A DNA stretch of 46,529 nucleotides from positions 1 through 46,529 of the IMG/VR virus record IMGVR_UViG_3300026457_000025. The stretch is one strand, 5' to 3'. The stretch comes from a virus. The position numbers and the translations under genes were made by a program. Of this stretch, positions 1 through 46,529 are shown in pieces. Position 1 is the stretch's first letter. Each line of letters opens with the position of its first letter. The notes beneath the pieces are model-generated. The model was given only the letters and a program-made list of their open reading frames with translations. It was not told the DNA's origin and ran no database searches.

Positions 1-891
1 GTTGTAGGCTATAGGGGCAGTGAATGTAGCCGTGTAAGCCTGATTGGTAGTGGAGGAATTACCCACTATTCCATCGAGTGCTCTATCAAGGTAATCTCCA
101 GCGCCCGTGTAAGTATTTTGACTTGTGGTGGAAACACTAATATTGTTCGGCGTCCAGTTGTTGCCGTTGTTCGAGCCGTCCTTGCCCAGCGTGGTCGCGG
201 TGTTAGACGAATTGTCCGCGAAATCGAGTTTGAACCCGTTGGTCCCGTAGGTGCCGGTGTACGCCTTGGGCACCCATACGCCTGTGGTGGCGTCGAATTG
301 GCCAAAGCTGGTGGGGTCTAGGGCTTGGCCATCCACCAGATGCACATCGGCCAGATAGGCATCGCAATAGCTATAGCCACTGGATCCCCATGTAGTCCCT
401 ATACGATTGTTTGAGTTCGCATAAATAAATCGACCAGTATCGTTTTGAGAGGGATAGACCGCCGTTGAAAAAGCTGTAACCCTAACCCCATTGACAAATA
501 GCCGATAGCGATTGCTGCTTGTTGCATTAGTTGTGTCCCATACAAGGACGAAGTGATACCAGGCAGAAGGATCGCGGAATACTTGGCTTGTGGTCAGTGC
601 AACATTGTAGCCAGGGTTTGTGACCGTAAAAGTATCGCCGGCATCAAACTGAATGTAAGTCGCGTAGGTCGATGACCCGTCGTAGCCAGAGAATAAACAG
701 CTTGTGGCTCCCAGTTTTGTCCGCTTGCACCACCATGAAAGTGTTGACGTTGTGTTGCTGGTGTTTGCGGATGAAACGGTGCGCCCGCAGTAGGCACTGT
801 CACTACTATTAAATCGTAAGCTCCTGCTAACGTTGTACCCTGTGCTTTGACCGCCTGCACCCAGTAATGCAGGATTATGAAAAATCGACAT
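1..891 (-). CDS. LamG/concanavalin-like tail adhesin, 3' end cut by window edge
   Basis: A frame open from the ATG at 891 to base 1 (297 codons, no stop), so the C-terminus lies outside the window. The middle reads like the laminin-G/ConA-like lectin proteins common at the tail ends of aquatic phages: WYHFVLVWD and RLFVNGVRV strands near residues 112-145, then LADVHLVDGQALDP, then GVWVPKAYTGTYGTNGF and GNNWTPNNISV. Such proteins probably bind surface glycans on the host. It is the last gene of the fibre cluster seen here, 15 bases downstream of its neighbour. The family assignment is from motif recognition; the host-binding role is inferred. Confidence 0.8.
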   Translation of the reverse strand, partial: MSIFHNPALLGAGGQSTGYNVSRSLRFNSSDSAYCGRTVSSANTSNTTSTLSWWCKRTKLGATSCLFSGYDGSSTYATYIQFDAGDTFTVTNPGYNVALTTSQVFRDPSAWYHFVLVWDTTNATSSNRYRLFVNGVRVTAFSTAVYPSQNDTGRFIYANSNNRIGTTWGSSGYSYCDAYLADVHLVDGQALDPTSFGQFDATTGVWVPKAYTGTYGTNGFKLDFADNSSNTATTLGKDGSNNGNNWTPNNISVSTTSQNTYTGAGDYLDRALDGIVGNSSTTNQAYTATFTAPIAYN

Positions 892-906
892 GATATAAAT
901 TCCTAA

Positions 907-1839
907 TCAAGAATAGTTAGCAGTAAACACAGTATGGATACTGGTGCTGCTACGAACCACATAATCTACGCGATCTACTGCATTAGCACTACTGGAAAGA
1001 GTAGGCGCTGCCCCTGCCGGGAAATCCCAGTAGCTTCCCCAGGTCACAGTTCGTCCGCCAGTTGCATCCTGCACTAGGAAGATAGATCCGCTTTGCCCTG
1101 CTGTCAAGTTCGTTGGGTTAGCAATAGATCGGTTGCCGCCAAGTGTAACCGTGAAGTTGCAATTAGCTGCAAAGTCAGGAGTAATAGTTGCACCATCTGT
1201 CAAAGTTCCAATTTCTGCAACAGCTCCATTCTTAACTGTTACAACACCGCTGGAGCCAACACTAAAACGCAGGCTGCCACCAGTAGCAATGCCAATCTGA
1301 TCAGCACCAGGGCTGTACAAACCTGTATTAACATCACCAGTAAACGTATAAGATGGTGCACCAGCAGTGCCTAAGTTATTAGAAAGCTGACCTGCGCTAC
1401 TAACACTAAACCTTAAAACACCAGCTGTACTGAACCCAAGTTCGTTAGCAGCAGGGTTATAGATGCCCGTATCAAGGTCTGCATCAAAGGTAATACTAGG
1501 AACTGCTGCACTACCACTTGGGAAATTTGCTCCTACGTTAACATAATCAGAACCAGCAAGGATAACACCGAAGAAATCAGCACCCGTACTTGGAGCCGAT
1601 GCAAAAATAATATTGCCACCACTTAAACGGAACCCTTCTGTACCGCTATCATCAGGACGCTGTACAACACCACCAACAGAAATTAAACATTGTTGGGAGT
1701 TTAACGGAGGTGGAACTGGAGCAGCCCCGTTAACACGTAAAGGAAAACTGGTAGTACTACTGTTAAACGATCCACTAATATCGTCAATATTCCGATAGGT
1801 AGGATATGCTACCTGCAGGTCGTTACCAAGATACGCCAC
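907..1839 (-). CDS. tail fibre protein with NTGLYSPGADQ-type repeats
   Basis: 310 aa. The N-terminal ~90 residues resemble the attachment-type domain of many cyanophage fibres (FPLRVNG, LISVGGVVQRPDD, FFGVILAGSDYVNVGA). Two internal repeats follow, about residues 115-150 (DTGIYNPAANELGFSTAG) and 163-200 (NTGLYSPGADQIGIATGG). The C-terminal part is a beta-rich pattern ending NYS. A third copy of this repeat is in the protein at 2559-2963. Probably a distal fibre subunit; which fibre cannot be told. Confidence 0.8.
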   Translation of the reverse strand: MAYLGNDLQVAYPTYRNIDDISGSFNSSTTSFPLRVNGAAPVPPPLNSQQCLISVGGVVQRPDDSGTEGFRLSGGNIIFASAPSTGADFFGVILAGSDYVNVGANFPSGSAAVPSITFDADLDTGIYNPAANELGFSTAGVLRFSVSSAGQLSNNLGTAGAPSYTFTGDVNTGLYSPGADQIGIATGGSLRFSVGSSGVVTVKNGAVAEIGTLTDGATITPDFAANCNFTVTLGGNRSIANPTNLTAGQSGSIFLVQDATGGRTVTWGSYWDFPAGAAPTLSSSANAVDRVDYVVRSSTSIHTVFTANYS

Positions 1840-1862
1840 AGTTTTTCTTTAGTCAATAATTG

Positions 1863-2210
1863 TTATTCTACTGGAGTTGTATTAGGACCAGCAGTAGAAG
1901 GTGCTTCAGGCCACTTGATCTGTTGTGGCTCATATCCTTTATAGGTTTGAGGAAGATCACGTAGGATTTGCCGATATCGTGACCACTCTCGTTGATCAAC
2001 CGTGCATCCTGTTGTCATGGTCCAATCGGTTTGCTCCAGCAGAACATCCCGTTTAATTCGGACTTCCTCCCAAGTGGCTGGTTCAGCTGCTACAGCTGCA
2101 TCATCAGCTTGCAGTTTACCTAATTGGAAATAGATGATCTTTAATTCAGCTTCTATTTCTTGTAAACGTTGTTCTAAAACTGCAATGCCGTAATTAGTTG
2201 TTAGGCCCAT
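1863..2210 (-). CDS. phage tail assembly chaperone-like protein
   Basis: 115 aa. A helical N-terminal half with heptad-like LEQRLQEIEAELKIIYFQL is followed by the signature RDVLLEQTDWTM...W..YRQILRDLPQTYKGY and a PxxIKWPEAP end. This matches the small tail-fibre assembly/chaperone family (RD-LL--SDWT...YRQ-LRD-P) found beside fibre genes. It starts 2 bases after the stop of 2213-2557, so the two are probably translated in series. A role in fibre folding or attachment is inferred from the family and position. Confidence 0.75.
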   Translation of the reverse strand: MGLTTNYGIAVLEQRLQEIEAELKIIYFQLGKLQADDAAVAAEPATWEEVRIKRDVLLEQTDWTMTTGCTVDQREWSRYRQILRDLPQTYKGYEPQQIKWPEAPSTAGPNTTPVE

Positions 2211-2212
2211 TG

Positions 2213-2557
2213 TTATGGCGTTTGCTCAAGGTAGCTAACAACAACATCAAGAGCTGATGCTGTATCAGAACGCGCCTGTAATTTATCGCCTGACTGCAAA
2301 ATAACTTTATTACCGTTGACCAATTCTAAGGAGGAACCCGCAGGCACTGGTGCGTTCCGAATTAAGTAAACATCGTCACCACTGTTTCGGTTTAAATAAA
2401 CATCAACATTGGCACTGCTTCCAGTCTTATTGGAAACTAGAACACTGAGGATGATCAGTGTTGCAGTGCCACCTGACGTAACGACAACAGCAGTCGGATC
2501 TGTAATGACAGCAGTAACCAGACTGGATTTGGTGTCGTTTTTAAACGTATTTGCCAT
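2213..2557 (-). CDS. small beta-rich virion protein
   Basis: 114 aa, no charged extension, alternating hydrophobic strands: TATLIILSVLVSNKT, NVDVYLNRN, DDVYLIRNAPVPAGSSLEL, NKVILQSGDKLQ and a C-terminal SYLEQ. This IRNAPVPAGSSLE/GDKL arrangement recurs in small structural proteins of aquatic phages that sit among fibre genes. It is 1 base from the next fibre gene upstream. Exact role unknown. Confidence 0.7.
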   Translation of the reverse strand: MANTFKNDTKSSLVTAVITDPTAVVVTSGGTATLIILSVLVSNKTGSSANVDVYLNRNSGDDVYLIRNAPVPAGSSLELVNGNKVILQSGDKLQARSDTASALDVVVSYLEQTP

Positions 2558-2558
2558 G

Positions 2559-2963
2559 TCAACCTAAGGCAACAATAAGAGGAATGTTGTCAACGTTTGT
2601 GAACGAACCGCTAACTGTCAAGCTACCGGCAATCGAAACGTTCCCGCTAAACAGTGCGGTACCTGATGAATCTATTGTAACGCGGGCAACACCACCCGTT
2701 ACGATAGAGATTTGGTCAGGACCACTGCTCAGTAAGCCTGTATTGGGATCATTTGCAAACTTCAAGGCACAGCTTGACAGGCTGCCTGGTGAGAGGCGCA
2801 TGTTGGTGCCATCCTCCCGGAGGAGAGGAAAGCCACCAGCACTTACACCATCATGAACAACACAAATGTTCTGTGATGTATCAACGGTAACTTCACCTAA
2901 GGCACCAATAAAGCCAGCTGTTTCAGCTGTTGTGCCTCTTCTGAACTGTACTTGTGTTGACAT
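2559..2963 (-). CDS. tail fibre protein with Mtd-type N-terminal domain
   Basis: 134 aa. Residues 5-50 (VQFRRGTTAETAGF, GALGEVTVDT, VVHDG, GGFPLL) match the N-terminal domain of phage receptor-binding proteins of the major-tropism-determinant type. Residues 68-105 carry one NTGLLSSGPDQISIVTGG repeat like the protein at 907-1839. The end is a short strand-rich region. Short for a fibre, so perhaps a tip or spacer subunit. Confidence 0.78.
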   Translation of the reverse strand: MSTQVQFRRGTTAETAGFIGALGEVTVDTSQNICVVHDGVSAGGFPLLREDGTNMRLSPGSLSSCALKFANDPNTGLLSSGPDQISIVTGGVARVTIDSSGTALFSGNVSIAGSLTVSGSFTNVDNIPLIVALG

Positions 2964-2967
2964 AGTT

Positions 2968-4407
2968 TTATCCTAATGCAATTGCAATTGCAGTAGCAAA
3001 GTCCTGAGTAGCGGCAGTACCTGTTTCATCAGGCAGCGTAAATGTGCGATCAGCCGTTGGATTTGCTGGAGCTAATACCGTTTCAAAGGCATCAACACCA
3101 GAACCTTCAAAGGTGATGCCAGAAGAATCCAGAACAATGCTGTTAGCTGTACCAACAGCCTTAACATAAATAGCATCTGAAGTTAACGAAAGTAAACCCG
3201 CAACTGTTGTGGTTGTACTGCCTAATGCAACAGATGTTGAACCAAGCGTAAAGCTGGAGTTCTGCAGTTGGCTGTTGGGAATGGCGCTGGTGCCAAACTC
3301 ACCTGTGCTGCTGTTGTAGGTTAAACCGGAACCAACAGCAACACTGAAGTGAGCGCGTGCTTCGCTAGCAGATGGACCTGTGTATGTAATAACGCCAGTG
3401 GTGTTGTTATAGCTAAGAGAACCATCACCACCGCTGTCTGTAACGCTAATTGCCAGGCGGGAGCGGGTATTGGTGTAATAAAGATTGGTGTTCTCAGGAA
3501 CAACGCTGGTATCTAAAGTTGTTGCAACAGCTTGATTACTGACATTACCTAAAAAGATACGTCCACTATTGAGGTTGGGAGTAGCGTTAGTACGACCCGG
3601 ACCAAGAACAAGAACACGACCATTAACACCAACATCAGTAACCTTACCGATGTTTTGAATTAAGTTTCCCTCTCCAGTTGGAGGCGTTGTTGTAAACGTA
3701 CCTGGTGTTGTGCCGACATAAATTGTCTGGCCAACAGTGTAAGTACTGGTATCAATTTGTTTTGCAATACCAATAGCAACAACACTGCCGTTATTGCCAC
3801 TAGGAATCTGCTCATAGGCCAGGCCAATGGCTGGCATCTTGGCAGGATTACTGGCGTCAGCAGGGGCTACAAGCGGACGGCCGGAGGCATAACCTGCAAT
3901 GTAAACTGGAGTACCACGAGGAATGGCAGAGCCAGTTTCATTACGAACTAGCTCAATGATGGTGGCAGCAGGGCCAACGTCATAAGCAGGAGAGTTACCA
4001 AGAGCAACAGCTGTTGTAATACCAAACGCATCAATAATGTTAATAACACTATTGGTTAACGAGGCATTTGGAATATTTGCTAAAGAATATTGGCCAGTGC
4101 TGCTGTTATAAGTAATACCCGTTGCTGTTGATGCGCTAAACAACCCACGAACAACAGAGTCGGTAACCTGAGTAAAGGTAAAGGCGCCAGTACTGGAGTT
4201 ATAAGTTAAGCTTCCAAGTCCAGTATTAGGAGCTGGATTTGTCGTTGATAACGAGATAGACCCGCGTGCACGAGTATCTGTGTAGTAAAGATTAGTACCT
4301 TCTGCTAGATCAGTTGTAGTATTACCAGCAAGATCAAGCTTATCTGTAGGAGTATTGACCTCCTGAAAATAACCGTTGACTAATGCTAGGGCTTTACGTG
4401 TTGCCAT
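2968..4407 (-). CDS. large tail fibre with LYYTDTRAR and TYNSSTG repeats
   Basis: 479 aa. Repeats of the cyanophage fibre type: TNLYYTDTRAR near residue 39 and TNLYYTNTRSRLAIS near residue 300, alternating with LTYNSSTGAFTF, ITYNSSTGQYSL, LSYNNTTGVITY and LTYNSSTGEFG. A non-repeat insert (about residues 150-270: IPRGTPVYIAGYASGRPLVAPADASNPAKM...) resembles head domains of other phage structural proteins. Likely a trimeric fibre shaft plus head. Confidence 0.82.
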   Translation of the reverse strand: MATRKALALVNGYFQEVNTPTDKLDLAGNTTTDLAEGTNLYYTDTRARGSISLSTTNPAPNTGLGSLTYNSSTGAFTFTQVTDSVVRGLFSASTATGITYNSSTGQYSLANIPNASLTNSVINIIDAFGITTAVALGNSPAYDVGPAATIIELVRNETGSAIPRGTPVYIAGYASGRPLVAPADASNPAKMPAIGLAYEQIPSGNNGSVVAIGIAKQIDTSTYTVGQTIYVGTTPGTFTTTPPTGEGNLIQNIGKVTDVGVNGRVLVLGPGRTNATPNLNSGRIFLGNVSNQAVATTLDTSVVPENTNLYYTNTRSRLAISVTDSGGDGSLSYNNTTGVITYTGPSASEARAHFSVAVGSGLTYNSSTGEFGTSAIPNSQLQNSSFTLGSTSVALGSTTTTVAGLLSLTSDAIYVKAVGTANSIVLDSSGITFEGSGVDAFETVLAPANPTADRTFTLPDETGTAATQDFATAIAIALG

Positions 4408-4411
4408 CTTA

Positions 4412-4939
4412 TTAGCTCAGAAGGATAGGAACTTCGGGTTTAATGCAGAGTTGGGCAGTGCTTCCTGCCTCTCCAACCCGCGTAACAAATTGACCTGCTG
4501 TAGAAGGCGGCGTCAAGGTAATGGATCCTGCACTGGCAGCAGATAAGAAATAAATTTCACCTTCATTCAAGCCAGAAACTGACAAAACTCCACCAACTTG
4601 AATAGTAATTGTTAGGCCAGTGCCTTTATTTTCTTTTGCAAATCCAAGGACAGTTGCTTGATCTACCGTGCCACTAGCAATTGCTTTATAAACTTTTCCG
4701 TCTGCAGAGCTAACATAAACAGCTTGACCTTGTACTAATGTTTCTCCTGCAATCAGATCAATCTCCAGGCTACCTGCACGCCTGGTAGGAAAACCTTCTT
4801 TTAAATCAATGAGAGCATCGACAAGACCACGGTAGTTTGGTGCATAAGGTTCTCGTGCCATTGTTACACCTTCTCCAATCATCAGGTCAACAAGGACCGC
4901 CAGAGCACCTTCAATATTAGGTTCGTATCCGGTAGCCAC
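4412..4939 (-). CDS. beta-rich structural protein of the fibre cluster
   Basis: 175 aa. A helical N-terminus (IEGALAVLVDLMIGEG, LVDALIDLKEGF) is followed by a small beta domain: GETLVQGQAVYVSSADGKVYKA, TVLGFAKENKG, IQVGGVLSVSGLNEGEIYFLS, TPPSTAGQFVTRVGEA and IKPEVPILLS. This domain recurs at the ends of phage fibre and decoration proteins. It is the first gene of its transcription direction after the divergent region 4940-5012, so it may be read from its own promoter. Confidence 0.72.
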   Translation of the reverse strand: MATGYEPNIEGALAVLVDLMIGEGVTMAREPYAPNYRGLVDALIDLKEGFPTRRAGSLEIDLIAGETLVQGQAVYVSSADGKVYKAIASGTVDQATVLGFAKENKGTGLTITIQVGGVLSVSGLNEGEIYFLSAASAGSITLTPPSTAGQFVTRVGEAGSTAQLCIKPEVPILLS

Positions 4940-4960
4940 AAATTAGCCCTGCCTTAAATG

Positions 4961-4991
4961 TTATTCTAATTCGTTAAACCCTTTAGAATAA
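4961..4991. promoter_or_regulatory. palindromic divergent promoter region
   Basis: A perfect 9-base inverted repeat, TTATTCTAA (4961-4969) and TTAGAATAA (4983-4991), lies in the 73-base gap between two divergent genes. Each arm contains a TAGAAT -10-like hexamer pointing outward (plus 4984-4989; minus 4968-4963). I see no good -35 hexamers. Read either as back-to-back -10 boxes or as an operator. Confidence 0.5.
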
Positions 4992-5012
4992 GTAGAGGAA
5001 AAAATTCTGTAG

Positions 5013-5261
5013 ATGACACCTGAGGTAATCATTGCAGCCATTACCGCAGGGCTTGCGGCATTTACTGGGTTGTCAAAATCGCTTTCAACCTTTAACGAAC
5101 GGATTAATGCCAGGTTTGAAAAGATTGAAAATAACTATGACCGCCTAGAGAACACGATCATTCGTGATTACGTTCTTAAGCAAGATTTTCTCAGAGAGAT
5201 GCAAGCTGTTCATCAGAAACTTGATCGCATCTGGGACCATATGATGAACCACAAGATTTAA
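5013..5261 (+). CDS. small membrane-anchored coiled-coil protein, only rightward gene in the late arm
   Basis: 82 aa. One hydrophobic segment (VIIAAITAGLAAFTGL, residues 5-20) is followed by a charged, probably coiled-coil region (RFEKIENNYDRLENTIIRDYVL, then DFLREMQAVHQKLDRIWDHMM). Size and layout suit a small holin- or spanin-like accessory, but no family is certain. It runs against all neighbours, from the palindromic region at 4961-4991, and its TAA stop interlocks with the opposing gene's stop (5258-5261). Confidence 0.7.
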   Translation: MTPEVIIAAITAGLAAFTGLSKSLSTFNERINARFEKIENNYDRLENTIIRDYVLKQDFLREMQAVHQKLDRIWDHMMNHKI

Positions 5262-5680
5262 ACAGCAACCCAACTAGCACTGGTGCTGTTATAGATATAG
5301 AGACCTGGAGCAGACTTGTCGTAGTGAAGCTGACCATCAACGGGGCTGCTTGGGAAACCGCTAGCTGACGTGGACACTACAGCTTTAGGCAACCGCCAGG
5401 TGCTGCCGTCATACACCTTAAAGATCTGCGTGCTTGCTGTATCTAACCAGCTTTCCCCTTTTGAAAGAGAAGTGTAACCAGTAGGTACAGCGTTAGGAGC
5501 AGTGTTGCCAACATGGATGGGGCCAACCTTAATGAGGTTGGGTGTTCCCGCGTTATCACGGAAGTACAGGCCAGGCTCAGTAGCGTTGTAATTGAGCGCA
5601 AGTTCTGCATCACCTAAACGACTGGGAAACACCCTGTCATAAAGAAGACTAGAACGTAAACGTAGGATTTGAACTGCCAT
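5258..5680 (-). CDS. short tail fibre/adhesin protein
   Basis: 140 aa. The N-terminus (LRLRSSLLYDRVFPSRLGDAELALNYN, EPGLYFRDNAG) and the middle motif GESWLDTASTQIFKVYDGSTWRLP match short fibre modules of aquatic phages. It ends with a second such module (GQLHYDKSAPGLYIYN, SASWVAV). Two bases separate it from the 790-aa gene upstream. Confidence 0.75.
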   Translation of the reverse strand: MAVQILRLRSSLLYDRVFPSRLGDAELALNYNATEPGLYFRDNAGTPNLIKVGPIHVGNTAPNAVPTGYTSLSKGESWLDTASTQIFKVYDGSTWRLPKAVVSTSASGFPSSPVDGQLHYDKSAPGLYIYNSTSASWVAV

Positions 5681-5682
5681 GT

Positions 5683-8055
5683 TTAGTTATTCAGATAAAC
5701 GCCACAATCAATCTGTGTAAAGGGCGGTGTTGTCGGTACACCGTTGACATATGTACCGCAGTCTAGAACATCTGGTGTTCTTGTTCCTGTAGCAGGATTG
5801 TAATCAAGTGGAGTTCCATTTAAGTAGGTACCGCAATCAATCTCACCAAAGCGGAAGTCAGAGCTGTAGTCTGTTAATGGTTGATCAAGCATACCAAATT
5901 TGGCAGTCTTGATCAGGTCCATATCAATGTTGAGCATCTTCTGCATGACCGTCAACATTGTGTTGGTAACGTTTAACGGAGTGCCTGTAAAGCTAAAGCG
6001 ATCACTATTGGGATCATTGGGATCGTATTGAGCATTGCGGCGGATGTTATCTGTCACCAGCTGAGTCACCAGGTTGGGGTCATAGTTACCTACCTGTGTT
6101 GGCTGGTTGCGGTCCCCACTGATGGATTTAGCGCCAGTCCAGGGCATCCCGTAGCCCATCATTTGCAAGCGTTCAGCCGATACCCGAAGCCGTTCATTCT
6201 CTTTCTCTAGACGCTTGAGGAAGATTTCAATGGACTCACCAGCTGGCGGGTCATTGGGTTCAAGCAACCAAGTGCCAATATATTCGTGTGGTTTTAAGTT
6301 GGTTACTTTGCAATAACCACCCGTTGTTTGACTAAAGGGATAGATAATAACAAAGTTATTAGCATCAATAATCTGACTAACAATATACTCACCAGTAAGA
6401 GCATTTCCGCTTGTAAACTCAACATTAACGCGGGTATTTAAGCCTAAACCGTGAGGCTCATCCGTTGTAATCGTGATGTTAGGACCTGATTGTGTGTAGC
6501 GTCCGCTCAGGTTTAAGGGATCATTCCCTTCATCATGAACAATGGACCACATGGCAGCATAAATATGTTTACACCACCGCAGTTGATAGTACGCCAGTAA
6601 AGGTCTAGACTGCTCAGCACTATCTTCATATGTGGGAAGCTGATAAAAATTATTGATTACAACATAGCCAAAATCTGAATAAACACCAACATCATCTCTG
6701 GTTTCAATCAGATTGCCATCACGATCTAATCGGTAACCAGGTCGAACCGACCCTGCAAGTGTATTAGGAAACTTGCGACGCTCCTGCTCTTTATAAAAAT
6801 CAAATGTTTCCCGCTTTAAATAGTCTTGGCAAGTGCATTGATAACGTATCTCTGTTGTTAGAAACCGGCCTACAGTAAATCCTCGATGAGCAGGAACAAC
6901 TGTCTTTGGCACGCCTTGACTGGTGTTAGATGGAAGATTAGTAACTGGATCAAATAAACGCGTTCCATAACTATCATCACGTTGGAACAACACTTCATTG
7001 GTTGATAAATCAACACCAGTAACGGTATAGCCGACATAATCATCATAGTTATATCCACGGATTCTGCGATTAACAACCAATCCACCAGATGTAACGCCGC
7101 TGCTTAAAGTTGTAATGGTGAACTGAGTACTATTTAAAACAGTTACTGTGTACAAACCAGAGGTTACTGCACCGCTGGTTACAGCCACAAACACTTCATT
7201 TCCGCTGGCAAGTCCATGGGCAGCAGTGCAGGTTACGGTGACTGTAGATCCTGCTCGTGAGTAGGTGGAAAAGATGCCAGGGTCACGCTCAATAACCCTG
7301 TCTACCAGGCGCTCACCGGCAAAGAAGGTCACTGGTGTTAGGATAGAGCGTAGACGCACCCGTTGCTGAACCCAGTTTGGATCTGTAAACGTGGTGACCT
7401 TAAAGAGCGTTACATTGCCACTGGTACTAATTGAGCTTGCTGCTGTACAAGTAAAGGTATTGGTTGTGGTGCTAGTAATGGTTAACGTGGCATCAAGTGC
7501 TGCGCCACTGCTGAAATCCAGATAGATAGAATCACCAACTTTATACCCATGCTCAACGCTCGTAATTGTTAAGGTCGTCCCACTTTGTAAATAAGTTCCA
7601 TTCTTTGCTGCTTGCATGTAGCGCACAGCAAGAATAGGTAAACCAAAGTTATAAAAATTAAATGAGTTGGCATCACGCACACCAACCATTTGCTCTCCAA
7701 TCTCGCTATGTGTACTTGGAAAAGTAAACATTCGAGCAGGAATAAATACTCCAGGGAACTGCTGAAATGCGCAGTACATCCTGAAGTCACCACGGGTATT
7801 GCGGCCTGTTGCTCCGCTTCCCAAATAAGTTTGGGTTAGCGTGTACAGCTCATAACCACGCCTCCAGCGGTTCCACATGGAGTCATGATTGTAGAAACGA
7901 ATTCGACTGACCTGATTACGATCAGCCGGTTCAAAATCAAACGGATTAGTATCTATTCCTAATTGATATTTAGTTGGTTTTTTATTGATCTTGTCGGAGA
8001 AGTTTTTGAAACTACTATCGAATCTTCCACCAAAACTATCTTTACGCCTAGGCAT
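5683..8055 (-). CDS. large tail/baseplate-like protein with FCCH-type repeats and a SWIM-like Cys/His set
   Basis: 790 aa. Three beta repeats of the form HG-x-G-x-V...SG...Y-V...T-FT...TSG lie at about residues 160-220, 270-328 and 525-585 (the FCCH-like repeat seen in phage structural proteins). Between the second and third is a CxC (C407, C409) with ...CKH (C495, H497), the order of a SWIM zinc finger but with an unusually long spacer of 85 residues. A helical segment follows (ESIEIFLKRLEKENERLRVSAERL). The C-terminus has three near-identical repeats: IDCGTYLNG, LDCGTYVNG, IDCGVYLNN. Probably a large virion hub or adsorption protein; no family name is certain. Confidence 0.75.
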   Translation of the reverse strand: MPRRKDSFGGRFDSSFKNFSDKINKKPTKYQLGIDTNPFDFEPADRNQVSRIRFYNHDSMWNRWRRGYELYTLTQTYLGSGATGRNTRGDFRMYCAFQQFPGVFIPARMFTFPSTHSEIGEQMVGVRDANSFNFYNFGLPILAVRYMQAAKNGTYLQSGTTLTITSVEHGYKVGDSIYLDFSSGAALDATLTITSTTTNTFTCTAASSISTSGNVTLFKVTTFTDPNWVQQRVRLRSILTPVTFFAGERLVDRVIERDPGIFSTYSRAGSTVTVTCTAAHGLASGNEVFVAVTSGAVTSGLYTVTVLNSTQFTITTLSSGVTSGGLVVNRRIRGYNYDDYVGYTVTGVDLSTNEVLFQRDDSYGTRLFDPVTNLPSNTSQGVPKTVVPAHRGFTVGRFLTTEIRYQCTCQDYLKRETFDFYKEQERRKFPNTLAGSVRPGYRLDRDGNLIETRDDVGVYSDFGYVVINNFYQLPTYEDSAEQSRPLLAYYQLRWCKHIYAAMWSIVHDEGNDPLNLSGRYTQSGPNITITTDEPHGLGLNTRVNVEFTSGNALTGEYIVSQIIDANNFVIIYPFSQTTGGYCKVTNLKPHEYIGTWLLEPNDPPAGESIEIFLKRLEKENERLRVSAERLQMMGYGMPWTGAKSISGDRNQPTQVGNYDPNLVTQLVTDNIRRNAQYDPNDPNSDRFSFTGTPLNVTNTMLTVMQKMLNIDMDLIKTAKFGMLDQPLTDYSSDFRFGEIDCGTYLNGTPLDYNPATGTRTPDVLDCGTYVNGVPTTPPFTQIDCGVYLNN

Positions 8056-8203
8056 TTAAAGATAACCCTTCGCGGGGATCTCCTGGATAAGGATAATCTA
8101 CTTCTTTTATACCCATCATGCGTCGCCAGTGATTGGCCATTTGCACAGCAAGTGACCAATTCAAACGATTTTGTTCTTTTGACCAGGATTCAATATCCTT
8201 CAC
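8048..8203 (-). CDS. small hypothetical protein filling the gap before the 790-aa gene
   Basis: About 51 aa from a GTG at 8203, two bases past the stop of 8206-8979. A TTG at 8209 or an ATG at 8230 would also be possible. Trp- and Arg-containing: KDIESWSKEQNRLNWSL, ANHWRRMMG, then VDYPYPGDPREGL. It overlaps the next start by 8 bases, as many pairs here do, which supports a real gene. No family recognised. Confidence 0.55.
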   Translation of the reverse strand: MKDIESWSKEQNRLNWSLAVQMANHWRRMMGIKEVDYPYPGDPREGLSLNA

Positions 8204-8205
8204 GA

Positions 8206-8979
8206 TCAATAGAAGCCGCCTTGCACACAAACATAGAAACCGTTGGTCAGTGCTGTAGTACCGCTAACAGCTGCATAGAGGGCTTGCCCACGCTCCATTA
8301 CCAGACCGCGCATCTTGGGCGACACTTCGTTGTTTGCAGAACCGAAGTTGGCACCAGCATGGGGCACAGGGTGGTTGATCAGAGGCAGCACTTCATTGAG
8401 CGTTAAGCTATAAGTTTGGCTAGCAGCAACAGCAGGAACGCTGACAGTAAAGATAGGGAAGAACTGGTTGGTGTTGGTAATAGAAGAAGTACCAACCACA
8501 TAAAAACAAATGTCAATGGGTTGATAAACATTGACGTTACCAGACGTTGTTAATGTGCCAGCGCTGGTAACAGTGAAGTTTGTGGAAGTAACAGCAGTGA
8601 CAACAGCAGTTTCATCAACAGCTGTACCACTGGTGTAATCCAAATAAACGGATTGACCAACTTTTAAGTTGTGGTTTGCCAGGGTAACAACCACAGAGGT
8701 GGTACCGGTTTGATCGTAGGTACCAGCTGCAGGAGATGCTGCATCCAAGAACACATTACGTTCTTTGGTATAACGCAGCCAGATCTCATCAACGTAGGCG
8801 CCGCTAATCGAAGTATCTGTTAAGGAGCTATCAACATCAAGAACGTTGGTTGCGTTACCCACAGCTGTTGGGATCAAGCTTGTGGAAAACAATTGGCCAG
8901 AAGCAACAGTTAATAGAGTGCTGTTGAGAAATGGCCGGTCAATCATTGCCGGCTGTTTATTGGTAGAAGAACTAGCCAT
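8206..8979 (-). CDS. virion structural protein with one FCCH-like repeat
   Basis: 257 aa. Residues about 85-145 carry one copy of the beta repeat also found three times in the 790-aa protein (HNLKVGQSVYLDYTSG...TNFTVTSAGTLTTSGNV). The N-terminal part has YVDEIWLRYTKE and the C-terminal part YSLTLNEVLPLINHPVPHAG. Abundant Thr/Ser/Val fits an extracellular beta protein. Probably a tail or decoration subunit. Confidence 0.68.
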   Translation of the reverse strand: MASSSTNKQPAMIDRPFLNSTLLTVASGQLFSTSLIPTAVGNATNVLDVDSSLTDTSISGAYVDEIWLRYTKERNVFLDAASPAAGTYDQTGTTSVVVTLANHNLKVGQSVYLDYTSGTAVDETAVVTAVTSTNFTVTSAGTLTTSGNVNVYQPIDICFYVVGTSSITNTNQFFPIFTVSVPAVAASQTYSLTLNEVLPLINHPVPHAGANFGSANNEVSPKMRGLVMERGQALYAAVSGTTALTNGFYVCVQGGFY

Positions 8980-9023
8980 TCCTTCTGGTTAACGTTATTT
9001 GCTAAAGCTATTGTAGCGCAGGT

Positions 9024-9233
9024 TCAGGCAAACAGCTTCTTAAAGATCATTGGATCAAGTTGCTGCATCCCTTTAATCTTGCTCCCTGCCATCCGATAAT
9101 CACCAGGGAGGGGGCGAGTTCCTGGAGCACCGTCACCAGGTAGAGGCCTTAGCCCTGGCTCATAGTCACCTGCTCGTGCACCAAGGCCGCGTCCCCTTGG
9201 CGTTACATCACGTCCCTGGAGTGGATCAATCAT
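9024..9233 (-). CDS. small Arg/Gly/Pro-rich protein
   Basis: 69 aa with a low-complexity N-terminal half holding two RPLPGD repeats and a short hydrophobic tail (LDPMIFKKLFA). Its start overlaps the upstream stop by 4 bases. Small and basic, perhaps virion-associated. The 44 bases between it and 8979 show nothing notable. Confidence 0.5.
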   Translation of the reverse strand: MIDPLQGRDVTPRGRGLGARAGDYEPGLRPLPGDGAPGTRPLPGDYRMAGSKIKGMQQLDPMIFKKLFA

Positions 9234-9442
9234 TGTCCTTTATGTTTGGTAGCAAGTTCAACAGCACGCCGTGCTTTTTTTGCAGCAGGTGTGTTTTCTA
9301 CAAATTGTTTACCGCTGCGGGACTCCCGCTGTTTCTTTTCATCCGTTTGCTTGCGCTCTTCTGGAGACAGACGTGCCCATGCTGCTTTGGGTAAGTAACG
9401 CTCTGTGCTTTTCTTACCCGGCTCAATTGCTTTATCAGCCAT
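9230..9442 (-). CDS. small basic protein
   Basis: 70 aa from the ATG at 9442, which overlaps the upstream stop in an ATGGCTGA arrangement; an ATG at 9493 is possible but would overlap that gene by 59 bases. Highly charged: YLPKAAWARLSPEERKQTDEKK, GKQFVENTPAAKKARRAVEL. One of four small basic proteins in the late arm; nucleic-acid or capsid-interior association is a guess. Confidence 0.62.
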   Translation of the reverse strand: MADKAIEPGKKSTERYLPKAAWARLSPEERKQTDEKKQRESRSGKQFVENTPAAKKARRAVELATKHKGQ

Positions 9443-9860
9443 CGTTAATTGGTCCTCCGTAGAGCCACGCATCACAGGTCCGTGCTGCAGCACACTTGAA
9501 CTTAAAAAGCTGGCAATAACCTAAGTTGGAATGATCTAAAACGTCATAAGGATCTGCAACACCATTCTCATTGATGCCTTCAATGATGCAATCCAACACC
9601 AAACCGGATTGATCAAATGCTGCACAGTTACCGCAACGGGCAGACATCACAGTGTCAACATCACTGTGCCACATGTCTGCTTTCTTCTCCCAGAACCCAG
9701 GGTCAGGTTCATCGGGATTTAAAGGACCATAAGCAAAGTTATCAATGGTCCAATTGCGGTTTTTGATATTTTCTTTAATATCAGTTGTAGCACGAGGACA
9801 TGACTGCCCTACAGCAGTAGCAGTTTTACCAAGCAGAGCTTTTGCTTTGAACTCTTGCAT
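9435..9860 (-). CDS. Cys-rich putative metal-binding protein
   Basis: 141 aa. Cysteines cluster in the C-terminal half: ARCGNCAAFDQSG, VLDCIIEG, LGYCQLFKFKCAAARTCDAWLYGGP. This RCGNCAAFD...LGYC...KC-AARTC-W pattern recurs in hypothetical proteins of many aquatic phages and probably binds a metal or Fe-S centre. The middle has PDPGFWEKKADMWHSDVD. Position among virion genes suggests a structural or assembly role. Confidence 0.75.
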   Translation of the reverse strand: MQEFKAKALLGKTATAVGQSCPRATTDIKENIKNRNWTIDNFAYGPLNPDEPDPGFWEKKADMWHSDVDTVMSARCGNCAAFDQSGLVLDCIIEGINENGVADPYDVLDHSNLGYCQLFKFKCAAARTCDAWLYGGPINDG

Positions 9861-10093
9861 TATCCTTTGTTCTTCTCGTACTCAGATTTGGTCATCCACT
9901 TCTGCTCACCCCAACGCTTCAAGGATTTTTGTCCTTCTGTTTTTTCTCCTTTGTAACCACCACCTTTCTTCTTGTATTCTTGCGCCAGGAGTTGAGCTTT
10001 ACGGGCACTCCACTGACCTGGCTTACCACCTTTGGAGCCAGCCATGATGCGATCTTTAATGCGTTCACGCATTTCTGGTTTGGTATATGCCAT
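9860..10093 (-). CDS. DUF5872-like small basic protein
   Basis: 77 aa. Core: YTKPEMRERIKDRIMAGSKG, GKPGQWSARKAQLLAQEYKK, GGGYKG, then SLKRWGEQKWMTK. This GG(R/K)PGQWSARK-QLL-QEY pattern is a recognisable small family (I believe DUF5872) in phages and large DNA viruses, function unknown. Its stop and the next start share base 9860. Confidence 0.72.
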   Translation of the reverse strand: MAYTKPEMRERIKDRIMAGSKGGKPGQWSARKAQLLAQEYKKKGGGYKGEKTEGQKSLKRWGEQKWMTKSEYEKNKG

Positions 10094-10374
10094 CAGAACT
10101 GATTTTGAATTGGTCTTTTATTAAGAATAACAGGAGGCACTGCATCCGTTGCAGAACGATCTACCTCACGCATGTAAGCAGGATTGTTTAGCTGATAGCG
10201 TGGATCATTGCTACCGTTGTAACCTACAACATAAGAACAAGGGCTGTGTTGTTCTTTCATTTGGGGTTGAAACGGATCAGCAAAACCAGCTGTGGTCATG
10301 CTGTAATCCTGATACATATTACTGTAATTAACAGGATAAGCAGAGCTGTAACCGGGAACGTTTGCGAATCTCAT
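10093..10374 (-). CDS. hypothetical virion-region protein with MRFAN start motif
   Basis: 93 aa, Tyr/Asn/Pro-rich, no transmembrane segment. The N-terminus MRFANVPGY matches that of the unrelated 402-aa protein at 24293-25501 (MRFANIPNY). In both cases the upstream gene ends in a YF-type tail, so the gene junction is repeated at two loci. Start overlaps the upstream stop (ATGA). Confidence 0.62.
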   Translation of the reverse strand: MRFANVPGYSSAYPVNYSNMYQDYSMTTAGFADPFQPQMKEQHSPCSYVVGYNGSNDPRYQLNNPAYMREVDRSATDAVPPVILNKRPIQNQF

Positions 10375-11024
10375 GCAAAGTAATTGGTAACAGGTTGGCT
10401 CTGCATCATCTTAACCAAACTGTTTACAGAGAAAGGAGAAGTCTTTTTCTCAGACATCTTTGCAATGTAGTTCTTCAGATACTGCTCAGGTGTTTGTTGT
10501 TCTTCTTCTTTCTTACCAGTTTGAATAACGATGTTAATGGACTGAGGCAGATCACCACCAGCAGGTTGCTGCCCTGGCTGTACCTGTGGAGATTGCTGAT
10601 TACCTAAAGAGGCTTCCTGCCCACCTTTGGTATGGAGCAATTCAATCTCATAACCCTCTGGTGTTTGAATAGTTCCTAAACCTTTGCCAGGTTTAAAAGC
10701 ACCTGCTCCTTTCCAATAGAGCGGGGTGCCACCGGGAACACCAAAGTCAATTCCCTTGTGAAATGTTGAGGCACCAGCAGTGGGTGCAGACCGTGGGCCA
10801 AAGCCCGAGGTGATAGGGAAGGACGGTTTAAATCCGTCTTGTGTTTGCTGGTAAAGGGGAGTTTTTGCCTCCCCTACAACCAAGTTTTGCAGGCCACTGC
10901 GCCATGTGCTGGGGTCAATATACTGCCCACCTTTTTTAACACGAACATCAAGGTGAGGTCCGGTTGTTGGAAAGATATCCTCTCCAGGTTTTGCAACATA
11001 GCCAGTATGGATGATGCCTGCCAT
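10371..11024 (-). CDS. M23-like endopeptidase, virion-associated lysin
   Basis: 217 aa. Residues 22-42 (GPHLDVRVKKGGQYIDPSTW) and 73-102 (SGFGPR, HKGIDFGVPGGTPL) match phage M23-type peptidoglycan endopeptidases; H89 and D93 are the HxxxD zinc ligands. The usual HxH is reduced to LLH (residues 129-131), so activity is uncertain. A Gln/Pro linker separates this from a C-terminal helix and the tail MMQSQPVTNYFA, shared with the neighbouring lysozyme and with the 25501-26190 product. Paired with the lysozyme (2-base gap), it probably helps the virion cross the cell wall. Confidence 0.78.
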   Translation of the reverse strand: MAGIIHTGYVAKPGEDIFPTTGPHLDVRVKKGGQYIDPSTWRSGLQNLVVGEAKTPLYQQTQDGFKPSFPITSGFGPRSAPTAGASTFHKGIDFGVPGGTPLYWKGAGAFKPGKGLGTIQTPEGYEIELLHTKGGQEASLGNQQSPQVQPGQQPAGGDLPQSINIVIQTGKKEEEQQTPEQYLKNYIAKMSEKKTSPFSVNSLVKMMQSQPVTNYFA

Positions 11025-11026
11025 AA

Positions 11027-11746
11027 CTATTTAAAGTAATTAGTAGGCTCTGTTGTTACCATCTGTTGCGCCAACTCCATTGGAGATGGGATAGATGAGC
11101 GCCTATTCTTTTGATATTCTAATAGGAAACTTAAAGGATCACTAGCTGCTGTTTGTGTGGTCTTAGCTCCATCGGCAATAATGATGTTAATGTTTGGCAT
11201 TCCTGCCTGTTGCATTTGCTGCTGTTGAGGTTGCTCGCTAGCAATACTTCCTGTTCCAGCTTTTTGTTTTTGTTGCTCGTAGTATTGATACAGGTCACCG
11301 AGTTTTTTAGAAGGTTGCCCGTAGTAACTTCCTCCACTAGATGTTGGCAATGCAGCCCACTCTGGAGCAAGCTTGTTAAGAACAGTTCCAAATTTTTCTC
11401 CTTTTAGGAAGGGGTCTAATGCGCCTCGCTTTTTATCAATCAAATAAAGAGCAGCAAGGTCTTGGGATTTGGGATCAAACTGAGTTAAACCAAGTGCTTT
11501 TGCTGTGCCCTGCCAGGTAGGTTGCAGAAACTGATAGGCGCCAGCAGCAGTACTGGTGTAACCACCACTTGAAATAGCTTTATTAGGATGTTGCCATCCT
11601 TTGGAGGTGTCGAATTTGCTACCACCAAACATGGTTTGATAGCCAGCTTCCCCTGGCGTGCCCTCTGCATAGCGAATGGTATTGAGCAGAGCACGTACCT
11701 GAGGACGTTGAAGCAGTTCTTCGTAGCGTTGGTGCAGATCCGACAT
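11027..11746 (-). CDS. GH104-type lysozyme (lambda R-like), virion-associated
   Basis: 239 aa. RYAEGT near residue 25 places the catalytic Glu at E28, as in the lambda endolysin (WSEGT). TAAGAYQF (66-73), FDPKSQDLAALYLID (90-104), RGAL and a C-terminal YGQPSKKL complete the fold. An extension of about 90 residues follows, Gln-rich and ending MELAQQMVTTEPTNYFK. That tail resembles the end of the M23-like protein next to it. The cargo-like tail and the location in the virion block suggest an entry lysin rather than, or as well as, a lysis enzyme. Confidence 0.85.
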   Translation of the reverse strand: MSDLHQRYEELLQRPQVRALLNTIRYAEGTPGEAGYQTMFGGSKFDTSKGWQHPNKAISSGGYTSTAAGAYQFLQPTWQGTAKALGLTQFDPKSQDLAALYLIDKKRGALDPFLKGEKFGTVLNKLAPEWAALPTSSGGSYYGQPSKKLGDLYQYYEQQKQKAGTGSIASEQPQQQQMQQAGMPNINIIIADGAKTTQTAASDPLSFLLEYQKNRRSSIPSPMELAQQMVTTEPTNYFK

Positions 11747-11750
11747 GGGC

Positions 11751-12230
11751 TTACCGGTAGTTGTACTCGAAGTAGAAGCGGGTACCGATGGCCACGTCTG
11801 CTGGTCCGGGTAGAGCTTGGATAAATTCAGCGCCTTCCCGCTCGAAGCGATAACGGGCTTGCATAGGATTCCTATAGTTAGCCACGTATAAGTGCAGAGC
11901 TAAGCGATCCGTTTCATACAGATAAATCTCCGTCCAGGTTTTAAGTGTTTCTTTGAAATCAGTCGTTGTGATAGTACGGTCAACATCACCAGCGATGTTT
12001 TCTAACCGGTTACGAGGAACTGAATTATTATTCACACTACCTGTCATGTCGGTGCGTTTCTCCGCCTCATCGCACCGACCGACTTGTTCGACCAATTTCG
12101 CGTACCAGAAAGAATCCGGTACATTGTTCAAAGCTTCCTCAAGCCTAGCAAGATCACCAGCAGGAATAGATGTGGTGTTATATCCTAGGTGCCAGCGAAT
12201 CTTTGACTTGAGGAAGTTATCAAGTTGCAT
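11751..12230 (-). CDS. possible head-tail connector/neck protein
   Basis: 159 aa, mixed alpha/beta, hydrophilic. N-terminal helices (LDNFLKSKIRWHLGY, DLARLEEALNNVPDSFWYAKLVEQVGRCDEAEKRT), later YLYETDRLALHLYVANYRNP and RYRFEREGAEFIQALPG. It lies between capsid and lysin genes, where connectors and completion proteins usually are. I do not recognise a named family; the role is inferred from position. Confidence 0.55.
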   Translation of the reverse strand: MQLDNFLKSKIRWHLGYNTTSIPAGDLARLEEALNNVPDSFWYAKLVEQVGRCDEAEKRTDMTGSVNNNSVPRNRLENIAGDVDRTITTTDFKETLKTWTEIYLYETDRLALHLYVANYRNPMQARYRFEREGAEFIQALPGPADVAIGTRFYFEYNYR

Positions 12231-12670
12231 TATTCAACTCGAATAAGATTTTCTTTGATAATTTCGTCCCAATCAACACGCTTGATAGCTTTAAGTTGAT
12301 CTAAACGGACAAACTTTTCGCCGGGCATTGAGGTTTGTAAATCCTTAATATCCCGTGCTGTTTTCAATCCTACTCCAGGTAAATGGTCTGCAATCTGCCT
12401 GGCACTCGCAGTATTGAGGTTAATGCGAGTATCCAGTGGGAAAGTTTCTTTATTGGTAGGAATAGGAGGATTAACGCCTTCTTCTTTTAGCTGCTCAGTG
12501 AGGCGTTCTTCCGTCCGATCCTTCTCATTGGTAGCACCAATGTGGGGAACCAGATCATCGCGTTCAATGTACAAGACTTCATCTTGTGCATCAATACACA
12601 TCATGATCCCATCACCGTGGTGAGAAATCATTTCAACGAGTTGGCCAGTTGGTTTGTATTGGTAGAGCAT
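12230..12670 (-). CDS. helix-hairpin-helix (ComEA-type) protein in the head-neck block
   Basis: 146 aa. Residues about 83-145 read INLNTASARQIADHLPGVG, KTARDIKDL and a second hairpin DQLKAIKRVDWDEII, the classic ComEA-like HhH DNA-binding repeat. The N-terminal ~60 residues form a small beta domain (YKPTGQLVEMISHHGDGIMMCIDAQDE). It shares base 12230 with its downstream partner. A DNA-binding protein between capsid and connector genes suggests contact with packaged DNA at the neck, but this is inference. Confidence 0.72.
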   Translation of the reverse strand: MLYQYKPTGQLVEMISHHGDGIMMCIDAQDEVLYIERDDLVPHIGATNEKDRTEERLTEQLKEEGVNPPIPTNKETFPLDTRINLNTASARQIADHLPGVGLKTARDIKDLQTSMPGEKFVRLDQLKAIKRVDWDEIIKENLIRVE

Positions 12671-12729
12671 TCAAGAGAAATGACAACTACCAATACAATA
12701 CCAACCTCAACTCAGCTAATCAATACAGA

Positions 12730-13548
12730 TCAGCTATCGGTGCCACCCACCTGAGAAGCAAAATCAATGAACTCATTGATATCTTCCCAAGCCACAGCAG
12801 CAGCCGGACGCAGGTAGTTCACGCGGCAGATAATGTAGCCAGCTTTGCCAGCATCCTTATCGGTCGAGCTGATGAACACACCGTCACCATCCACGGTGGT
12901 GGAGGTCACACCGTTCACGTTGAACACCTTGAAGGTGGTGTCCGAGGTGACGCGGTAGAACATCGAGTTGGCAAAGTCACCTGCCACGATGCCGCCAGTG
13001 GTCACGCTAGTGGTGAAAGGCAGGTCAGCAATGGTGGTGTCGCTCAGACCCTGAGCAAACAGGGAGCTGGTAGCAGACACAATGGAGCTAGCAGCAGCCA
13101 GACCATTTGCTTGAGTTGCAGGCACACCGAACGGAGCGCCAGCGTTGTTAGGACCGAGCAGCAGACCCTCAGTGCTGGTACCACCGATATCAGCGGTAAC
13201 AGGCGAGGCAGGGAAACCAGCCAAGCCGCCAGCAGGGATGTCCTGAGCAATGGCGATAGAAGCACCGTAGATATAAGCAGGACGTGCCGAGGAGGCAGAC
13301 ACTACCAGGGAAGTGCGGTTATCGCGGACCCGATCATCAGGACGACGATCAGGAGAAGGAACAGTAATATCAAAGCTCTTGTAGCTAGCTTTGTCAGCAG
13401 CGAGGTTGTCGATTTTGACGTAGCCAATCAGCTCAAAAGCTTCAACACCAGGCCAGCCATACACACCTTCGGTGTTGTAGGAGGAGAGGCGGTTGATTTG
13501 GTTACCGGGCTGGAGAATAGCACCAGCGTTGGACTTGTAAGTAGCCAT
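12730..13548 (-). CDS. abundant head protein (decoration or second capsid protein)
   Basis: 272 aa, Ala/Gly/Ser/Thr-rich, beta-like, no membrane segment. Its base composition is clearly more GC-rich and its codons more uniform than most neighbours, as in the adjacent capsid gene, suggesting high expression. It has a textbook Shine-Dalgarno site, rare in this window. Motifs: YNTEGVYGWPGVEAFELIGYVKIDN, RRPDDRVRDNRTSLVVS. It directly follows the capsid gene, so a decoration or cement protein is most likely; a tail-tube protein is the alternative. Confidence 0.65.
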   Translation of the reverse strand: MATYKSNAGAILQPGNQINRLSSYNTEGVYGWPGVEAFELIGYVKIDNLAADKASYKSFDITVPSPDRRPDDRVRDNRTSLVVSASSARPAYIYGASIAIAQDIPAGGLAGFPASPVTADIGGTSTEGLLLGPNNAGAPFGVPATQANGLAAASSIVSATSSLFAQGLSDTTIADLPFTTSVTTGGIVAGDFANSMFYRVTSDTTFKVFNVNGVTSTTVDGDGVFISSTDKDAGKAGYIICRVNYLRPAAAVAWEDINEFIDFASQVGGTDS

Positions 13549-13556
13549 TGTTAATT

Positions 13557-13564
13557 ACCTCCTT
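13557..13564 (-). promoter_or_regulatory. strong Shine-Dalgarno site
   Basis: AAGGAGGT on the minus strand, 8 bases before the ATG at 13548. It stands out because most starts in this window lack any such site, and it marks the gene after the capsid gene as strongly translated. Confidence 0.75.
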
Positions 13565-13566
13565 CC

Positions 13567-14709
13567 TCAAACGATGGTGAACGCAGTGGTCACAAAGTCC
13601 TTGTTCAGGTTGGCGAAGCCAGCGTACAGCTGCCAAATCAGGATGATAAAGCGGCTGAAGTCATCATTGTTATTGATGAGCACCTGAGCGTTAGGACCAC
13701 CAATGCCCACACCCACGGCTTGAGGACCGAAGAACAGTGCAGGAGGAGTGTCGTGAGAAACAGCACCAGCGCCGTCGCCAATGTCAACGGTGATGGTCTT
13801 GGAGGGGAAGTTGGTGGACTCGAAGAAACGCACACCTTCAAACACGAAGCCAGAAGGCATGGTGGGCTCACCACCAACGAATTGAGCTTGGCCGTACTGA
13901 CCACCGCCATAGATGGCAGCGTTAGGGTTCATGCCGCTCATCAGCGGGTTACCAGCGGCAAAGCCGGGGTAACGAGCCACTTCACGGAAGCCCTGATCAG
14001 CACGCAGATCCTTCATGAAAGAGGGATCAGCAATACAACGGTAGTAACCGTCAGCAAACACGGGGACGTTACGCTTGCGGAGGCTCTTCACCACCTCAAG
14101 CAGGTCGGTCTTCACGTTGAACTTATAACGCTCAGAGGCATACTCAGTAGCGGTATAAGCAGTCAGCGTGGTAGCGCCGGTCTTTGCTTTGTTGTTGGGA
14201 TAGTAGTAACCACCCTGGGTGTCGGAGGACTGACCACGGGACTCGGACTTGAACAGTTCGTCCAGGAACACACGGTCGCGCCAGCGGCGGTAGTCATCCA
14301 GCAGGGTCAGCGAACCGATGGACTGGTGGAACATGTTGAGGTTCCCGGTGTCCAGCAGCAGACGCTGAGCGGTCATCAGAGTCTCACGAGCAATCTTGAA
14401 GGTGCTCGGGAGGTTGGCGTTGTTCGGATCTGCAGGACCGGTGTACTCACGCAGAGACACCAGCACCTTGTCCTTAACGATGGACCGGCTGTTAGCAGTA
14501 CCGATGGTTTGATCCTGGGTACGCTCACGGTTGGTCTTGGTACCAGGGTTACCCCAGAAGCGGTACCGGTCTAACTGAACCGTTTGGCCGGGCTGTTTGG
14601 TGAAATCGTGGACAACCACAGGCTCGCAAGCCATTTCCACGATATAAGCTGGGTGGGGACGGTACAGCTCCGCGCCCAACAGCTTGGGAAAGTCGTTATC
14701 AATAAACAT
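13567..14709 (-). CDS. major capsid protein (N4 gp56-like)
   Basis: 380 aa. Position after the portal, scaffold and peptidase genes, length, GC-rich codon use and sequence fit a major capsid protein. The order KVLVSLREYTGP, FKIARETLMTAQRLL, RWRDRVFLDELFKS, VKSLRKRNVPVFADGYYRCIADPSFMKDL, ADQGFREVARYPG resembles the N4 gp56 capsid family (a helix with the receptor-like DGYY...I-P...DL, then the long spine). No N-terminal cleavage site is evident. The 134-base leader upstream holds an inverted repeat and a TATAAT. Confidence 0.75.
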   Translation of the reverse strand: MFIDNDFPKLLGAELYRPHPAYIVEMACEPVVVHDFTKQPGQTVQLDRYRFWGNPGTKTNRERTQDQTIGTANSRSIVKDKVLVSLREYTGPADPNNANLPSTFKIARETLMTAQRLLLDTGNLNMFHQSIGSLTLLDDYRRWRDRVFLDELFKSESRGQSSDTQGGYYYPNNKAKTGATTLTAYTATEYASERYKFNVKTDLLEVVKSLRKRNVPVFADGYYRCIADPSFMKDLRADQGFREVARYPGFAAGNPLMSGMNPNAAIYGGGQYGQAQFVGGEPTMPSGFVFEGVRFFESTNFPSKTITVDIGDGAGAVSHDTPPALFFGPQAVGVGIGGPNAQVLINNNDDFSRFIILIWQLYAGFANLNKDFVTTAFTIV

Positions 14710-14766
14710 GTTGGTTATTCAGCGTAGTTTTAGCTGACACCGGAGATCCAGAAAGATCCCTGACTT

Positions 14767-14838
14767 GTGGCAAAGAGCCACGGTAAATCTGGGAACTTCC
14801 GCCCCATTAATAAAATTATAGCAATACTTACTTATTGC
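14767..14838 (-). promoter_or_regulatory. capsid gene leader: inverted repeats and TATAAT
   Basis: Between the peptidase-like gene and the capsid start lie a perfect 6-base inverted repeat (GCAATA 14821-14826, TATTGC 14833-14838), a minus-strand TATAAT (14820-14815) and, within the leader, a GTGGC/GCCAC hairpin (14767-14781). No convincing -35 lies 16-17 bases upstream of TATAAT. Either a weak terminator with an AT-rich tail or a capsid promoter with operator. Confidence 0.4.
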
Positions 14839-14843
14839 CTTTA

Positions 14844-15515
14844 TTAATTTTGCCCAATTTGCTGGACAAAGGAACGCAAAAACCTACCTGCACCAAGGCC
14901 GCCTAATGCTGCAGCCGCTGGAGCGATTACATAACCTGCAGCTTGGAATGCGCCAGGGGCAGGGGATACGGGATAACCAGCCTGGTTAACAAGTTGCGTG
15001 CCACGACGGCTGGCCTCAATCTCAGAAAGAATGCGACCACTGTTATTGAGATAGTTCATCCCTAAAGCAAGGGATGCAGCACGACGCGCAGAAGGAATAG
15101 CAGCACTAACACCAATCGTGGCTAACCCTATCACATTAGGATTGACGCCACCATAGGTATGACGTTGGATCCATTGGAGTGGGCCACCACCTGCTTCAAT
15201 GGACTGGTGGCCAAGCTCATGGCCAAGGGTAAACTTACTTGCTTTATCAACGTTCAAAGAAATTGCATTCTCACCTAGCTTTGAATAGCTGGCGCCAGAT
15301 GGCTGAACGTTTGCAGTAATGGTTGGATTTAATCCTGTTTGTTGAGTATATTGACCAACAATTTGATTAAGGGCTGGCTGCTCAAAAGCAGATCCAGTCT
15401 CCTGCATTCCACGTTGTTGATATTGTTTAATGGCACCACGTTGTAAAGCACGTGCACCAGCCATGCCAGCTAGTGCAACGCCACTTTGCAATGCTGTTTT
15501 AGCAGCTTGATTCAC
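14844..15515 (-). CDS. zinc-metallopeptidase-like protein next to capsid gene
   Basis: 223 aa. FTLGHELGHQSIEAG carries HExxH-type HELGH at 99-103. About 62 residues on, ILSEIEASRRG supplies the Glu-x-Glu-Ala that follows in M48-type gluzincins. The N-terminus is Ala/Gly-rich and hydrophobic, and the C-terminal third has more hydrophobic segments (YVIAPAAAALGGLGAG). It sits where tailed phages often carry a prohead protease. A maturation protease is an attractive guess; a virion-injected peptidase is the alternative. Confidence 0.65.
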   Translation of the reverse strand: MNQAAKTALQSGVALAGMAGARALQRGAIKQYQQRGMQETGSAFEQPALNQIVGQYTQQTGLNPTITANVQPSGASYSKLGENAISLNVDKASKFTLGHELGHQSIEAGGGPLQWIQRHTYGGVNPNVIGLATIGVSAAIPSARRAASLALGMNYLNNSGRILSEIEASRRGTQLVNQAGYPVSPAPGAFQAAGYVIAPAAAALGGLGAGRFLRSFVQQIGQN

Positions 15516-15715
15516 TCGGGATCAAAGTATGGTTCAACATCTTGGTAACCGGCAGAACGGTTCCAATAGTTGTAGCTATTAGGAGGCAGAGGACCAATCC
15601 GTTCATACGGGTTGTAGTCCATTGGTTGCAGTGTTGCCATTTCAGAGCGGATCTCTGGGATCAATTGCTCTGTATAAGCTTTTAATTGTTGCTTTGCTTT
15701 ATCAGCTTTAGACAT
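15512..15715 (-). CDS. small hypothetical virion-region protein
   Basis: 67 aa. A helical Lys/Gln N-terminus (KADKAKQQLKAYTEQLIPEIRSEM) is followed by a Tyr/Pro/Asn-rich tail. Starts and stops overlap both neighbours by 1-4 bases, so it belongs to the same tightly coupled operon. No family recognised. Confidence 0.6.
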   Translation of the reverse strand: MSKADKAKQQLKAYTEQLIPEIRSEMATLQPMDYNPYERIGPLPPNSYNYWNRSAGYQDVEPYFDPE

Positions 15716-16272
15716 CAGGATTCAGCCTCAGGTCCGTTGTTGTACATGGCCTCTGGCCCCATTGCAGCACGCAGTAAACGCTGACGCTCTTGCGCAGTCT
15801 TCATGTCATAGGACATGCGCATCTGTTGCATACCCAGTGGAGAACCGGGTTGGTTTAAAGCGATATAGCTTGTTTGTAAATCAGAAGGCATTACGTTACC
15901 GCCCATGCGTCCTGCTTCGGGTGGAACGCGGTTACGGGGATCAGTGATGTGATACCCCATCAAGGCATTCATGCCAGCATTAGCACCCATGCCACCAACA
16001 AAGGCACCAGTCATTGCAGCGCCAGCAGCGGCAAGACCGACATCACGTTTTTTGATAGCACCTTTCATTCCAACAGAACTACCAAATTGTTGAGCCTGGC
16101 TACCCATGGTCTGCAAGAATTGTCCTACTTTCTGACCAACACCACTGCTTGCAGATTCTGCTGCTTTCATTCCTGCTTGTGCAACTTGTGCACCCTTTTG
16201 TTCAATGCCACGTGCAATGCCGCCTCCTAAATAAGCAGCTGCAGTACGTGCAGATTCTGGAAGCATTGCCAT
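15715..16272 (-). CDS. Gly/Ala-rich probable internal virion protein
   Basis: 185 aa. The first half is Ala/Gly/Gln-rich with amphipathic helices (AAYLGGGIARGIEQKGAQVAQAG). A hydrophobic stretch VGLAAAGAAMTGAFVGGMGANAGMNAL looks membrane-active. The C-terminal half is hydrophilic (SYDMKTAQERQRLLRAAMG). Composition resembles ejection or internal core proteins. First gene after the terminator at 16284-16311. Confidence 0.6.
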   Translation of the reverse strand: MAMLPESARTAAAYLGGGIARGIEQKGAQVAQAGMKAAESASSGVGQKVGQFLQTMGSQAQQFGSSVGMKGAIKKRDVGLAAAGAAMTGAFVGGMGANAGMNALMGYHITDPRNRVPPEAGRMGGNVMPSDLQTSYIALNQPGSPLGMQQMRMSYDMKTAQERQRLLRAAMGPEAMYNNGPEAES

Positions 16273-16283
16273 ATCTTTAAAAT

Positions 16284-16311
16284 AAAAAAGGGGCAGTAAT
16301 CACTACCCCTT
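16284..16311 (-). terminator. intrinsic terminator after scaffold gene
   Basis: On the minus strand a stem of AAGGGG with CCCCTT (plus a further 3 paired bases inside) and a 4-base loop is followed by TTTTTATTTT. It lies between the scaffold stop and the start at 16272, so it separates the packaging/portal/scaffold transcript from the capsid side, where a new promoter or read-through would be needed. Confidence 0.75.
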
Positions 16312-16337
16312 ATTCTAAACTCAATTGTTTTTAAAGA

Positions 16338-17312
16338 TCAGTCCATCACCAGGAGTTTCTGGCGGAACACACCGGGATTGCGCTGAGCCTGCGACAGATA
16401 ACGCCAAGCATTTGCAGGGTCACGTTCAGCCACGTTGCCAAAGTTATCCCAGAAGTTTTGCGAATCCATGTCTAGCTGAGGACTGGGAGGAACTGGCATA
16501 TTGGCCCGCTCCAGAGAGGGGTTGTAGTACTCCTGCTCAGGATAAGCTTGCTGCTCTTGATAACCATAAGCAGGTTGCTCATCTTTAACGGGGTAGGGAC
16601 CGTTCTCACCGAAGAACTCACAGGTGTAATCAGCCAGTACATCAGGATCAGTCAAGATCCGTTCGTAAGCTTGATGTTCCTGGGCCAGTTCTTCCAGCAG
16701 TTGAACAGCTTCTGTCAGTTGCTCATAACGAGCAATCAAAGCATCTTCAACGGTGCAGGCATATTCATTGAGAACAGCAGGAGCATCGGCACCGAAGTGA
16801 TCAATAACCTCAAGACTTTGAGGACTTACCCCGTTTGCGAGGAGCTGCTGCGTTGTTATTTCCTGCGATGTTTGGGAAGAGTTGGGCGAGTAACCCTGGC
16901 TGGACGGATAGATCGGGGCTGCCGAATTGTTGCTGTACCCCACGCTCTGTTGGGAACTGAAGCTGGCCGGGTCGATTCCTTGTGTCGGTGCGGACTGTTG
17001 ACCCTGGAACGGGAATTGAACTGGTGAACTCAGGAGTGACACCACCCGGTTGAACGCTTCCTTGTACGGGTTCTCCGCTGTAGGTTGGGACGGCTGGTAC
17101 GACTGGATAGGGGCGTAAGGTGCCGCCGAGATCTGCGCCTGCATCTGGGGCGCTGGTGCTTGGGCCGGCTGGTAAGGTGCCACCCACTGGCTGGTTGTTG
17201 CCACCGGAGCCTGCGCTGCCGTCTGTTGTGCTACCGGCGCCGCGTAGCTGCTCGGCGGGGTCGAATACTGTTGGGGTACCGATTGGATCGGCGCTGCGGT
17301 ATCGGCCTGCAT
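16338..17312 (-). CDS. probable scaffolding protein, start nested in portal gene
   Basis: 324 aa. The first ~167 residues are Pro/Gln/Ser/Ala-rich and overlap the portal C-terminus in another frame (503 bases). The rest is helical and acidic: LEVIDHFGADAPAVLNEYACTV, EQLTEAVQLLEELAQEH, then a Tyr/Pro-rich tail and RDPANAWRYLSQAQ. Coiled-coil content, position between portal and capsid and low-complexity ends suit a scaffold. The ATG at 17312 has a Shine-Dalgarno site (AAGAGGT, 5 bases away), and no in-frame start exists just past the portal stop, so the overlap is probably real. Confidence 0.62.
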   Translation of the reverse strand: MQADTAAPIQSVPQQYSTPPSSYAAPVAQQTAAQAPVATTSQWVAPYQPAQAPAPQMQAQISAAPYAPIQSYQPSQPTAENPYKEAFNRVVSLLSSPVQFPFQGQQSAPTQGIDPASFSSQQSVGYSNNSAAPIYPSSQGYSPNSSQTSQEITTQQLLANGVSPQSLEVIDHFGADAPAVLNEYACTVEDALIARYEQLTEAVQLLEELAQEHQAYERILTDPDVLADYTCEFFGENGPYPVKDEQPAYGYQEQQAYPEQEYYNPSLERANMPVPPSPQLDMDSQNFWDNFGNVAERDPANAWRYLSQAQRNPGVFRQKLLVMD

Positions 17313-19044
17313 AAGTTACCTCTTTCTGGAGACTTTCGAGTGTTCTGTAAAGGAATGGCGTCAGATCAAGACGCGGATCAGCTGCCAGAGGGAGATCTGG
17401 GCGCTGGGGGTGAGGAGTGCGCATCTCTTGATTAATGAGATCAAGGAACGATGCATACGCTCGTTGCACTTGGCCAACCATCCGGAAGGGATAACCAGAG
17501 AGCATTTCTGCTACCTCGTCATCCGTCTTGGACGGGAACAAGTACTTAAGTGCCTCAATACTATCAACACCCAATTCTTGTAAGTTACGGGTAAAGATAG
17601 ATTGATTAACTTTGTCCTGTGGCGTGTCTTCATAAACAGGACCCATCCAGCGCCAAAGCACTGTGCGGTCGCCGTCAGGGGCAAGACCAATGACACCATT
17701 AGGAATTTCTTTGGTTTCAAAAGCTTTATCGAGAGCTTTCTCTAAACCCTTCTCATACTTTTCTTTTGCTTTTTGATGTTTCTCTAATGCTGCTTCATCT
17801 GCATTCTCAGGCAATATCGGATATGTTAACCCAGATGCAACTGCTAATGATTTACGGAAGAGCTGTTCTTCCTGATAGATCATCAACTCAAAGCAACGGC
17901 AGATGCCATAGGTATAGAGCTGCAGACACTTTTTCTTTGCTGTGGCGCTAACACGTCCGTAAGCTGATTTGATTTCAGTTGCGGTGACGTTAGTAATCGA
18001 CAGGTCATCAATACCACCAAGCGCCAGGCGAATCTCAGAACGCAACTGATCCACATAGCGGGACTGGTCTGTACTGATGGCGTTAGGTGTAATGAAACCA
18101 ACGCGATCAGTCGGCTCCAGGTTGGCAATCACCCGTGGCACACGTAGGCCGCCACCAGGAAGTCCGATGTAGCCAGCTTGCTTGCGCTCTGTTGGATCCT
18201 GTTTAAAGGTGGAGCTAGAGAGGGAGAACTCAGATTGGAAACCAGATTGGCTTGCAATGCTGGGGCGTTGTACTGCACCTTCCTGTGACGACTCAACAAT
18301 GTCGTGCTTTGGACGGGAGGACAGCAGTGTGGGGTTACCAAAGAACGACAGGTTTGCCCTGATGTTCTTGACCATCTCATCGTGAGCAATGATCTGGTTA
18401 GCTAACCATTCAAACTCACCGCTGCCATCAGTACCAAAAGCGTCAGGGTTATTGAGAACTTCTACGCATGGAATAAAGCCCAGCGTGTTCTCAAGTACTT
18501 TGTTATCGTTGAAATTAAGTGTCGTCTCCAGGGAATCAAACGACAGTTCTTGTTCACTGTGGAGTTCGTGAATCTCACTTGGCGTGATACGGAGCCGCAC
18601 ATAACGCTTATCAGTAACCAGGCCTACGCCACCAAATCCACGACTGGATTTAACCTTATATGCATAGATGATGATGACTTCTTCTAGATCACCATCTGGA
18701 GAGTAATAAGTACGGTAAGCATCTTTATCAAACCAATACAAACGATAGGTTTTCTTTGTTGGCCTGATGTAAAACAGTCCTTTACCGTAAGATAAAAACC
18801 GATCCCAAATAGAATCTAAGCGTGCATCTAAACGATTGAACTTGATAACTTGTTGGATAAAATCAAAACGTTGCGTTCCAAAGTTATCTTGATTGGGATA
18901 AAACTCGACGCCCTGCCGAATCCCAAACATTTTCATTTGGGAGAGGTGGGCATTGATGAGCATCGTGTCTGCCGTGCCCGTGGACTCACGGTTCACAACA
19001 GCTTTGAGCATTCCTTCTAAAACGGATTGGCTCTGGGTGCTCAT
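16810..19044 (-). CDS. portal protein
   Basis: 744 aa. Long alpha/beta protein two genes after the large terminase. Portal-like features: YGKGLFYIRPTKKTYRLYWFD, ANQIIAHDEMVKNIRANLSFFGNPTLLS, YVDQLRSEIRLALGG, ITNVTATEIKSAYGRVSATAKKK (the long helix region) and VLWRWMGPVYED. The last ~170 residues are Pro/Gly/Ser-rich, end in a basic RKRGKSSKS tail and are overprinted by the scaffold gene. This tail is unusual for portals and could be a late extension. Confidence 0.82.
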   Translation of the reverse strand: MSTQSQSVLEGMLKAVVNRESTGTADTMLINAHLSQMKMFGIRQGVEFYPNQDNFGTQRFDFIQQVIKFNRLDARLDSIWDRFLSYGKGLFYIRPTKKTYRLYWFDKDAYRTYYSPDGDLEEVIIIYAYKVKSSRGFGGVGLVTDKRYVRLRITPSEIHELHSEQELSFDSLETTLNFNDNKVLENTLGFIPCVEVLNNPDAFGTDGSGEFEWLANQIIAHDEMVKNIRANLSFFGNPTLLSSRPKHDIVESSQEGAVQRPSIASQSGFQSEFSLSSSTFKQDPTERKQAGYIGLPGGGLRVPRVIANLEPTDRVGFITPNAISTDQSRYVDQLRSEIRLALGGIDDLSITNVTATEIKSAYGRVSATAKKKCLQLYTYGICRCFELMIYQEEQLFRKSLAVASGLTYPILPENADEAALEKHQKAKEKYEKGLEKALDKAFETKEIPNGVIGLAPDGDRTVLWRWMGPVYEDTPQDKVNQSIFTRNLQELGVDSIEALKYLFPSKTDDEVAEMLSGYPFRMVGQVQRAYASFLDLINQEMRTPHPQRPDLPLAADPRLDLTPFLYRTLESLQKEVTYAGRYRSADPIGTPTVFDPAEQLRGAGSTTDGSAGSGGNNQPVGGTLPAGPSTSAPDAGADLGGTLRPYPVVPAVPTYSGEPVQGSVQPGGVTPEFTSSIPVPGSTVRTDTRNRPGQLQFPTERGVQQQFGSPDLSVQPGLLAQLFPNIAGNNNAAAPRKRGKSSKS
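17318..17324 (-). promoter_or_regulatory. Shine-Dalgarno site inside portal gene
   Basis: AAGAGGT on the minus strand, 5 bases before the ATG at 17312. It supports internal initiation of the scaffold gene within the portal reading frame. Confidence 0.65.
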
Positions 19045-19060
19045 AGTGGGAAAAAATTAA

Positions 19061-19246
19061 TTAGTTGTCTTCGATCTCGTAACCAGTTTGCAGGCGCCGT
19101 AAGGTAATTACGTCATCCTCTACCTCAATATCAAACTCAGTTCCTGGTTGGAGCGCCATGTCGTGACACAGCTCATCAGGTAAAGGAATGATAGCTGAAC
19201 CGTAAGCATCTTGCTCAAGTTCAACAACAAAGTAACCGGTGCTCAT
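19061..19246 (-). CDS. AbrB/MazE-type swapped-hairpin DNA-binding protein
   Basis: 61 aa. GSAIIPLPDELCHDMALQPGTEFDIEVEDDVITLRRL matches the AbrB/SpoVT/MazE beta fold (I-LP-E-----L--G---I---D--I-L). It is strongly acidic. It sits alone between terminase and portal with no toxin partner, so a regulator of late transcription is more likely than an antitoxin. Only the fold is supported. Confidence 0.68.
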   Translation of the reverse strand: MSTGYFVVELEQDAYGSAIIPLPDELCHDMALQPGTEFDIEVEDDVITLRRLQTGYEIEDN

Positions 19247-19286
19247 TTGGACGTAGTATCAGTCTAATTCCGACAATACTCTAACC

Positions 19287-20810
19287 TTAATATTCCAACT
19301 CCAACTTGCCCCGTGTCATCAGGCCATTGCAGAGCCAGACCATGGCATCCACACAATCGTCGTGAGAGCTAACGCCAAAGTTAATGATCTCATCATGGAG
19401 CGCTTGGAACTTGCGATACTTGTTGAAGAAGATCTTGCGCTGCTCAAACAGACCCATGATGCCCCGGAAGCGTGCCAGTTTGTCGCCACGGAATCCTTTG
19501 ACTGGATGCCAGATCATGTTGTAGAGACCGTGCTCACCTAAACAGATGCGCTTGAAGTCCGCCTCCAGAGATGCTTGGTAGGCCACCGCTTCTGACCAAA
19601 TATCCACGTTGGATCCAGTGGGGAAATATTTGTCACCATCTTTATAAACAATTCCCCATTCATACATCATTTCCATCATGGCTTCTAGCTTCTCCAGGTT
19701 GCCCATCAACCGGAGGCGCTTGGTATCAATGATGTAGATCTTGTCCCCAACCCTACCCCCTAGTACAAACACACTATAGTCATTACGTTCACGGACACCA
19801 GCTGATAGGTCAACACCAACGCCCAACGTGTCGAACTCAGTTGGGATCTTGCTCTTGATTAGCAGCTCAGGAGAAACCGACAGCTCACTGGTTTGGATAA
19901 TCTGGTTTTGATACTGGAAACTAAAACTGATGGGAGCCTGGCGCTTACGATCTTGCAAGTATTCCAGTGACCACATCTCAGGCCAGTAGGATTTATCGTC
20001 ACCATTCTCATCAACTGTAATGGCAGATTGAACAATCTGCACCCAATCATTGGCTGGCGTAAAGGTTGTGTTGTGAATGTCGTCATGGCGGAATCGGGTG
20101 CCAAGACAGATAGCCCGAGCACCTTCAAACATGGTCGGAACAATAACTGAGTTCCAGTTATCTTCCATGGCTGCACGAATATCTTTGTTCTTAATATCGT
20201 CTGCACTCTTGATAGCGTCATCAATAATACAAAGGTGCGAACGTTTTGAGGTCACAGCACCTTTCAAACCTGCACAACAAACAGTAAATTCTTCTTCACC
20301 AGTTGATCTAATCCCTGCAAACTTCCAATCAATACTCCAATATTCGTTAGAGTTGATCCCTTTGGCAATCTTAACCATTGGGAAGATTTCTTTATAGTGC
20401 TTATTCTCTTCAATGATTCGTTTAATGGCTGCACTCTTAGGACGTGCAACATCAACTGTGTAAGAAATATAGAGAATCTTTAGCGGTTTCTTGTGCAGTG
20501 CATGGATACCAATCGACCACGCTGTAAACAAACCAAGCACCGTGGATTTTGCTGAACCCCGTGGCGCCAGGATGTCTACATTGGGGCCAGCAATACCAAT
20601 CAAACATTCAGAGTTGTTGCCTGTGCAAAGGTGCTCATGCCATAGGCGCATGTGCGTTGCAGGTGGTTTCTCACCTACAACATCACAGAAGTAAGAAAAA
20701 TCAACCCGTGCTCTTTCAATATCAATATCGCTGGTCTTCTTAACAACCTGTTGCTTTGCACCGGCACGGGCAGTCCGCCTGTAAACAGCGTAAAGGGATG
20801 TGTTTGCCAT
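19287..20810 (-). CDS. terL: large terminase subunit
   Basis: 507 aa. Packaging ATPase and nuclease. Walker A LAPRGSAKST (81-90), Walker B LCIIDD (193-198), motif III region CLGTRF (235-240). The RNase H-like nuclease starts GVGVDLSAG with D334, continues through VDIWSEAVAYQ and ends SSHDDCVDAMVW with further acidic residues. Length is typical. The small terminase candidate lies 23 bases upstream and portal downstream, giving a standard packaging order. Confidence 0.95.
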   Translation of the reverse strand: MANTSLYAVYRRTARAGAKQQVVKKTSDIDIERARVDFSYFCDVVGEKPPATHMRLWHEHLCTGNNSECLIGIAGPNVDILAPRGSAKSTVLGLFTAWSIGIHALHKKPLKILYISYTVDVARPKSAAIKRIIEENKHYKEIFPMVKIAKGINSNEYWSIDWKFAGIRSTGEEEFTVCCAGLKGAVTSKRSHLCIIDDAIKSADDIKNKDIRAAMEDNWNSVIVPTMFEGARAICLGTRFRHDDIHNTTFTPANDWVQIVQSAITVDENGDDKSYWPEMWSLEYLQDRKRQAPISFSFQYQNQIIQTSELSVSPELLIKSKIPTEFDTLGVGVDLSAGVRERNDYSVFVLGGRVGDKIYIIDTKRLRLMGNLEKLEAMMEMMYEWGIVYKDGDKYFPTGSNVDIWSEAVAYQASLEADFKRICLGEHGLYNMIWHPVKGFRGDKLARFRGIMGLFEQRKIFFNKYRKFQALHDEIINFGVSSHDDCVDAMVWLCNGLMTRGKLELEY

Positions 20811-20833
20811 CCCCTTACCCTAACTCCCTACAC

Positions 20834-21319
20834 TCAGGATTCTTCCGCCAGGATTTTTGTCCACACAGCCATGACTGCATCCTGGAGTGGACCTTCAATG
20901 GGATCATCCTTAAAGATCAAAACAATCTCACGCAACGCCCGATCAGCACCAGCAAGGATCAAACCTTGCTTATCACCAACGTAGCGTTCATCTTGAATTT
21001 GCTTGATGGCACCACGCAGTTCTTTCTGGAGCATGGCGATACGAGCAGTGCCGTTATCTTGTTTCACCATGCCCAGATCAATGGCTTGACGTAGCTTCTC
21101 TACGTCTTCTCGCATACTGCCTACTTCAATCTCCAGGATCTGTTGGAGATTAGTTTTCTTAAAGGTGGACTGCTGCCACTGGTCACAATCAACGATGCTA
21201 CCTGTATACCCAAGAAAACGGGCATACAGGTACATTTGGATCGGAGAACTGTGCTTTTTACAGAATGTAAGGAACGCTTCTTTTTCGTTAGGAGTTAAAG
21301 TTTCTAGCCAATCAATCAT
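20834..21319 (-). CDS. probable small terminase subunit
   Basis: 161 aa, mostly helical. The N-terminus has a helical DNA-binding-like segment (LTPNEKEAFLTFCKKHSSPIQMYLYARFLG), the middle a coiled coil (VEKLRQAIDLGMVKQDN, IAMLQKELRGAIKQIQDERY), the end EGPLQDAVMAVWTKIL. Position directly before the large subunit and this layout fit; no signature motif exists to prove it. Confidence 0.6.
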   Translation of the reverse strand: MIDWLETLTPNEKEAFLTFCKKHSSPIQMYLYARFLGYTGSIVDCDQWQQSTFKKTNLQQILEIEVGSMREDVEKLRQAIDLGMVKQDNGTARIAMLQKELRGAIKQIQDERYVGDKQGLILAGADRALREIVLIFKDDPIEGPLQDAVMAVWTKILAEES

Positions 21320-22287
21320 GCACGGAATGCGCTGCGTGCTTGACTATAATCCTTCTCCTCTCTATAGCGACGATAGAGTTCCTGTTGCAGTTCGGTTTCC
21401 CGCTGTTCTTGAGCTTGCTTGCCAACAGTCAAACGTTCTTCTGCACCCGTTAATCCAATCTGACGTTCTTGACCGGCAAGCAATTCAGATTGTGTTTTAC
21501 GTTGCTCTCCACCTGTTAAACCGATTTGACGCTCTGCACTTTCAGAAGCAAGACGTTGAGTTTCAATCTGACCACGCGTTGATTCGGTGGCAGCAAAACG
21601 TGTGGCGCCAGCAGATTGTTCAGAAGCATATTTAGTTGCTTCTGCTTGTGCTTGAGCACCTTGCAGGTTAAATTCACCCAAACGCTCGTTGGATTTGTTT
21701 TCGAGCATCTGCTCATCCAAGCGATATTGACCCTCTAGCTCATTAAAGGTTTCTGCTTGGGAAGAACCAAGCACATCCATAATGCTGCCAAAGACGCTTT
21801 CAATATCGCCAAGATCAACAAAAGTGCCTGCAGGTGTTTTTGTTATTTGGGTTTTACCACCATCTTTGCCTTTTCCATCTTTACCTTTATCTTTACCTTT
21901 TAAACTAATCGTGCCACTTTGAATGCCTTGCTTTAGAAGATCTTTACCTTGGCTGCCAAACTTTTGAATTAACTGATCTTTTTCTTTAGGACTAATTGTA
22001 GATCCAAGACCAGATAGGAAAGTCTGTGCTTTTTGAATTGAAGTTTTTTGAGTACCGCCACCAGACTTTGGCGTGCCAGAACTGGACGCTTTAGGCACAC
22101 CGCCTGCTGGTGTTGGTTTTGGGGCAGAGCTAGAAGGCCCTGTGCGCGGTGCCGTTGGGGTTGTTGCCCGCGCTGTTGATGCAGCAGGAGCGGGCGGGGG
22201 AGACGGACGTGGTGCTGACGGTGGAGATCCACCTCCACTCCGTGCACCGCTGCCACCTTTGGATCCGCCACCTCCTTTTGCTGCCAT
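21316..22287 (-). CDS. virion protein with low-complexity N-terminus and ERQIGLTG repeats
   Basis: 323 aa. Residues 1-80 are Gly/Ser/Pro/Ala-rich and resemble a disordered linker. The middle is Lys/Gly-rich (SLKGKDKGKDGKGKDGGK). The C-terminal third is a charged coiled coil with the repeat ERQIGLTG twice (SAERQIGLTGGEQRKTQ and GQERQIGLTGAEERLT). Such Q/E-rich repeats are typical of internal virion proteins in aquatic phages. Overlaps the next start by 4 bases. Confidence 0.65.
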   Translation of the reverse strand: MAAKGGGGSKGGSGARSGGGSPPSAPRPSPPPAPAASTARATTPTAPRTGPSSSAPKPTPAGGVPKASSSGTPKSGGGTQKTSIQKAQTFLSGLGSTISPKEKDQLIQKFGSQGKDLLKQGIQSGTISLKGKDKGKDGKGKDGGKTQITKTPAGTFVDLGDIESVFGSIMDVLGSSQAETFNELEGQYRLDEQMLENKSNERLGEFNLQGAQAQAEATKYASEQSAGATRFAATESTRGQIETQRLASESAERQIGLTGGEQRKTQSELLAGQERQIGLTGAEERLTVGKQAQEQRETELQQELYRRYREEKDYSQARSAFRA

Positions 22288-22330
22288 GAAAAATCCTGTT
22301 TAAACTGCTTTAACTATTATAGAGTTGTTA

Positions 22331-22912
22331 TCAACGACGATAACGGAAAGGCTCAACCGTTGCACGCTTGAGATCACCAAATGCACGACGCTTTTCAGCT
22401 TGTGCAGATGCTGCTAAACCAAGTTGTTGTTGCATCGACAGGTTGCGTGCAGCTTGAGCAGTAGGAGATAACTCCTTCGTTTCAAAAGCTTGCATCTGAC
22501 GATTCAGCTCCTGGTTGCGCATGTACTCTGTGAAGGGGAGTGATGCAGCACCAAACGCTGTAGCAGCGCCAAGGTTTAAAACGTTTTGCTTAGCTTCTGA
22601 CTCCAGGAGATCTTGTTGTAGTGCTCTGGATAATTCCTTATAAGCATCTACATTTAAACCAGTTGGAGACAAATCCTGTGCACCAGCAACAGAAGGTGGT
22701 TGCGCAAAATATTGAAAAGGTTTGGCAACATCGCCAATTGTCTTTTTATATTCTTCTAAAGCAAGATCAATCGTTTTGCCAGTATTAAAATCAATTCCTT
22801 TGTATTTACCAAAAGCAGCTTTTAATTTATCAAGATCAATTTTATTACTAGCCGTTGCTCCAAAATAATTTGGTGTCGTGGACTGATAAAAGCTGTTGAA
22901 ATCTTGAGGCAT
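22331..22912 (-). CDS. helical internal virion protein
   Basis: 193 aa. The N-terminus (FNSFYQSTTPNYFGA) contains TTPNYF, reminiscent of the PTNYF tails on the lysins. The middle is helical (LDKLKAAFGKYKGIDF, LSRALQQDLLESEAKQNVL), the end QAEKRRAFGDLKRATVEPFRY. Ala/Gln-rich, no clear membrane segment beyond LGAATAFGAASLPF. Role unknown; in a block of probable ejection proteins. Confidence 0.58.
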   Translation of the reverse strand: MPQDFNSFYQSTTPNYFGATASNKIDLDKLKAAFGKYKGIDFNTGKTIDLALEEYKKTIGDVAKPFQYFAQPPSVAGAQDLSPTGLNVDAYKELSRALQQDLLESEAKQNVLNLGAATAFGAASLPFTEYMRNQELNRQMQAFETKELSPTAQAARNLSMQQQLGLAASAQAEKRRAFGDLKRATVEPFRYRR

Positions 22913-22927
22913 GATCAGCCCCTCCTA

Positions 22928-23734
22928 TCAGAAGTAACGGTACTGGGTAGCACCAGCTTGACCAATGTTGCTCATGAAACCTTCTGCCATTCGCTGAGCG
23001 CCAAGCTGACCTTGCTGACGCATTGCAGCATCAGTAGCCAGAGCAGTCGCCAGTTGAGCAGCCTTAGCACCACGGATCAGATCAGCTTCTTTCGAACGCT
23101 GCTGATAAGCTTCTTGGTAAGGGGCATAACGCAGAGCATTCTGCAGACTTTGCATGTACTGCTGTTGTTCAAAACGCAGCTGACTTTGAATAGCACCAAG
23201 AGGATCAGCGTAACCAGCAGTACCTGGAGGGCCGAACTGACCGAGGTTAGAGGGGGTCATCTGACCAGACTCATAACCAGGCACATCAGGAAGCTGGGGC
23301 ATACCTGCACCCGTTGCTTGCTGAGTTAAGCCAACAGCTTTGGAGATTGGAGTAACAGCCTTACCTGCAAGACTTGCGCCGCCAGCAGCAAGGGCAGGAA
23401 CAGCTAAGCCACCGCCAATCAGCGCAGCACCGCCAAGACCTTTAGCAAGGGCAGCTTTACCAAGAGCTTGCTGGCCAATCGGGTTAAGGGTGCTGGCGCC
23501 ACTACGAGCAAACAATTGAGACGCTTTATAAGCTTCTGGAGCAACTTTTGCTGCAAGGCCTGTACCAGCAAGCCGTGTACCAATAGCACCGGCCGCACCA
23601 GGAAGAATAGCACCTAAACCCGTACCAAGGAGGCCACCGCCAATCGTTTGACCAATATCACCACCACTACGTTTGTAAGCTTCTGCTGCGCCTAGTCCGC
23701 CTCCGAATAAAGCACTAATCAATAACGGGTTCAT
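22928..23734 (-). CDS. Gly/Ala-rich membrane-active virion protein
   Basis: 268 aa. Long Gly/Ala/Leu stretches (ISALFGGGLGAAEAY, IGGGLLGTGLGAILPGAAGAIGTRL, LGGAALIGGGLAVPALAAGGASL) could insert in membranes. The C-terminal part is a Gln-rich helix (LRFEQQQYMQSLQNALRYAPYQEAY) ending ATQYRYF. This plan recurs in internal core or ejection proteins that form a conduit. It ends in YF like three other proteins here. Confidence 0.6.
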   Translation of the reverse strand: MNPLLISALFGGGLGAAEAYKRSGGDIGQTIGGGLLGTGLGAILPGAAGAIGTRLAGTGLAAKVAPEAYKASQLFARSGASTLNPIGQQALGKAALAKGLGGAALIGGGLAVPALAAGGASLAGKAVTPISKAVGLTQQATGAGMPQLPDVPGYESGQMTPSNLGQFGPPGTAGYADPLGAIQSQLRFEQQQYMQSLQNALRYAPYQEAYQQRSKEADLIRGAKAAQLATALATDAAMRQQGQLGAQRMAEGFMSNIGQAGATQYRYF

Positions 23735-23783
23735 GAAATTAAATCCTCTTAATTGTTATTTTAGAAGAACTATGCTCAACATC

Positions 23784-24290
23784 TTATGCGCCAAACATGC
23801 TTGCTGCTCTGCCACCTGCAGCAAGAAGTCCAGCAGCAACTTGTCCTCCGGGAATAATACCTGCAATTGGTGCAGCAATGCTGGCAATACTGCTGATAAC
23901 TCCGGGGCCTCCTCCAGACTGTGTGGTTTTTTGAGTAGCACCGGGCATGTACATTGTGTAGCCACGCCCACGTGCGGCAGTACCTGCATTAGATGCGTAG
24001 CCACGATAATCTTTGGAGTTGCTATAACCACTATTTTGTTGTTTATAAGCAAGCGCTTTATTTAAAGCACTAACTCCTGCACTTAACCAATCTGGTTGAT
24101 CAGAACGGGATCCTAATGCACCAGTTCCACTTAAACCTGGCAAATTTAAAGAGCCACCCCAATCAACACCTGGCGTTTGTCCCCAGTCAGTGCCGCCACC
24201 TGCAGAGCCCCAATCGTAACCACCAATGGTAGGTGCTTGGCCTTTAAAGATATTATCTGTTTGAACGTAATTGTCGTAAAGTCCAGCCAT
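23784..24290 (-). CDS. Gly-rich virion protein
   Basis: 168 aa from the ATG at 24290, just past the upstream stop (an ATG at 24323 would overlap it). The N-terminal half has WG repeats (YDWGSAGGGTDWGQ, VDWGGSLNLPGLSG). The C-terminus is hydrophobic (VISSIASIAAPIAGIIPGGQVAAGLLAAGGRA). Likely internal virion or membrane-interacting; no family recognised. The 49 bases to 23735 show nothing notable. Confidence 0.58.
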   Translation of the reverse strand: MAGLYDNYVQTDNIFKGQAPTIGGYDWGSAGGGTDWGQTPGVDWGGSLNLPGLSGTGALGSRSDQPDWLSAGVSALNKALAYKQQNSGYSNSKDYRGYASNAGTAARGRGYTMYMPGATQKTTQSGGGPGVISSIASIAAPIAGIIPGGQVAAGLLAAGGRAASMFGA

Positions 24291-24292
24291 TA

Positions 24293-25501
24293 CTAATTCA
24301 TGTATGGAGTAAGTTCTTGCCAACTAGAAACAGGGGGTTGTCCCATGGCTTCTGTTGCAGATTGAAAAGAACCGTATTTGTGCTTTAGGTATTCTACTGG
24401 TTGTTCTTTCTTTAACCGTTCCTCTGCCTGCTTATTAAACAGTGCTTGCGATCCTTTCTTTGCTAAGTAGCCAGCACCAAGGCCAGCAGCTACGATGCCA
24501 GCAGCTGTTGCAAGTTTGGGTGCACCAATCGCTTCTTTCTGTGCAACATCTTCCATCAAGCTGGTGAGATACTGCACACCTCCCCTAGTTCCCTTGTTGA
24601 TTGGAATACCAGCTTTTTCTACAGCAACTTCACGCCCCAGCTGTTTAACAGCCTTCTCCATTTCTGGAGTACGTGCCATTACTGTTTGTGCATAGCGCAT
24701 CTTTTCTGGCAATGCTTTTTGCAATGCTCCTGTTGTTCCAATAGCAGCTGCAGTACCAATAGCTGTGGATGCCGTAACAGGGAAACCAAAATACTGGATC
24801 TCGGGTTCATTCAATCCTTTTGCAGTGCCACGAATAATACCCAGAGGTCCAACAAAAGATTGTGATTGTGGATCAATCTTTCCAAAACCTTCTGGCTTCA
24901 TGTGCTTGTAGCGCAGATACTGTTGGTATGTAGGATAAGCAATCTCAGGACGTTCTTCCTTAAACGTGGAGTAAGGAAGTGGATCACCACGCCGGCCTGT
25001 GAAGTAACGCAGAACAGATTCCGCCATGGGGTTAGCGGATGTGCGTCCTGTTGGATCCTCTTCTTTTGAGACTGGCAAGATGCTCTTGAAGCCAGCAGGG
25101 CGAGCACCTTGAAGCGGATTACCAACAGCACCACCTAAAGCAGCAATAGCAAACGGAGTGCTACGGCCAAGGAGATCTGTGGTGATGGGATCAAGTCCCA
25201 TCTTTTCTCCAGCAGCACGACCTACGTTACGGCCAACAGCTAACGTGTGGTTCAAGAACCAATAGGTTCCGCGTGATGCATCTGTTAAAACATCAAGGGC
25301 ACCAGTGGCAGCAGCCAATGGCAGATTACCTTGCTTAGCATATTTAACTGCTTCTTTTACTCCACCGTAAACAGCGCGTGGTCCTGATGCTCCACGCCCA
25401 AGGTTTAAACCTTGCTCAACGTAATTGCTAAATTCACTGCCAAACTTTCCAGCAGCAGCAATGCTATTGGAGAGATAATTCGGGATATTTGCAAAGCGCA
25501 T
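24293..25501 (-). CDS. large internal virion protein with MRFAN start motif
   Basis: 402 aa. Starts MRFANIPNY, as in the 93-aa protein at 10093-10374. Gly/Ala-rich hydrophobic segments (STPFAIAALGGAVGNPL, STAIGTAAAIGTTGAL, ATAAGIVAAGLGAGYLA) alternate with charged helices. The middle has YFTGRRGDPLPYSTF and PTYQQYLRYKHMKPEG. Shares base 25501 with the upstream gene (TGATG). Probably an ejection or core protein. Confidence 0.6.
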   Translation of the reverse strand: MRFANIPNYLSNSIAAAGKFGSEFSNYVEQGLNLGRGASGPRAVYGGVKEAVKYAKQGNLPLAAATGALDVLTDASRGTYWFLNHTLAVGRNVGRAAGEKMGLDPITTDLLGRSTPFAIAALGGAVGNPLQGARPAGFKSILPVSKEEDPTGRTSANPMAESVLRYFTGRRGDPLPYSTFKEERPEIAYPTYQQYLRYKHMKPEGFGKIDPQSQSFVGPLGIIRGTAKGLNEPEIQYFGFPVTASTAIGTAAAIGTTGALQKALPEKMRYAQTVMARTPEMEKAVKQLGREVAVEKAGIPINKGTRGGVQYLTSLMEDVAQKEAIGAPKLATAAGIVAAGLGAGYLAKKGSQALFNKQAEERLKKEQPVEYLKHKYGSFQSATEAMGQPPVSSWQELTPYMN

Positions 25502-26190
25502 CAGAAGTACCGAGTTGTTGGCGTACTTAACATCTGATTTGCAATCTCAAAGGGATTAGCGGTGCCACCTTGAGAAACATGGTAGATGTAGCTAGGGAAC
25601 TTATAGTTCCTGGCGTAAGTTAATTCTAAACGACGTTGGTGCTCTAAAGCAGCAGGATCTGTTCCAACAATTGCTTCTGGTGTAGCTGCTAATTGGGCAC
25701 CAGTAATATCAGCTTGCGTTGAAGTTTGTGTATTGCGCCCGCCACTATATCCCTCAGGGAATACAGCGCTGGTTACTGCTTTGGTAATTGGTTCAGTTAC
25801 TGCGACCATGCCAGCAAGACCCAAACCAAACTTCCCTGTAGCAGCTGCGCCACCTGCCAGTCCACCAGCAATAGCTTCTGGAATGTAAGGATTGCTAGCT
25901 AAGCGTTCCTGAAGCCGGCCTTGCATGCCAGCCAGGCGAGGACTCAGCTGTTTAGCGCCAGCAAGGACTCCGCGTTCAACAGGACCGCTTAATCCACCAA
26001 TCAGAGCAGAACGCAACAGCGTCTTTTCAATTGGCGGTGCTTCTCCTCCAGTAATGATGGGCAAGCCCTGTTCAGCAGCAATGGTTAGCGCAGCGTTAAT
26101 GGCTGTTTCTTTTGCTAACGCTCTGCCGCCAGATGGAGCAACAATGGGGAGCAGGCGTTGTCCTGCAAAACGTAAGGCTGTTCCAATCAT
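25501..26190 (-). CDS. internal virion protein carrying the lysin-type C-terminal tail
   Basis: 229 aa. Ala/Gly/Leu-rich body (FGLGLAGMVAVTEPITKAV, EAIAGGLAGGAAATG) then a hydrophilic C-terminus ending NPFEIANQMLSTPTTRYF. That end resembles the tails of the GH104 lysozyme and M23-like protein 14 kb away, although the rest is unrelated. It may carry a shared virion-sorting or docking peptide. Confidence 0.6.
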   Translation of the reverse strand: MIGTALRFAGQRLLPIVAPSGGRALAKETAINAALTIAAEQGLPIITGGEAPPIEKTLLRSALIGGLSGPVERGVLAGAKQLSPRLAGMQGRLQERLASNPYIPEAIAGGLAGGAAATGKFGLGLAGMVAVTEPITKAVTSAVFPEGYSGGRNTQTSTQADITGAQLAATPEAIVGTDPAALEHQRRLELTYARNYKFPSYIYHVSQGGTANPFEIANQMLSTPTTRYF

Positions 26191-26606
26191 GAGATGCTTG
26201 TACCTTCTGAACCTGGGAACTCTTTTCCTTTCTCAGCTTTTTGTTGAATGATTGCAGTTAGTCCGCCAGGATTAACACGTTCTTCTGGTGCGAGAACAGG
26301 ACTTTGATCGTATCGTGCAAGAAAAGATTGCAGGTAACCAGGACCACTAATTGCAAATGGATCTTTACCAGTATTAGGAACAATCTGTTTTGTACCTGGA
26401 TACGTTGTTAGATCAAGATCTTCTTGGAAAGATCCGTATTGTTTAGCAGGAAATACAGGGTTTGTATCACGCAGGTTTGCTAAGTACTTGTTGAGAAACG
26501 CTTTCTCACCTGCCATCTGTTGATCAACAAATGGACCCAAAGAATCACCCGCTTCTTTAGAAGCAGTTTTAACTCTATTGAGATACGGGATTTGCGTTTT
26601 AAACAC
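26187..26606 (-). CDS. hypothetical virion-region protein
   Basis: 139 aa, hydrophilic, Pro/Gly/Gln-containing (YLNRVKTASKEAGDSLGPFV, GEKAFLNKYLANL, GYLQSFLARYDQSP). No membrane segment, no known motif. Tightly packed between neighbours (4-base overlap downstream, 5-base gap upstream). Confidence 0.55.
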   Translation of the reverse strand: MFKTQIPYLNRVKTASKEAGDSLGPFVDQQMAGEKAFLNKYLANLRDTNPVFPAKQYGSFQEDLDLTTYPGTKQIVPNTGKDPFAISGPGYLQSFLARYDQSPVLAPEERVNPGGLTAIIQQKAEKGKEFPGSEGTSIS

Positions 26607-26611
26607 AGTAA

Positions 26612-26818
26612 TTAGCTACCTTTCTTTTTCTTGCGCAGGCCAGCAAGAGTCTTTGCTAACTGCGCACGCTTTACAGTTTTTTCACTGTAGTCGCCAGGGT
26701 TCTTAGTAACAGCTTCTGCAAACTCAGCTGTACTCATTCCTTCTTTCTCTGCTTGAGCAGAAAAGGCGCCAGGCTTTTTGATGGCGCCCTTGATCCAATT
26801 ACCTTTACTTTCAGCCAT
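26612..26818 (-). CDS. small basic KKPGAF-motif protein
   Basis: 68 aa. NWIKGAIKKPGAFSAQAEKEGM and VKRAQLAKTLAGLRKKKKG match a recurrent small phage protein (W-I--AIKKPGAL...RAxLAKTLxGL). Very basic C-terminus; nucleic-acid or capsid association is plausible but unproven. Shares base 26818 with the upstream gene. Confidence 0.68.
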   Translation of the reverse strand: MAESKGNWIKGAIKKPGAFSAQAEKEGMSTAEFAEAVTKNPGDYSEKTVKRAQLAKTLAGLRKKKKGS

Positions 26819-27252
26819 TACTTAAGCAGTGCTTTTACTTTGTTGATTGTTTCTTCTTTACGAGCTTGGCCAGAGACCACATCCGTCAGAAGGTCAGCAG
26901 CAACCATCACCTTAGGACGGTCAGCCATTGCTTCGTACTTACGCACTCTATCTGCAGCAACCTGGGGCAACCAACGCTTGGTTACTTCCAGAGTCATCTC
27001 TTTTAATTCAGCTGCACTGATATGACCATCAGCAACAGACTCAATTGCAAGTTCAACTGCAAACTCAACATCAGAGCCACTCCATGAACGCATGTTGCGC
27101 TCCAGCAGTGGGTCTAACACGTCATAAACACGGGTCAGAATCGGACCGTATTTAACTAAGTTGCGTGCAGCAATCAGCCGCGACAACCAACCGGCGCCAG
27201 CAGTTAAACCAGCACCAATCAGCAAGGCAATGATTGGCTCTAGGGTTGTCAT
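26818..27252 (-). CDS. possible holin or small membrane protein
   Basis: 144 aa. One N-terminal membrane segment (IIALLIGAGLTAGAGWL) is followed by a charged helical domain (VEFAVELAIESVADGHISAAELKEMTLEVTKRWLPQVAADRVRKYEAM). The layout is reminiscent of LL-H-type holins. A Shine-Dalgarno-like GGGAGGT lies 5-6 bases before the ATG. Position near the lysin-carrying late operon is compatible; evidence is layout only. Confidence 0.5.
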   Translation of the reverse strand: MTTLEPIIALLIGAGLTAGAGWLSRLIAARNLVKYGPILTRVYDVLDPLLERNMRSWSGSDVEFAVELAIESVADGHISAAELKEMTLEVTKRWLPQVAADRVRKYEAMADRPKVMVAADLLTDVVSGQARKEETINKVKALLK

Positions 27253-27283
27253 AATACCTCCCTAATAATCATCATTCTAAATG

Positions 27284-29734
27284 TCATAACTCATATGGGT
27301 TGCCTACAAAACGAGCATAACGGCTAACTGCTTTTTGCACTGGGCTTGCAGTACCACGTTTTGTACCTTGTGGATAAGAAAGGGGAACTGGAACAACTTC
27401 TGTAGAAGGTGTAGTTGGAAGGGTCACTTCACCTGACAATACTTGCTTTACTAATTCAGCCCGTTGACGCAGAACCTCTGCTTCTTGAGCGCGGGGGCTA
27501 CCAGGAGCAGGTGGTTGCCAGGTGGAGAAGCGTGTTCCCATTGCAGCCGGTGCACCACTTTCACTGATGGCACGGCCTTCGCGGATGCTTGCAGGAATGG
27601 TGGCGCCAGGGGTAACGCGACTTGCTACACGACGACCACTTGCACGGGTAGCCTCAATACGGCGACGGGCTTGAGCAGCTTGCTGACCACCCATGGCTTG
27701 TTGGCTATAAGCAAGACCCGTGGTGGGATCAAGCACTTCAGGTGCTGCTTCTGCCAGTTGAGCTAAAGCAGCAGGATCAAAAGAGCGTGGATCAATGACT
27801 TCAGCACTAACGCCTTTAAACGTGCGGCCTTCACGTCCCATAATTCGTTGGGGTTCTACAGCAGTGCCGCGTACTGCGCGGACTGCACCACCCAATAGGT
27901 CTTCCCGCTTGACCTGGCCTTCTGTCAGGATCTCGCCAGTGTCCACATTTTTGTAGAGGAAGGGAGTTGCTTCAATGGCACTGCCCTCTCCAGCAGTAAA
28001 TCCTTCTGCAGCCAGTGCTTCGCGGCGACGACCAACACCACCAACTTCCTGACGACCTGCACCACCAGCAGCACGCATCCGGTAGTACTGACTTGTGGGC
28101 ATCCCTTCCACTTCAGGAACTACACGCGATCCCACAACTTCACCAGTGGTTTCACTGATGACGGGAACTTCACGGATGCCTTGAGTAACTTCAGGGCGCA
28201 ATTTATAAAGAACACCCGTTGCTTCTGCTTGCGCTAGGCGATTGCGTGCCGCTTCACTTGCAGCAGCTGTTTCACCCAGCAACTTCTTGGTGCGTGGATC
28301 TAAGGTTGCAAGTTCTGCTTGAGATGGTTGATAGGTAGAAGGAACACCAAGTTGTTCTAATGCACGAGCTTTCATCTTGCTCTGCATGTTTAATGCAGCC
28401 TGCAGAGATTCAGCACGGCCCGTTGTAACAGGAACACCGGTTTGTGGATTGACGGTTTGGCCAAAAGCTTCGTAGAGAGAACCAGTTGGAACACTTTCAC
28501 CAGAAGGAAGTGTTACACGAATCGGTAAACCCGGTGCTTCGCTGTAGGCAGAACGGATTACGCCAGGGTCACCCGTTGCTTGGAAGATTGCTTCTGCTTG
28601 TTTCTGTACAGTGGCTGCACGTGGATCAGCAGAAAACACACGTTGCACACCAGAAAGAGAACCCTGTGGGATAGGACGTTGCGTTCCTAACAATCCCCTA
28701 AGCGTTTCACCAGATTCCACAAAATTTTCTGGAGGCATCTGGCGAATGTTGCGTTCAATGTTGGTAAAGAACGGAGCATTAGCTGCTTCTGTCACGCGAC
28801 CCGTCATTGGGTCCAGCACAGAACCTGGCGACAGACGTTGCCGCATTTGTTGCATGGATGCAGTCTCTAATGCTGGGCTGCTGTATCCAATCTTCTGCGT
28901 GAACTGCAAAATGCGGGATTGAATGTCAGGATCAACGCCAGTACCTGTGGTCTGCGTTCCAATGATGCTTTGTTCTGCTGGAGCAACCATGGTTTGACCG
29001 GCGCTACCAAGAGCAGATTCACTCCAGGGGTCTGGAATCCGTGATTTCAGGGACTGATGAACACGAACTTCCGCAGGAACCACGTTTTGCGCCCGCACAA
29101 TGCCGGGTGCAGTGTCATCAATCGCAGAAATGCCGTGTTGTGCTACAGCAAGAACGTTTTCTGCACCTTCACGGGTAACAAAACTAGGTTCAGCTGCTTC
29201 TTTGGCTAGGCCAAGCGCGGATTTAACCTTTGCCTTAGCGCGTTGACCCAGATCACGCACCATTCCACCGACGCGTCCCACGCCAAGGTCAGTGCCGGTC
29301 AGTTTTTGGGCACCATACACGCCAGCAGCAACAGCACCGACCCCTAACGCCCCTAATGCAGCCTTTTCAAGGAGTGATTTTGGCTGCTCAGTACCACCAA
29401 ACCCAGTTTCATAGGCATCATCAGCGTGATGCTGGACATAATGCTGCCCCGTCAGGCTGTTATTGAGCTGTCCTGCAACCTTTGGGATGTTGTTATCCGG
29501 TGTAATAGGCGACTGCAGGAGCGTATTGTCCCCATAATGCCGCACAGAGATGGGTTGATCGTAAACAATATCTCCTTGAAAGCCTTGAACCTCATCAAAA
29601 CCGCGAAATTTACCAAATCCTCGGTTGAAATCATACACTTCAGGAGCTAAACGTGCCTTTTCCTGTGCAGTTTTAGGGTATGGATTGCCAGTTGCAGCTG
29701 CCCACAGTGCATAATCTTGCGGAGAAACGGGCAT
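27284..29734 (-). CDS. very large virion protein, first gene of the late arm
   Basis: 816 aa from the ATG at 29734 (an ATG at 29773 adds 13 less likely residues). It has a hydrophobic segment (KAALGALGVGAVAAGVYGAQ) near residue 130, but is otherwise a long, hydrophilic, Arg/Ala/Glu/Pro-rich chain with helical stretches (ALNMQSKMKARALEQLG, ETAAASEAARNRLAQAEATG, AAQARRRIEATRASGRR). No enzyme motif seen. Size, composition and place at the head of the virion block suggest an internal core or injected protein; a tape measure is less likely because it lacks long hydrophobic repeats. Confidence 0.6.
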   Translation of the reverse strand: MPVSPQDYALWAAATGNPYPKTAQEKARLAPEVYDFNRGFGKFRGFDEVQGFQGDIVYDQPISVRHYGDNTLLQSPITPDNNIPKVAGQLNNSLTGQHYVQHHADDAYETGFGGTEQPKSLLEKAALGALGVGAVAAGVYGAQKLTGTDLGVGRVGGMVRDLGQRAKAKVKSALGLAKEAAEPSFVTREGAENVLAVAQHGISAIDDTAPGIVRAQNVVPAEVRVHQSLKSRIPDPWSESALGSAGQTMVAPAEQSIIGTQTTGTGVDPDIQSRILQFTQKIGYSSPALETASMQQMRQRLSPGSVLDPMTGRVTEAANAPFFTNIERNIRQMPPENFVESGETLRGLLGTQRPIPQGSLSGVQRVFSADPRAATVQKQAEAIFQATGDPGVIRSAYSEAPGLPIRVTLPSGESVPTGSLYEAFGQTVNPQTGVPVTTGRAESLQAALNMQSKMKARALEQLGVPSTYQPSQAELATLDPRTKKLLGETAAASEAARNRLAQAEATGVLYKLRPEVTQGIREVPVISETTGEVVGSRVVPEVEGMPTSQYYRMRAAGGAGRQEVGGVGRRREALAAEGFTAGEGSAIEATPFLYKNVDTGEILTEGQVKREDLLGGAVRAVRGTAVEPQRIMGREGRTFKGVSAEVIDPRSFDPAALAQLAEAAPEVLDPTTGLAYSQQAMGGQQAAQARRRIEATRASGRRVASRVTPGATIPASIREGRAISESGAPAAMGTRFSTWQPPAPGSPRAQEAEVLRQRAELVKQVLSGEVTLPTTPSTEVVPVPLSYPQGTKRGTASPVQKAVSRYARFVGNPYEL

Positions 29735-29760
29735 TTTTATAAATATACCTAGATATAACG

Positions 29761-29788
29761 ATTTTAGGTGCAATCAATACAGTACCAA
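29761..29788 (-). promoter_or_regulatory. candidate leftward promoter for the late arm
   Basis: On the minus strand, TTGGTA (29788-29783) and TAAAAT (29766-29761) are 16 bases apart, about 27 bases before the start of the first late gene. A second overlapping pair (TTGATT, TATCTA) is also possible. Four of six and five of six matches to sigma-70 boxes; supported by position at the point of divergence. Confidence 0.45.
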
Positions 29789-29912
29789 CGCCAGGAGAAA
29801 CCCCCTAACTGCCTTAGAAATACCCATTTCATGGTAAAAATCCGGGCAGACATCAAGCTCGCTCTGCTCGCAGGCGGGTGCGAGAGGAAAAAAAGAAAGG
29901 GGCGGGGGATAT

Positions 29913-29927
29913 GCTCCCTCCGGTCGC
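29913..29927 (+). repeat. 15-base repeat, copy 1 (GCTCCCTCCGGTCGC)
   Basis: First of four copies of GCTCCCTNCGGTCGC within 1.6 kb. This copy lies in the gene-free gap before the first rightward gene, next to a purine-rich stretch. Unlike the other copies, it is not preceded by CCG. Confidence 0.8.
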
Positions 29928-29984
29928 GTTAACAGCCGGAAGAGAGAGTTCTATTCGGTTGTGTTCTTTATTTTATTTATCGTC

Positions 29985-30146
29985 ATGATCTACAGCGTGG
30001 AGATCAAGGAAGCGGGCGATGATTTTAGCCAGGCGTATATGTCTGGCTGCGAGGAGAAGTTTCATTCGGAGAAGGAAGCAGAAGAATATCTGCTGACGTT
30101 CGAAGAATGGGAACGTCCGATGCTTTGCATTCGGAAGTACGAATGA
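29985..30146 (+). CDS. small hypothetical protein, first rightward gene
   Basis: 53 aa from the ATG at 29985 (an in-frame earlier start would add 8 hydrophobic residues). Charged and soluble: YSVEIKEAGDDFSQAYMSG, FHSEKEAEEYLLTFEEWERP. No Shine-Dalgarno site. Followed by repeat copy 2. Confidence 0.6.
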   Translation: MIYSVEIKEAGDDFSQAYMSGCEEKFHSEKEAEEYLLTFEEWERPMLCIRKYE

Positions 30147-30149
30147 AGA

Positions 30150-30501
30150 TTAGGGGGAGCAACCGCTCCCTCCGGTCGCTTTTTGAGTTTTCCACAGGCT
30201 ATTTTTACCCTATTTCCACCCTATTTTCCCTCAAATCCCTGTCATACCAAGGCTTCTGACTACTATTTGCCTGGACATGTGTCACAACATGGCTTGCACT
30301 TTTTCCACAGGCATCAAATCTTTTTACTGGGATCTCAGCGACGATTTGAAGGCTGTTTGGCTGTTTGTCAGCCTTATCTTCAACCCTGATTTTTATATAA
30401 CTAGAAATACTTTTAGCAAGATTACCCAGAAGATTGCCTCCAGGAGCTATTTATTCCTCCTAGATGCAGTCCTCAGACTGCTGTTCTTTGCTTGTTTTCT
30501 C
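30150..30501. other. candidate replication origin (gene-poor, DnaA-box-like sites)
   Basis: About 350 bases without a convincing gene. It holds TTTTCCACA at 30188-30196 and 30301-30309, both followed by GGC, a strongly pyrimidine-rich stretch between them and an AT-rich segment (about 30386-30420). TTTTCCACA is a DnaA box form known in Synechococcus. A frame from 30277 is open through the second box into the next gene, so coding cannot be excluded. Confidence 0.45.
30165..30179 (+). repeat. 15-base repeat, copy 2 (GCTCCCTCCGGTCGC)
   Basis: Follows the stop of 29985-30146 and is itself the right arm of a GGGAGC-AACC-GCTCCC hairpin, with a TTTTT run after the repeat, so this copy may act as a terminator. 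Confidence 0.8.
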
Positions 30502-30678
30502 ATGGAGAAGTTCGGTGCTGCAGTGTGCTGCGTTGCTATCGGCATGGCAGCTTTCACTCAGTTAACGCTTCACTTGCTTGATCAAGCTACGGCTGAGCAA
30601 TGCAAGAACCATGCGTGGCCTGCACACGCTGACCAGGTGCACCGTGACTGGTGCATCGCTAACAACTACGAACTCTGA
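30502..30678 (+). CDS. small membrane protein with Cys/His/Trp tail
   Basis: 58 aa from the ATG at 30502 (a longer form from 30277 is possible). One hydrophobic segment (FGAAVCCVAIGMAAFTQLTLHLL) then TAEQCKNHAWPAHADQVHRDW and CIANNYEL. The conserved-looking C...HxWP...H..WC pattern recalls small cyanophage and cyanobacterial membrane proteins. Function unknown. Confidence 0.62.
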   Translation: MEKFGAAVCCVAIGMAAFTQLTLHLLDQATAEQCKNHAWPAHADQVHRDWCIANNYEL

Positions 30679-30682
30679 TCTC

Positions 30683-30874
30683 ATGATCACGATTACTACT
30701 GAAGAAGGTCTCCTTCTCACTGATCAACGTGGCAACTATCTATACGATGGGCGCCAGGGTGATCCTGTTCTCATCGAAGCGCCAGCAGGTCCAATCCGCT
30801 TTGGGTTGGAGGACATGCTGCGTTTCTGGACGACGTACTGCCAGTACGGCGACTATCAACTTCACCTGTGGTGA
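30683..30874 (+). CDS. small hypothetical protein
   Basis: 63 aa from the ATG at 30683, 4 bases past the preceding stop. Beta-like N-terminus (ITITTEEGLLLTDQRGNYLYDG) and an aromatic C-terminus (MLRFWTTYCQYGDYQLHLW). No family recognised. Followed directly by repeat copy 3. Confidence 0.58.
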   Translation: MITITTEEGLLLTDQRGNYLYDGRQGDPVLIEAPAGPIRFGLEDMLRFWTTYCQYGDYQLHLW

Positions 30875-30880
30875 GTTTCC

Positions 30881-30895
30881 GCTCCCTACGGTCGC
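30881..30895 (+). repeat. 15-base repeat, copy 3 (GCTCCCTACGGTCGC)
   Basis: Lies 6 bases after the stop of 30683-30874, preceded by CCG. It differs from copies 1 and 2 only at the eighth base (A). Confidence 0.8.
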
Positions 30896-30961
30896 TTTCA
30901 TACTGTATTAATCAGTAGAGAAAGTTCAGAACAAATTGTCCATCATTACCTTCTCATTCCA

Positions 30962-31189
30962 ATGAATCTCTTTAACAACCTTGTCAAGGCCAGCATTGCC
31001 GGTGGCGTTGTCATCGGTGGTGCTGTTGCCTACGCCAAGCTGAATGACGAGCAGCGTCAGAAGCTCAACTCTGGTGTCAACAGACTGCGCCGCAAGGTGT
31101 CAGATCTAATTGCACCAAATGATGGTGTTTATACCATCCCCAAGGAAGTCGAAGCGGAGCTAGAAGCTCTGCTCAACGACGACAATTGA
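30962..31189 (+). CDS. small membrane-anchored protein
   Basis: 75 aa. An N-terminal hydrophobic segment (ASIAGGVVIGGAVAYA) is followed by a basic helix (LNDEQRQKLNSGVNRLRRKVSDL) and an acidic C-terminus (EVEAELEALLNDDN). No Shine-Dalgarno site (CATTCCAATG). Resembles small phage membrane proteins of unknown role. Confidence 0.65.
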   Translation: MNLFNNLVKASIAGGVVIGGAVAYAKLNDEQRQKLNSGVNRLRRKVSDLIAPNDGVYTIPKEVEAELEALLNDDN

Positions 31190-31198
31190 TGGTCCCTC

Positions 31199-31223
31199 AG
31201 AGGGAAGCGCCATGCTTCCTTCT
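31199..31223 (+). terminator. hairpin after membrane-protein gene
   Basis: A stem of 10 pairs (AGAGGGAAGC with GCTTCCTTCT, one G-T pair) and a 5-base loop lies 9 bases past the stop. No clean U run follows, so termination strength is uncertain. Confidence 0.55.
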
Positions 31224-31263
31224 CTGTGATCTTCATTGATCACGTTCTTCGCATATTCCATCC

Positions 31264-31488
31264 ATGGAATCTTTCATCTACGAGAAGGGCAACGACGGTT
31301 ATCTCGTCACCATCCGTGGTGATTTTGCAGAGATGACCAAGGTTGACCTTGACCGTCAGGTGTCCAAGTACATCCGCTTGGAGGCACCTGTCGAGCATAT
31401 CCGCTCCAGTGTGAAGAAGCTGCTGCACCAGGGTTATAAGCTGAGCAATCAGCTAGAACTTGGTTGGCAGCGTTTCATCGAAGCGTAG
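31264..31488 (+). CDS. small hypothetical protein
   Basis: 74 aa, soluble, alpha/beta (FIYEKGNDGYLVTIRGDF, VDLDRQVSKYIRL, SSVKKLLHQGYKLSNQL, WQRFIEA). Start preceded by CATCCATGG without a Shine-Dalgarno site. No family recognised. Confidence 0.62.
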   Translation: MESFIYEKGNDGYLVTIRGDFAEMTKVDLDRQVSKYIRLEAPVEHIRSSVKKLLHQGYKLSNQLELGWQRFIEA

Positions 31489-31511
31489 GACGAAACCGGA
31501 GGGTGCTATCC

Positions 31512-31526
31512 GCTCCCTTCGGTCGC
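31512..31526 (+). repeat. 15-base repeat, copy 4 (GCTCCCTTCGGTCGC)
   Basis: Last copy of the repeat. Its final GC is the start of a GCTCCC/GGGAGC hairpin (31525-31530 with 31538-31543) that precedes the TTTGCTCA site and the next gene. Confidence 0.8.
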
Positions 31527-31566
31527 TCCCTGCTATGGGGAGCCTGATGAGTCCCTGCTTTGCTCA
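31525..31566 (+). promoter_or_regulatory. hairpin plus TTTGCTCA boundary element
   Basis: Hairpin GCTCCC-N7-GGGAGC (31525-31543) then TTTGCTCA (31559-31566), 2 bases before the ATG at 31569. A variant of the recurrent hairpin/TTTGCACA/start arrangement of this arm. Confidence 0.5.
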
Positions 31567-31568
31567 CC

Positions 31569-31826
31569 ATGTCACTTTCTGCTTTCCTCATTAACTTCAT
31601 GAACCGCCACCGTGATCAGCTACCTGCTTACGTTGGCATTACTCTTGGCATGGGTATCGGCGGACTCCTGTGCGTTAGCTTGAACAAAGCGATTAATGCC
31701 AGGATCCTTGCAACCTGTGACAAGAACCTGAATCAAATCATCTATATCAAGACAGCAGTAGGTGATAGCTACGGCTGTGTATCCAAGATGGTATTGAACG
31801 GGCCACCAGCTCCGATCAAACCATGA
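31569..31826 (+). CDS. small membrane protein
   Basis: 85 aa from the ATG at 31569 (an in-frame TTG lies 9 bases upstream). One or two hydrophobic segments (SLSAFLINFMN and LPAYVGITLGMGIGGLLCVSL), then a soluble tail with two Cys (ILATCDKNLNQIIYIKTAVG, YGCVSKMVL). Overlaps a 20-aa frame by ATGA. Confidence 0.62.
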   Translation: MSLSAFLINFMNRHRDQLPAYVGITLGMGIGGLLCVSLNKAINARILATCDKNLNQIIYIKTAVGDSYGCVSKMVLNGPPAPIKP

Positions 31827-31885
31827 GAAAGATTTTATTCAATTCATTGATCTTAACGATCATCTTTTTGTTCTTCTGCCTCTAG
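31823..31885 (+). CDS. 20-residue hydrophobic micropeptide
   Basis: ATG at 31823 overlaps the previous stop (ATGA) and the TAG at 31885 is 2 bases before the next ATG, so this tiny frame exactly fills the gap between two genes. It is basic at the N-terminus (MRKI) then almost purely hydrophobic (LILTIIFLFFCL), like a single-pass membrane peptide. Confidence 0.5.
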   Translation: MRKILFNSLILTIIFLFFCL

Positions 31886-31887
31886 TC

Positions 31888-32181
31888 ATGACTGAACAAA
31901 TGTATAGCCACGACACAATCTGGCTTCTTCTGCACAACATTCCTCTCATGGATTATGCACGCCAGGAGGAGCCAAAGCTGTGGAGAAAGTTCATGGAACT
32001 TGTTTCCAATGAAACTGCTCAAGGCTATCCCGATACATGGAACACTACTTTCCTAATCAATAAGATTGCGGAAGATCTAGGTTCCTATCAACTGCTTCTA
32101 AATATCTGGTTGCAGATAGAGGAGCCGTTGAATGATGTTCTTAATCCCATCCAGCGTGACTGGATTGATGCTCAACTATGA
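31888..32181 (+). CDS. hypothetical protein
   Basis: 97 aa, helical, Trp-rich (HDTIWLLLHNIPLMDY, PKLWRKFMELVSN, LLNIWLQIEEPLNDVL). Soluble. Its stop overlaps the next start (ATGA), so the two are probably co-translated. No family recognised. Confidence 0.62.
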   Translation: MTEQMYSHDTIWLLLHNIPLMDYARQEEPKLWRKFMELVSNETAQGYPDTWNTTFLINKIAEDLGSYQLLLNIWLQIEEPLNDVLNPIQRDWIDAQL

Positions 32182-32420
32182 ACAACTACACCTTTTATCT
32201 GCCTGGAATCAACAAGCTGACTGGTGTAAGCCAGGAGGATTGGGATTTCCTTTGCGAACGTGCAGCAGAGAACAACGTTCTACCTGCCACGCTTGCCGCC
32301 AGGATTATCGCCAACGAGTTGGCTCAATGGCGTGATGAGATTCATTACGCCGATCAACAGGAAGGGCTTCGTGCAAATGAAGCCATGAACCAAGAGAAAG
32401 TTATTGAAGAGATTGTTTAA
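32178..32420 (+). CDS. hypothetical protein
   Basis: 80 aa. FYLPGINKLTGVSQEDWDFLCERAAENNVLPATLAARIIANELAQW resembles a short helical, perhaps DNA-binding module (ribbon-helix-helix-like spacing cannot be proved). The acidic C-terminus ends EKVIEEIV. Coupled to the preceding gene by ATGA. Confidence 0.58.
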   Translation: MNNYTFYLPGINKLTGVSQEDWDFLCERAAENNVLPATLAARIIANELAQWRDEIHYADQQEGLRANEAMNQEKVIEEIV

Positions 32421-32484
32421 TCTTTTCTTTATCTTTCCAGATGTCTGCACTTTGGGATCTAGGCCTTAGCTTAGTTCCCTTTCT

Positions 32485-32511
32485 GCAGGCTTCACTTGCC
32501 TGCTTTGTACA
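32485..32511 (+). promoter_or_regulatory. hairpin plus TTTGTACA boundary element before SSB gene
   Basis: Perfect hairpin GCAGGC-N7-GCCTGC (32485-32503) directly followed by TTTGTACA (32504-32511), 17 bases before the ATG at 32529. One-base variant of TTTGCACA. Confidence 0.5.
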
Positions 32512-32528
32512 CCTACCTAGACAACACC

Positions 32529-32978
32529 ATGTCTGCTGCTAACAACGGAAACCTGGTCGGTACCATCGTGTCCGACATCATGACCAAGAATCCCAACGAT
32601 TCTCTTTCGGTCACACAGTTCCGTGTTGCTCCGCTCGATGCCAGGGAAGAGGATTCTCCGCTGCCTGTCATCGCTTACAACGGTATCGGTGACAACATCG
32701 CCAAGCGCTACAACAAGGGTGACACTGTTGCCCTGACGACGCGCCTGCGTTATGTGACCTGGATGACGCCAGAAGGTGAGCCCCGTGGCCGCATGGAAGT
32801 TATTGTGACTTCCGTAAACACGGTTCGCCTTGGTCAGATCTCAACAGCCCAACGGACTGCTGAAGCTGCTGGTGTCATTGAAGCGAATACGGTCAACAAA
32901 TCGCTTCATCCTGTCGCCGCCGCTGCCACCAGGGCTCCTTATGCGCAGGAACCAACCGCTGAGGTTGTTCCTTTCTGA
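32529..32978 (+). CDS. single-stranded DNA-binding protein-like OB-fold protein
   Basis: 149 aa from the ATG at 32529. NLVGTIVSDIMTK, TQFRVAPLD, LPVIAYNGIGDNIAKRYNKGDTVALTTRL, YVTWMTPEGEPRGRMEVIV and TVRLG follow the strand order of bacterial/phage SSB OB folds (PV-A-G--A-----KGD-V---GRL...W-T--GE-R---EV). The disordered C-terminus ends EVVPF, like the hydrophobic tip of SSB that recruits partners, though less acidic. Likely acts in phage DNA replication. A strong terminator follows. Confidence 0.72.
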   Translation: MSAANNGNLVGTIVSDIMTKNPNDSLSVTQFRVAPLDAREEDSPLPVIAYNGIGDNIAKRYNKGDTVALTTRLRYVTWMTPEGEPRGRMEVIVTSVNTVRLGQISTAQRTAEAAGVIEANTVNKSLHPVAAAATRAPYAQEPTAEVVPF

Positions 32979-33013
32979 GCAGAAGGTCAGTCCGACTCTT
33001 GCACTTAAACCTT

Positions 33014-33049
33014 CCGGGTTGGTACAGCTGTACTAGCCCGGTGGTTTTT
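33014..33049 (+). terminator. strong intrinsic terminator after SSB gene
   Basis: A continuous 12-pair stem (CCGGGTTGGTAC with GTACTAGCCCGG, two G-T pairs) closes an AGCT loop at 33014-33041 and is followed by TGGTTTTT. Confidence 0.85.
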
Positions 33050-33076
33050 CTGCAGGATTCATCTCCTGCACAATCC

Positions 33077-33084
33077 TTTGCACA
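33077..33084 (+). promoter_or_regulatory. TTTGCACA start-proximal motif
   Basis: Exact TTTGCACA, 6 bases before the ATG at 33091 and downstream of the terminator at 33014-33049. No Shine-Dalgarno site is present; the motif occupies its place. Confidence 0.55.
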
Positions 33085-33090
33085 TCACCA

Positions 33091-33480
33091 ATGGGCCTCG
33101 ATCAGTACGCCTACATCAAGTTTCAACCTGAGTATGAGAACTGGTTGTTCCTTGCGGAATGGCGCAAACATCCCAACCTCCAGGGTTGGATGGAACGCCT
33201 ATGGCGCAAGAAGACGAACAGCAGTGAATCATACGAGAAAGATACATCAATTAATGATGAATTCAATGGAGTTGAGCTTGAACTCACCCTTCAAGACATT
33301 CTTCAACTCCAAATGGACATCAGAGATAACAATCTTGATGGCGGTTTTGGCACCACAACAGGATTCTTCTTCGGTTGTAATGCCGATGATGAATACAAGT
33401 GGAAAGATCTTAGCTTCTGTGATAGAGCTAAGGTTGCTCTCAAGAATAACCACACTGTTTATTACAACAGTTCTTGGTAA
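33091..33480 (+). CDS. conserved phage protein of the MGLDQYAY type
   Basis: 129 aa. MGLDQYAYIKF, EWRKHPNLQGWMERLW, FNGVELELTLQDILQLQMDI, TTTGFFFGCN and VYYNSSW follow a recurrent aquatic-phage family (often mislabelled phosphoglycerate kinase; no kinase motif is visible). Function unknown, soluble, probably early. Confidence 0.75.
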   Translation: MGLDQYAYIKFQPEYENWLFLAEWRKHPNLQGWMERLWRKKTNSSESYEKDTSINDEFNGVELELTLQDILQLQMDIRDNNLDGGFGTTTGFFFGCNADDEYKWKDLSFCDRAKVALKNNHTVYYNSSW

Positions 33481-33518
33481 TCTCTCCATCAATCAAACTC
33501 ACTTACCTTTCATGAACC

Positions 33519-33893
33519 ATGAACAAATCTCTACAAGATCTCCACCCGGTTGAGTTCATTCTTGTTTGCATCCTCTTTGTTGCAGCAACAATCCTCAACC
33601 TATGCACACCCTCCAAACCTACCGAAGCGAAACACCTATCGAACGAACCGAAAGGTTCAACGAATGGTACGAACGCTACACCGAATACGAAGGTGAGCCG
33701 CTCACCATCACGGTCCACCAGGTCTACGAAAACTATGGTGGACCAGAAGAAGGAGGCTGGACCTTCCGTTGCGGTTACCCAATCGAAACCGTCTGCATCT
33801 TCTCGAAAGCGCAAGCCCTCAGGGTTCTCCACGAACTCCACGAGAAGTACGACACAGAAGAGTATGACGACGGAACCTACGACATCTGCTTAG
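33519..33893 (+). CDS. possible small membrane protein overprinted by the next gene
   Basis: 124 codons. Residues 1-30 give a plausible membrane helix (VEFILVCILFVAATILNLC). From 33602 the frame is Ser/Thr/Lys low complexity and overlaps the better-supported gene 33602-33943 in another frame, so the C-terminal part may be a by-product. Start context (CATGAACCATG) resembles neighbours. Confidence 0.35.
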   Translation: MNKSLQDLHPVEFILVCILFVAATILNLCTPSKPTEAKHLSNEPKGSTNGTNATPNTKVSRSPSRSTRSTKTMVDQKKEAGPSVAVTQSKPSASSRKRKPSGFSTNSTRSTTQKSMTTEPTTSA

Positions 33894-33943
33894 CCCAGGG
33901 CTACGCTGAGTTCTACCCTACGGTCCGTCCTCACTACGAATGA
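33602..33943 (+). CDS. conserved small phage protein
   Basis: 113 aa from the ATG at 33602. Acidic and Tyr-rich: RFNEWYERYTEYEGEPLTI, QVYENYGGPEEGGWTFRCGYPI, LRVLHELHEKYDTEEYDDGTYDI. The YGGPEEGGW-F-CG pattern looks like a conserved aquatic-phage family, name unknown. Ends overlapping the next ATG (ATGA). Confidence 0.65.
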   Translation: MHTLQTYRSETPIERTERFNEWYERYTEYEGEPLTITVHQVYENYGGPEEGGWTFRCGYPIETVCIFSKAQALRVLHELHEKYDTEEYDDGTYDICLAQGYAEFYPTVRPHYE

Positions 33944-34224
33944 TCTCTTTGCCTGCACCAATCATGACGATTCCTGAGAACATCTTCAAGCTTCAGCTTG
34001 ATTCCATGCCTACAGAGAAAGACGCTGATCCATACGGTGATGTTCTGTTCTTCTCCAAGAAGAGTGGATGGATCATCACCAAGCTGGAGGATGCACAGGA
34101 CATGATCGAGGAGTACAACTGTACTCATTGGACATGGACTCCTGAAATCCCGTCAGCTGACGACTATGAACTGGATTCCACCAGGACTGAGCAGCTTAGA
34201 AATACAGGCTGGTTGAAAGATTAA
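33940..34224 (+). CDS. hypothetical acidic protein
   Basis: 94 aa, ATG overlapping the previous stop; an alternative ATG at 33964 has the CACCAATC context typical of this arm. Contains YGDVLFFSKKSGWIITKLEDAQDMIEEY and an acidic C-terminal third. No family recognised. A terminator follows at 34297. Confidence 0.58.
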   Translation: MISLPAPIMTIPENIFKLQLDSMPTEKDADPYGDVLFFSKKSGWIITKLEDAQDMIEEYNCTHWTWTPEIPSADDYELDSTRTEQLRNTGWLKD

Positions 34225-34296
34225 TAGGATTCTCAATAAACTTCAGTTATCAAGAATCCAACTAAACCTACTCACTTCTTGAGTACATATGAACTA

Positions 34297-34336
34297 GCGG
34301 GCGTCATGTTTTCTTTCATGGCGTCCGCTTTATCTT
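34297..34336 (+). terminator. intrinsic terminator
   Basis: A 12-pair stem (GCGGGCGTCATG with CATGGCGTCCGC, two G-T pairs) and 8-base loop at 34297-34328, followed by TTTATCTT. It lies in the 276-base gene-free gap after 34224. Confidence 0.7.
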
Positions 34337-34364
34337 GACGAATTGCATACCAAGTCTGCTTATC

Positions 34365-34455
34365 GCTACGGATTGCCGTAGCCTTGACTTTGCTCAGGTA
34401 GGTGATCAGTGCGCTTTGCATGACTTCCTCGTGGGATCTGTATCTATTTATACAG
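34365..34455 (+). promoter_or_regulatory. second hairpin, TTTGCTCA site and CTGTAT palindrome
   Basis: A perfect 7-pair hairpin GCTACGG-ATTG-CCGTAGC (34365-34382), then TTTGCTCA (34389-34396), then CTGTAT-N6-ATACAG (34438-34455). A GTG-started frame from 34402 would join the next gene; otherwise this is leader or regulatory DNA for 34501-34635. Confidence 0.4.
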
Positions 34456-34500
34456 TACCAAGAGGTCCAGGGTATGCATAGTTCACATCGTTACACAATC

Positions 34501-34635
34501 ATGAACGAATCTCCGTACATGGGTTGGGTTGTTCCTTATTCCTGGCAAGAGCCAGAGTATGAGGACGATGAACTCGATCAAGTTCCAGAAGATGAAAGTG
34601 ATTTTGATGACGAAGGGTTATTCACTCTTCGTTAA
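34501..34635 (+). CDS. very small acidic protein
   Basis: 44 aa from the ATG at 34501, with the CACAATC context common here (an in-frame GTG at 34402 would add 33 residues). Aromatic N-terminus (YMGWVVPYSWQEP), then highly acidic (EYEDDELDQVPEDESDFDDEG). DNA-mimic or inhibitor roles are conceivable for such acidic phage proteins but unsupported. Confidence 0.5.
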   Translation: MNESPYMGWVVPYSWQEPEYEDDELDQVPEDESDFDDEGLFTLR

Positions 34636-34670
34636 TCACACCATCTTCATTACCACTCTGCACACTCAAC

Positions 34671-34967
34671 ATGTCCTACAACATTACCGAGATCAAGGAC
34701 TTCTATACCTTGATCTACGCCATGGAGAAGCGGGTCAAGCAGCTTCTCATTGACGACAGTAAGAAGCATCAAATGGATGCAGAACCTTCCTGGTCCATGG
34801 AGATCATTGAGGATGAAATCATTCCAGCACTGGAGAAGTTCTTGGAAGTCTGGGATGATGATCCAACTCCTCAGTATCTCTACGACAACACAGGTGGTGA
34901 GCCTCCAGTGACTGCCAATGAGATGCTCAACGCAGCATGGAAGCAGCACCTGGAGATGCGCTCCTGA
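34671..34967 (+). CDS. hypothetical helical acidic protein
   Basis: 98 aa. Helices ITEIKDFYTLIYAMEKRVKQLL and MEIIEDEIIPALEKFLEVWDDD, acidic overall. A TCTGCACA variant of the start-proximal motif lies 6 bases before the ATG. No family recognised. Confidence 0.6.
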   Translation: MSYNITEIKDFYTLIYAMEKRVKQLLIDDSKKHQMDAEPSWSMEIIEDEIIPALEKFLEVWDDDPTPQYLYDNTGGEPPVTANEMLNAAWKQHLEMRS

Positions 34968-35037
34968 CTACCCTTACAATATCTACATAACACAGGGCAT
35001 TGGTACATCCTTACTAGTGCCCTTCTCTTTTATTCCC

Positions 35038-35316
35038 ATGAAGACTTTCCTCACTTCTCTGTTCAGCGCCAGCATCCTCTTACTTGGTTCCTTGCCTGCC
35101 CAAGCGCAGTGGGCAATGACTTGCACCAGAGATCCAGGTTCCAGCGTCAACCTACGCAATGGCCCAAGTAAGAACAACTATGTCATCGCGTCCATCCCCA
35201 ACAGTGAGTACATCCGTGCACTCAACTGGGTGTGGGGTAGCGATCAACTCAAATGGTACCGAGTTGAATACAACGGACTCGTTGGTTGGATGCGTTCAGA
35301 TTACCTTTGCCGCTAA
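35038..35316 (+). CDS. secreted SH3b-type protein
   Basis: 92 aa from the ATG at 35038. Signal peptide (KTFLTSLFSASILLLGSLPAQA, cleavage after AQA near residue 23). The mature part is a bacterial SH3 domain: SSVNLRNGPSKNNYVIASI, then LKWYRVEYNGLVGWMRSDYLC. Such domains bind peptidoglycan or stems. First gene of an apparent three-gene envelope cassette with the Pro-rich anchor and the L,D-transpeptidase. Confidence 0.78.
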   Translation: MKTFLTSLFSASILLLGSLPAQAQWAMTCTRDPGSSVNLRNGPSKNNYVIASIPNSEYIRALNWVWGSDQLKWYRVEYNGLVGWMRSDYLCR

Positions 35317-35318
35317 TC

Positions 35319-35717
35319 ATGGTTAAGAAGTTAATCATTGGAGCAGCAGGACTCGGTGCCTTCATTGTTGCAGCTGCTCTTGTCTCCATCATCTCTTCCA
35401 TGGTGTCAGCTTTGATACCAGGGCGCAGTCCTGATGCACCTGGCAAGCTTGATCCACCTATCGAAGAGAAGAGCAAGCAAGAGTATGCATCAACTCTCAA
35501 TCCTAAAGAAGAACCTAAGACTGATGAGTCTCCTAATGAGACACCACCATCTGCTCAACCTCAAGAAGTTTCTCCACCACAAGAAACTGCACCATCACCT
35601 GATCCTTTTCTTGTTGCATCGCCTGCCCCACGCAGCAGTGGACCTGGCAACTTTGATGCGCCGCCTGCTCCTTATGCAGGTGGTGGCATCTACCCAACTG
35701 GCCCAGGTAACATGTGA
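35319..35717 (+). CDS. membrane-anchored Pro-rich protein (spanin- or TonB-like layout)
   Basis: 132 aa from the ATG at 35319, 2 bases after the previous stop. One N-terminal membrane helix (KKLIIGAAGLGAFIVAAALV) then a long Pro/Glu/Ser-rich extension (PPSAQPQEVSPPQETAPSPDP) that could span the periplasm. No Cys lipobox. Membership in the envelope cassette is inferred from order. Confidence 0.6.
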   Translation: MVKKLIIGAAGLGAFIVAAALVSIISSMVSALIPGRSPDAPGKLDPPIEEKSKQEYASTLNPKEEPKTDESPNETPPSAQPQEVSPPQETAPSPDPFLVASPAPRSSGPGNFDAPPAPYAGGGIYPTGPGNM

Positions 35718-35723
35718 CCTGAG

Positions 35724-35761
35724 CAGATGATCCCTATGCATCTGTTCCTTTGCTTTGCACC
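35724..35761 (+). promoter_or_regulatory. hairpin plus TTTGCACC boundary element
   Basis: Hairpin CAGATG-N9-CATCTG (35724-35744), a T-rich tail, then TTTGCACC (35754-35761), 2 bases before the ATG at 35764. A TTG lies in frame inside the motif and could serve as an alternative start. Confidence 0.45.
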
Positions 35762-35763
35762 CC

Positions 35764-36552
35764 ATGAATAAACAGATGATCTTCCTTGCTCTTGCAGCTG
35801 GTTCCATTACAGCCATCACCCAGCACGGTGTGTCGCAAGTGCTCCTTGCTCACCATCAAGGACAGCACCCGACACCCTATGACCTGATGGCAAATCAGCC
35901 CCATCCTCAACCTCTCGAACAGATTGCTCCAGAGGAGGCCAATGCCACAGGGTCACTCCCCGTTGCGCCTCCTCCTGCCGTCCTTCCTGCTGACGCTGAT
36001 TCAGGTCCAGGAACCATTGATGAGCCTGGATCAGCTCGTCCACAGATCCGTATAAAACAGGGTTGGTCTTGGAAGAATCTTCTTCCACAGCCAGCATCTC
36101 GTCCATCTGCATCTCTTGTCCTCACCAGGACGAAAGAACAGGTGAAGACTACCAAAGATCCGATTTGGGAACTGCAACTTGTCGATAGTAAAGGAACAGT
36201 TCTCCAAACGTTACCTGCCTTAACAGGTCGCTCCTATCGTCAAACCGTTGATCGCCATGTCGCTGGTAACAAATCGCCTCTGCCTCGTGGCGTGTACAGC
36301 ATTGACCGTTACGGCATTGCTCGTGGTCCGTTTAGTGATCCAGAACTCGGTCAAGGTTACTGGATTCCCGTCGTCCCCTTGTTTTCCACAGGTCGCAGTG
36401 CTCTTGGATTCCATCAAGACCCCAGCTGGGGAAAACTTAACGGTGAATCCGGTACCTCAGGCTGTATCGGCCTAGAAAACAAGGAGGCAACAGCCACACT
36501 CGTTGAATGGATTCGTCACTTCAACGTTACCAAACTGACTGTCAATTCTTGA
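35764..36552 (+). CDS. YkuD-type L,D-transpeptidase
   Basis: 262 aa. Hydrophobic N-terminus (MIFLALAAGSITAIT) suggests export or anchoring, then a Pro/Ala-rich linker (50-110). The C-terminal domain has LPRGVYSIDRYGI, GFHQDP with H217 and SGTSGCIGL with C234, the YkuD catalytic signature (HxD...SxGC-R/I). It would make or cut 3-3 peptidoglycan crosslinks or attach proteins to the wall. Rare in phages. Following the SH3 and Pro-rich genes, it may remodel the host wall or exclude other phages. The domain also contains a TTTTCCACA at the DNA level (36382-36390). Confidence 0.85.
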   Translation: MNKQMIFLALAAGSITAITQHGVSQVLLAHHQGQHPTPYDLMANQPHPQPLEQIAPEEANATGSLPVAPPPAVLPADADSGPGTIDEPGSARPQIRIKQGWSWKNLLPQPASRPSASLVLTRTKEQVKTTKDPIWELQLVDSKGTVLQTLPALTGRSYRQTVDRHVAGNKSPLPRGVYSIDRYGIARGPFSDPELGQGYWIPVVPLFSTGRSALGFHQDPSWGKLNGESGTSGCIGLENKEATATLVEWIRHFNVTKLTVNS

Positions 36553-36557
36553 ATGCC

Positions 36558-36701
36558 ATGAAGACTTCATACATCAAGATTGCTTACCGTAATGAAGGTG
36601 AATGGCAAACCACAACCTTCAGGACAGATGATCCTCAGTGGCGTGAAACATTCTTGACTCTGCGCAACAGCTTTCAATCTGTCCGTATTCTGTACAGCTA
36701 A
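36558..36701 (+). CDS. very small hypothetical protein
   Basis: 47 aa from the ATG at 36558, 5 bases past the previous stop. Beta-like and soluble (SYIKIAYRNEGEWQTTTFRT, FLTLRNSFQSVRILY). Context CCATG typical of the arm. No family recognised. Confidence 0.55.
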   Translation: MKTSYIKIAYRNEGEWQTTTFRTDDPQWRETFLTLRNSFQSVRILYS

Positions 36702-36709
36702 CCATCGCC

Positions 36710-37060
36710 ATGGGTAAGAAGAAAGACAAGAAGAAGCAAGAGAAGGAACAGCTTCCTGTTTCTAATCATGCTCTCAAAATTAAATACATCCTGGATCATT
36801 TCAACTTTGCCAAAGTTCAAGAGGCAATGGTTGCATTGAACTGGGTATGGCAACACATGGATGATCCAGATGATCAAACCATGCGCGTTCCTACCATTGA
36901 ACGCATGAAACAAACTGCTGCACATCTCCTTTACAGCGCAGCTACTAGCAAGGAACGTTACTTTGCAACGGGTGGATTCCATGCTCAGCGTTATGAGTAT
37001 GGCGATCTCTCCTTGCAATTTGTAGTAGCTGAGTACGATACATGTGATGACACCATGTAA
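36710..37060 (+). CDS. conserved small phage protein of unknown function
   Basis: 116 aa. Basic N-terminus (MGKKKDKKKQEKEQ) then IKYILDHFNFAKVQEAMVALNWVWQH, PTIERMKQTAAHLLYSA, ATGGFHAQRYEYGDLSLQFVVAEY. The F-kV--aM-aLnW-W...PT...A..L...TGGF pattern recurs in phage proteins with no known role. Confidence 0.7.
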   Translation: MGKKKDKKKQEKEQLPVSNHALKIKYILDHFNFAKVQEAMVALNWVWQHMDDPDDQTMRVPTIERMKQTAAHLLYSAATSKERYFATGGFHAQRYEYGDLSLQFVVAEYDTCDDTM

Positions 37061-37062
37061 TC

Positions 37063-37404
37063 ATGCAAAACTATCCTCGTTTTTTTCTGCATCGAAACTC
37101 CGACAAAACACGCATTGCTAAAGCCATGAACAACATTGAATGGGAATCCAACGACAGCACCAAGGATCTCAGCAAGACTGATGCTCCTACCATGCGTCAA
37201 CTAGCTGGGATGCAGCTCGTCGCCAGGATGAAAGAAGCTGCAGACAAAGTTGGTGCTGGCTTTGTTGGTGGCTTCATTGATGAGAATGGCAACCGCTTCA
37301 TGATGTCCAACATGGGCGAAGGCCACATGAAAGAACATCAAATCATGGAGCAACTAGAACAATACAAACGTGAAGTAGAAGGAGATGCTACAGACTGGAA
37401 GTAG
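37063..37404 (+). CDS. hypothetical protein
   Basis: 113 aa (an internal ATG at 37126 would give a shorter form). GAGFVGGFIDENGNRFMMSNMGE and an amphipathic C-terminal helix (MEQLEQYKREVEG). Starts 2 bases after the previous gene. No family recognised. Confidence 0.58.
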   Translation: MQNYPRFFLHRNSDKTRIAKAMNNIEWESNDSTKDLSKTDAPTMRQLAGMQLVARMKEAADKVGAGFVGGFIDENGNRFMMSNMGEGHMKEHQIMEQLEQYKREVEGDATDWK

Positions 37405-37422
37405 CTCTCAGTTACATCCTCC

Positions 37423-37746
37423 ATGTACAACATCTGGAATGCAGCAGCCTATGAAATAACAAACATCCTCATTGATTACAACAGAAAACTAGAACTCAAC
37501 CCATGGATCAAAGCAATCCGTCTCCACTGCTTCCCAGATTGGGTAGCATGGAAGACCGAACGCACCATGGGTCGAGTCGATCAACAAATTGAGCAGCTCC
37601 AGAAGGAGATGCAAATTGAACACGATAAGAAATATGTCACACCCATCATCAGGGAGCATCAACCTGATGAGTCCAAGACGCAGCAGCTTCTAGGTGGTAC
37701 TCTGCAGATCACAGCTCCCTGGTACAAACCAGAGGAGAAAAACTAA
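37423..37746 (+). CDS. hypothetical protein with coiled coil
   Basis: 107 aa. N-terminal helix YNIWNAAAYEITNILIDYNRKL, Trp-rich middle (NPWIKAIRLHCFPDWVAW), coiled-coil stretch RVDQQIEQLQKEMQIEHDKK, then a Pro/Gln tail. No family recognised. Confidence 0.58.
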   Translation: MYNIWNAAAYEITNILIDYNRKLELNPWIKAIRLHCFPDWVAWKTERTMGRVDQQIEQLQKEMQIEHDKKYVTPIIREHQPDESKTQQLLGGTLQITAPWYKPEEKN

Positions 37747-37792
37747 TTGCGTGTACACTGCATTGAACCTGCATACAATTTACGTTAGAACC

Positions 37793-38047
37793 ATGAAGAT
37801 GCGCCAGTCCCCAGCTGATCAGAAGCAAGAACAATTCATCGAAGTACTTCGTAATGTCCATGCCACACTTACGAACCTCCTTGAGGATCCTCTCTTTATT
37901 GATAGTATTCATGGTGAACAGGAAATGGGTCTCGACCTTTCTCTTGAACTCATTGACAACATCATTGCTCGGATCGACCCCAAGGACCACAGCGCTCAGG
38001 CCGAACTGATGGATCGCCTTGAACTCACCGCTGTTGATGCTGATTGA
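37793..38047 (+). CDS. hypothetical helical protein
   Basis: 84 aa from the ATG at 37793. Helical: QKQEQFIEVLRNVHATLTNLL, GLDLSLELIDNIIARIDPKD, AELMDRLELTAVDAD. The acidic C-terminus ends near a probable unit boundary (terminator at 38118). No family recognised. Confidence 0.58.
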   Translation: MKMRQSPADQKQEQFIEVLRNVHATLTNLLEDPLFIDSIHGEQEMGLDLSLELIDNIIARIDPKDHSAQAELMDRLELTAVDAD

Positions 38048-38117
38048 GTCTCATCAGACTTATTACACTGTCCAACAAGAGCCGTCTGCTTCTAGCTAGT
38101 GCTTCTAAGCTATTCAT

Positions 38118-38160
38118 GCCGTGGTCCTCCCTGTCATGGGTGTTGGATCACGGCTTCTTT
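38118..38160 (+). terminator. intrinsic terminator abutting TTTGCACA
   Basis: 10-pair stem GCCGTGGTCC/GGATCACGGC (one G-T pair) around a 17-base loop (38118-38154), then TTCTTTTT, whose last T begins TTTGCACA (38160-38167), 7 bases before the ATG at 38175. Confidence 0.75.
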
Positions 38161-38174
38161 TTGCACACCATCCA

Positions 38175-38567
38175 ATGTTCTCACCCTCAGAATACTTAAC
38201 AAACCTTAGGCAGATCAGTCTCCTCAATGGACTGGTCACGCCAGTAGGTCAACTCCCTTCCATTCCTCCCATCCCAAAGATGGAATCAGCTACAGCAGGA
38301 ATCCCTGTTGTAGCAACTGTTCCAGCAGCGCCAGAATGTAATGACATCATCAATGCTGTTGCATCCTCTCCTCTTGCAATCAATCTGGCAGCACTGTTTG
38401 CAGCTGGATTGATTCTTACCATTCTTATCAAGAAGTACGGACCATCCATCCTTGCCTGGTTCCGTGACAAGATGCAGCGCTTCCTTGCTTCTATCCGTAG
38501 CAAGATCAGTAAGCGACGTAGCAATCTGCTACAACCTTCTGTCTGCACTGTCGTGGTGATGGGCTGA
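38175..38567 (+). CDS. membrane protein, single pass
   Basis: 130 aa from the ATG at 38175, chosen because it lies 7 bases past TTTGCACA; an ATG at 38281 is the alternative. One membrane helix (PLAINLAALFAAGLILTILIK) and a basic tail with aromatic residues (KYGPSILAWFRDKMQRFLASIRSKISKRRS). Ends overlapping the next start (TGATG). Confidence 0.6.
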   Translation: MFSPSEYLTNLRQISLLNGLVTPVGQLPSIPPIPKMESATAGIPVVATVPAAPECNDIINAVASSPLAINLAALFAAGLILTILIKKYGPSILAWFRDKMQRFLASIRSKISKRRSNLLQPSVCTVVVMG

Positions 38568-38833
38568 TGTACCGCACAAAAGCACATCACTTTTACAAAG
38601 GAAACCAGAAGTTCCTCAGGACTAAACAGTTCTGGACTGTCTGGCGCAAGGTCAGGATGGTCATTGGCATCATCTATGACAGTTGCTCCGTCATTTTGGT
38701 ACTCATGAGTCTCGACCGTGTGTACAAATTCAAGAGCTGGAGGGTTGTTAAACCCTGGCAGATCGCTACTTTGGTCGAGCGTTTACCCAAGCTGTTCCGT
38801 ACCCTTAGACACCACTTCACCTATGGGATCTAA
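38567..38833 (+). CDS. small basic membrane-associated protein
   Basis: 88 aa, coupled by TGATG. Very basic with aromatic residues (YKGNQKFLRTKQFWTVWRKVRM), a short hydrophobic stretch (VIGIIYDSCSVILVLMSL) and a basic C-terminus. No family recognised. Real but unassigned. Confidence 0.5.
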   Translation: MYRTKAHHFYKGNQKFLRTKQFWTVWRKVRMVIGIIYDSCSVILVLMSLDRVYKFKSWRVVKPWQIATLVERLPKLFRTLRHHFTYGI

Positions 38834-38897
38834 CCGCTTCCAGGGTTCATAAACTGATAGGAAAAACTTAAGGTTACCTACAGCTTTTCTTATCGTT

Positions 38898-38941
38898 CCA
38901 TTGCTACGCTGGTTTGCCTACAAACCCTGTCGTAGCAATGG
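38898..38941 (+). promoter_or_regulatory. long nested hairpin in a 185-base gap
   Basis: An 11-pair perfect outer stem (CCATTGCTACG 38898-38908, CGTAGCAATGG 38931-38941) encloses a 6-pair inner stem (GGTTTG/CAAACC) with a CCTA loop. No U run follows, so a regulatory RNA structure or operator is as likely as a terminator. The rest of 38834-39018 is AT-rich with no gene. Confidence 0.55.
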
Positions 38942-39018
38942 ATTTCAGTCTTACAAGACACTGCACTTGGATAGGTTTGTGCCCTTCATAATTAATTACC
39001 GGATGGAAAATATTTACC

Positions 39019-39186
39019 ATGGAATCCAATATGTCGCCAGCAGGAAAACTTGCCTGGGCAATCCTTGCTCAACGTCCTGACGGCAAGAGTGAAGTCATCA
39101 AGATCACCAATCACGAAGAAGCCGATCAAGCTGTCAAAGAGAATCCCACTCTTTGGTACAAGAGCGGCCCATTCATGCTAGTTTGA
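39019..39186 (+). CDS. small hypothetical protein (55 aa)
   Basis: ATG at 39019 (ACCATGG context), TGA at 39184-39186. Soluble, charged: AGKLAWAILAQRPDGKSEVIK, EEADQAVKENPTLWYKSGPF. Fills an otherwise empty stretch and uses codons like its neighbours. Reads like a small phage regulator or modulator; function unknown. Confidence 0.6.
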   Translation: MESNMSPAGKLAWAILAQRPDGKSEVIKITNHEEADQAVKENPTLWYKSGPFMLV

Positions 39187-39241
39187 ATCCACTCCAGGAC
39201 ACATCCTCGTCACTGTGTCCTGGGGAATCCCCTTCATTCCA

Positions 39242-39451
39242 ATGAAACTTCCTGTGACTGCTTACATCGTCATGCTTCATCATGCTGATGTAGGTACATT
39301 TGCTCCAGCTTTCCCCAATCTTGACGACGCTATTGAGTTCTCCAATGCAATGCGCTTGGTCAACGATCAACTTGCTGTAGCTGAACCGGTGCCTTTGGTC
39401 TCCACGATGGCTCCAGGAGGAAGCAAAGTTTTAGATTGGGTCGAGCATTGA
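39242..39451 (+). CDS. small hypothetical protein
   Basis: 69 aa from the ATG at 39242 (an in-frame GTG at 39215 is possible). Hydrophobic, alpha/beta (VTAYIVMLHHADVGTFAPAF, LDDAIEFSNAMRLVNDQL, STMAPGGSKVLDW). No family recognised. Ends 24 bases before the inverted repeat at 39475. Confidence 0.58.
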   Translation: MKLPVTAYIVMLHHADVGTFAPAFPNLDDAIEFSNAMRLVNDQLAVAEPVPLVSTMAPGGSKVLDWVEH

Positions 39452-39474
39452 TTCAACCTAATTAAATACATAAG

Positions 39475-39513
39475 AATCTGTGTTATCTTGTATCGAGGTA
39501 ACACAGATTTTTT
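39475..39513 (+). promoter_or_regulatory. 11-pair inverted repeat with T run just before RHH gene
   Basis: AATCTGTGTTA (39475-39485) and TAACACAGATT (39499-39509) pair perfectly around a 13-base loop, followed by T residues up to the ATG at 39514. It can be an intrinsic terminator, an operator for the regulator it precedes, or both. Confidence 0.65.
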
Positions 39514-39762
39514 ATGGCCGTCGTTCTATCAGTTAGTATCCCCGATGAGATGCACGCCAGGTGGAAATCATCTGGATTTGATATTAGCCCCAGTGCGATT
39601 TTCCAAAATGCTTTGGAGTCACAGCTCACTGAAACCAATCAACATCTCACCTACTGGAGCAATCGTGCCTTGTCTGCAGAAAAGAAACTAAAGACCATCG
39701 AGAAGTTACTGTCTGCTAGTGAGAAGGAGATTAAAAAATTCCTTTACTTTGAAGACATGTGA
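39514..39762 (+). CDS. ribbon-helix-helix (CopG/Arc-type) regulator
   Basis: 82 aa. Residues 3-36 follow the RHH fold: a beta strand VVLSVSIPDEMHARW, then helices GFDISPSAIFQNALESQL. The C-terminal half is a charged coiled coil (YWSNRALSAEKKLKTIEKLLSASEKEIKK). The perfect inverted repeat ending at its start codon suggests autoregulation. No toxin partner follows, so a repressor is more likely than an antitoxin. Confidence 0.72.
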   Translation: MAVVLSVSIPDEMHARWKSSGFDISPSAIFQNALESQLTETNQHLTYWSNRALSAEKKLKTIEKLLSASEKEIKKFLYFEDM

Positions 39763-39809
39763 TCTTCCTAACAATTGATTGGTAACCTGTTCGGTAGACT
39801 ACAATTAAC

Positions 39810-39825
39810 AAATGCATCTGCATTT
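39810..39825 (+). promoter_or_regulatory. AAATGCA/TGCATTT operator-like palindrome
   Basis: Perfect 7-base inverted repeat with 2-base spacer, 2 bases before the ATG at 39828. TACAAT at 39800-39805 could be the -10 box, with poor -35 spacing (15 or 19). The palindrome would sit just downstream of the start site, as repressor sites often do. Confidence 0.45.
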
Positions 39826-39827
39826 CT

Positions 39828-40010
39828 ATGCCTGACAGAGGTTACCTTTTCTTAAGCGACGATCAGCGACTTGATGTTGCAAGCTTGCTAACAACGCTTA
39901 AAGGTCTCGGTATTGTCCGAGATGAAACAGATTTTCAAAGGTTTGTCACTGGTTGTTTCTTCCGTGGTCTTTATGATTACAAAAGAGATCTAACTCGCAG
40001 CGACTGCTGA
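39828..40010 (+). CDS. small hypothetical protein downstream of operator-like palindrome
   Basis: 60 aa. FLSDDQRLDVASLLTTLKGLGIV and DFQRFVTGCFFRGLYDYKRDL, helical and soluble. Paired with the RHH gene by position; a regulator or its partner is possible. No family recognised. Confidence 0.58.
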   Translation: MPDRGYLFLSDDQRLDVASLLTTLKGLGIVRDETDFQRFVTGCFFRGLYDYKRDLTRSDC

Positions 40011-40076
40011 ACAACTAACCAAGAGAATCATTAAGACAATATAAATAATACGATAAACAATTGAATCCATTTGATC

Positions 40077-40112
40077 AAGCTACCAGTACTGCTGCGTAGC
40101 TTCATTTTATTT
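40077..40112 (+). terminator. possible terminator at start of a 374-base gene-free gap
   Basis: 7-pair stem AAGCTAC/GTAGCTT (40077-40102) followed by CATTTTATTTT. Confidence 0.5.
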
Positions 40113-40245
40113 TGCAAATAAATTTAGAAAAGCTTCTCTTGGAGAACGGCCCACCGCCACGTAAGAATATTAGATATATACAAAGTAATAACTATACCAA
40201 TAACACCTAACTAAATACATATGTACCATCCCATAGATAAAAAAA

Positions 40246-40378
40246 TGGACCGGGCACCACCCCAGTCCAGAATCTGCTTTGCACACACAGCCTTCAGGAT
40301 TCCTTTCTGAAGCTGCGTTGTCAGTCTAGTCAAGTCCCGCTAGTATGCGCAAGCAAACGGCGCAACCTCATTTGCACA
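40246..40378 (+). promoter_or_regulatory. gap 40011-40384: two hairpins and two TTTGCACA sites
   Basis: The rest of the gene-free gap holds a TGGAC/GTCCA hairpin with inner GGG/CCC (40246-40269), TTTGCACA (40278-40285), a CTTCAG/CTGAAG hairpin (40292-40312) and a second TTTGCACA (40371-40378), 6 bases before the ATG at 40385. The first half of the gap is AT-rich with no gene. Confidence 0.5.
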
Positions 40379-40384
40379 CCCACC

Positions 40385-40810
40385 ATGTCTCCATTTAATT
40401 TCCAGCCTGTTCAACTGCTTGAACTCTCCGACGCTGACACTCCGAGCATTGATGTGCAGGATGGACAGCTGATCCTCACCGCTCAACGTGGTGAAGAGAA
40501 GATCCGAATCACTGCTCCTCTGCGTCAGGTTCTTCCCCAGGTGGCAGCAACAACTGTCAAGGGTCCGTCTCGATTGAAAGGGCTTCACCTACCTGGTGGC
40601 GATAAGCGTGTTGGTGAGCTGAACGGCATGGCCAAGCTCAACGAACAAGCAGTTCGTGAAATCCGTCTCATGATCAGCGATCCGAAGTTTATCAAGAGCT
40701 TCCGCACACGCCACGCTCTCTGCTTAGAAATTGCTAAGGCTTATAACGTTCATCCCGCTACGGTGAAGAACGTTATTGATAACGTCAGCTGGAAGCACGT
40801 CAAGATCTAA
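40385..40810 (+). CDS. HTH DNA-binding protein
   Basis: 141 aa. The N-terminal ~70 residues are beta-like (SIDVQDGQLILTAQRGEEKIRITAPL). The C-terminal part GELNGMAKLNEQAVREIRLMI...LEIAKAYNVHPATVKNVIDNVSWKHVK is a helix-turn-helix like those found with NUMOD/HNH or regulator proteins (KLTE--VREIR---...IA--Y-V---T---I-----WKHV). No nuclease motif. Its stop and the next start share a base (TAATGG). Confidence 0.68.
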   Translation: MSPFNFQPVQLLELSDADTPSIDVQDGQLILTAQRGEEKIRITAPLRQVLPQVAATTVKGPSRLKGLHLPGGDKRVGELNGMAKLNEQAVREIRLMISDPKFIKSFRTRHALCLEIAKAYNVHPATVKNVIDNVSWKHVKI

Positions 40811-41202
40811 TGGAAAAGACTTACAGCATCTTGATCCAATTTGGTGATGGAAAGCCTGTAGCTTCTAAGATCAAAGCAAAGGATGGAGTCGATGCTCAGG
40901 ACAAAGCATTACGCTTAAACCCTGGTGCACGCTCCATCCGCATCACCGGTGTCTTAGAAGTCCACCTTCCAAAGCTAAAGCCTCTTCCTAAACCAAAACC
41001 AAAGGCTGCTGTTCATCCACTCTTTACAGATGTTGATGATGCAGTGGTTACGGATTACGTTAGGAACACTTCTCCTGATGTGCGGTTACAGATTTGTCAC
41101 CAGCTGCGGAAGGAAGGCCTGACCTATAAGGCCATCGCTAAACAATTGGATATGGGTGAGACAACAGTTCGCACCTGGATCAAAAACACACTGCCCTCCT
41201 AG
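40810..41202 (+). CDS. HTH protein, probable regulator
   Basis: 130 aa. N-terminal domain of beta/alpha type (YSILIQFGDGKPVASKIKAKDGVDAQDKALRL), a Pro/Lys linker (LPKLKPLPKPKPKAA) and a C-terminal HTH: LRKEGLTYKAIAKQLDMGETTVRTWI. Coupled to the preceding HTH gene, so they probably act together. Its TAG stop is in the loop of a terminator. Confidence 0.68.
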   Translation: MEKTYSILIQFGDGKPVASKIKAKDGVDAQDKALRLNPGARSIRITGVLEVHLPKLKPLPKPKPKAAVHPLFTDVDDAVVTDYVRNTSPDVRLQICHQLRKEGLTYKAIAKQLDMGETTVRTWIKNTLPS

Positions 41203-41214
41203 TGAGGGCTTTTT
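41193..41214 (+). terminator. intrinsic terminator carrying the stop codon in its loop
   Basis: GCCCTC-CTAGT-GAGGGC (41193-41209) followed by TTTTT. The loop contains the stop codon of the preceding gene, and TTTGCACA (41216-41223) starts 2 bases after the T run, 9 bases before the next ATG. Confidence 0.85.
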
Positions 41215-41232
41215 CTTTGCACATTTCACACC

Positions 41233-42813
41233 ATGGAATTCCGTCTTCCCACTGAACTTGCAAACAAACTGGTTGATTATGACCAGACCCTCAAACAAAT
41301 CAAACCCAAGAAGGAACCAAAAGAAGCCAGCACCAGGCTCAAGCGCAGAACAAAGCTAGCCTTCCCTTGTCCTGACATCTTCTTTGATCTCACAGTAGAT
41401 GAGATCCATGAGATCTACGAAGAGTTCTGCTTTCGCCCTGCTCCGATGCGTTATCACACGGTACGCAGCAATGTAAATCCCATGCTTACTCGTTATCTCG
41501 TTGCATGGGATAAGTGTTCACAAACTAAACAAGAGATCTGGTATTGCTGGAAGGTTGGTGATAAAGATTGTCCCATCATATTTAGAACATGGGATGAATC
41601 AGATCTAGATGATGAGTACCACGAATTCCGTGCTGATCAATCATTGAAAGCTTTAAATAAAGCTCAAGATAATCCTTTTACTGTTAGATATAAAGCAGAA
41701 CAAGAACGTTATGAAGCAGTCTCTTGTTTTATATCTGCTGTCTGTAATCAAGTTGAATTGCCTGAAATCAATAGAGCTTTACATGTAACAGGTAAATTAA
41801 ATATGTACGGTATTACTAAATTCTTTTATGAGATGTTTTTCTCTGCTAAAGATGAGCAATCTTTTTATCCTGCTCAGTGGTTATCAAAACAGAGAATGCA
41901 CGCTATGACTGAGTGCATGATTGATCTTAAAACAAATAGCACCATCATTAATAGTAAGTTTTACCAGAACGAAGTAAGAAAAGAAGCTAAGTGTTTAGAG
42001 GAAAAAGTATTAACTGGATATATTAATCCTCAGTCTCTTGTTCATAAACTAAGTTACATTTATTTGTTTCTTACTGTATTTCCTGATGAGTATGATCGTT
42101 CCATTAATCTTTATACTCAACTAAGTCAATATCATTTTTCTTCTCATTGGTCTACTTGGGCAATCTTTGATCGAATTACACGTGTAAGAATTGGATTTAG
42201 ATCTAAATTTATGCAGTGGTTTACTTCTAAAGTTACACCACAAATGTTTATCAATTGGATCCTTGAAGAAGTAGAAATTAAACAGAAGCGTGACTATGAC
42301 ACTACCATCCGCGACACAATGGAAATGTTGATTAAAGCTAGAGAACGAATTGATTACCTAAGTAATCCCAATCCTGAGTATCTCAAAAAACCTAAGCGCT
42401 GGCGTCTCCAGGAGGTTCATGATCATTACGTTGGCATCACTCTTCAGATGGATAACCAGATGAAGAATCTACCAACAGATTTGATTCCAGAACCAATTAC
42501 TTTTGAAACAGAGCTTGGAACCATCCGTATGTTCCAGCCTTCCACCAATCACGAGGTCATCCGCTGGGGTAAAGCAGTCCGTAACTGCGTTGGTTCAGCT
42601 GGCTATGACGAGCGAGTGCTCAAGCGCAGCGCTTTCCTTGTGTTTGCTGAACGCAACGAGAAGCCATGGCTAACCTCTTTGCTTACCCTCAACATGGGGA
42701 TGCTCCACGTGGGACAGACGGTCTCACCGTTCAATGCCAACCTAGAACCTGGTGAGCGCCAGGTGTATGAGCGGTGTTTACAGCAAGCCATTGGTATTAC
42801 TGAGCAACAGTAA
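41233..42813 (+). CDS. PcfJ-like protein
   Basis: 526 aa, largest gene of the right arm. The C-terminal ~90 residues (FQPSTNHEVIRWGKAVRNCVGSAGYDERVL, SAFLVFAERN, LTLNMGMLHVGQ, NANLEPGERQVYERCL) match the PcfJ domain of plasmids and phages (A--M-NCVGsY...). The function of PcfJ is unsettled. The body is helical and Trp/Tyr-rich. The middle third (about 41640-42330) uses markedly more A/T-ending codons than either end, hinting at a mosaic origin. Confidence 0.68.
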   Translation: MEFRLPTELANKLVDYDQTLKQIKPKKEPKEASTRLKRRTKLAFPCPDIFFDLTVDEIHEIYEEFCFRPAPMRYHTVRSNVNPMLTRYLVAWDKCSQTKQEIWYCWKVGDKDCPIIFRTWDESDLDDEYHEFRADQSLKALNKAQDNPFTVRYKAEQERYEAVSCFISAVCNQVELPEINRALHVTGKLNMYGITKFFYEMFFSAKDEQSFYPAQWLSKQRMHAMTECMIDLKTNSTIINSKFYQNEVRKEAKCLEEKVLTGYINPQSLVHKLSYIYLFLTVFPDEYDRSINLYTQLSQYHFSSHWSTWAIFDRITRVRIGFRSKFMQWFTSKVTPQMFINWILEEVEIKQKRDYDTTIRDTMEMLIKARERIDYLSNPNPEYLKKPKRWRLQEVHDHYVGITLQMDNQMKNLPTDLIPEPITFETELGTIRMFQPSTNHEVIRWGKAVRNCVGSAGYDERVLKRSAFLVFAERNEKPWLTSLLTLNMGMLHVGQTVSPFNANLEPGERQVYERCLQQAIGITEQQ

Positions 42814-42837
42814 GATAAAGCAACATTCATTGTTGCT

Positions 42838-43059
42838 ATGGAAACCTCCACTGATGCAGGTCTCACCGTTACCTTTGACGATGAGACCGGCGTTTTTTCT
42901 TTTGAATGGGATGAGGAGACTCATCCTGAGTACAACTTTATTAAAGATTTCACCGATGAAAGTTTTGCTACCATGATGCGCAACTACATGGAGAGCTTGG
43001 ATCTCCCTCCCAATGTCACGGAAGCCAGCGACGATTCAACCGAAGTTTCAGCCGGGTGA
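42838..43059 (+). CDS. small acidic cyanophage-type protein
   Basis: 73 aa. GLTVTFDDETGVFSFEWDEETHPEYNFI, an acidic beta-helix pattern seen in small cyanobacterial and cyanophage proteins, then a helix (SFATMMRNYMESL). Overlaps the next gene by 47 bases. Function unknown. Confidence 0.62.
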   Translation: METSTDAGLTVTFDDETGVFSFEWDEETHPEYNFIKDFTDESFATMMRNYMESLDLPPNVTEASDDSTEVSAG

Positions 43060-43333
43060 TCGGGTAGCAGAGCGCCCAAAAGCATCCCTCATCTCTGCTA
43101 TCCGCAAAGAAGCACGGGAGATTGTTAAAAAGTACACAGGTCACCGCCGTGGTGTTGTAGTTGGCAACACCATCAAGGTGTTGACTTCAAGCAATGGCCG
43201 CACCAGCAGGGTGTGCTACGTCAGCATCTTGTGGGACGGATTGAAAAGTCCTTCTGAACATTCACAGATGCGAATTTGTTTAGAAGAAGAGTACGACAAA
43301 ATCCGTCAGGATCACTATGCATTGACTGAGTAG
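43013..43333 (+). CDS. small basic protein, paralogue of 43878-44132
   Basis: 106 aa. FQPGDRVAERPKASL, GHRRGVVVGN, RVCYVSILWDGLKSPSEHSQMRICLEEEY suggest a small SH3/KOW-like barrel. The same order (VGDRV...GEVKGIF...WIQVLWDGAVRPSDHASQRLVFE) occurs in 43878-44132. Possible RNA or DNA binding; not proven. Confidence 0.62.
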   Translation: MSRKPATIQPKFQPGDRVAERPKASLISAIRKEAREIVKKYTGHRRGVVVGNTIKVLTSSNGRTSRVCYVSILWDGLKSPSEHSQMRICLEEEYDKIRQDHYALTE

Positions 43334-43354
43334 ATCTACACACTTCTCTTTCTC

Positions 43355-43669
43355 ATGACTGACAACAATCATCCGATTACTCCTCCGCCTGAGCTGTTAC
43401 GAGAATGGGTAGGCAGTCAGCACGGCTACCTCAATGCTGCCCGCTGGGGCGCTGATCAGGAGCTGGAGGCGTGCTGTGCGGACCTGCGAATGGTTCTTGG
43501 ACCCAACCAAGCTGATTGGCTGCGCTCCGTGCGCCGCCCCAAGCCGCCGAGCTTGAAGGAGCAGGCGTTAGGAGCCCTCTATGCCATAGCCACAGGGGCT
43601 GATGACACCAGAGAGTTTCACCAAGATCTGGAAACCATTAAGCAAGCTCTTGAATCCCTGCCCGATTAG
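43355..43669 (+). CDS. conserved cyanophage/picocyanobacterial HPITPPPEL protein
   Basis: 104 aa. HPITPPPELLREWV, ARWGADQELEACC, RRPKPPSLKEQALGAL, IKQALESLPD form a pattern I recognise from Synechococcus and cyanophage hypothetical proteins. It is the best single small-gene hint of a cyanobacterial host. Function unknown. Confidence 0.72.
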   Translation: MTDNNHPITPPPELLREWVGSQHGYLNAARWGADQELEACCADLRMVLGPNQADWLRSVRRPKPPSLKEQALGALYAIATGADDTREFHQDLETIKQALESLPD

Positions 43670-43683
43670 TCAACATCACTTCT

Positions 43684-43851
43684 ATGCGTAATTACTTTCT
43701 TGCCACACTCGCAATCCTTACCCTTGTGGTCGGATACGTATTTCTTCTGCAGTCTGCCAATGATCGCATTGAAGCCAGGTGTGCTGCCAATGGCGGTCAA
43801 GTGCTAACGCAACCTGGCGATGTGTCCAGATGTTTGCGCCCTGCCCAGTAG
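43684..43851 (+). CDS. small membrane/secreted protein (55 aa)
   Basis: ATG at 43684, TAG at 43849-43851. N-terminal membrane helix (NYFLATLAILTLVVGYVFLL) followed by a short extracytoplasmic tail with two Cys (EARCAANGGQVLTQPGD, SRCLRP). Fills the gap between two genes with matching spacing. Function unknown. Confidence 0.65.
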   Translation: MRNYFLATLAILTLVVGYVFLLQSANDRIEARCAANGGQVLTQPGDVSRCLRPAQ

Positions 43852-43877
43852 TCAGACCCACTTATCACTTTTCAATC

Positions 43878-44132
43878 ATGAGCGGCAACGCTAAGCGTGA
43901 GTTTAAAGTTGGTGACCGTGTTAAGTACAACAAGAAAGGAATGGCTGGTCCTCTTTCTAACAACAAACCACACCAAGTGTTTGCTCCACGGTTAGGAGAA
44001 GTGAAGGGCATCTTCATTAAAGAAGATGGCAAAGGTTACAAACGCAAGTGGATTCAGGTTCTCTGGGATGGAGCAGTACGCCCCAGTGATCACGCCAGTC
44101 AGCGGCTGGTGTTTGAGCATGAAGAATGTTGA
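43878..44132 (+). CDS. small basic protein, paralogue of 43013-43333
   Basis: 84 aa from the ATG at 43878. FKVGDRVKYNKKGMAGPL, RLGEVKGIFIKEDGKGYKRKWIQVLWDGAVRPSDHASQRLVFEHEE. Shares the VGDRV...V-WDG---PSDH-SQR order with the 43013 product. Confidence 0.62.
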   Translation: MSGNAKREFKVGDRVKYNKKGMAGPLSNNKPHQVFAPRLGEVKGIFIKEDGKGYKRKWIQVLWDGAVRPSDHASQRLVFEHEEC

Positions 44133-44171
44133 CTAACCCTGTAAGCTAGGTAACAACGAAGGAATGAACCA

Positions 44172-44825
44172 ATGAGCATTGTTGAACTTGTTTGGGCTAC
44201 ACCAGATGCTGAAGCACTGATCACTAAGATGGCACGCGTTTCAGCGCCAGCCAATGAGAACAACATGGAGACTGCTCCTAAGTTGCTCCGTTACTTAATC
44301 AAACATGCTCATTGGTCGCCATTTGAAATGGCAAACATGTGTATAGAGATTCATACAACTCGTGCAATCTCAGCCCAGATCATCCGTCACCGTTCATTTT
44401 CCTTTCAAGAATTTAGTCAGCGCTATGCAGATATCAATCTGTTAGGTTCAACTTACGTGCCGCACTTGCGTCGCCAGGATACAAAAAATAGGCAGAACTC
44501 TGTTGATGATCTTGATGCAGAGATGACCGGTCAATATTACCGGCGCATCAGTACTCTCTTTGAAGAAGCTGAGCATCTGTATAAAGAGATGGTGAGTTCT
44601 GGTGTAGCAAAAGAATGTGCACGTAACATTCTTCCGCTTGCATCTCCTACCCGTATTTATATGAATGGCTCCTTGCGTTCATGGATTACTTATATTGCTC
44701 TGCGCGAAAAGCACGGAACGCAGATGGAGCATATGCAAATTGCAAAAGATGCTAAGAAGATCTTCTGTGGTCAGTTTCCTACGATTGCAGAAGCTCTAGG
44801 TGGCTCTGAAGAATGGACCATCTAA
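44172..44825 (+). CDS. thyX: flavin-dependent thymidylate synthase
   Basis: 217 aa. RHRSFSFQEFSQRY (72-85) matches the ThyX signature RHRxxSxxExSxR. AHWSPFEMANM (46-56) and the C-terminal PTRIYMNGSLRSWITYIALR with HGTQMEHMQIA complete the family. It methylates dUMP to dTMP with FAD and methylene-folate, supplying dTTP for phage replication. It has a Shine-Dalgarno site (GAAGGA, 9 bases before the ATG), unlike most starts in this arm. Confidence 0.95.
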   Translation: MSIVELVWATPDAEALITKMARVSAPANENNMETAPKLLRYLIKHAHWSPFEMANMCIEIHTTRAISAQIIRHRSFSFQEFSQRYADINLLGSTYVPHLRRQDTKNRQNSVDDLDAEMTGQYYRRISTLFEEAEHLYKEMVSSGVAKECARNILPLASPTRIYMNGSLRSWITYIALREKHGTQMEHMQIAKDAKKIFCGQFPTIAEALGGSEEWTI

Positions 44826-44860
44826 AAGATAAAGTATAAAGATTAATAACATTTAATTAC

Positions 44861-44904
44861 CTGGGCACCGCAAGGGTAAGTCCCAGCTTTGTTGTATTTG
44901 CACA
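44861..44904 (+). promoter_or_regulatory. hairpin plus TTTGCACA boundary element
   Basis: CTGGG/CCCAG stem with an inner ACC/GGT stem (44861-44886), a T-rich tail, then TTTGCACA (44897-44904), 7 bases before the ATG at 44912. Confidence 0.5.
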
Positions 44905-44911
44905 CACCACG

Positions 44912-45856
44912 ATGGACAACAAACTACCCAAAGTTCCTGAGAAAGCTCTTGAAGCTTTGAAGGATGGCATTCAATCTGTTCTTGATTCTAAAGATTGGAC
45001 TGGTTTTCTTTCTGCTATTCGGTGCATACATGACTATAGTTTCAACAATAAGTTGTTGATTATGATGGCGCAACACAAGCGTGGATGGGCGTTTAGTCCA
45101 TTTGTTGCTGGCGCCAGGAAGTGGAACGACAAGTTCAATCGGCAACTTAAGAAAGGTGAGTTCACCAATCCCATCTGGATCCTTGCTCCAGTACTCATTA
45201 AGAAGACGGACGAGAATGGACAAGTCCTTTGTCGTGCGGATGGAACGCCTGAGCAAGTGCCAATTCGCTTTCGTGGGGTGAAGGTCTATGACCATCATCA
45301 AACAGAGGGAGATCCAATCCCTGAACCAGACACCACTGGCATGATGGCACAGCTAGAGGGAAACATCTCCTCCCATGTCATGGATGGTATGGTTGCCGTT
45401 GCTAAGCGCCGTAGCGTTGAGGTGCAGCGTTGTTCTGCAGCTGATCTTGGTGCTGCGCTAGGCCGCTGCTGGTTTGCCAATCAAGGGCGGGCCAGCAAGA
45501 TTGAGATCAGTTCAGAACTGAATGAGATCACTGCTGTCAGTGTCATGGCCCATGAGCTGGGTCACGCCATCCTCCACAACCGTGATGAGTACCAGGAACA
45601 TGACTCCTCCTCCATCAAAGAACTGGAAGCTGAGTCAGTTGCTTATCTGGTTTGTTCTCATTACGGCGTGGATCTTGGTTGTCGCAGCTTTCAGTACATT
45701 GTTCATCACAACACTGCGTCTGATGATGTCGTTGCAGATCTTTTGAAGTCAGGTGATCGGATCTTCCGTGCCTACGAGGAGATCATTAAGACCACTGATG
45801 AATACCTCACGACAGGGCCAGCTCCAGTGGAAGCTAAGATGCTGGCTGCTGTCTGA
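44912..45856 (+). CDS. ArdC-like antirestriction protein with metallopeptidase domain
   Basis: 314 aa. The N-terminal half (VPEKALEALKDGIQSVLDSK, DYSFNNKLLIMMAQ, VAGARKWNDKFNRQLKKGE, PIWILAPV) is the ArdC-type ssDNA-binding domain. The C-terminal half has HELGH (214-218) and the third ligand region LEAESVAYL (238-246), a zincin fold. ArdC homologues on plasmids guard incoming DNA from restriction. Presence with the PcfJ-like gene echoes plasmid mobility modules. Confidence 0.8.
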   Translation: MDNKLPKVPEKALEALKDGIQSVLDSKDWTGFLSAIRCIHDYSFNNKLLIMMAQHKRGWAFSPFVAGARKWNDKFNRQLKKGEFTNPIWILAPVLIKKTDENGQVLCRADGTPEQVPIRFRGVKVYDHHQTEGDPIPEPDTTGMMAQLEGNISSHVMDGMVAVAKRRSVEVQRCSAADLGAALGRCWFANQGRASKIEISSELNEITAVSVMAHELGHAILHNRDEYQEHDSSSIKELEAESVAYLVCSHYGVDLGCRSFQYIVHHNTASDDVVADLLKSGDRIFRAYEEIIKTTDEYLTTGPAPVEAKMLAAV

Positions 45857-45866
45857 GTTCAGATCA

Positions 45867-45890
45867 AGCCAGGCTTCACGAGGCCTGGCT
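45867..45890 (+). terminator. hairpin after ArdC-like gene
   Basis: AGCCAGGC-N8-GCCTGGCT, a perfect 8-pair stem, 10 bases past the stop. No U run follows. The base stretch after it (TCTAACCGCTTC) is also found after the stop at 38829. Confidence 0.6.
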
Positions 45891-45958
45891 CTAACCGCTT
45901 CTGAAGTGCGGGTAACGCCTCATGAAGTAAATCAAAAGGCAACGAAACTCTACCATTG

Positions 45959-46255
45959 ATGAAAGGTTTTGTCAGCTCAACGCAACCCACACGCACTGCT
46001 AGTTATTGGGTTGCCTGTTACTCAAAAGAAGATGAAGATGTTCCGATGGGTATTCACAAAAAAGTTTTGAAGTATAAGGTAGGACAGGATAAAGAGAAAC
46101 TTATTATTCGGTACTGCCACCAGTTGTTTGATCTCAACCGCACCATCTGGGATGTGCTTGTGCACCAGGGGCCATCAGAAGTTCCAGAACACGGCGATCA
46201 AGTCGTGATGCGCATGAGTCGTGATCAGTTCCGTGGCTCGACAATTGTTCGTTAA
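45959..46255 (+). CDS. hypothetical protein
   Basis: 98 aa from the ATG at 45959. Mixed alpha/beta (TASYWVACYSKEDEDVPMGI, LKYKVGQDKEKLIIRYCHQLFD, VHQGPSEVPEHGDQVVMRMS). Its 3' end overlaps the RNA promoter at 46238. No family recognised. Confidence 0.6.
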   Translation: MKGFVSSTQPTRTASYWVACYSKEDEDVPMGIHKKVLKYKVGQDKEKLIIRYCHQLFDLNRTIWDVLVHQGPSEVPEHGDQVVMRMSRDQFRGSTIVR

Positions 46256-46266
46256 TCCTTTATAAT
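46238..46266 (+). promoter_or_regulatory. near-consensus sigma-70 promoter of the terminal RNA
   Basis: TCGACA (46238-46243, five of six -35 bases) and TATAAT (46261-46266, exact -10) are 17 bases apart, the ideal spacing. The predicted start is about 46273. No other promoter in the window is this strong, and no protein-coding start follows within the visible sequence. Confidence 0.75.
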
Positions 46267-46272
46267 TTTTTT

Positions 46273-46529
46273 GGTTCTGATCAGACCCTCGTGGCCACGA
46301 GAACGTCCAGTTACTTTCAGGCGTAACTGGATACCTGATATCACAGAGTGGAAGCTGTGATGTCAACGATGAAGCAGAAAGAGGAATGGGGGCCGACCCT
46401 CATTTAAAACCCGTGAACGGGATCCTCTTCTGTTAAAAATTTTTGTAGGGGCGCAGCCCCACCGATAGCTACACGGCAGGGCTGTTCACTTACCAGCAGA
46501 AGGAAACCACAAAAACTTCTGCTCCCCAG
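46273..46529 (+). ncRNA. probable large structured non-coding RNA, 3' end outside window
   Basis: At least 257 bases past the promoter without a convincing gene, folding into consecutive stems: palindrome CTCGTGGCCACGAG (46288-46301); 8-pair CCAGTTAC/GTAACTGG (46307-46330); 7-pair ATCACAG/CTGTGAT (46340-46361); a 10-pair closing stem with one bulge (46375-46385 with 46423-46432) that encloses two hairpins, ATGGGGG/CCCTCAT (46386-46403) and CCCG-TGAA-CGGG (46410-46421); GGGGC-GCA-GCCCC (46448-46460); and 8-pair AGCAGAAG/CTTCTGCT (46495-46523). CAGCCC (46454-46459) can also pair with GGGCTG (46479-46484), a possible pseudoknot. No tRNA fold seen. Family unknown. Confidence 0.65.

Follow-up and report, generated by a model that had tools for sequence, protein, structure and literature searches.

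We analyzed a virus contig of 46.5 kb from IMG/VR (hereafter the window), whose portal protein shares 53% identity over 96% with that of Synechococcus phage S-EIVl and matches no other phage record searched. Near its right end, immediately to the left of the RNA that is our main subject (RNA1), lie ThyX and an anti-restriction/metalloprotease-like (ArdC-like) gene. An 83-kb contig, nearly identical to the window, extends beyond the right edge. Based on the portal match, these neighbors and the 83-kb contig, we infer that the window derives from an S-EIV1-like cyanophage and treat it as such. The contigs in our sample are mostly metagenomic. The features of the locus are the following:

45858..45943, + strand: candidate third structured element (RNA3), conserved in 7 sequences, with an S-CBS4 match
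46238..46266, + strand: sigma-70-type promoter, TCGACA-17-TATAAT
46273..46440 (3′ end approximate), + strand: RNA1, structured non-coding RNA of ~165 nt, delineated by fold, covariation and covariance-model matches
46273..46287, + strand: RNA1 hairpin H0, core UCUGAUCAGA, palindromic in all members while its sequence varies
46288..46301, + strand: RNA1 hairpin H1, perfect palindrome CUCGUGGCCACGAG with a self-complementary GGCC loop
46306..46331, + strand: RNA1 hairpin P2, optional (ten-member alignment A2; missing in L016, L012 and L050)
46337..46364, + strand: RNA1 hairpin P3 with the conserved loop AGUGGAAG; 9/9 pairs change on both sides
46366..46375, + strand: RNA1 conserved strand ACGAUGAAGC (alignment A2; also in S-CBS4)
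46375..46433, + strand: RNA1 three-way junction P4 (covarying helices 3-5; found in S-CBS4 by model R3)
46386-46403, + strand: P4a, loop CCGA
46410-46421, + strand: P4b, loop UGAA
46448..46529, + strand: first two thirds (5′ side) of the pseudoknotted RNA2, whose remaining ~35 nt lie beyond the window (L002 5575-5610)

The promoter and the extent of the RNAs

A first-pass annotation had proposed a near-perfect sigma-70 promoter at ideal spacing that drives a single, highly structured RNA of at least 257 nt. The promoter stands: it carries 11 of the 12 consensus bases around a spacer of 17, TTTATAAT and the start GGTTCTG are kept in homologues, and the -10 box recurs though the upstream genes differ. 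Its -35 box overlaps the 3′ end of a 99-aa ORF (45956-46255), and the count of such sites in the region (2, against 1.9 expected) does not exceed chance. The structure claimed for the RNA is likewise borne out, as the + strand of 46273-46529 has a folding energy of -98.2 kcal/mol, which 0/200 shuffles reach (shuffled mean -70.7, z = -5.57). The - strand is much weaker (z = -2.48). The computed fold also contains the multibranch helix, closed by about 10 pairs. The claim of one RNA across 46273-46529 had to be abandoned. In L012-L016, homology runs to ~46428 and resumes at ~46447 after 240-800 nt, which often hold an opposite-strand gene; since homologues thus part the two halves, we recognize two RNAs, namely RNA1, from 46273 to ~46440, and, from 46448 onward, a different RNA family that the edge of the window truncates. 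The two lie directly side by side in the lineage of the window itself, where one transcript could cover both. Extension to the right, which had been suggested as a check, did yield near-identical contigs that cross the edge, but what continues there is RNA2. A conserved protein frame through the region, named beforehand as a refuting outcome, is not found: the frames of RNA1 hold stops and show out-of-frame indels among homologues of 142-183 nt, none being conserved, and conserved RNA1 overall measures 134-183 nt.

RNA2 (5492-5612 in L002) was found in 27 contigs by one strict pattern. It comprises two stacked stems, the motif UUACCAG-N5-GGAA-N5-AAAAAC-N5-CUCCC and, on the 3′ side, a hairpin that pairs through its loop with the first loop. 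Covariation is seen in 18/27 pairs; in the loop-loop helix, which is 99.2% paired, 4/6 pairs have two-sided changes. RNA2 is carried by S-EIV1-like phages, by L086 with T4-like cyanophage genes, by L112, a GC-rich phage contig, and by L090, which is binned with an Acidimicrobiales MAG; in L019-L021 it is present and no RNA1 was found. Across 118 genomes of the order of that MAG, RNA2 is present only in the contig first found, so this is probably phage DNA rather than a host RNA. RNA1 conversely occurs without RNA2 in G009, and G010 has only a 23-nt, chance-level RNA2 match. At first sight, the RNA2 region seemed to encode a short peptide (LFTYQQKETTKTSAPQGL...); this was ruled out, because the stems and the pseudoknot covary across relatives. 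With no Rfam match, RNA2 is, judged from its sequence, a separate, uncatalogued pseudoknotted RNA family common to unrelated phages.

Upstream of the 99-aa gene, the candidate RNA3 (CAAGC..CACGAGGC..CGGGTAACGC) has two or three possible hairpins. It is also seen in L039 (3981-4085; about 66349-66413 of the S-CBS4 record) and stays beside RNA1 even where the 99-aa gene is lost (L012, L050).

Fold, covariation and distribution of RNA1

The conserved fold of RNA1 opens with two palindromic hairpins and an optional third hairpin, followed by one that has a AGUGGAAG-type loop and by a three-way junction. Covariation of the stems, which the first-pass annotation had named as a further refutation test, is found in both a close and a diverse set of members, scored by pair counts which, for RNA1 as for RNA2, do not amount to an R-scape test. 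In alignment A2 (ten close members), the 31 pairs in five helices are 99.0% paired, 14/31 have two-sided changes, and 0/500 shuffles equal this. In alignment A6 (18 diverse members), which was fitted to the structure of the model and hence leans towards it, 98.3% of pair cells form, 27/31 pairs have two-sided compensatory changes and the covariation score is 0.737, against 0.209 +/- 0.017 in shuffled alignments and at most 0.142 in slid controls. The DNA pattern used to fetch members through P4 itself selects part of P4a, whereas H1, P3 and the outer P4 stem are free of such selection; the H1 stem is 100% paired among the 18 members, with changes on both sides in 5/5 pairs. About 24 paired cells in A6 are G-U, which the other strand would render as A-C mismatches, and this identifies the + strand as the RNA. 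By eye, the P2 loop (CCUCGUC or UUUCAGG) is complementary to a nearby downstream strand (CGAGG, GAGGA, AGGGA or CCUGA) in L017, L018, L141, L161, L162 and the window, where CCUGA lies downstream of P2; a second pseudoknot, formed by the P2 loop and this strand, is possible.

Covariance model R1 recovers L017 and L018, which lie outside its training, at 2.5e-10 and 3.7e-17, respectively, and the broader model R3 places RNA1 on G015 and G017, contigs fetched only for RNA2, at E about 1e-12; all these E-values are rough, owing to a shortened calibration. R1 finds a single copy per record in 14/17 records, and it scores all 19 further contigs fetched by the P4-junction pattern, including L145, L147 and the L142 group. 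Weak second R1 matches in L142, L146, L150 and L157 are to a terminator and were left out of A6. In total, RNA1 is present in at least 34 IMG/VR contigs. In S-EIVl, in CL131 and in the T4-like isolates S-B68, S-N03, MA10, S-CREM2 and S-CRM01, there is no convincing match for RNA1 or RNA2; S-CRM01 has a match of 13.8 bits, and one in MA10 was rejected as it overlaps a sigma-factor gene and resembles a terminator-like chance match.

RNA1 has no match in Rfam 15: scans of the window are empty at gathering level and at chance level when permissive, and weak matches to Cyano-2 and CyVA-1 score far under threshold, on the other strand. The earlier statement that the RNA belongs to no recognized class is accordingly upheld, while the classes then offered as candidates (GOLLD, ROOL, a HEARO/IscB guide RNA and introns) find no counterpart in these scans or in an RNA of this length. 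Literature searches returned no description of RNA1 or RNA2. We regard it as virtually certain that RNA1 is a real structured RNA family, and the family is very probably undescribed. We hold it most improbable that RNA1 is a self-splicing intron or guides an IscB/TnpB-type nuclease, readings which only its size and complexity favor: RNA1 matches neither HEARO nor the group I or group II intron families of Rfam, the TnpB zinc-ribbon family is above cut-off in 0/13 RNA1 records, and no interrupted gene was noticed around it. The search for IscB (RRXRR) was also empty, though its control failed too, so that IscB is only weakly excluded.

Genomic neighbors of RNA1

The feature downstream of RNA1 varies between lineages, being RNA2 in the window, a small convergent - strand gene in L012-L016, a hydroxylase-like gene in L017 and L018, a GP88-like gene in L050, L143 and L155, and tRNAs in the L142 group, L145 and S-CBS4; we read these names from the translations rather than from HMM results. 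This variation makes it unlikely that RNA1 serves the downstream gene in cis as a 5′ leader, be it a riboswitch, an attenuator or a leader-peptide element, with the P4 stem as terminator. A + strand gene follows in L017, L018, L043, L050 and L155, such a role being possible in the first four, and in L018 a run of U6 after P4 precedes the gene start; however, most members are without a U tract, and RNA1 does not hold a constant position before a consistent gene class. A short ATG frame (MKQ...) that starts in the ACGATGAAGC motif would fit a leader peptide, but it was rejected as not conserved, since L016 and L027 have only MKQ* and L018 lacks it altogether.

In the L142 group, RNA1 is directly followed by tRNA-Leu(UAA) and in L145 by tRNA-Arg(UCU). 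The terminase of the L142 group is 77% identical to that of the isolate S-CBS4, and RNA1 of the group lies past terL in the place that matches. In S-CBS4, gp007 and gp008 are separated by an unannotated stretch (about 4370-4877 of the record, - strand) that carries an RNA1-like array and a tRNA-Thr. The array has the hairpin GCAUUCGCGAUGC, to be compared with GCUUUCGCGAAGC in the relatives L142-L158, then a hairpin whose loop reads GGGGAAG, the motif GGACGAUGAAGCAGCGGGAG and a three-way junction with loop CCGCA, with the tRNA-Thr beginning four bases after the junction; H0 is palindromic and there is no clear H1. Model R1 does not place RNA1 in S-CBS4, and R3 does so with only 12.2 bits (E 0.0034-0.013, the lower value with filters off on a 3.4-kb stretch, of which it is the best match), so that the assignment also draws on synteny, the H0 hairpin and the ACGAUGAAGC-P4-tRNA arrangement. 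By position and fold, S-CBS4 probably carries an RNA1 member. Adjacency to a tRNA amounts to two or three independent cases.

In S-CBS4 and L144, Rfam recognizes a Glutamine-II riboswitch (Downstream-peptide motif) after the tRNA, which shows that the Rfam scan works in S-CBS4-like phages. The riboswitch is, like RNA1, a cyanophage RNA, but its structure is unrelated and Rfam recognizes it and not RNA1. The three elements form an RNA gene cluster (RNA1 - tRNA - Glutamine-II riboswitch) at 886-1160 of L159 (S-CBS4) and 5032-5333 of L144. L144, an S-CBS4-like contig, additionally has an Rfam match to abiF RNA (3158-3194; 41.9 bits, cut-off 37), with a tRNA-Ile directly after.

The position just past terL in S-CBS4-like phages, with one or two short genes between, together with the self-complementary loops described below, might point to a role in packaging, in which RNA1 would sit on the terminase as a ring like phi29 pRNA, a phage RNA of about 120-170 nt that works as an oligomer. 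The phi29 pRNA acts with the ATPase gp16 and binds the connector; no packaging ATPase of this type was noticed here. We consider this very unlikely, as RNA1 is usually not beside packaging genes, lying in S-EIV1-like phages among ThyX/ArdC-like genes far from terL, and the loops of the pRNA ring are two-partner and non-self-complementary, in contrast to those of RNA1.

Probable self-association and a possible role in trans

Throughout the members, the 5′ end of RNA1 consists of two tandem hairpins with self-complementary loops whose sequence varies (GGCC, AGCU, GCGC). H1 takes the forms CUCGUGGCCACGAG, CCAGUGGCCACUGG, CUGUAGCUACAG, CCAGUAGCGCUACUGG, CUCUCGGCCGAGAG, CCUGGCGCCAGG, ACGCUGGCCAGCGU and CCUGUGCGCACAGG, with L161 providing one more GCGC loop, and the H0 cores UCUGCAGA, UCUGAUCAGA, GGUCCGGCCGGACC, GUACUGGCCAGUAC, GGCGUUGGCCAACGCC and UUCGCGAA are palindromic in 18/18 rows. 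Every H1 loop is complementary to itself (100% of loop pairs), and double changes convert GGCC to AGCU and to GCGC; these loop positions are unable to pair inside one tetraloop and nonetheless change on both sides. The background rate of self-complementary loops, taken from comparable hairpins across the fetched DNA, is 7%. Palindromic loops are shared by descent, so the independent loop changes are few (about three). Predicted H0-H1 dimers are ~10-21 kcal/mol more stable than two monomers, a gain which any palindrome would yield and which is therefore only consistent with self-association. On these patterns, RNA1 probably self-associates.

The same palindromes, lying at +1 to +30 next to the start site, could instead be operator or replication-origin elements that act as DNA, with the RNA fold as a by-product, and the cumulative GC skew is low in the 45-51 kb of the 83-kb relative that holds RNA1. 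That low is broad, though, and repeated at the contig end; the palindrome sequences vary freely, unlike the site of one operator; and P3 and P4 are not DNA palindromes, yet all helices covary. Further, G-U pairs are kept in RNA1, and since the G-U variants of H1 (L006, L143, L154) retain the RNA pairs while breaking the DNA palindrome, RNA is favored over an operator. We thus hold the DNA reading to be quite improbable, though a role of H0 and H1 as DNA dyads beside the start site keeps a small probability.

To our knowledge, self-assembling natural RNAs are rare, their best-known phage examples being GOLLD and ROOL, which extend to many hundreds of nucleotides and are hard to manipulate. Another such RNA, OLE, binds membrane proteins such as OapA; it is long, whereas RNA1 is short and phage-borne. 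RNA1 differs from GOLLD and ROOL in its length (~165 nt) and architecture, and the covariance models of GOLLD, ROOL and OLE do not match it at the curated score. GOLLD and ROOL are phage-encoded non-coding RNAs, often beside tRNA genes, that self-associate by kissing loops (PMC12286853), and RNA1 is similarly phage-borne and, in some lineages, beside tRNA genes. The comparison made in the first-pass annotation was thus a good guess on habit (phage, tRNA neighbors, self-association), not on family. GOLLD, ROOL and OLE are homo-oligomers, which RNA1 resembles, at the sequence level, in its self-complementary, covarying loops: the tetranucleotide of the OLE dimer contact switches between GGCC, GAUC and AGCU, and in the cryo-EM work on OLE, ROOL and GOLLD such palindrome switching was taken as evidence of two-copy contacts (PMC12286853).

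We think it rather likely that RNA1 is a phage-encoded, self-associating, trans-acting RNA. As such, it would be the product of a stand-alone non-coding RNA gene of cyanophages with its own sigma-70-type promoter, belonging to a previously uncatalogued family. The 5′ hairpins, as their self-complementary loops strongly suggest, would join RNA1 copies into a homodimer or small oligomer. The dimer would present the P3 loop, the ACGAUGAAGC strand and the junction loops, and in the infected cell it may serve, in trans, as scaffold or decoy for some factor of the host or the phage. The 3′ end would be generated by RNase P where a tRNA abuts and by termination or trimming elsewhere. More tentatively, and with considerable doubt, we posit a functional class of self-assembling phage RNAs of which RNA1 would be the smallest member known. 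Its tandem hairpins would build an RNA-only dimer or higher assembly during cyanophage infection; RNA1 would be made together with tRNAs or RNA2, depending on the lineage, and would serve the takeover of host translation or RNA metabolism. RNA1 would then be a compact (~165 nt) version of a self-associating RNA in which evolution has already swapped loops, carried by phages whose hosts belong to a globally important photosynthetic group. Given this compact size, these natural loop swaps and a probable member in the sequenced isolate S-CBS4 (host Synechococcus CB0101), RNA1 would make the role of self-associating phage RNAs directly testable.
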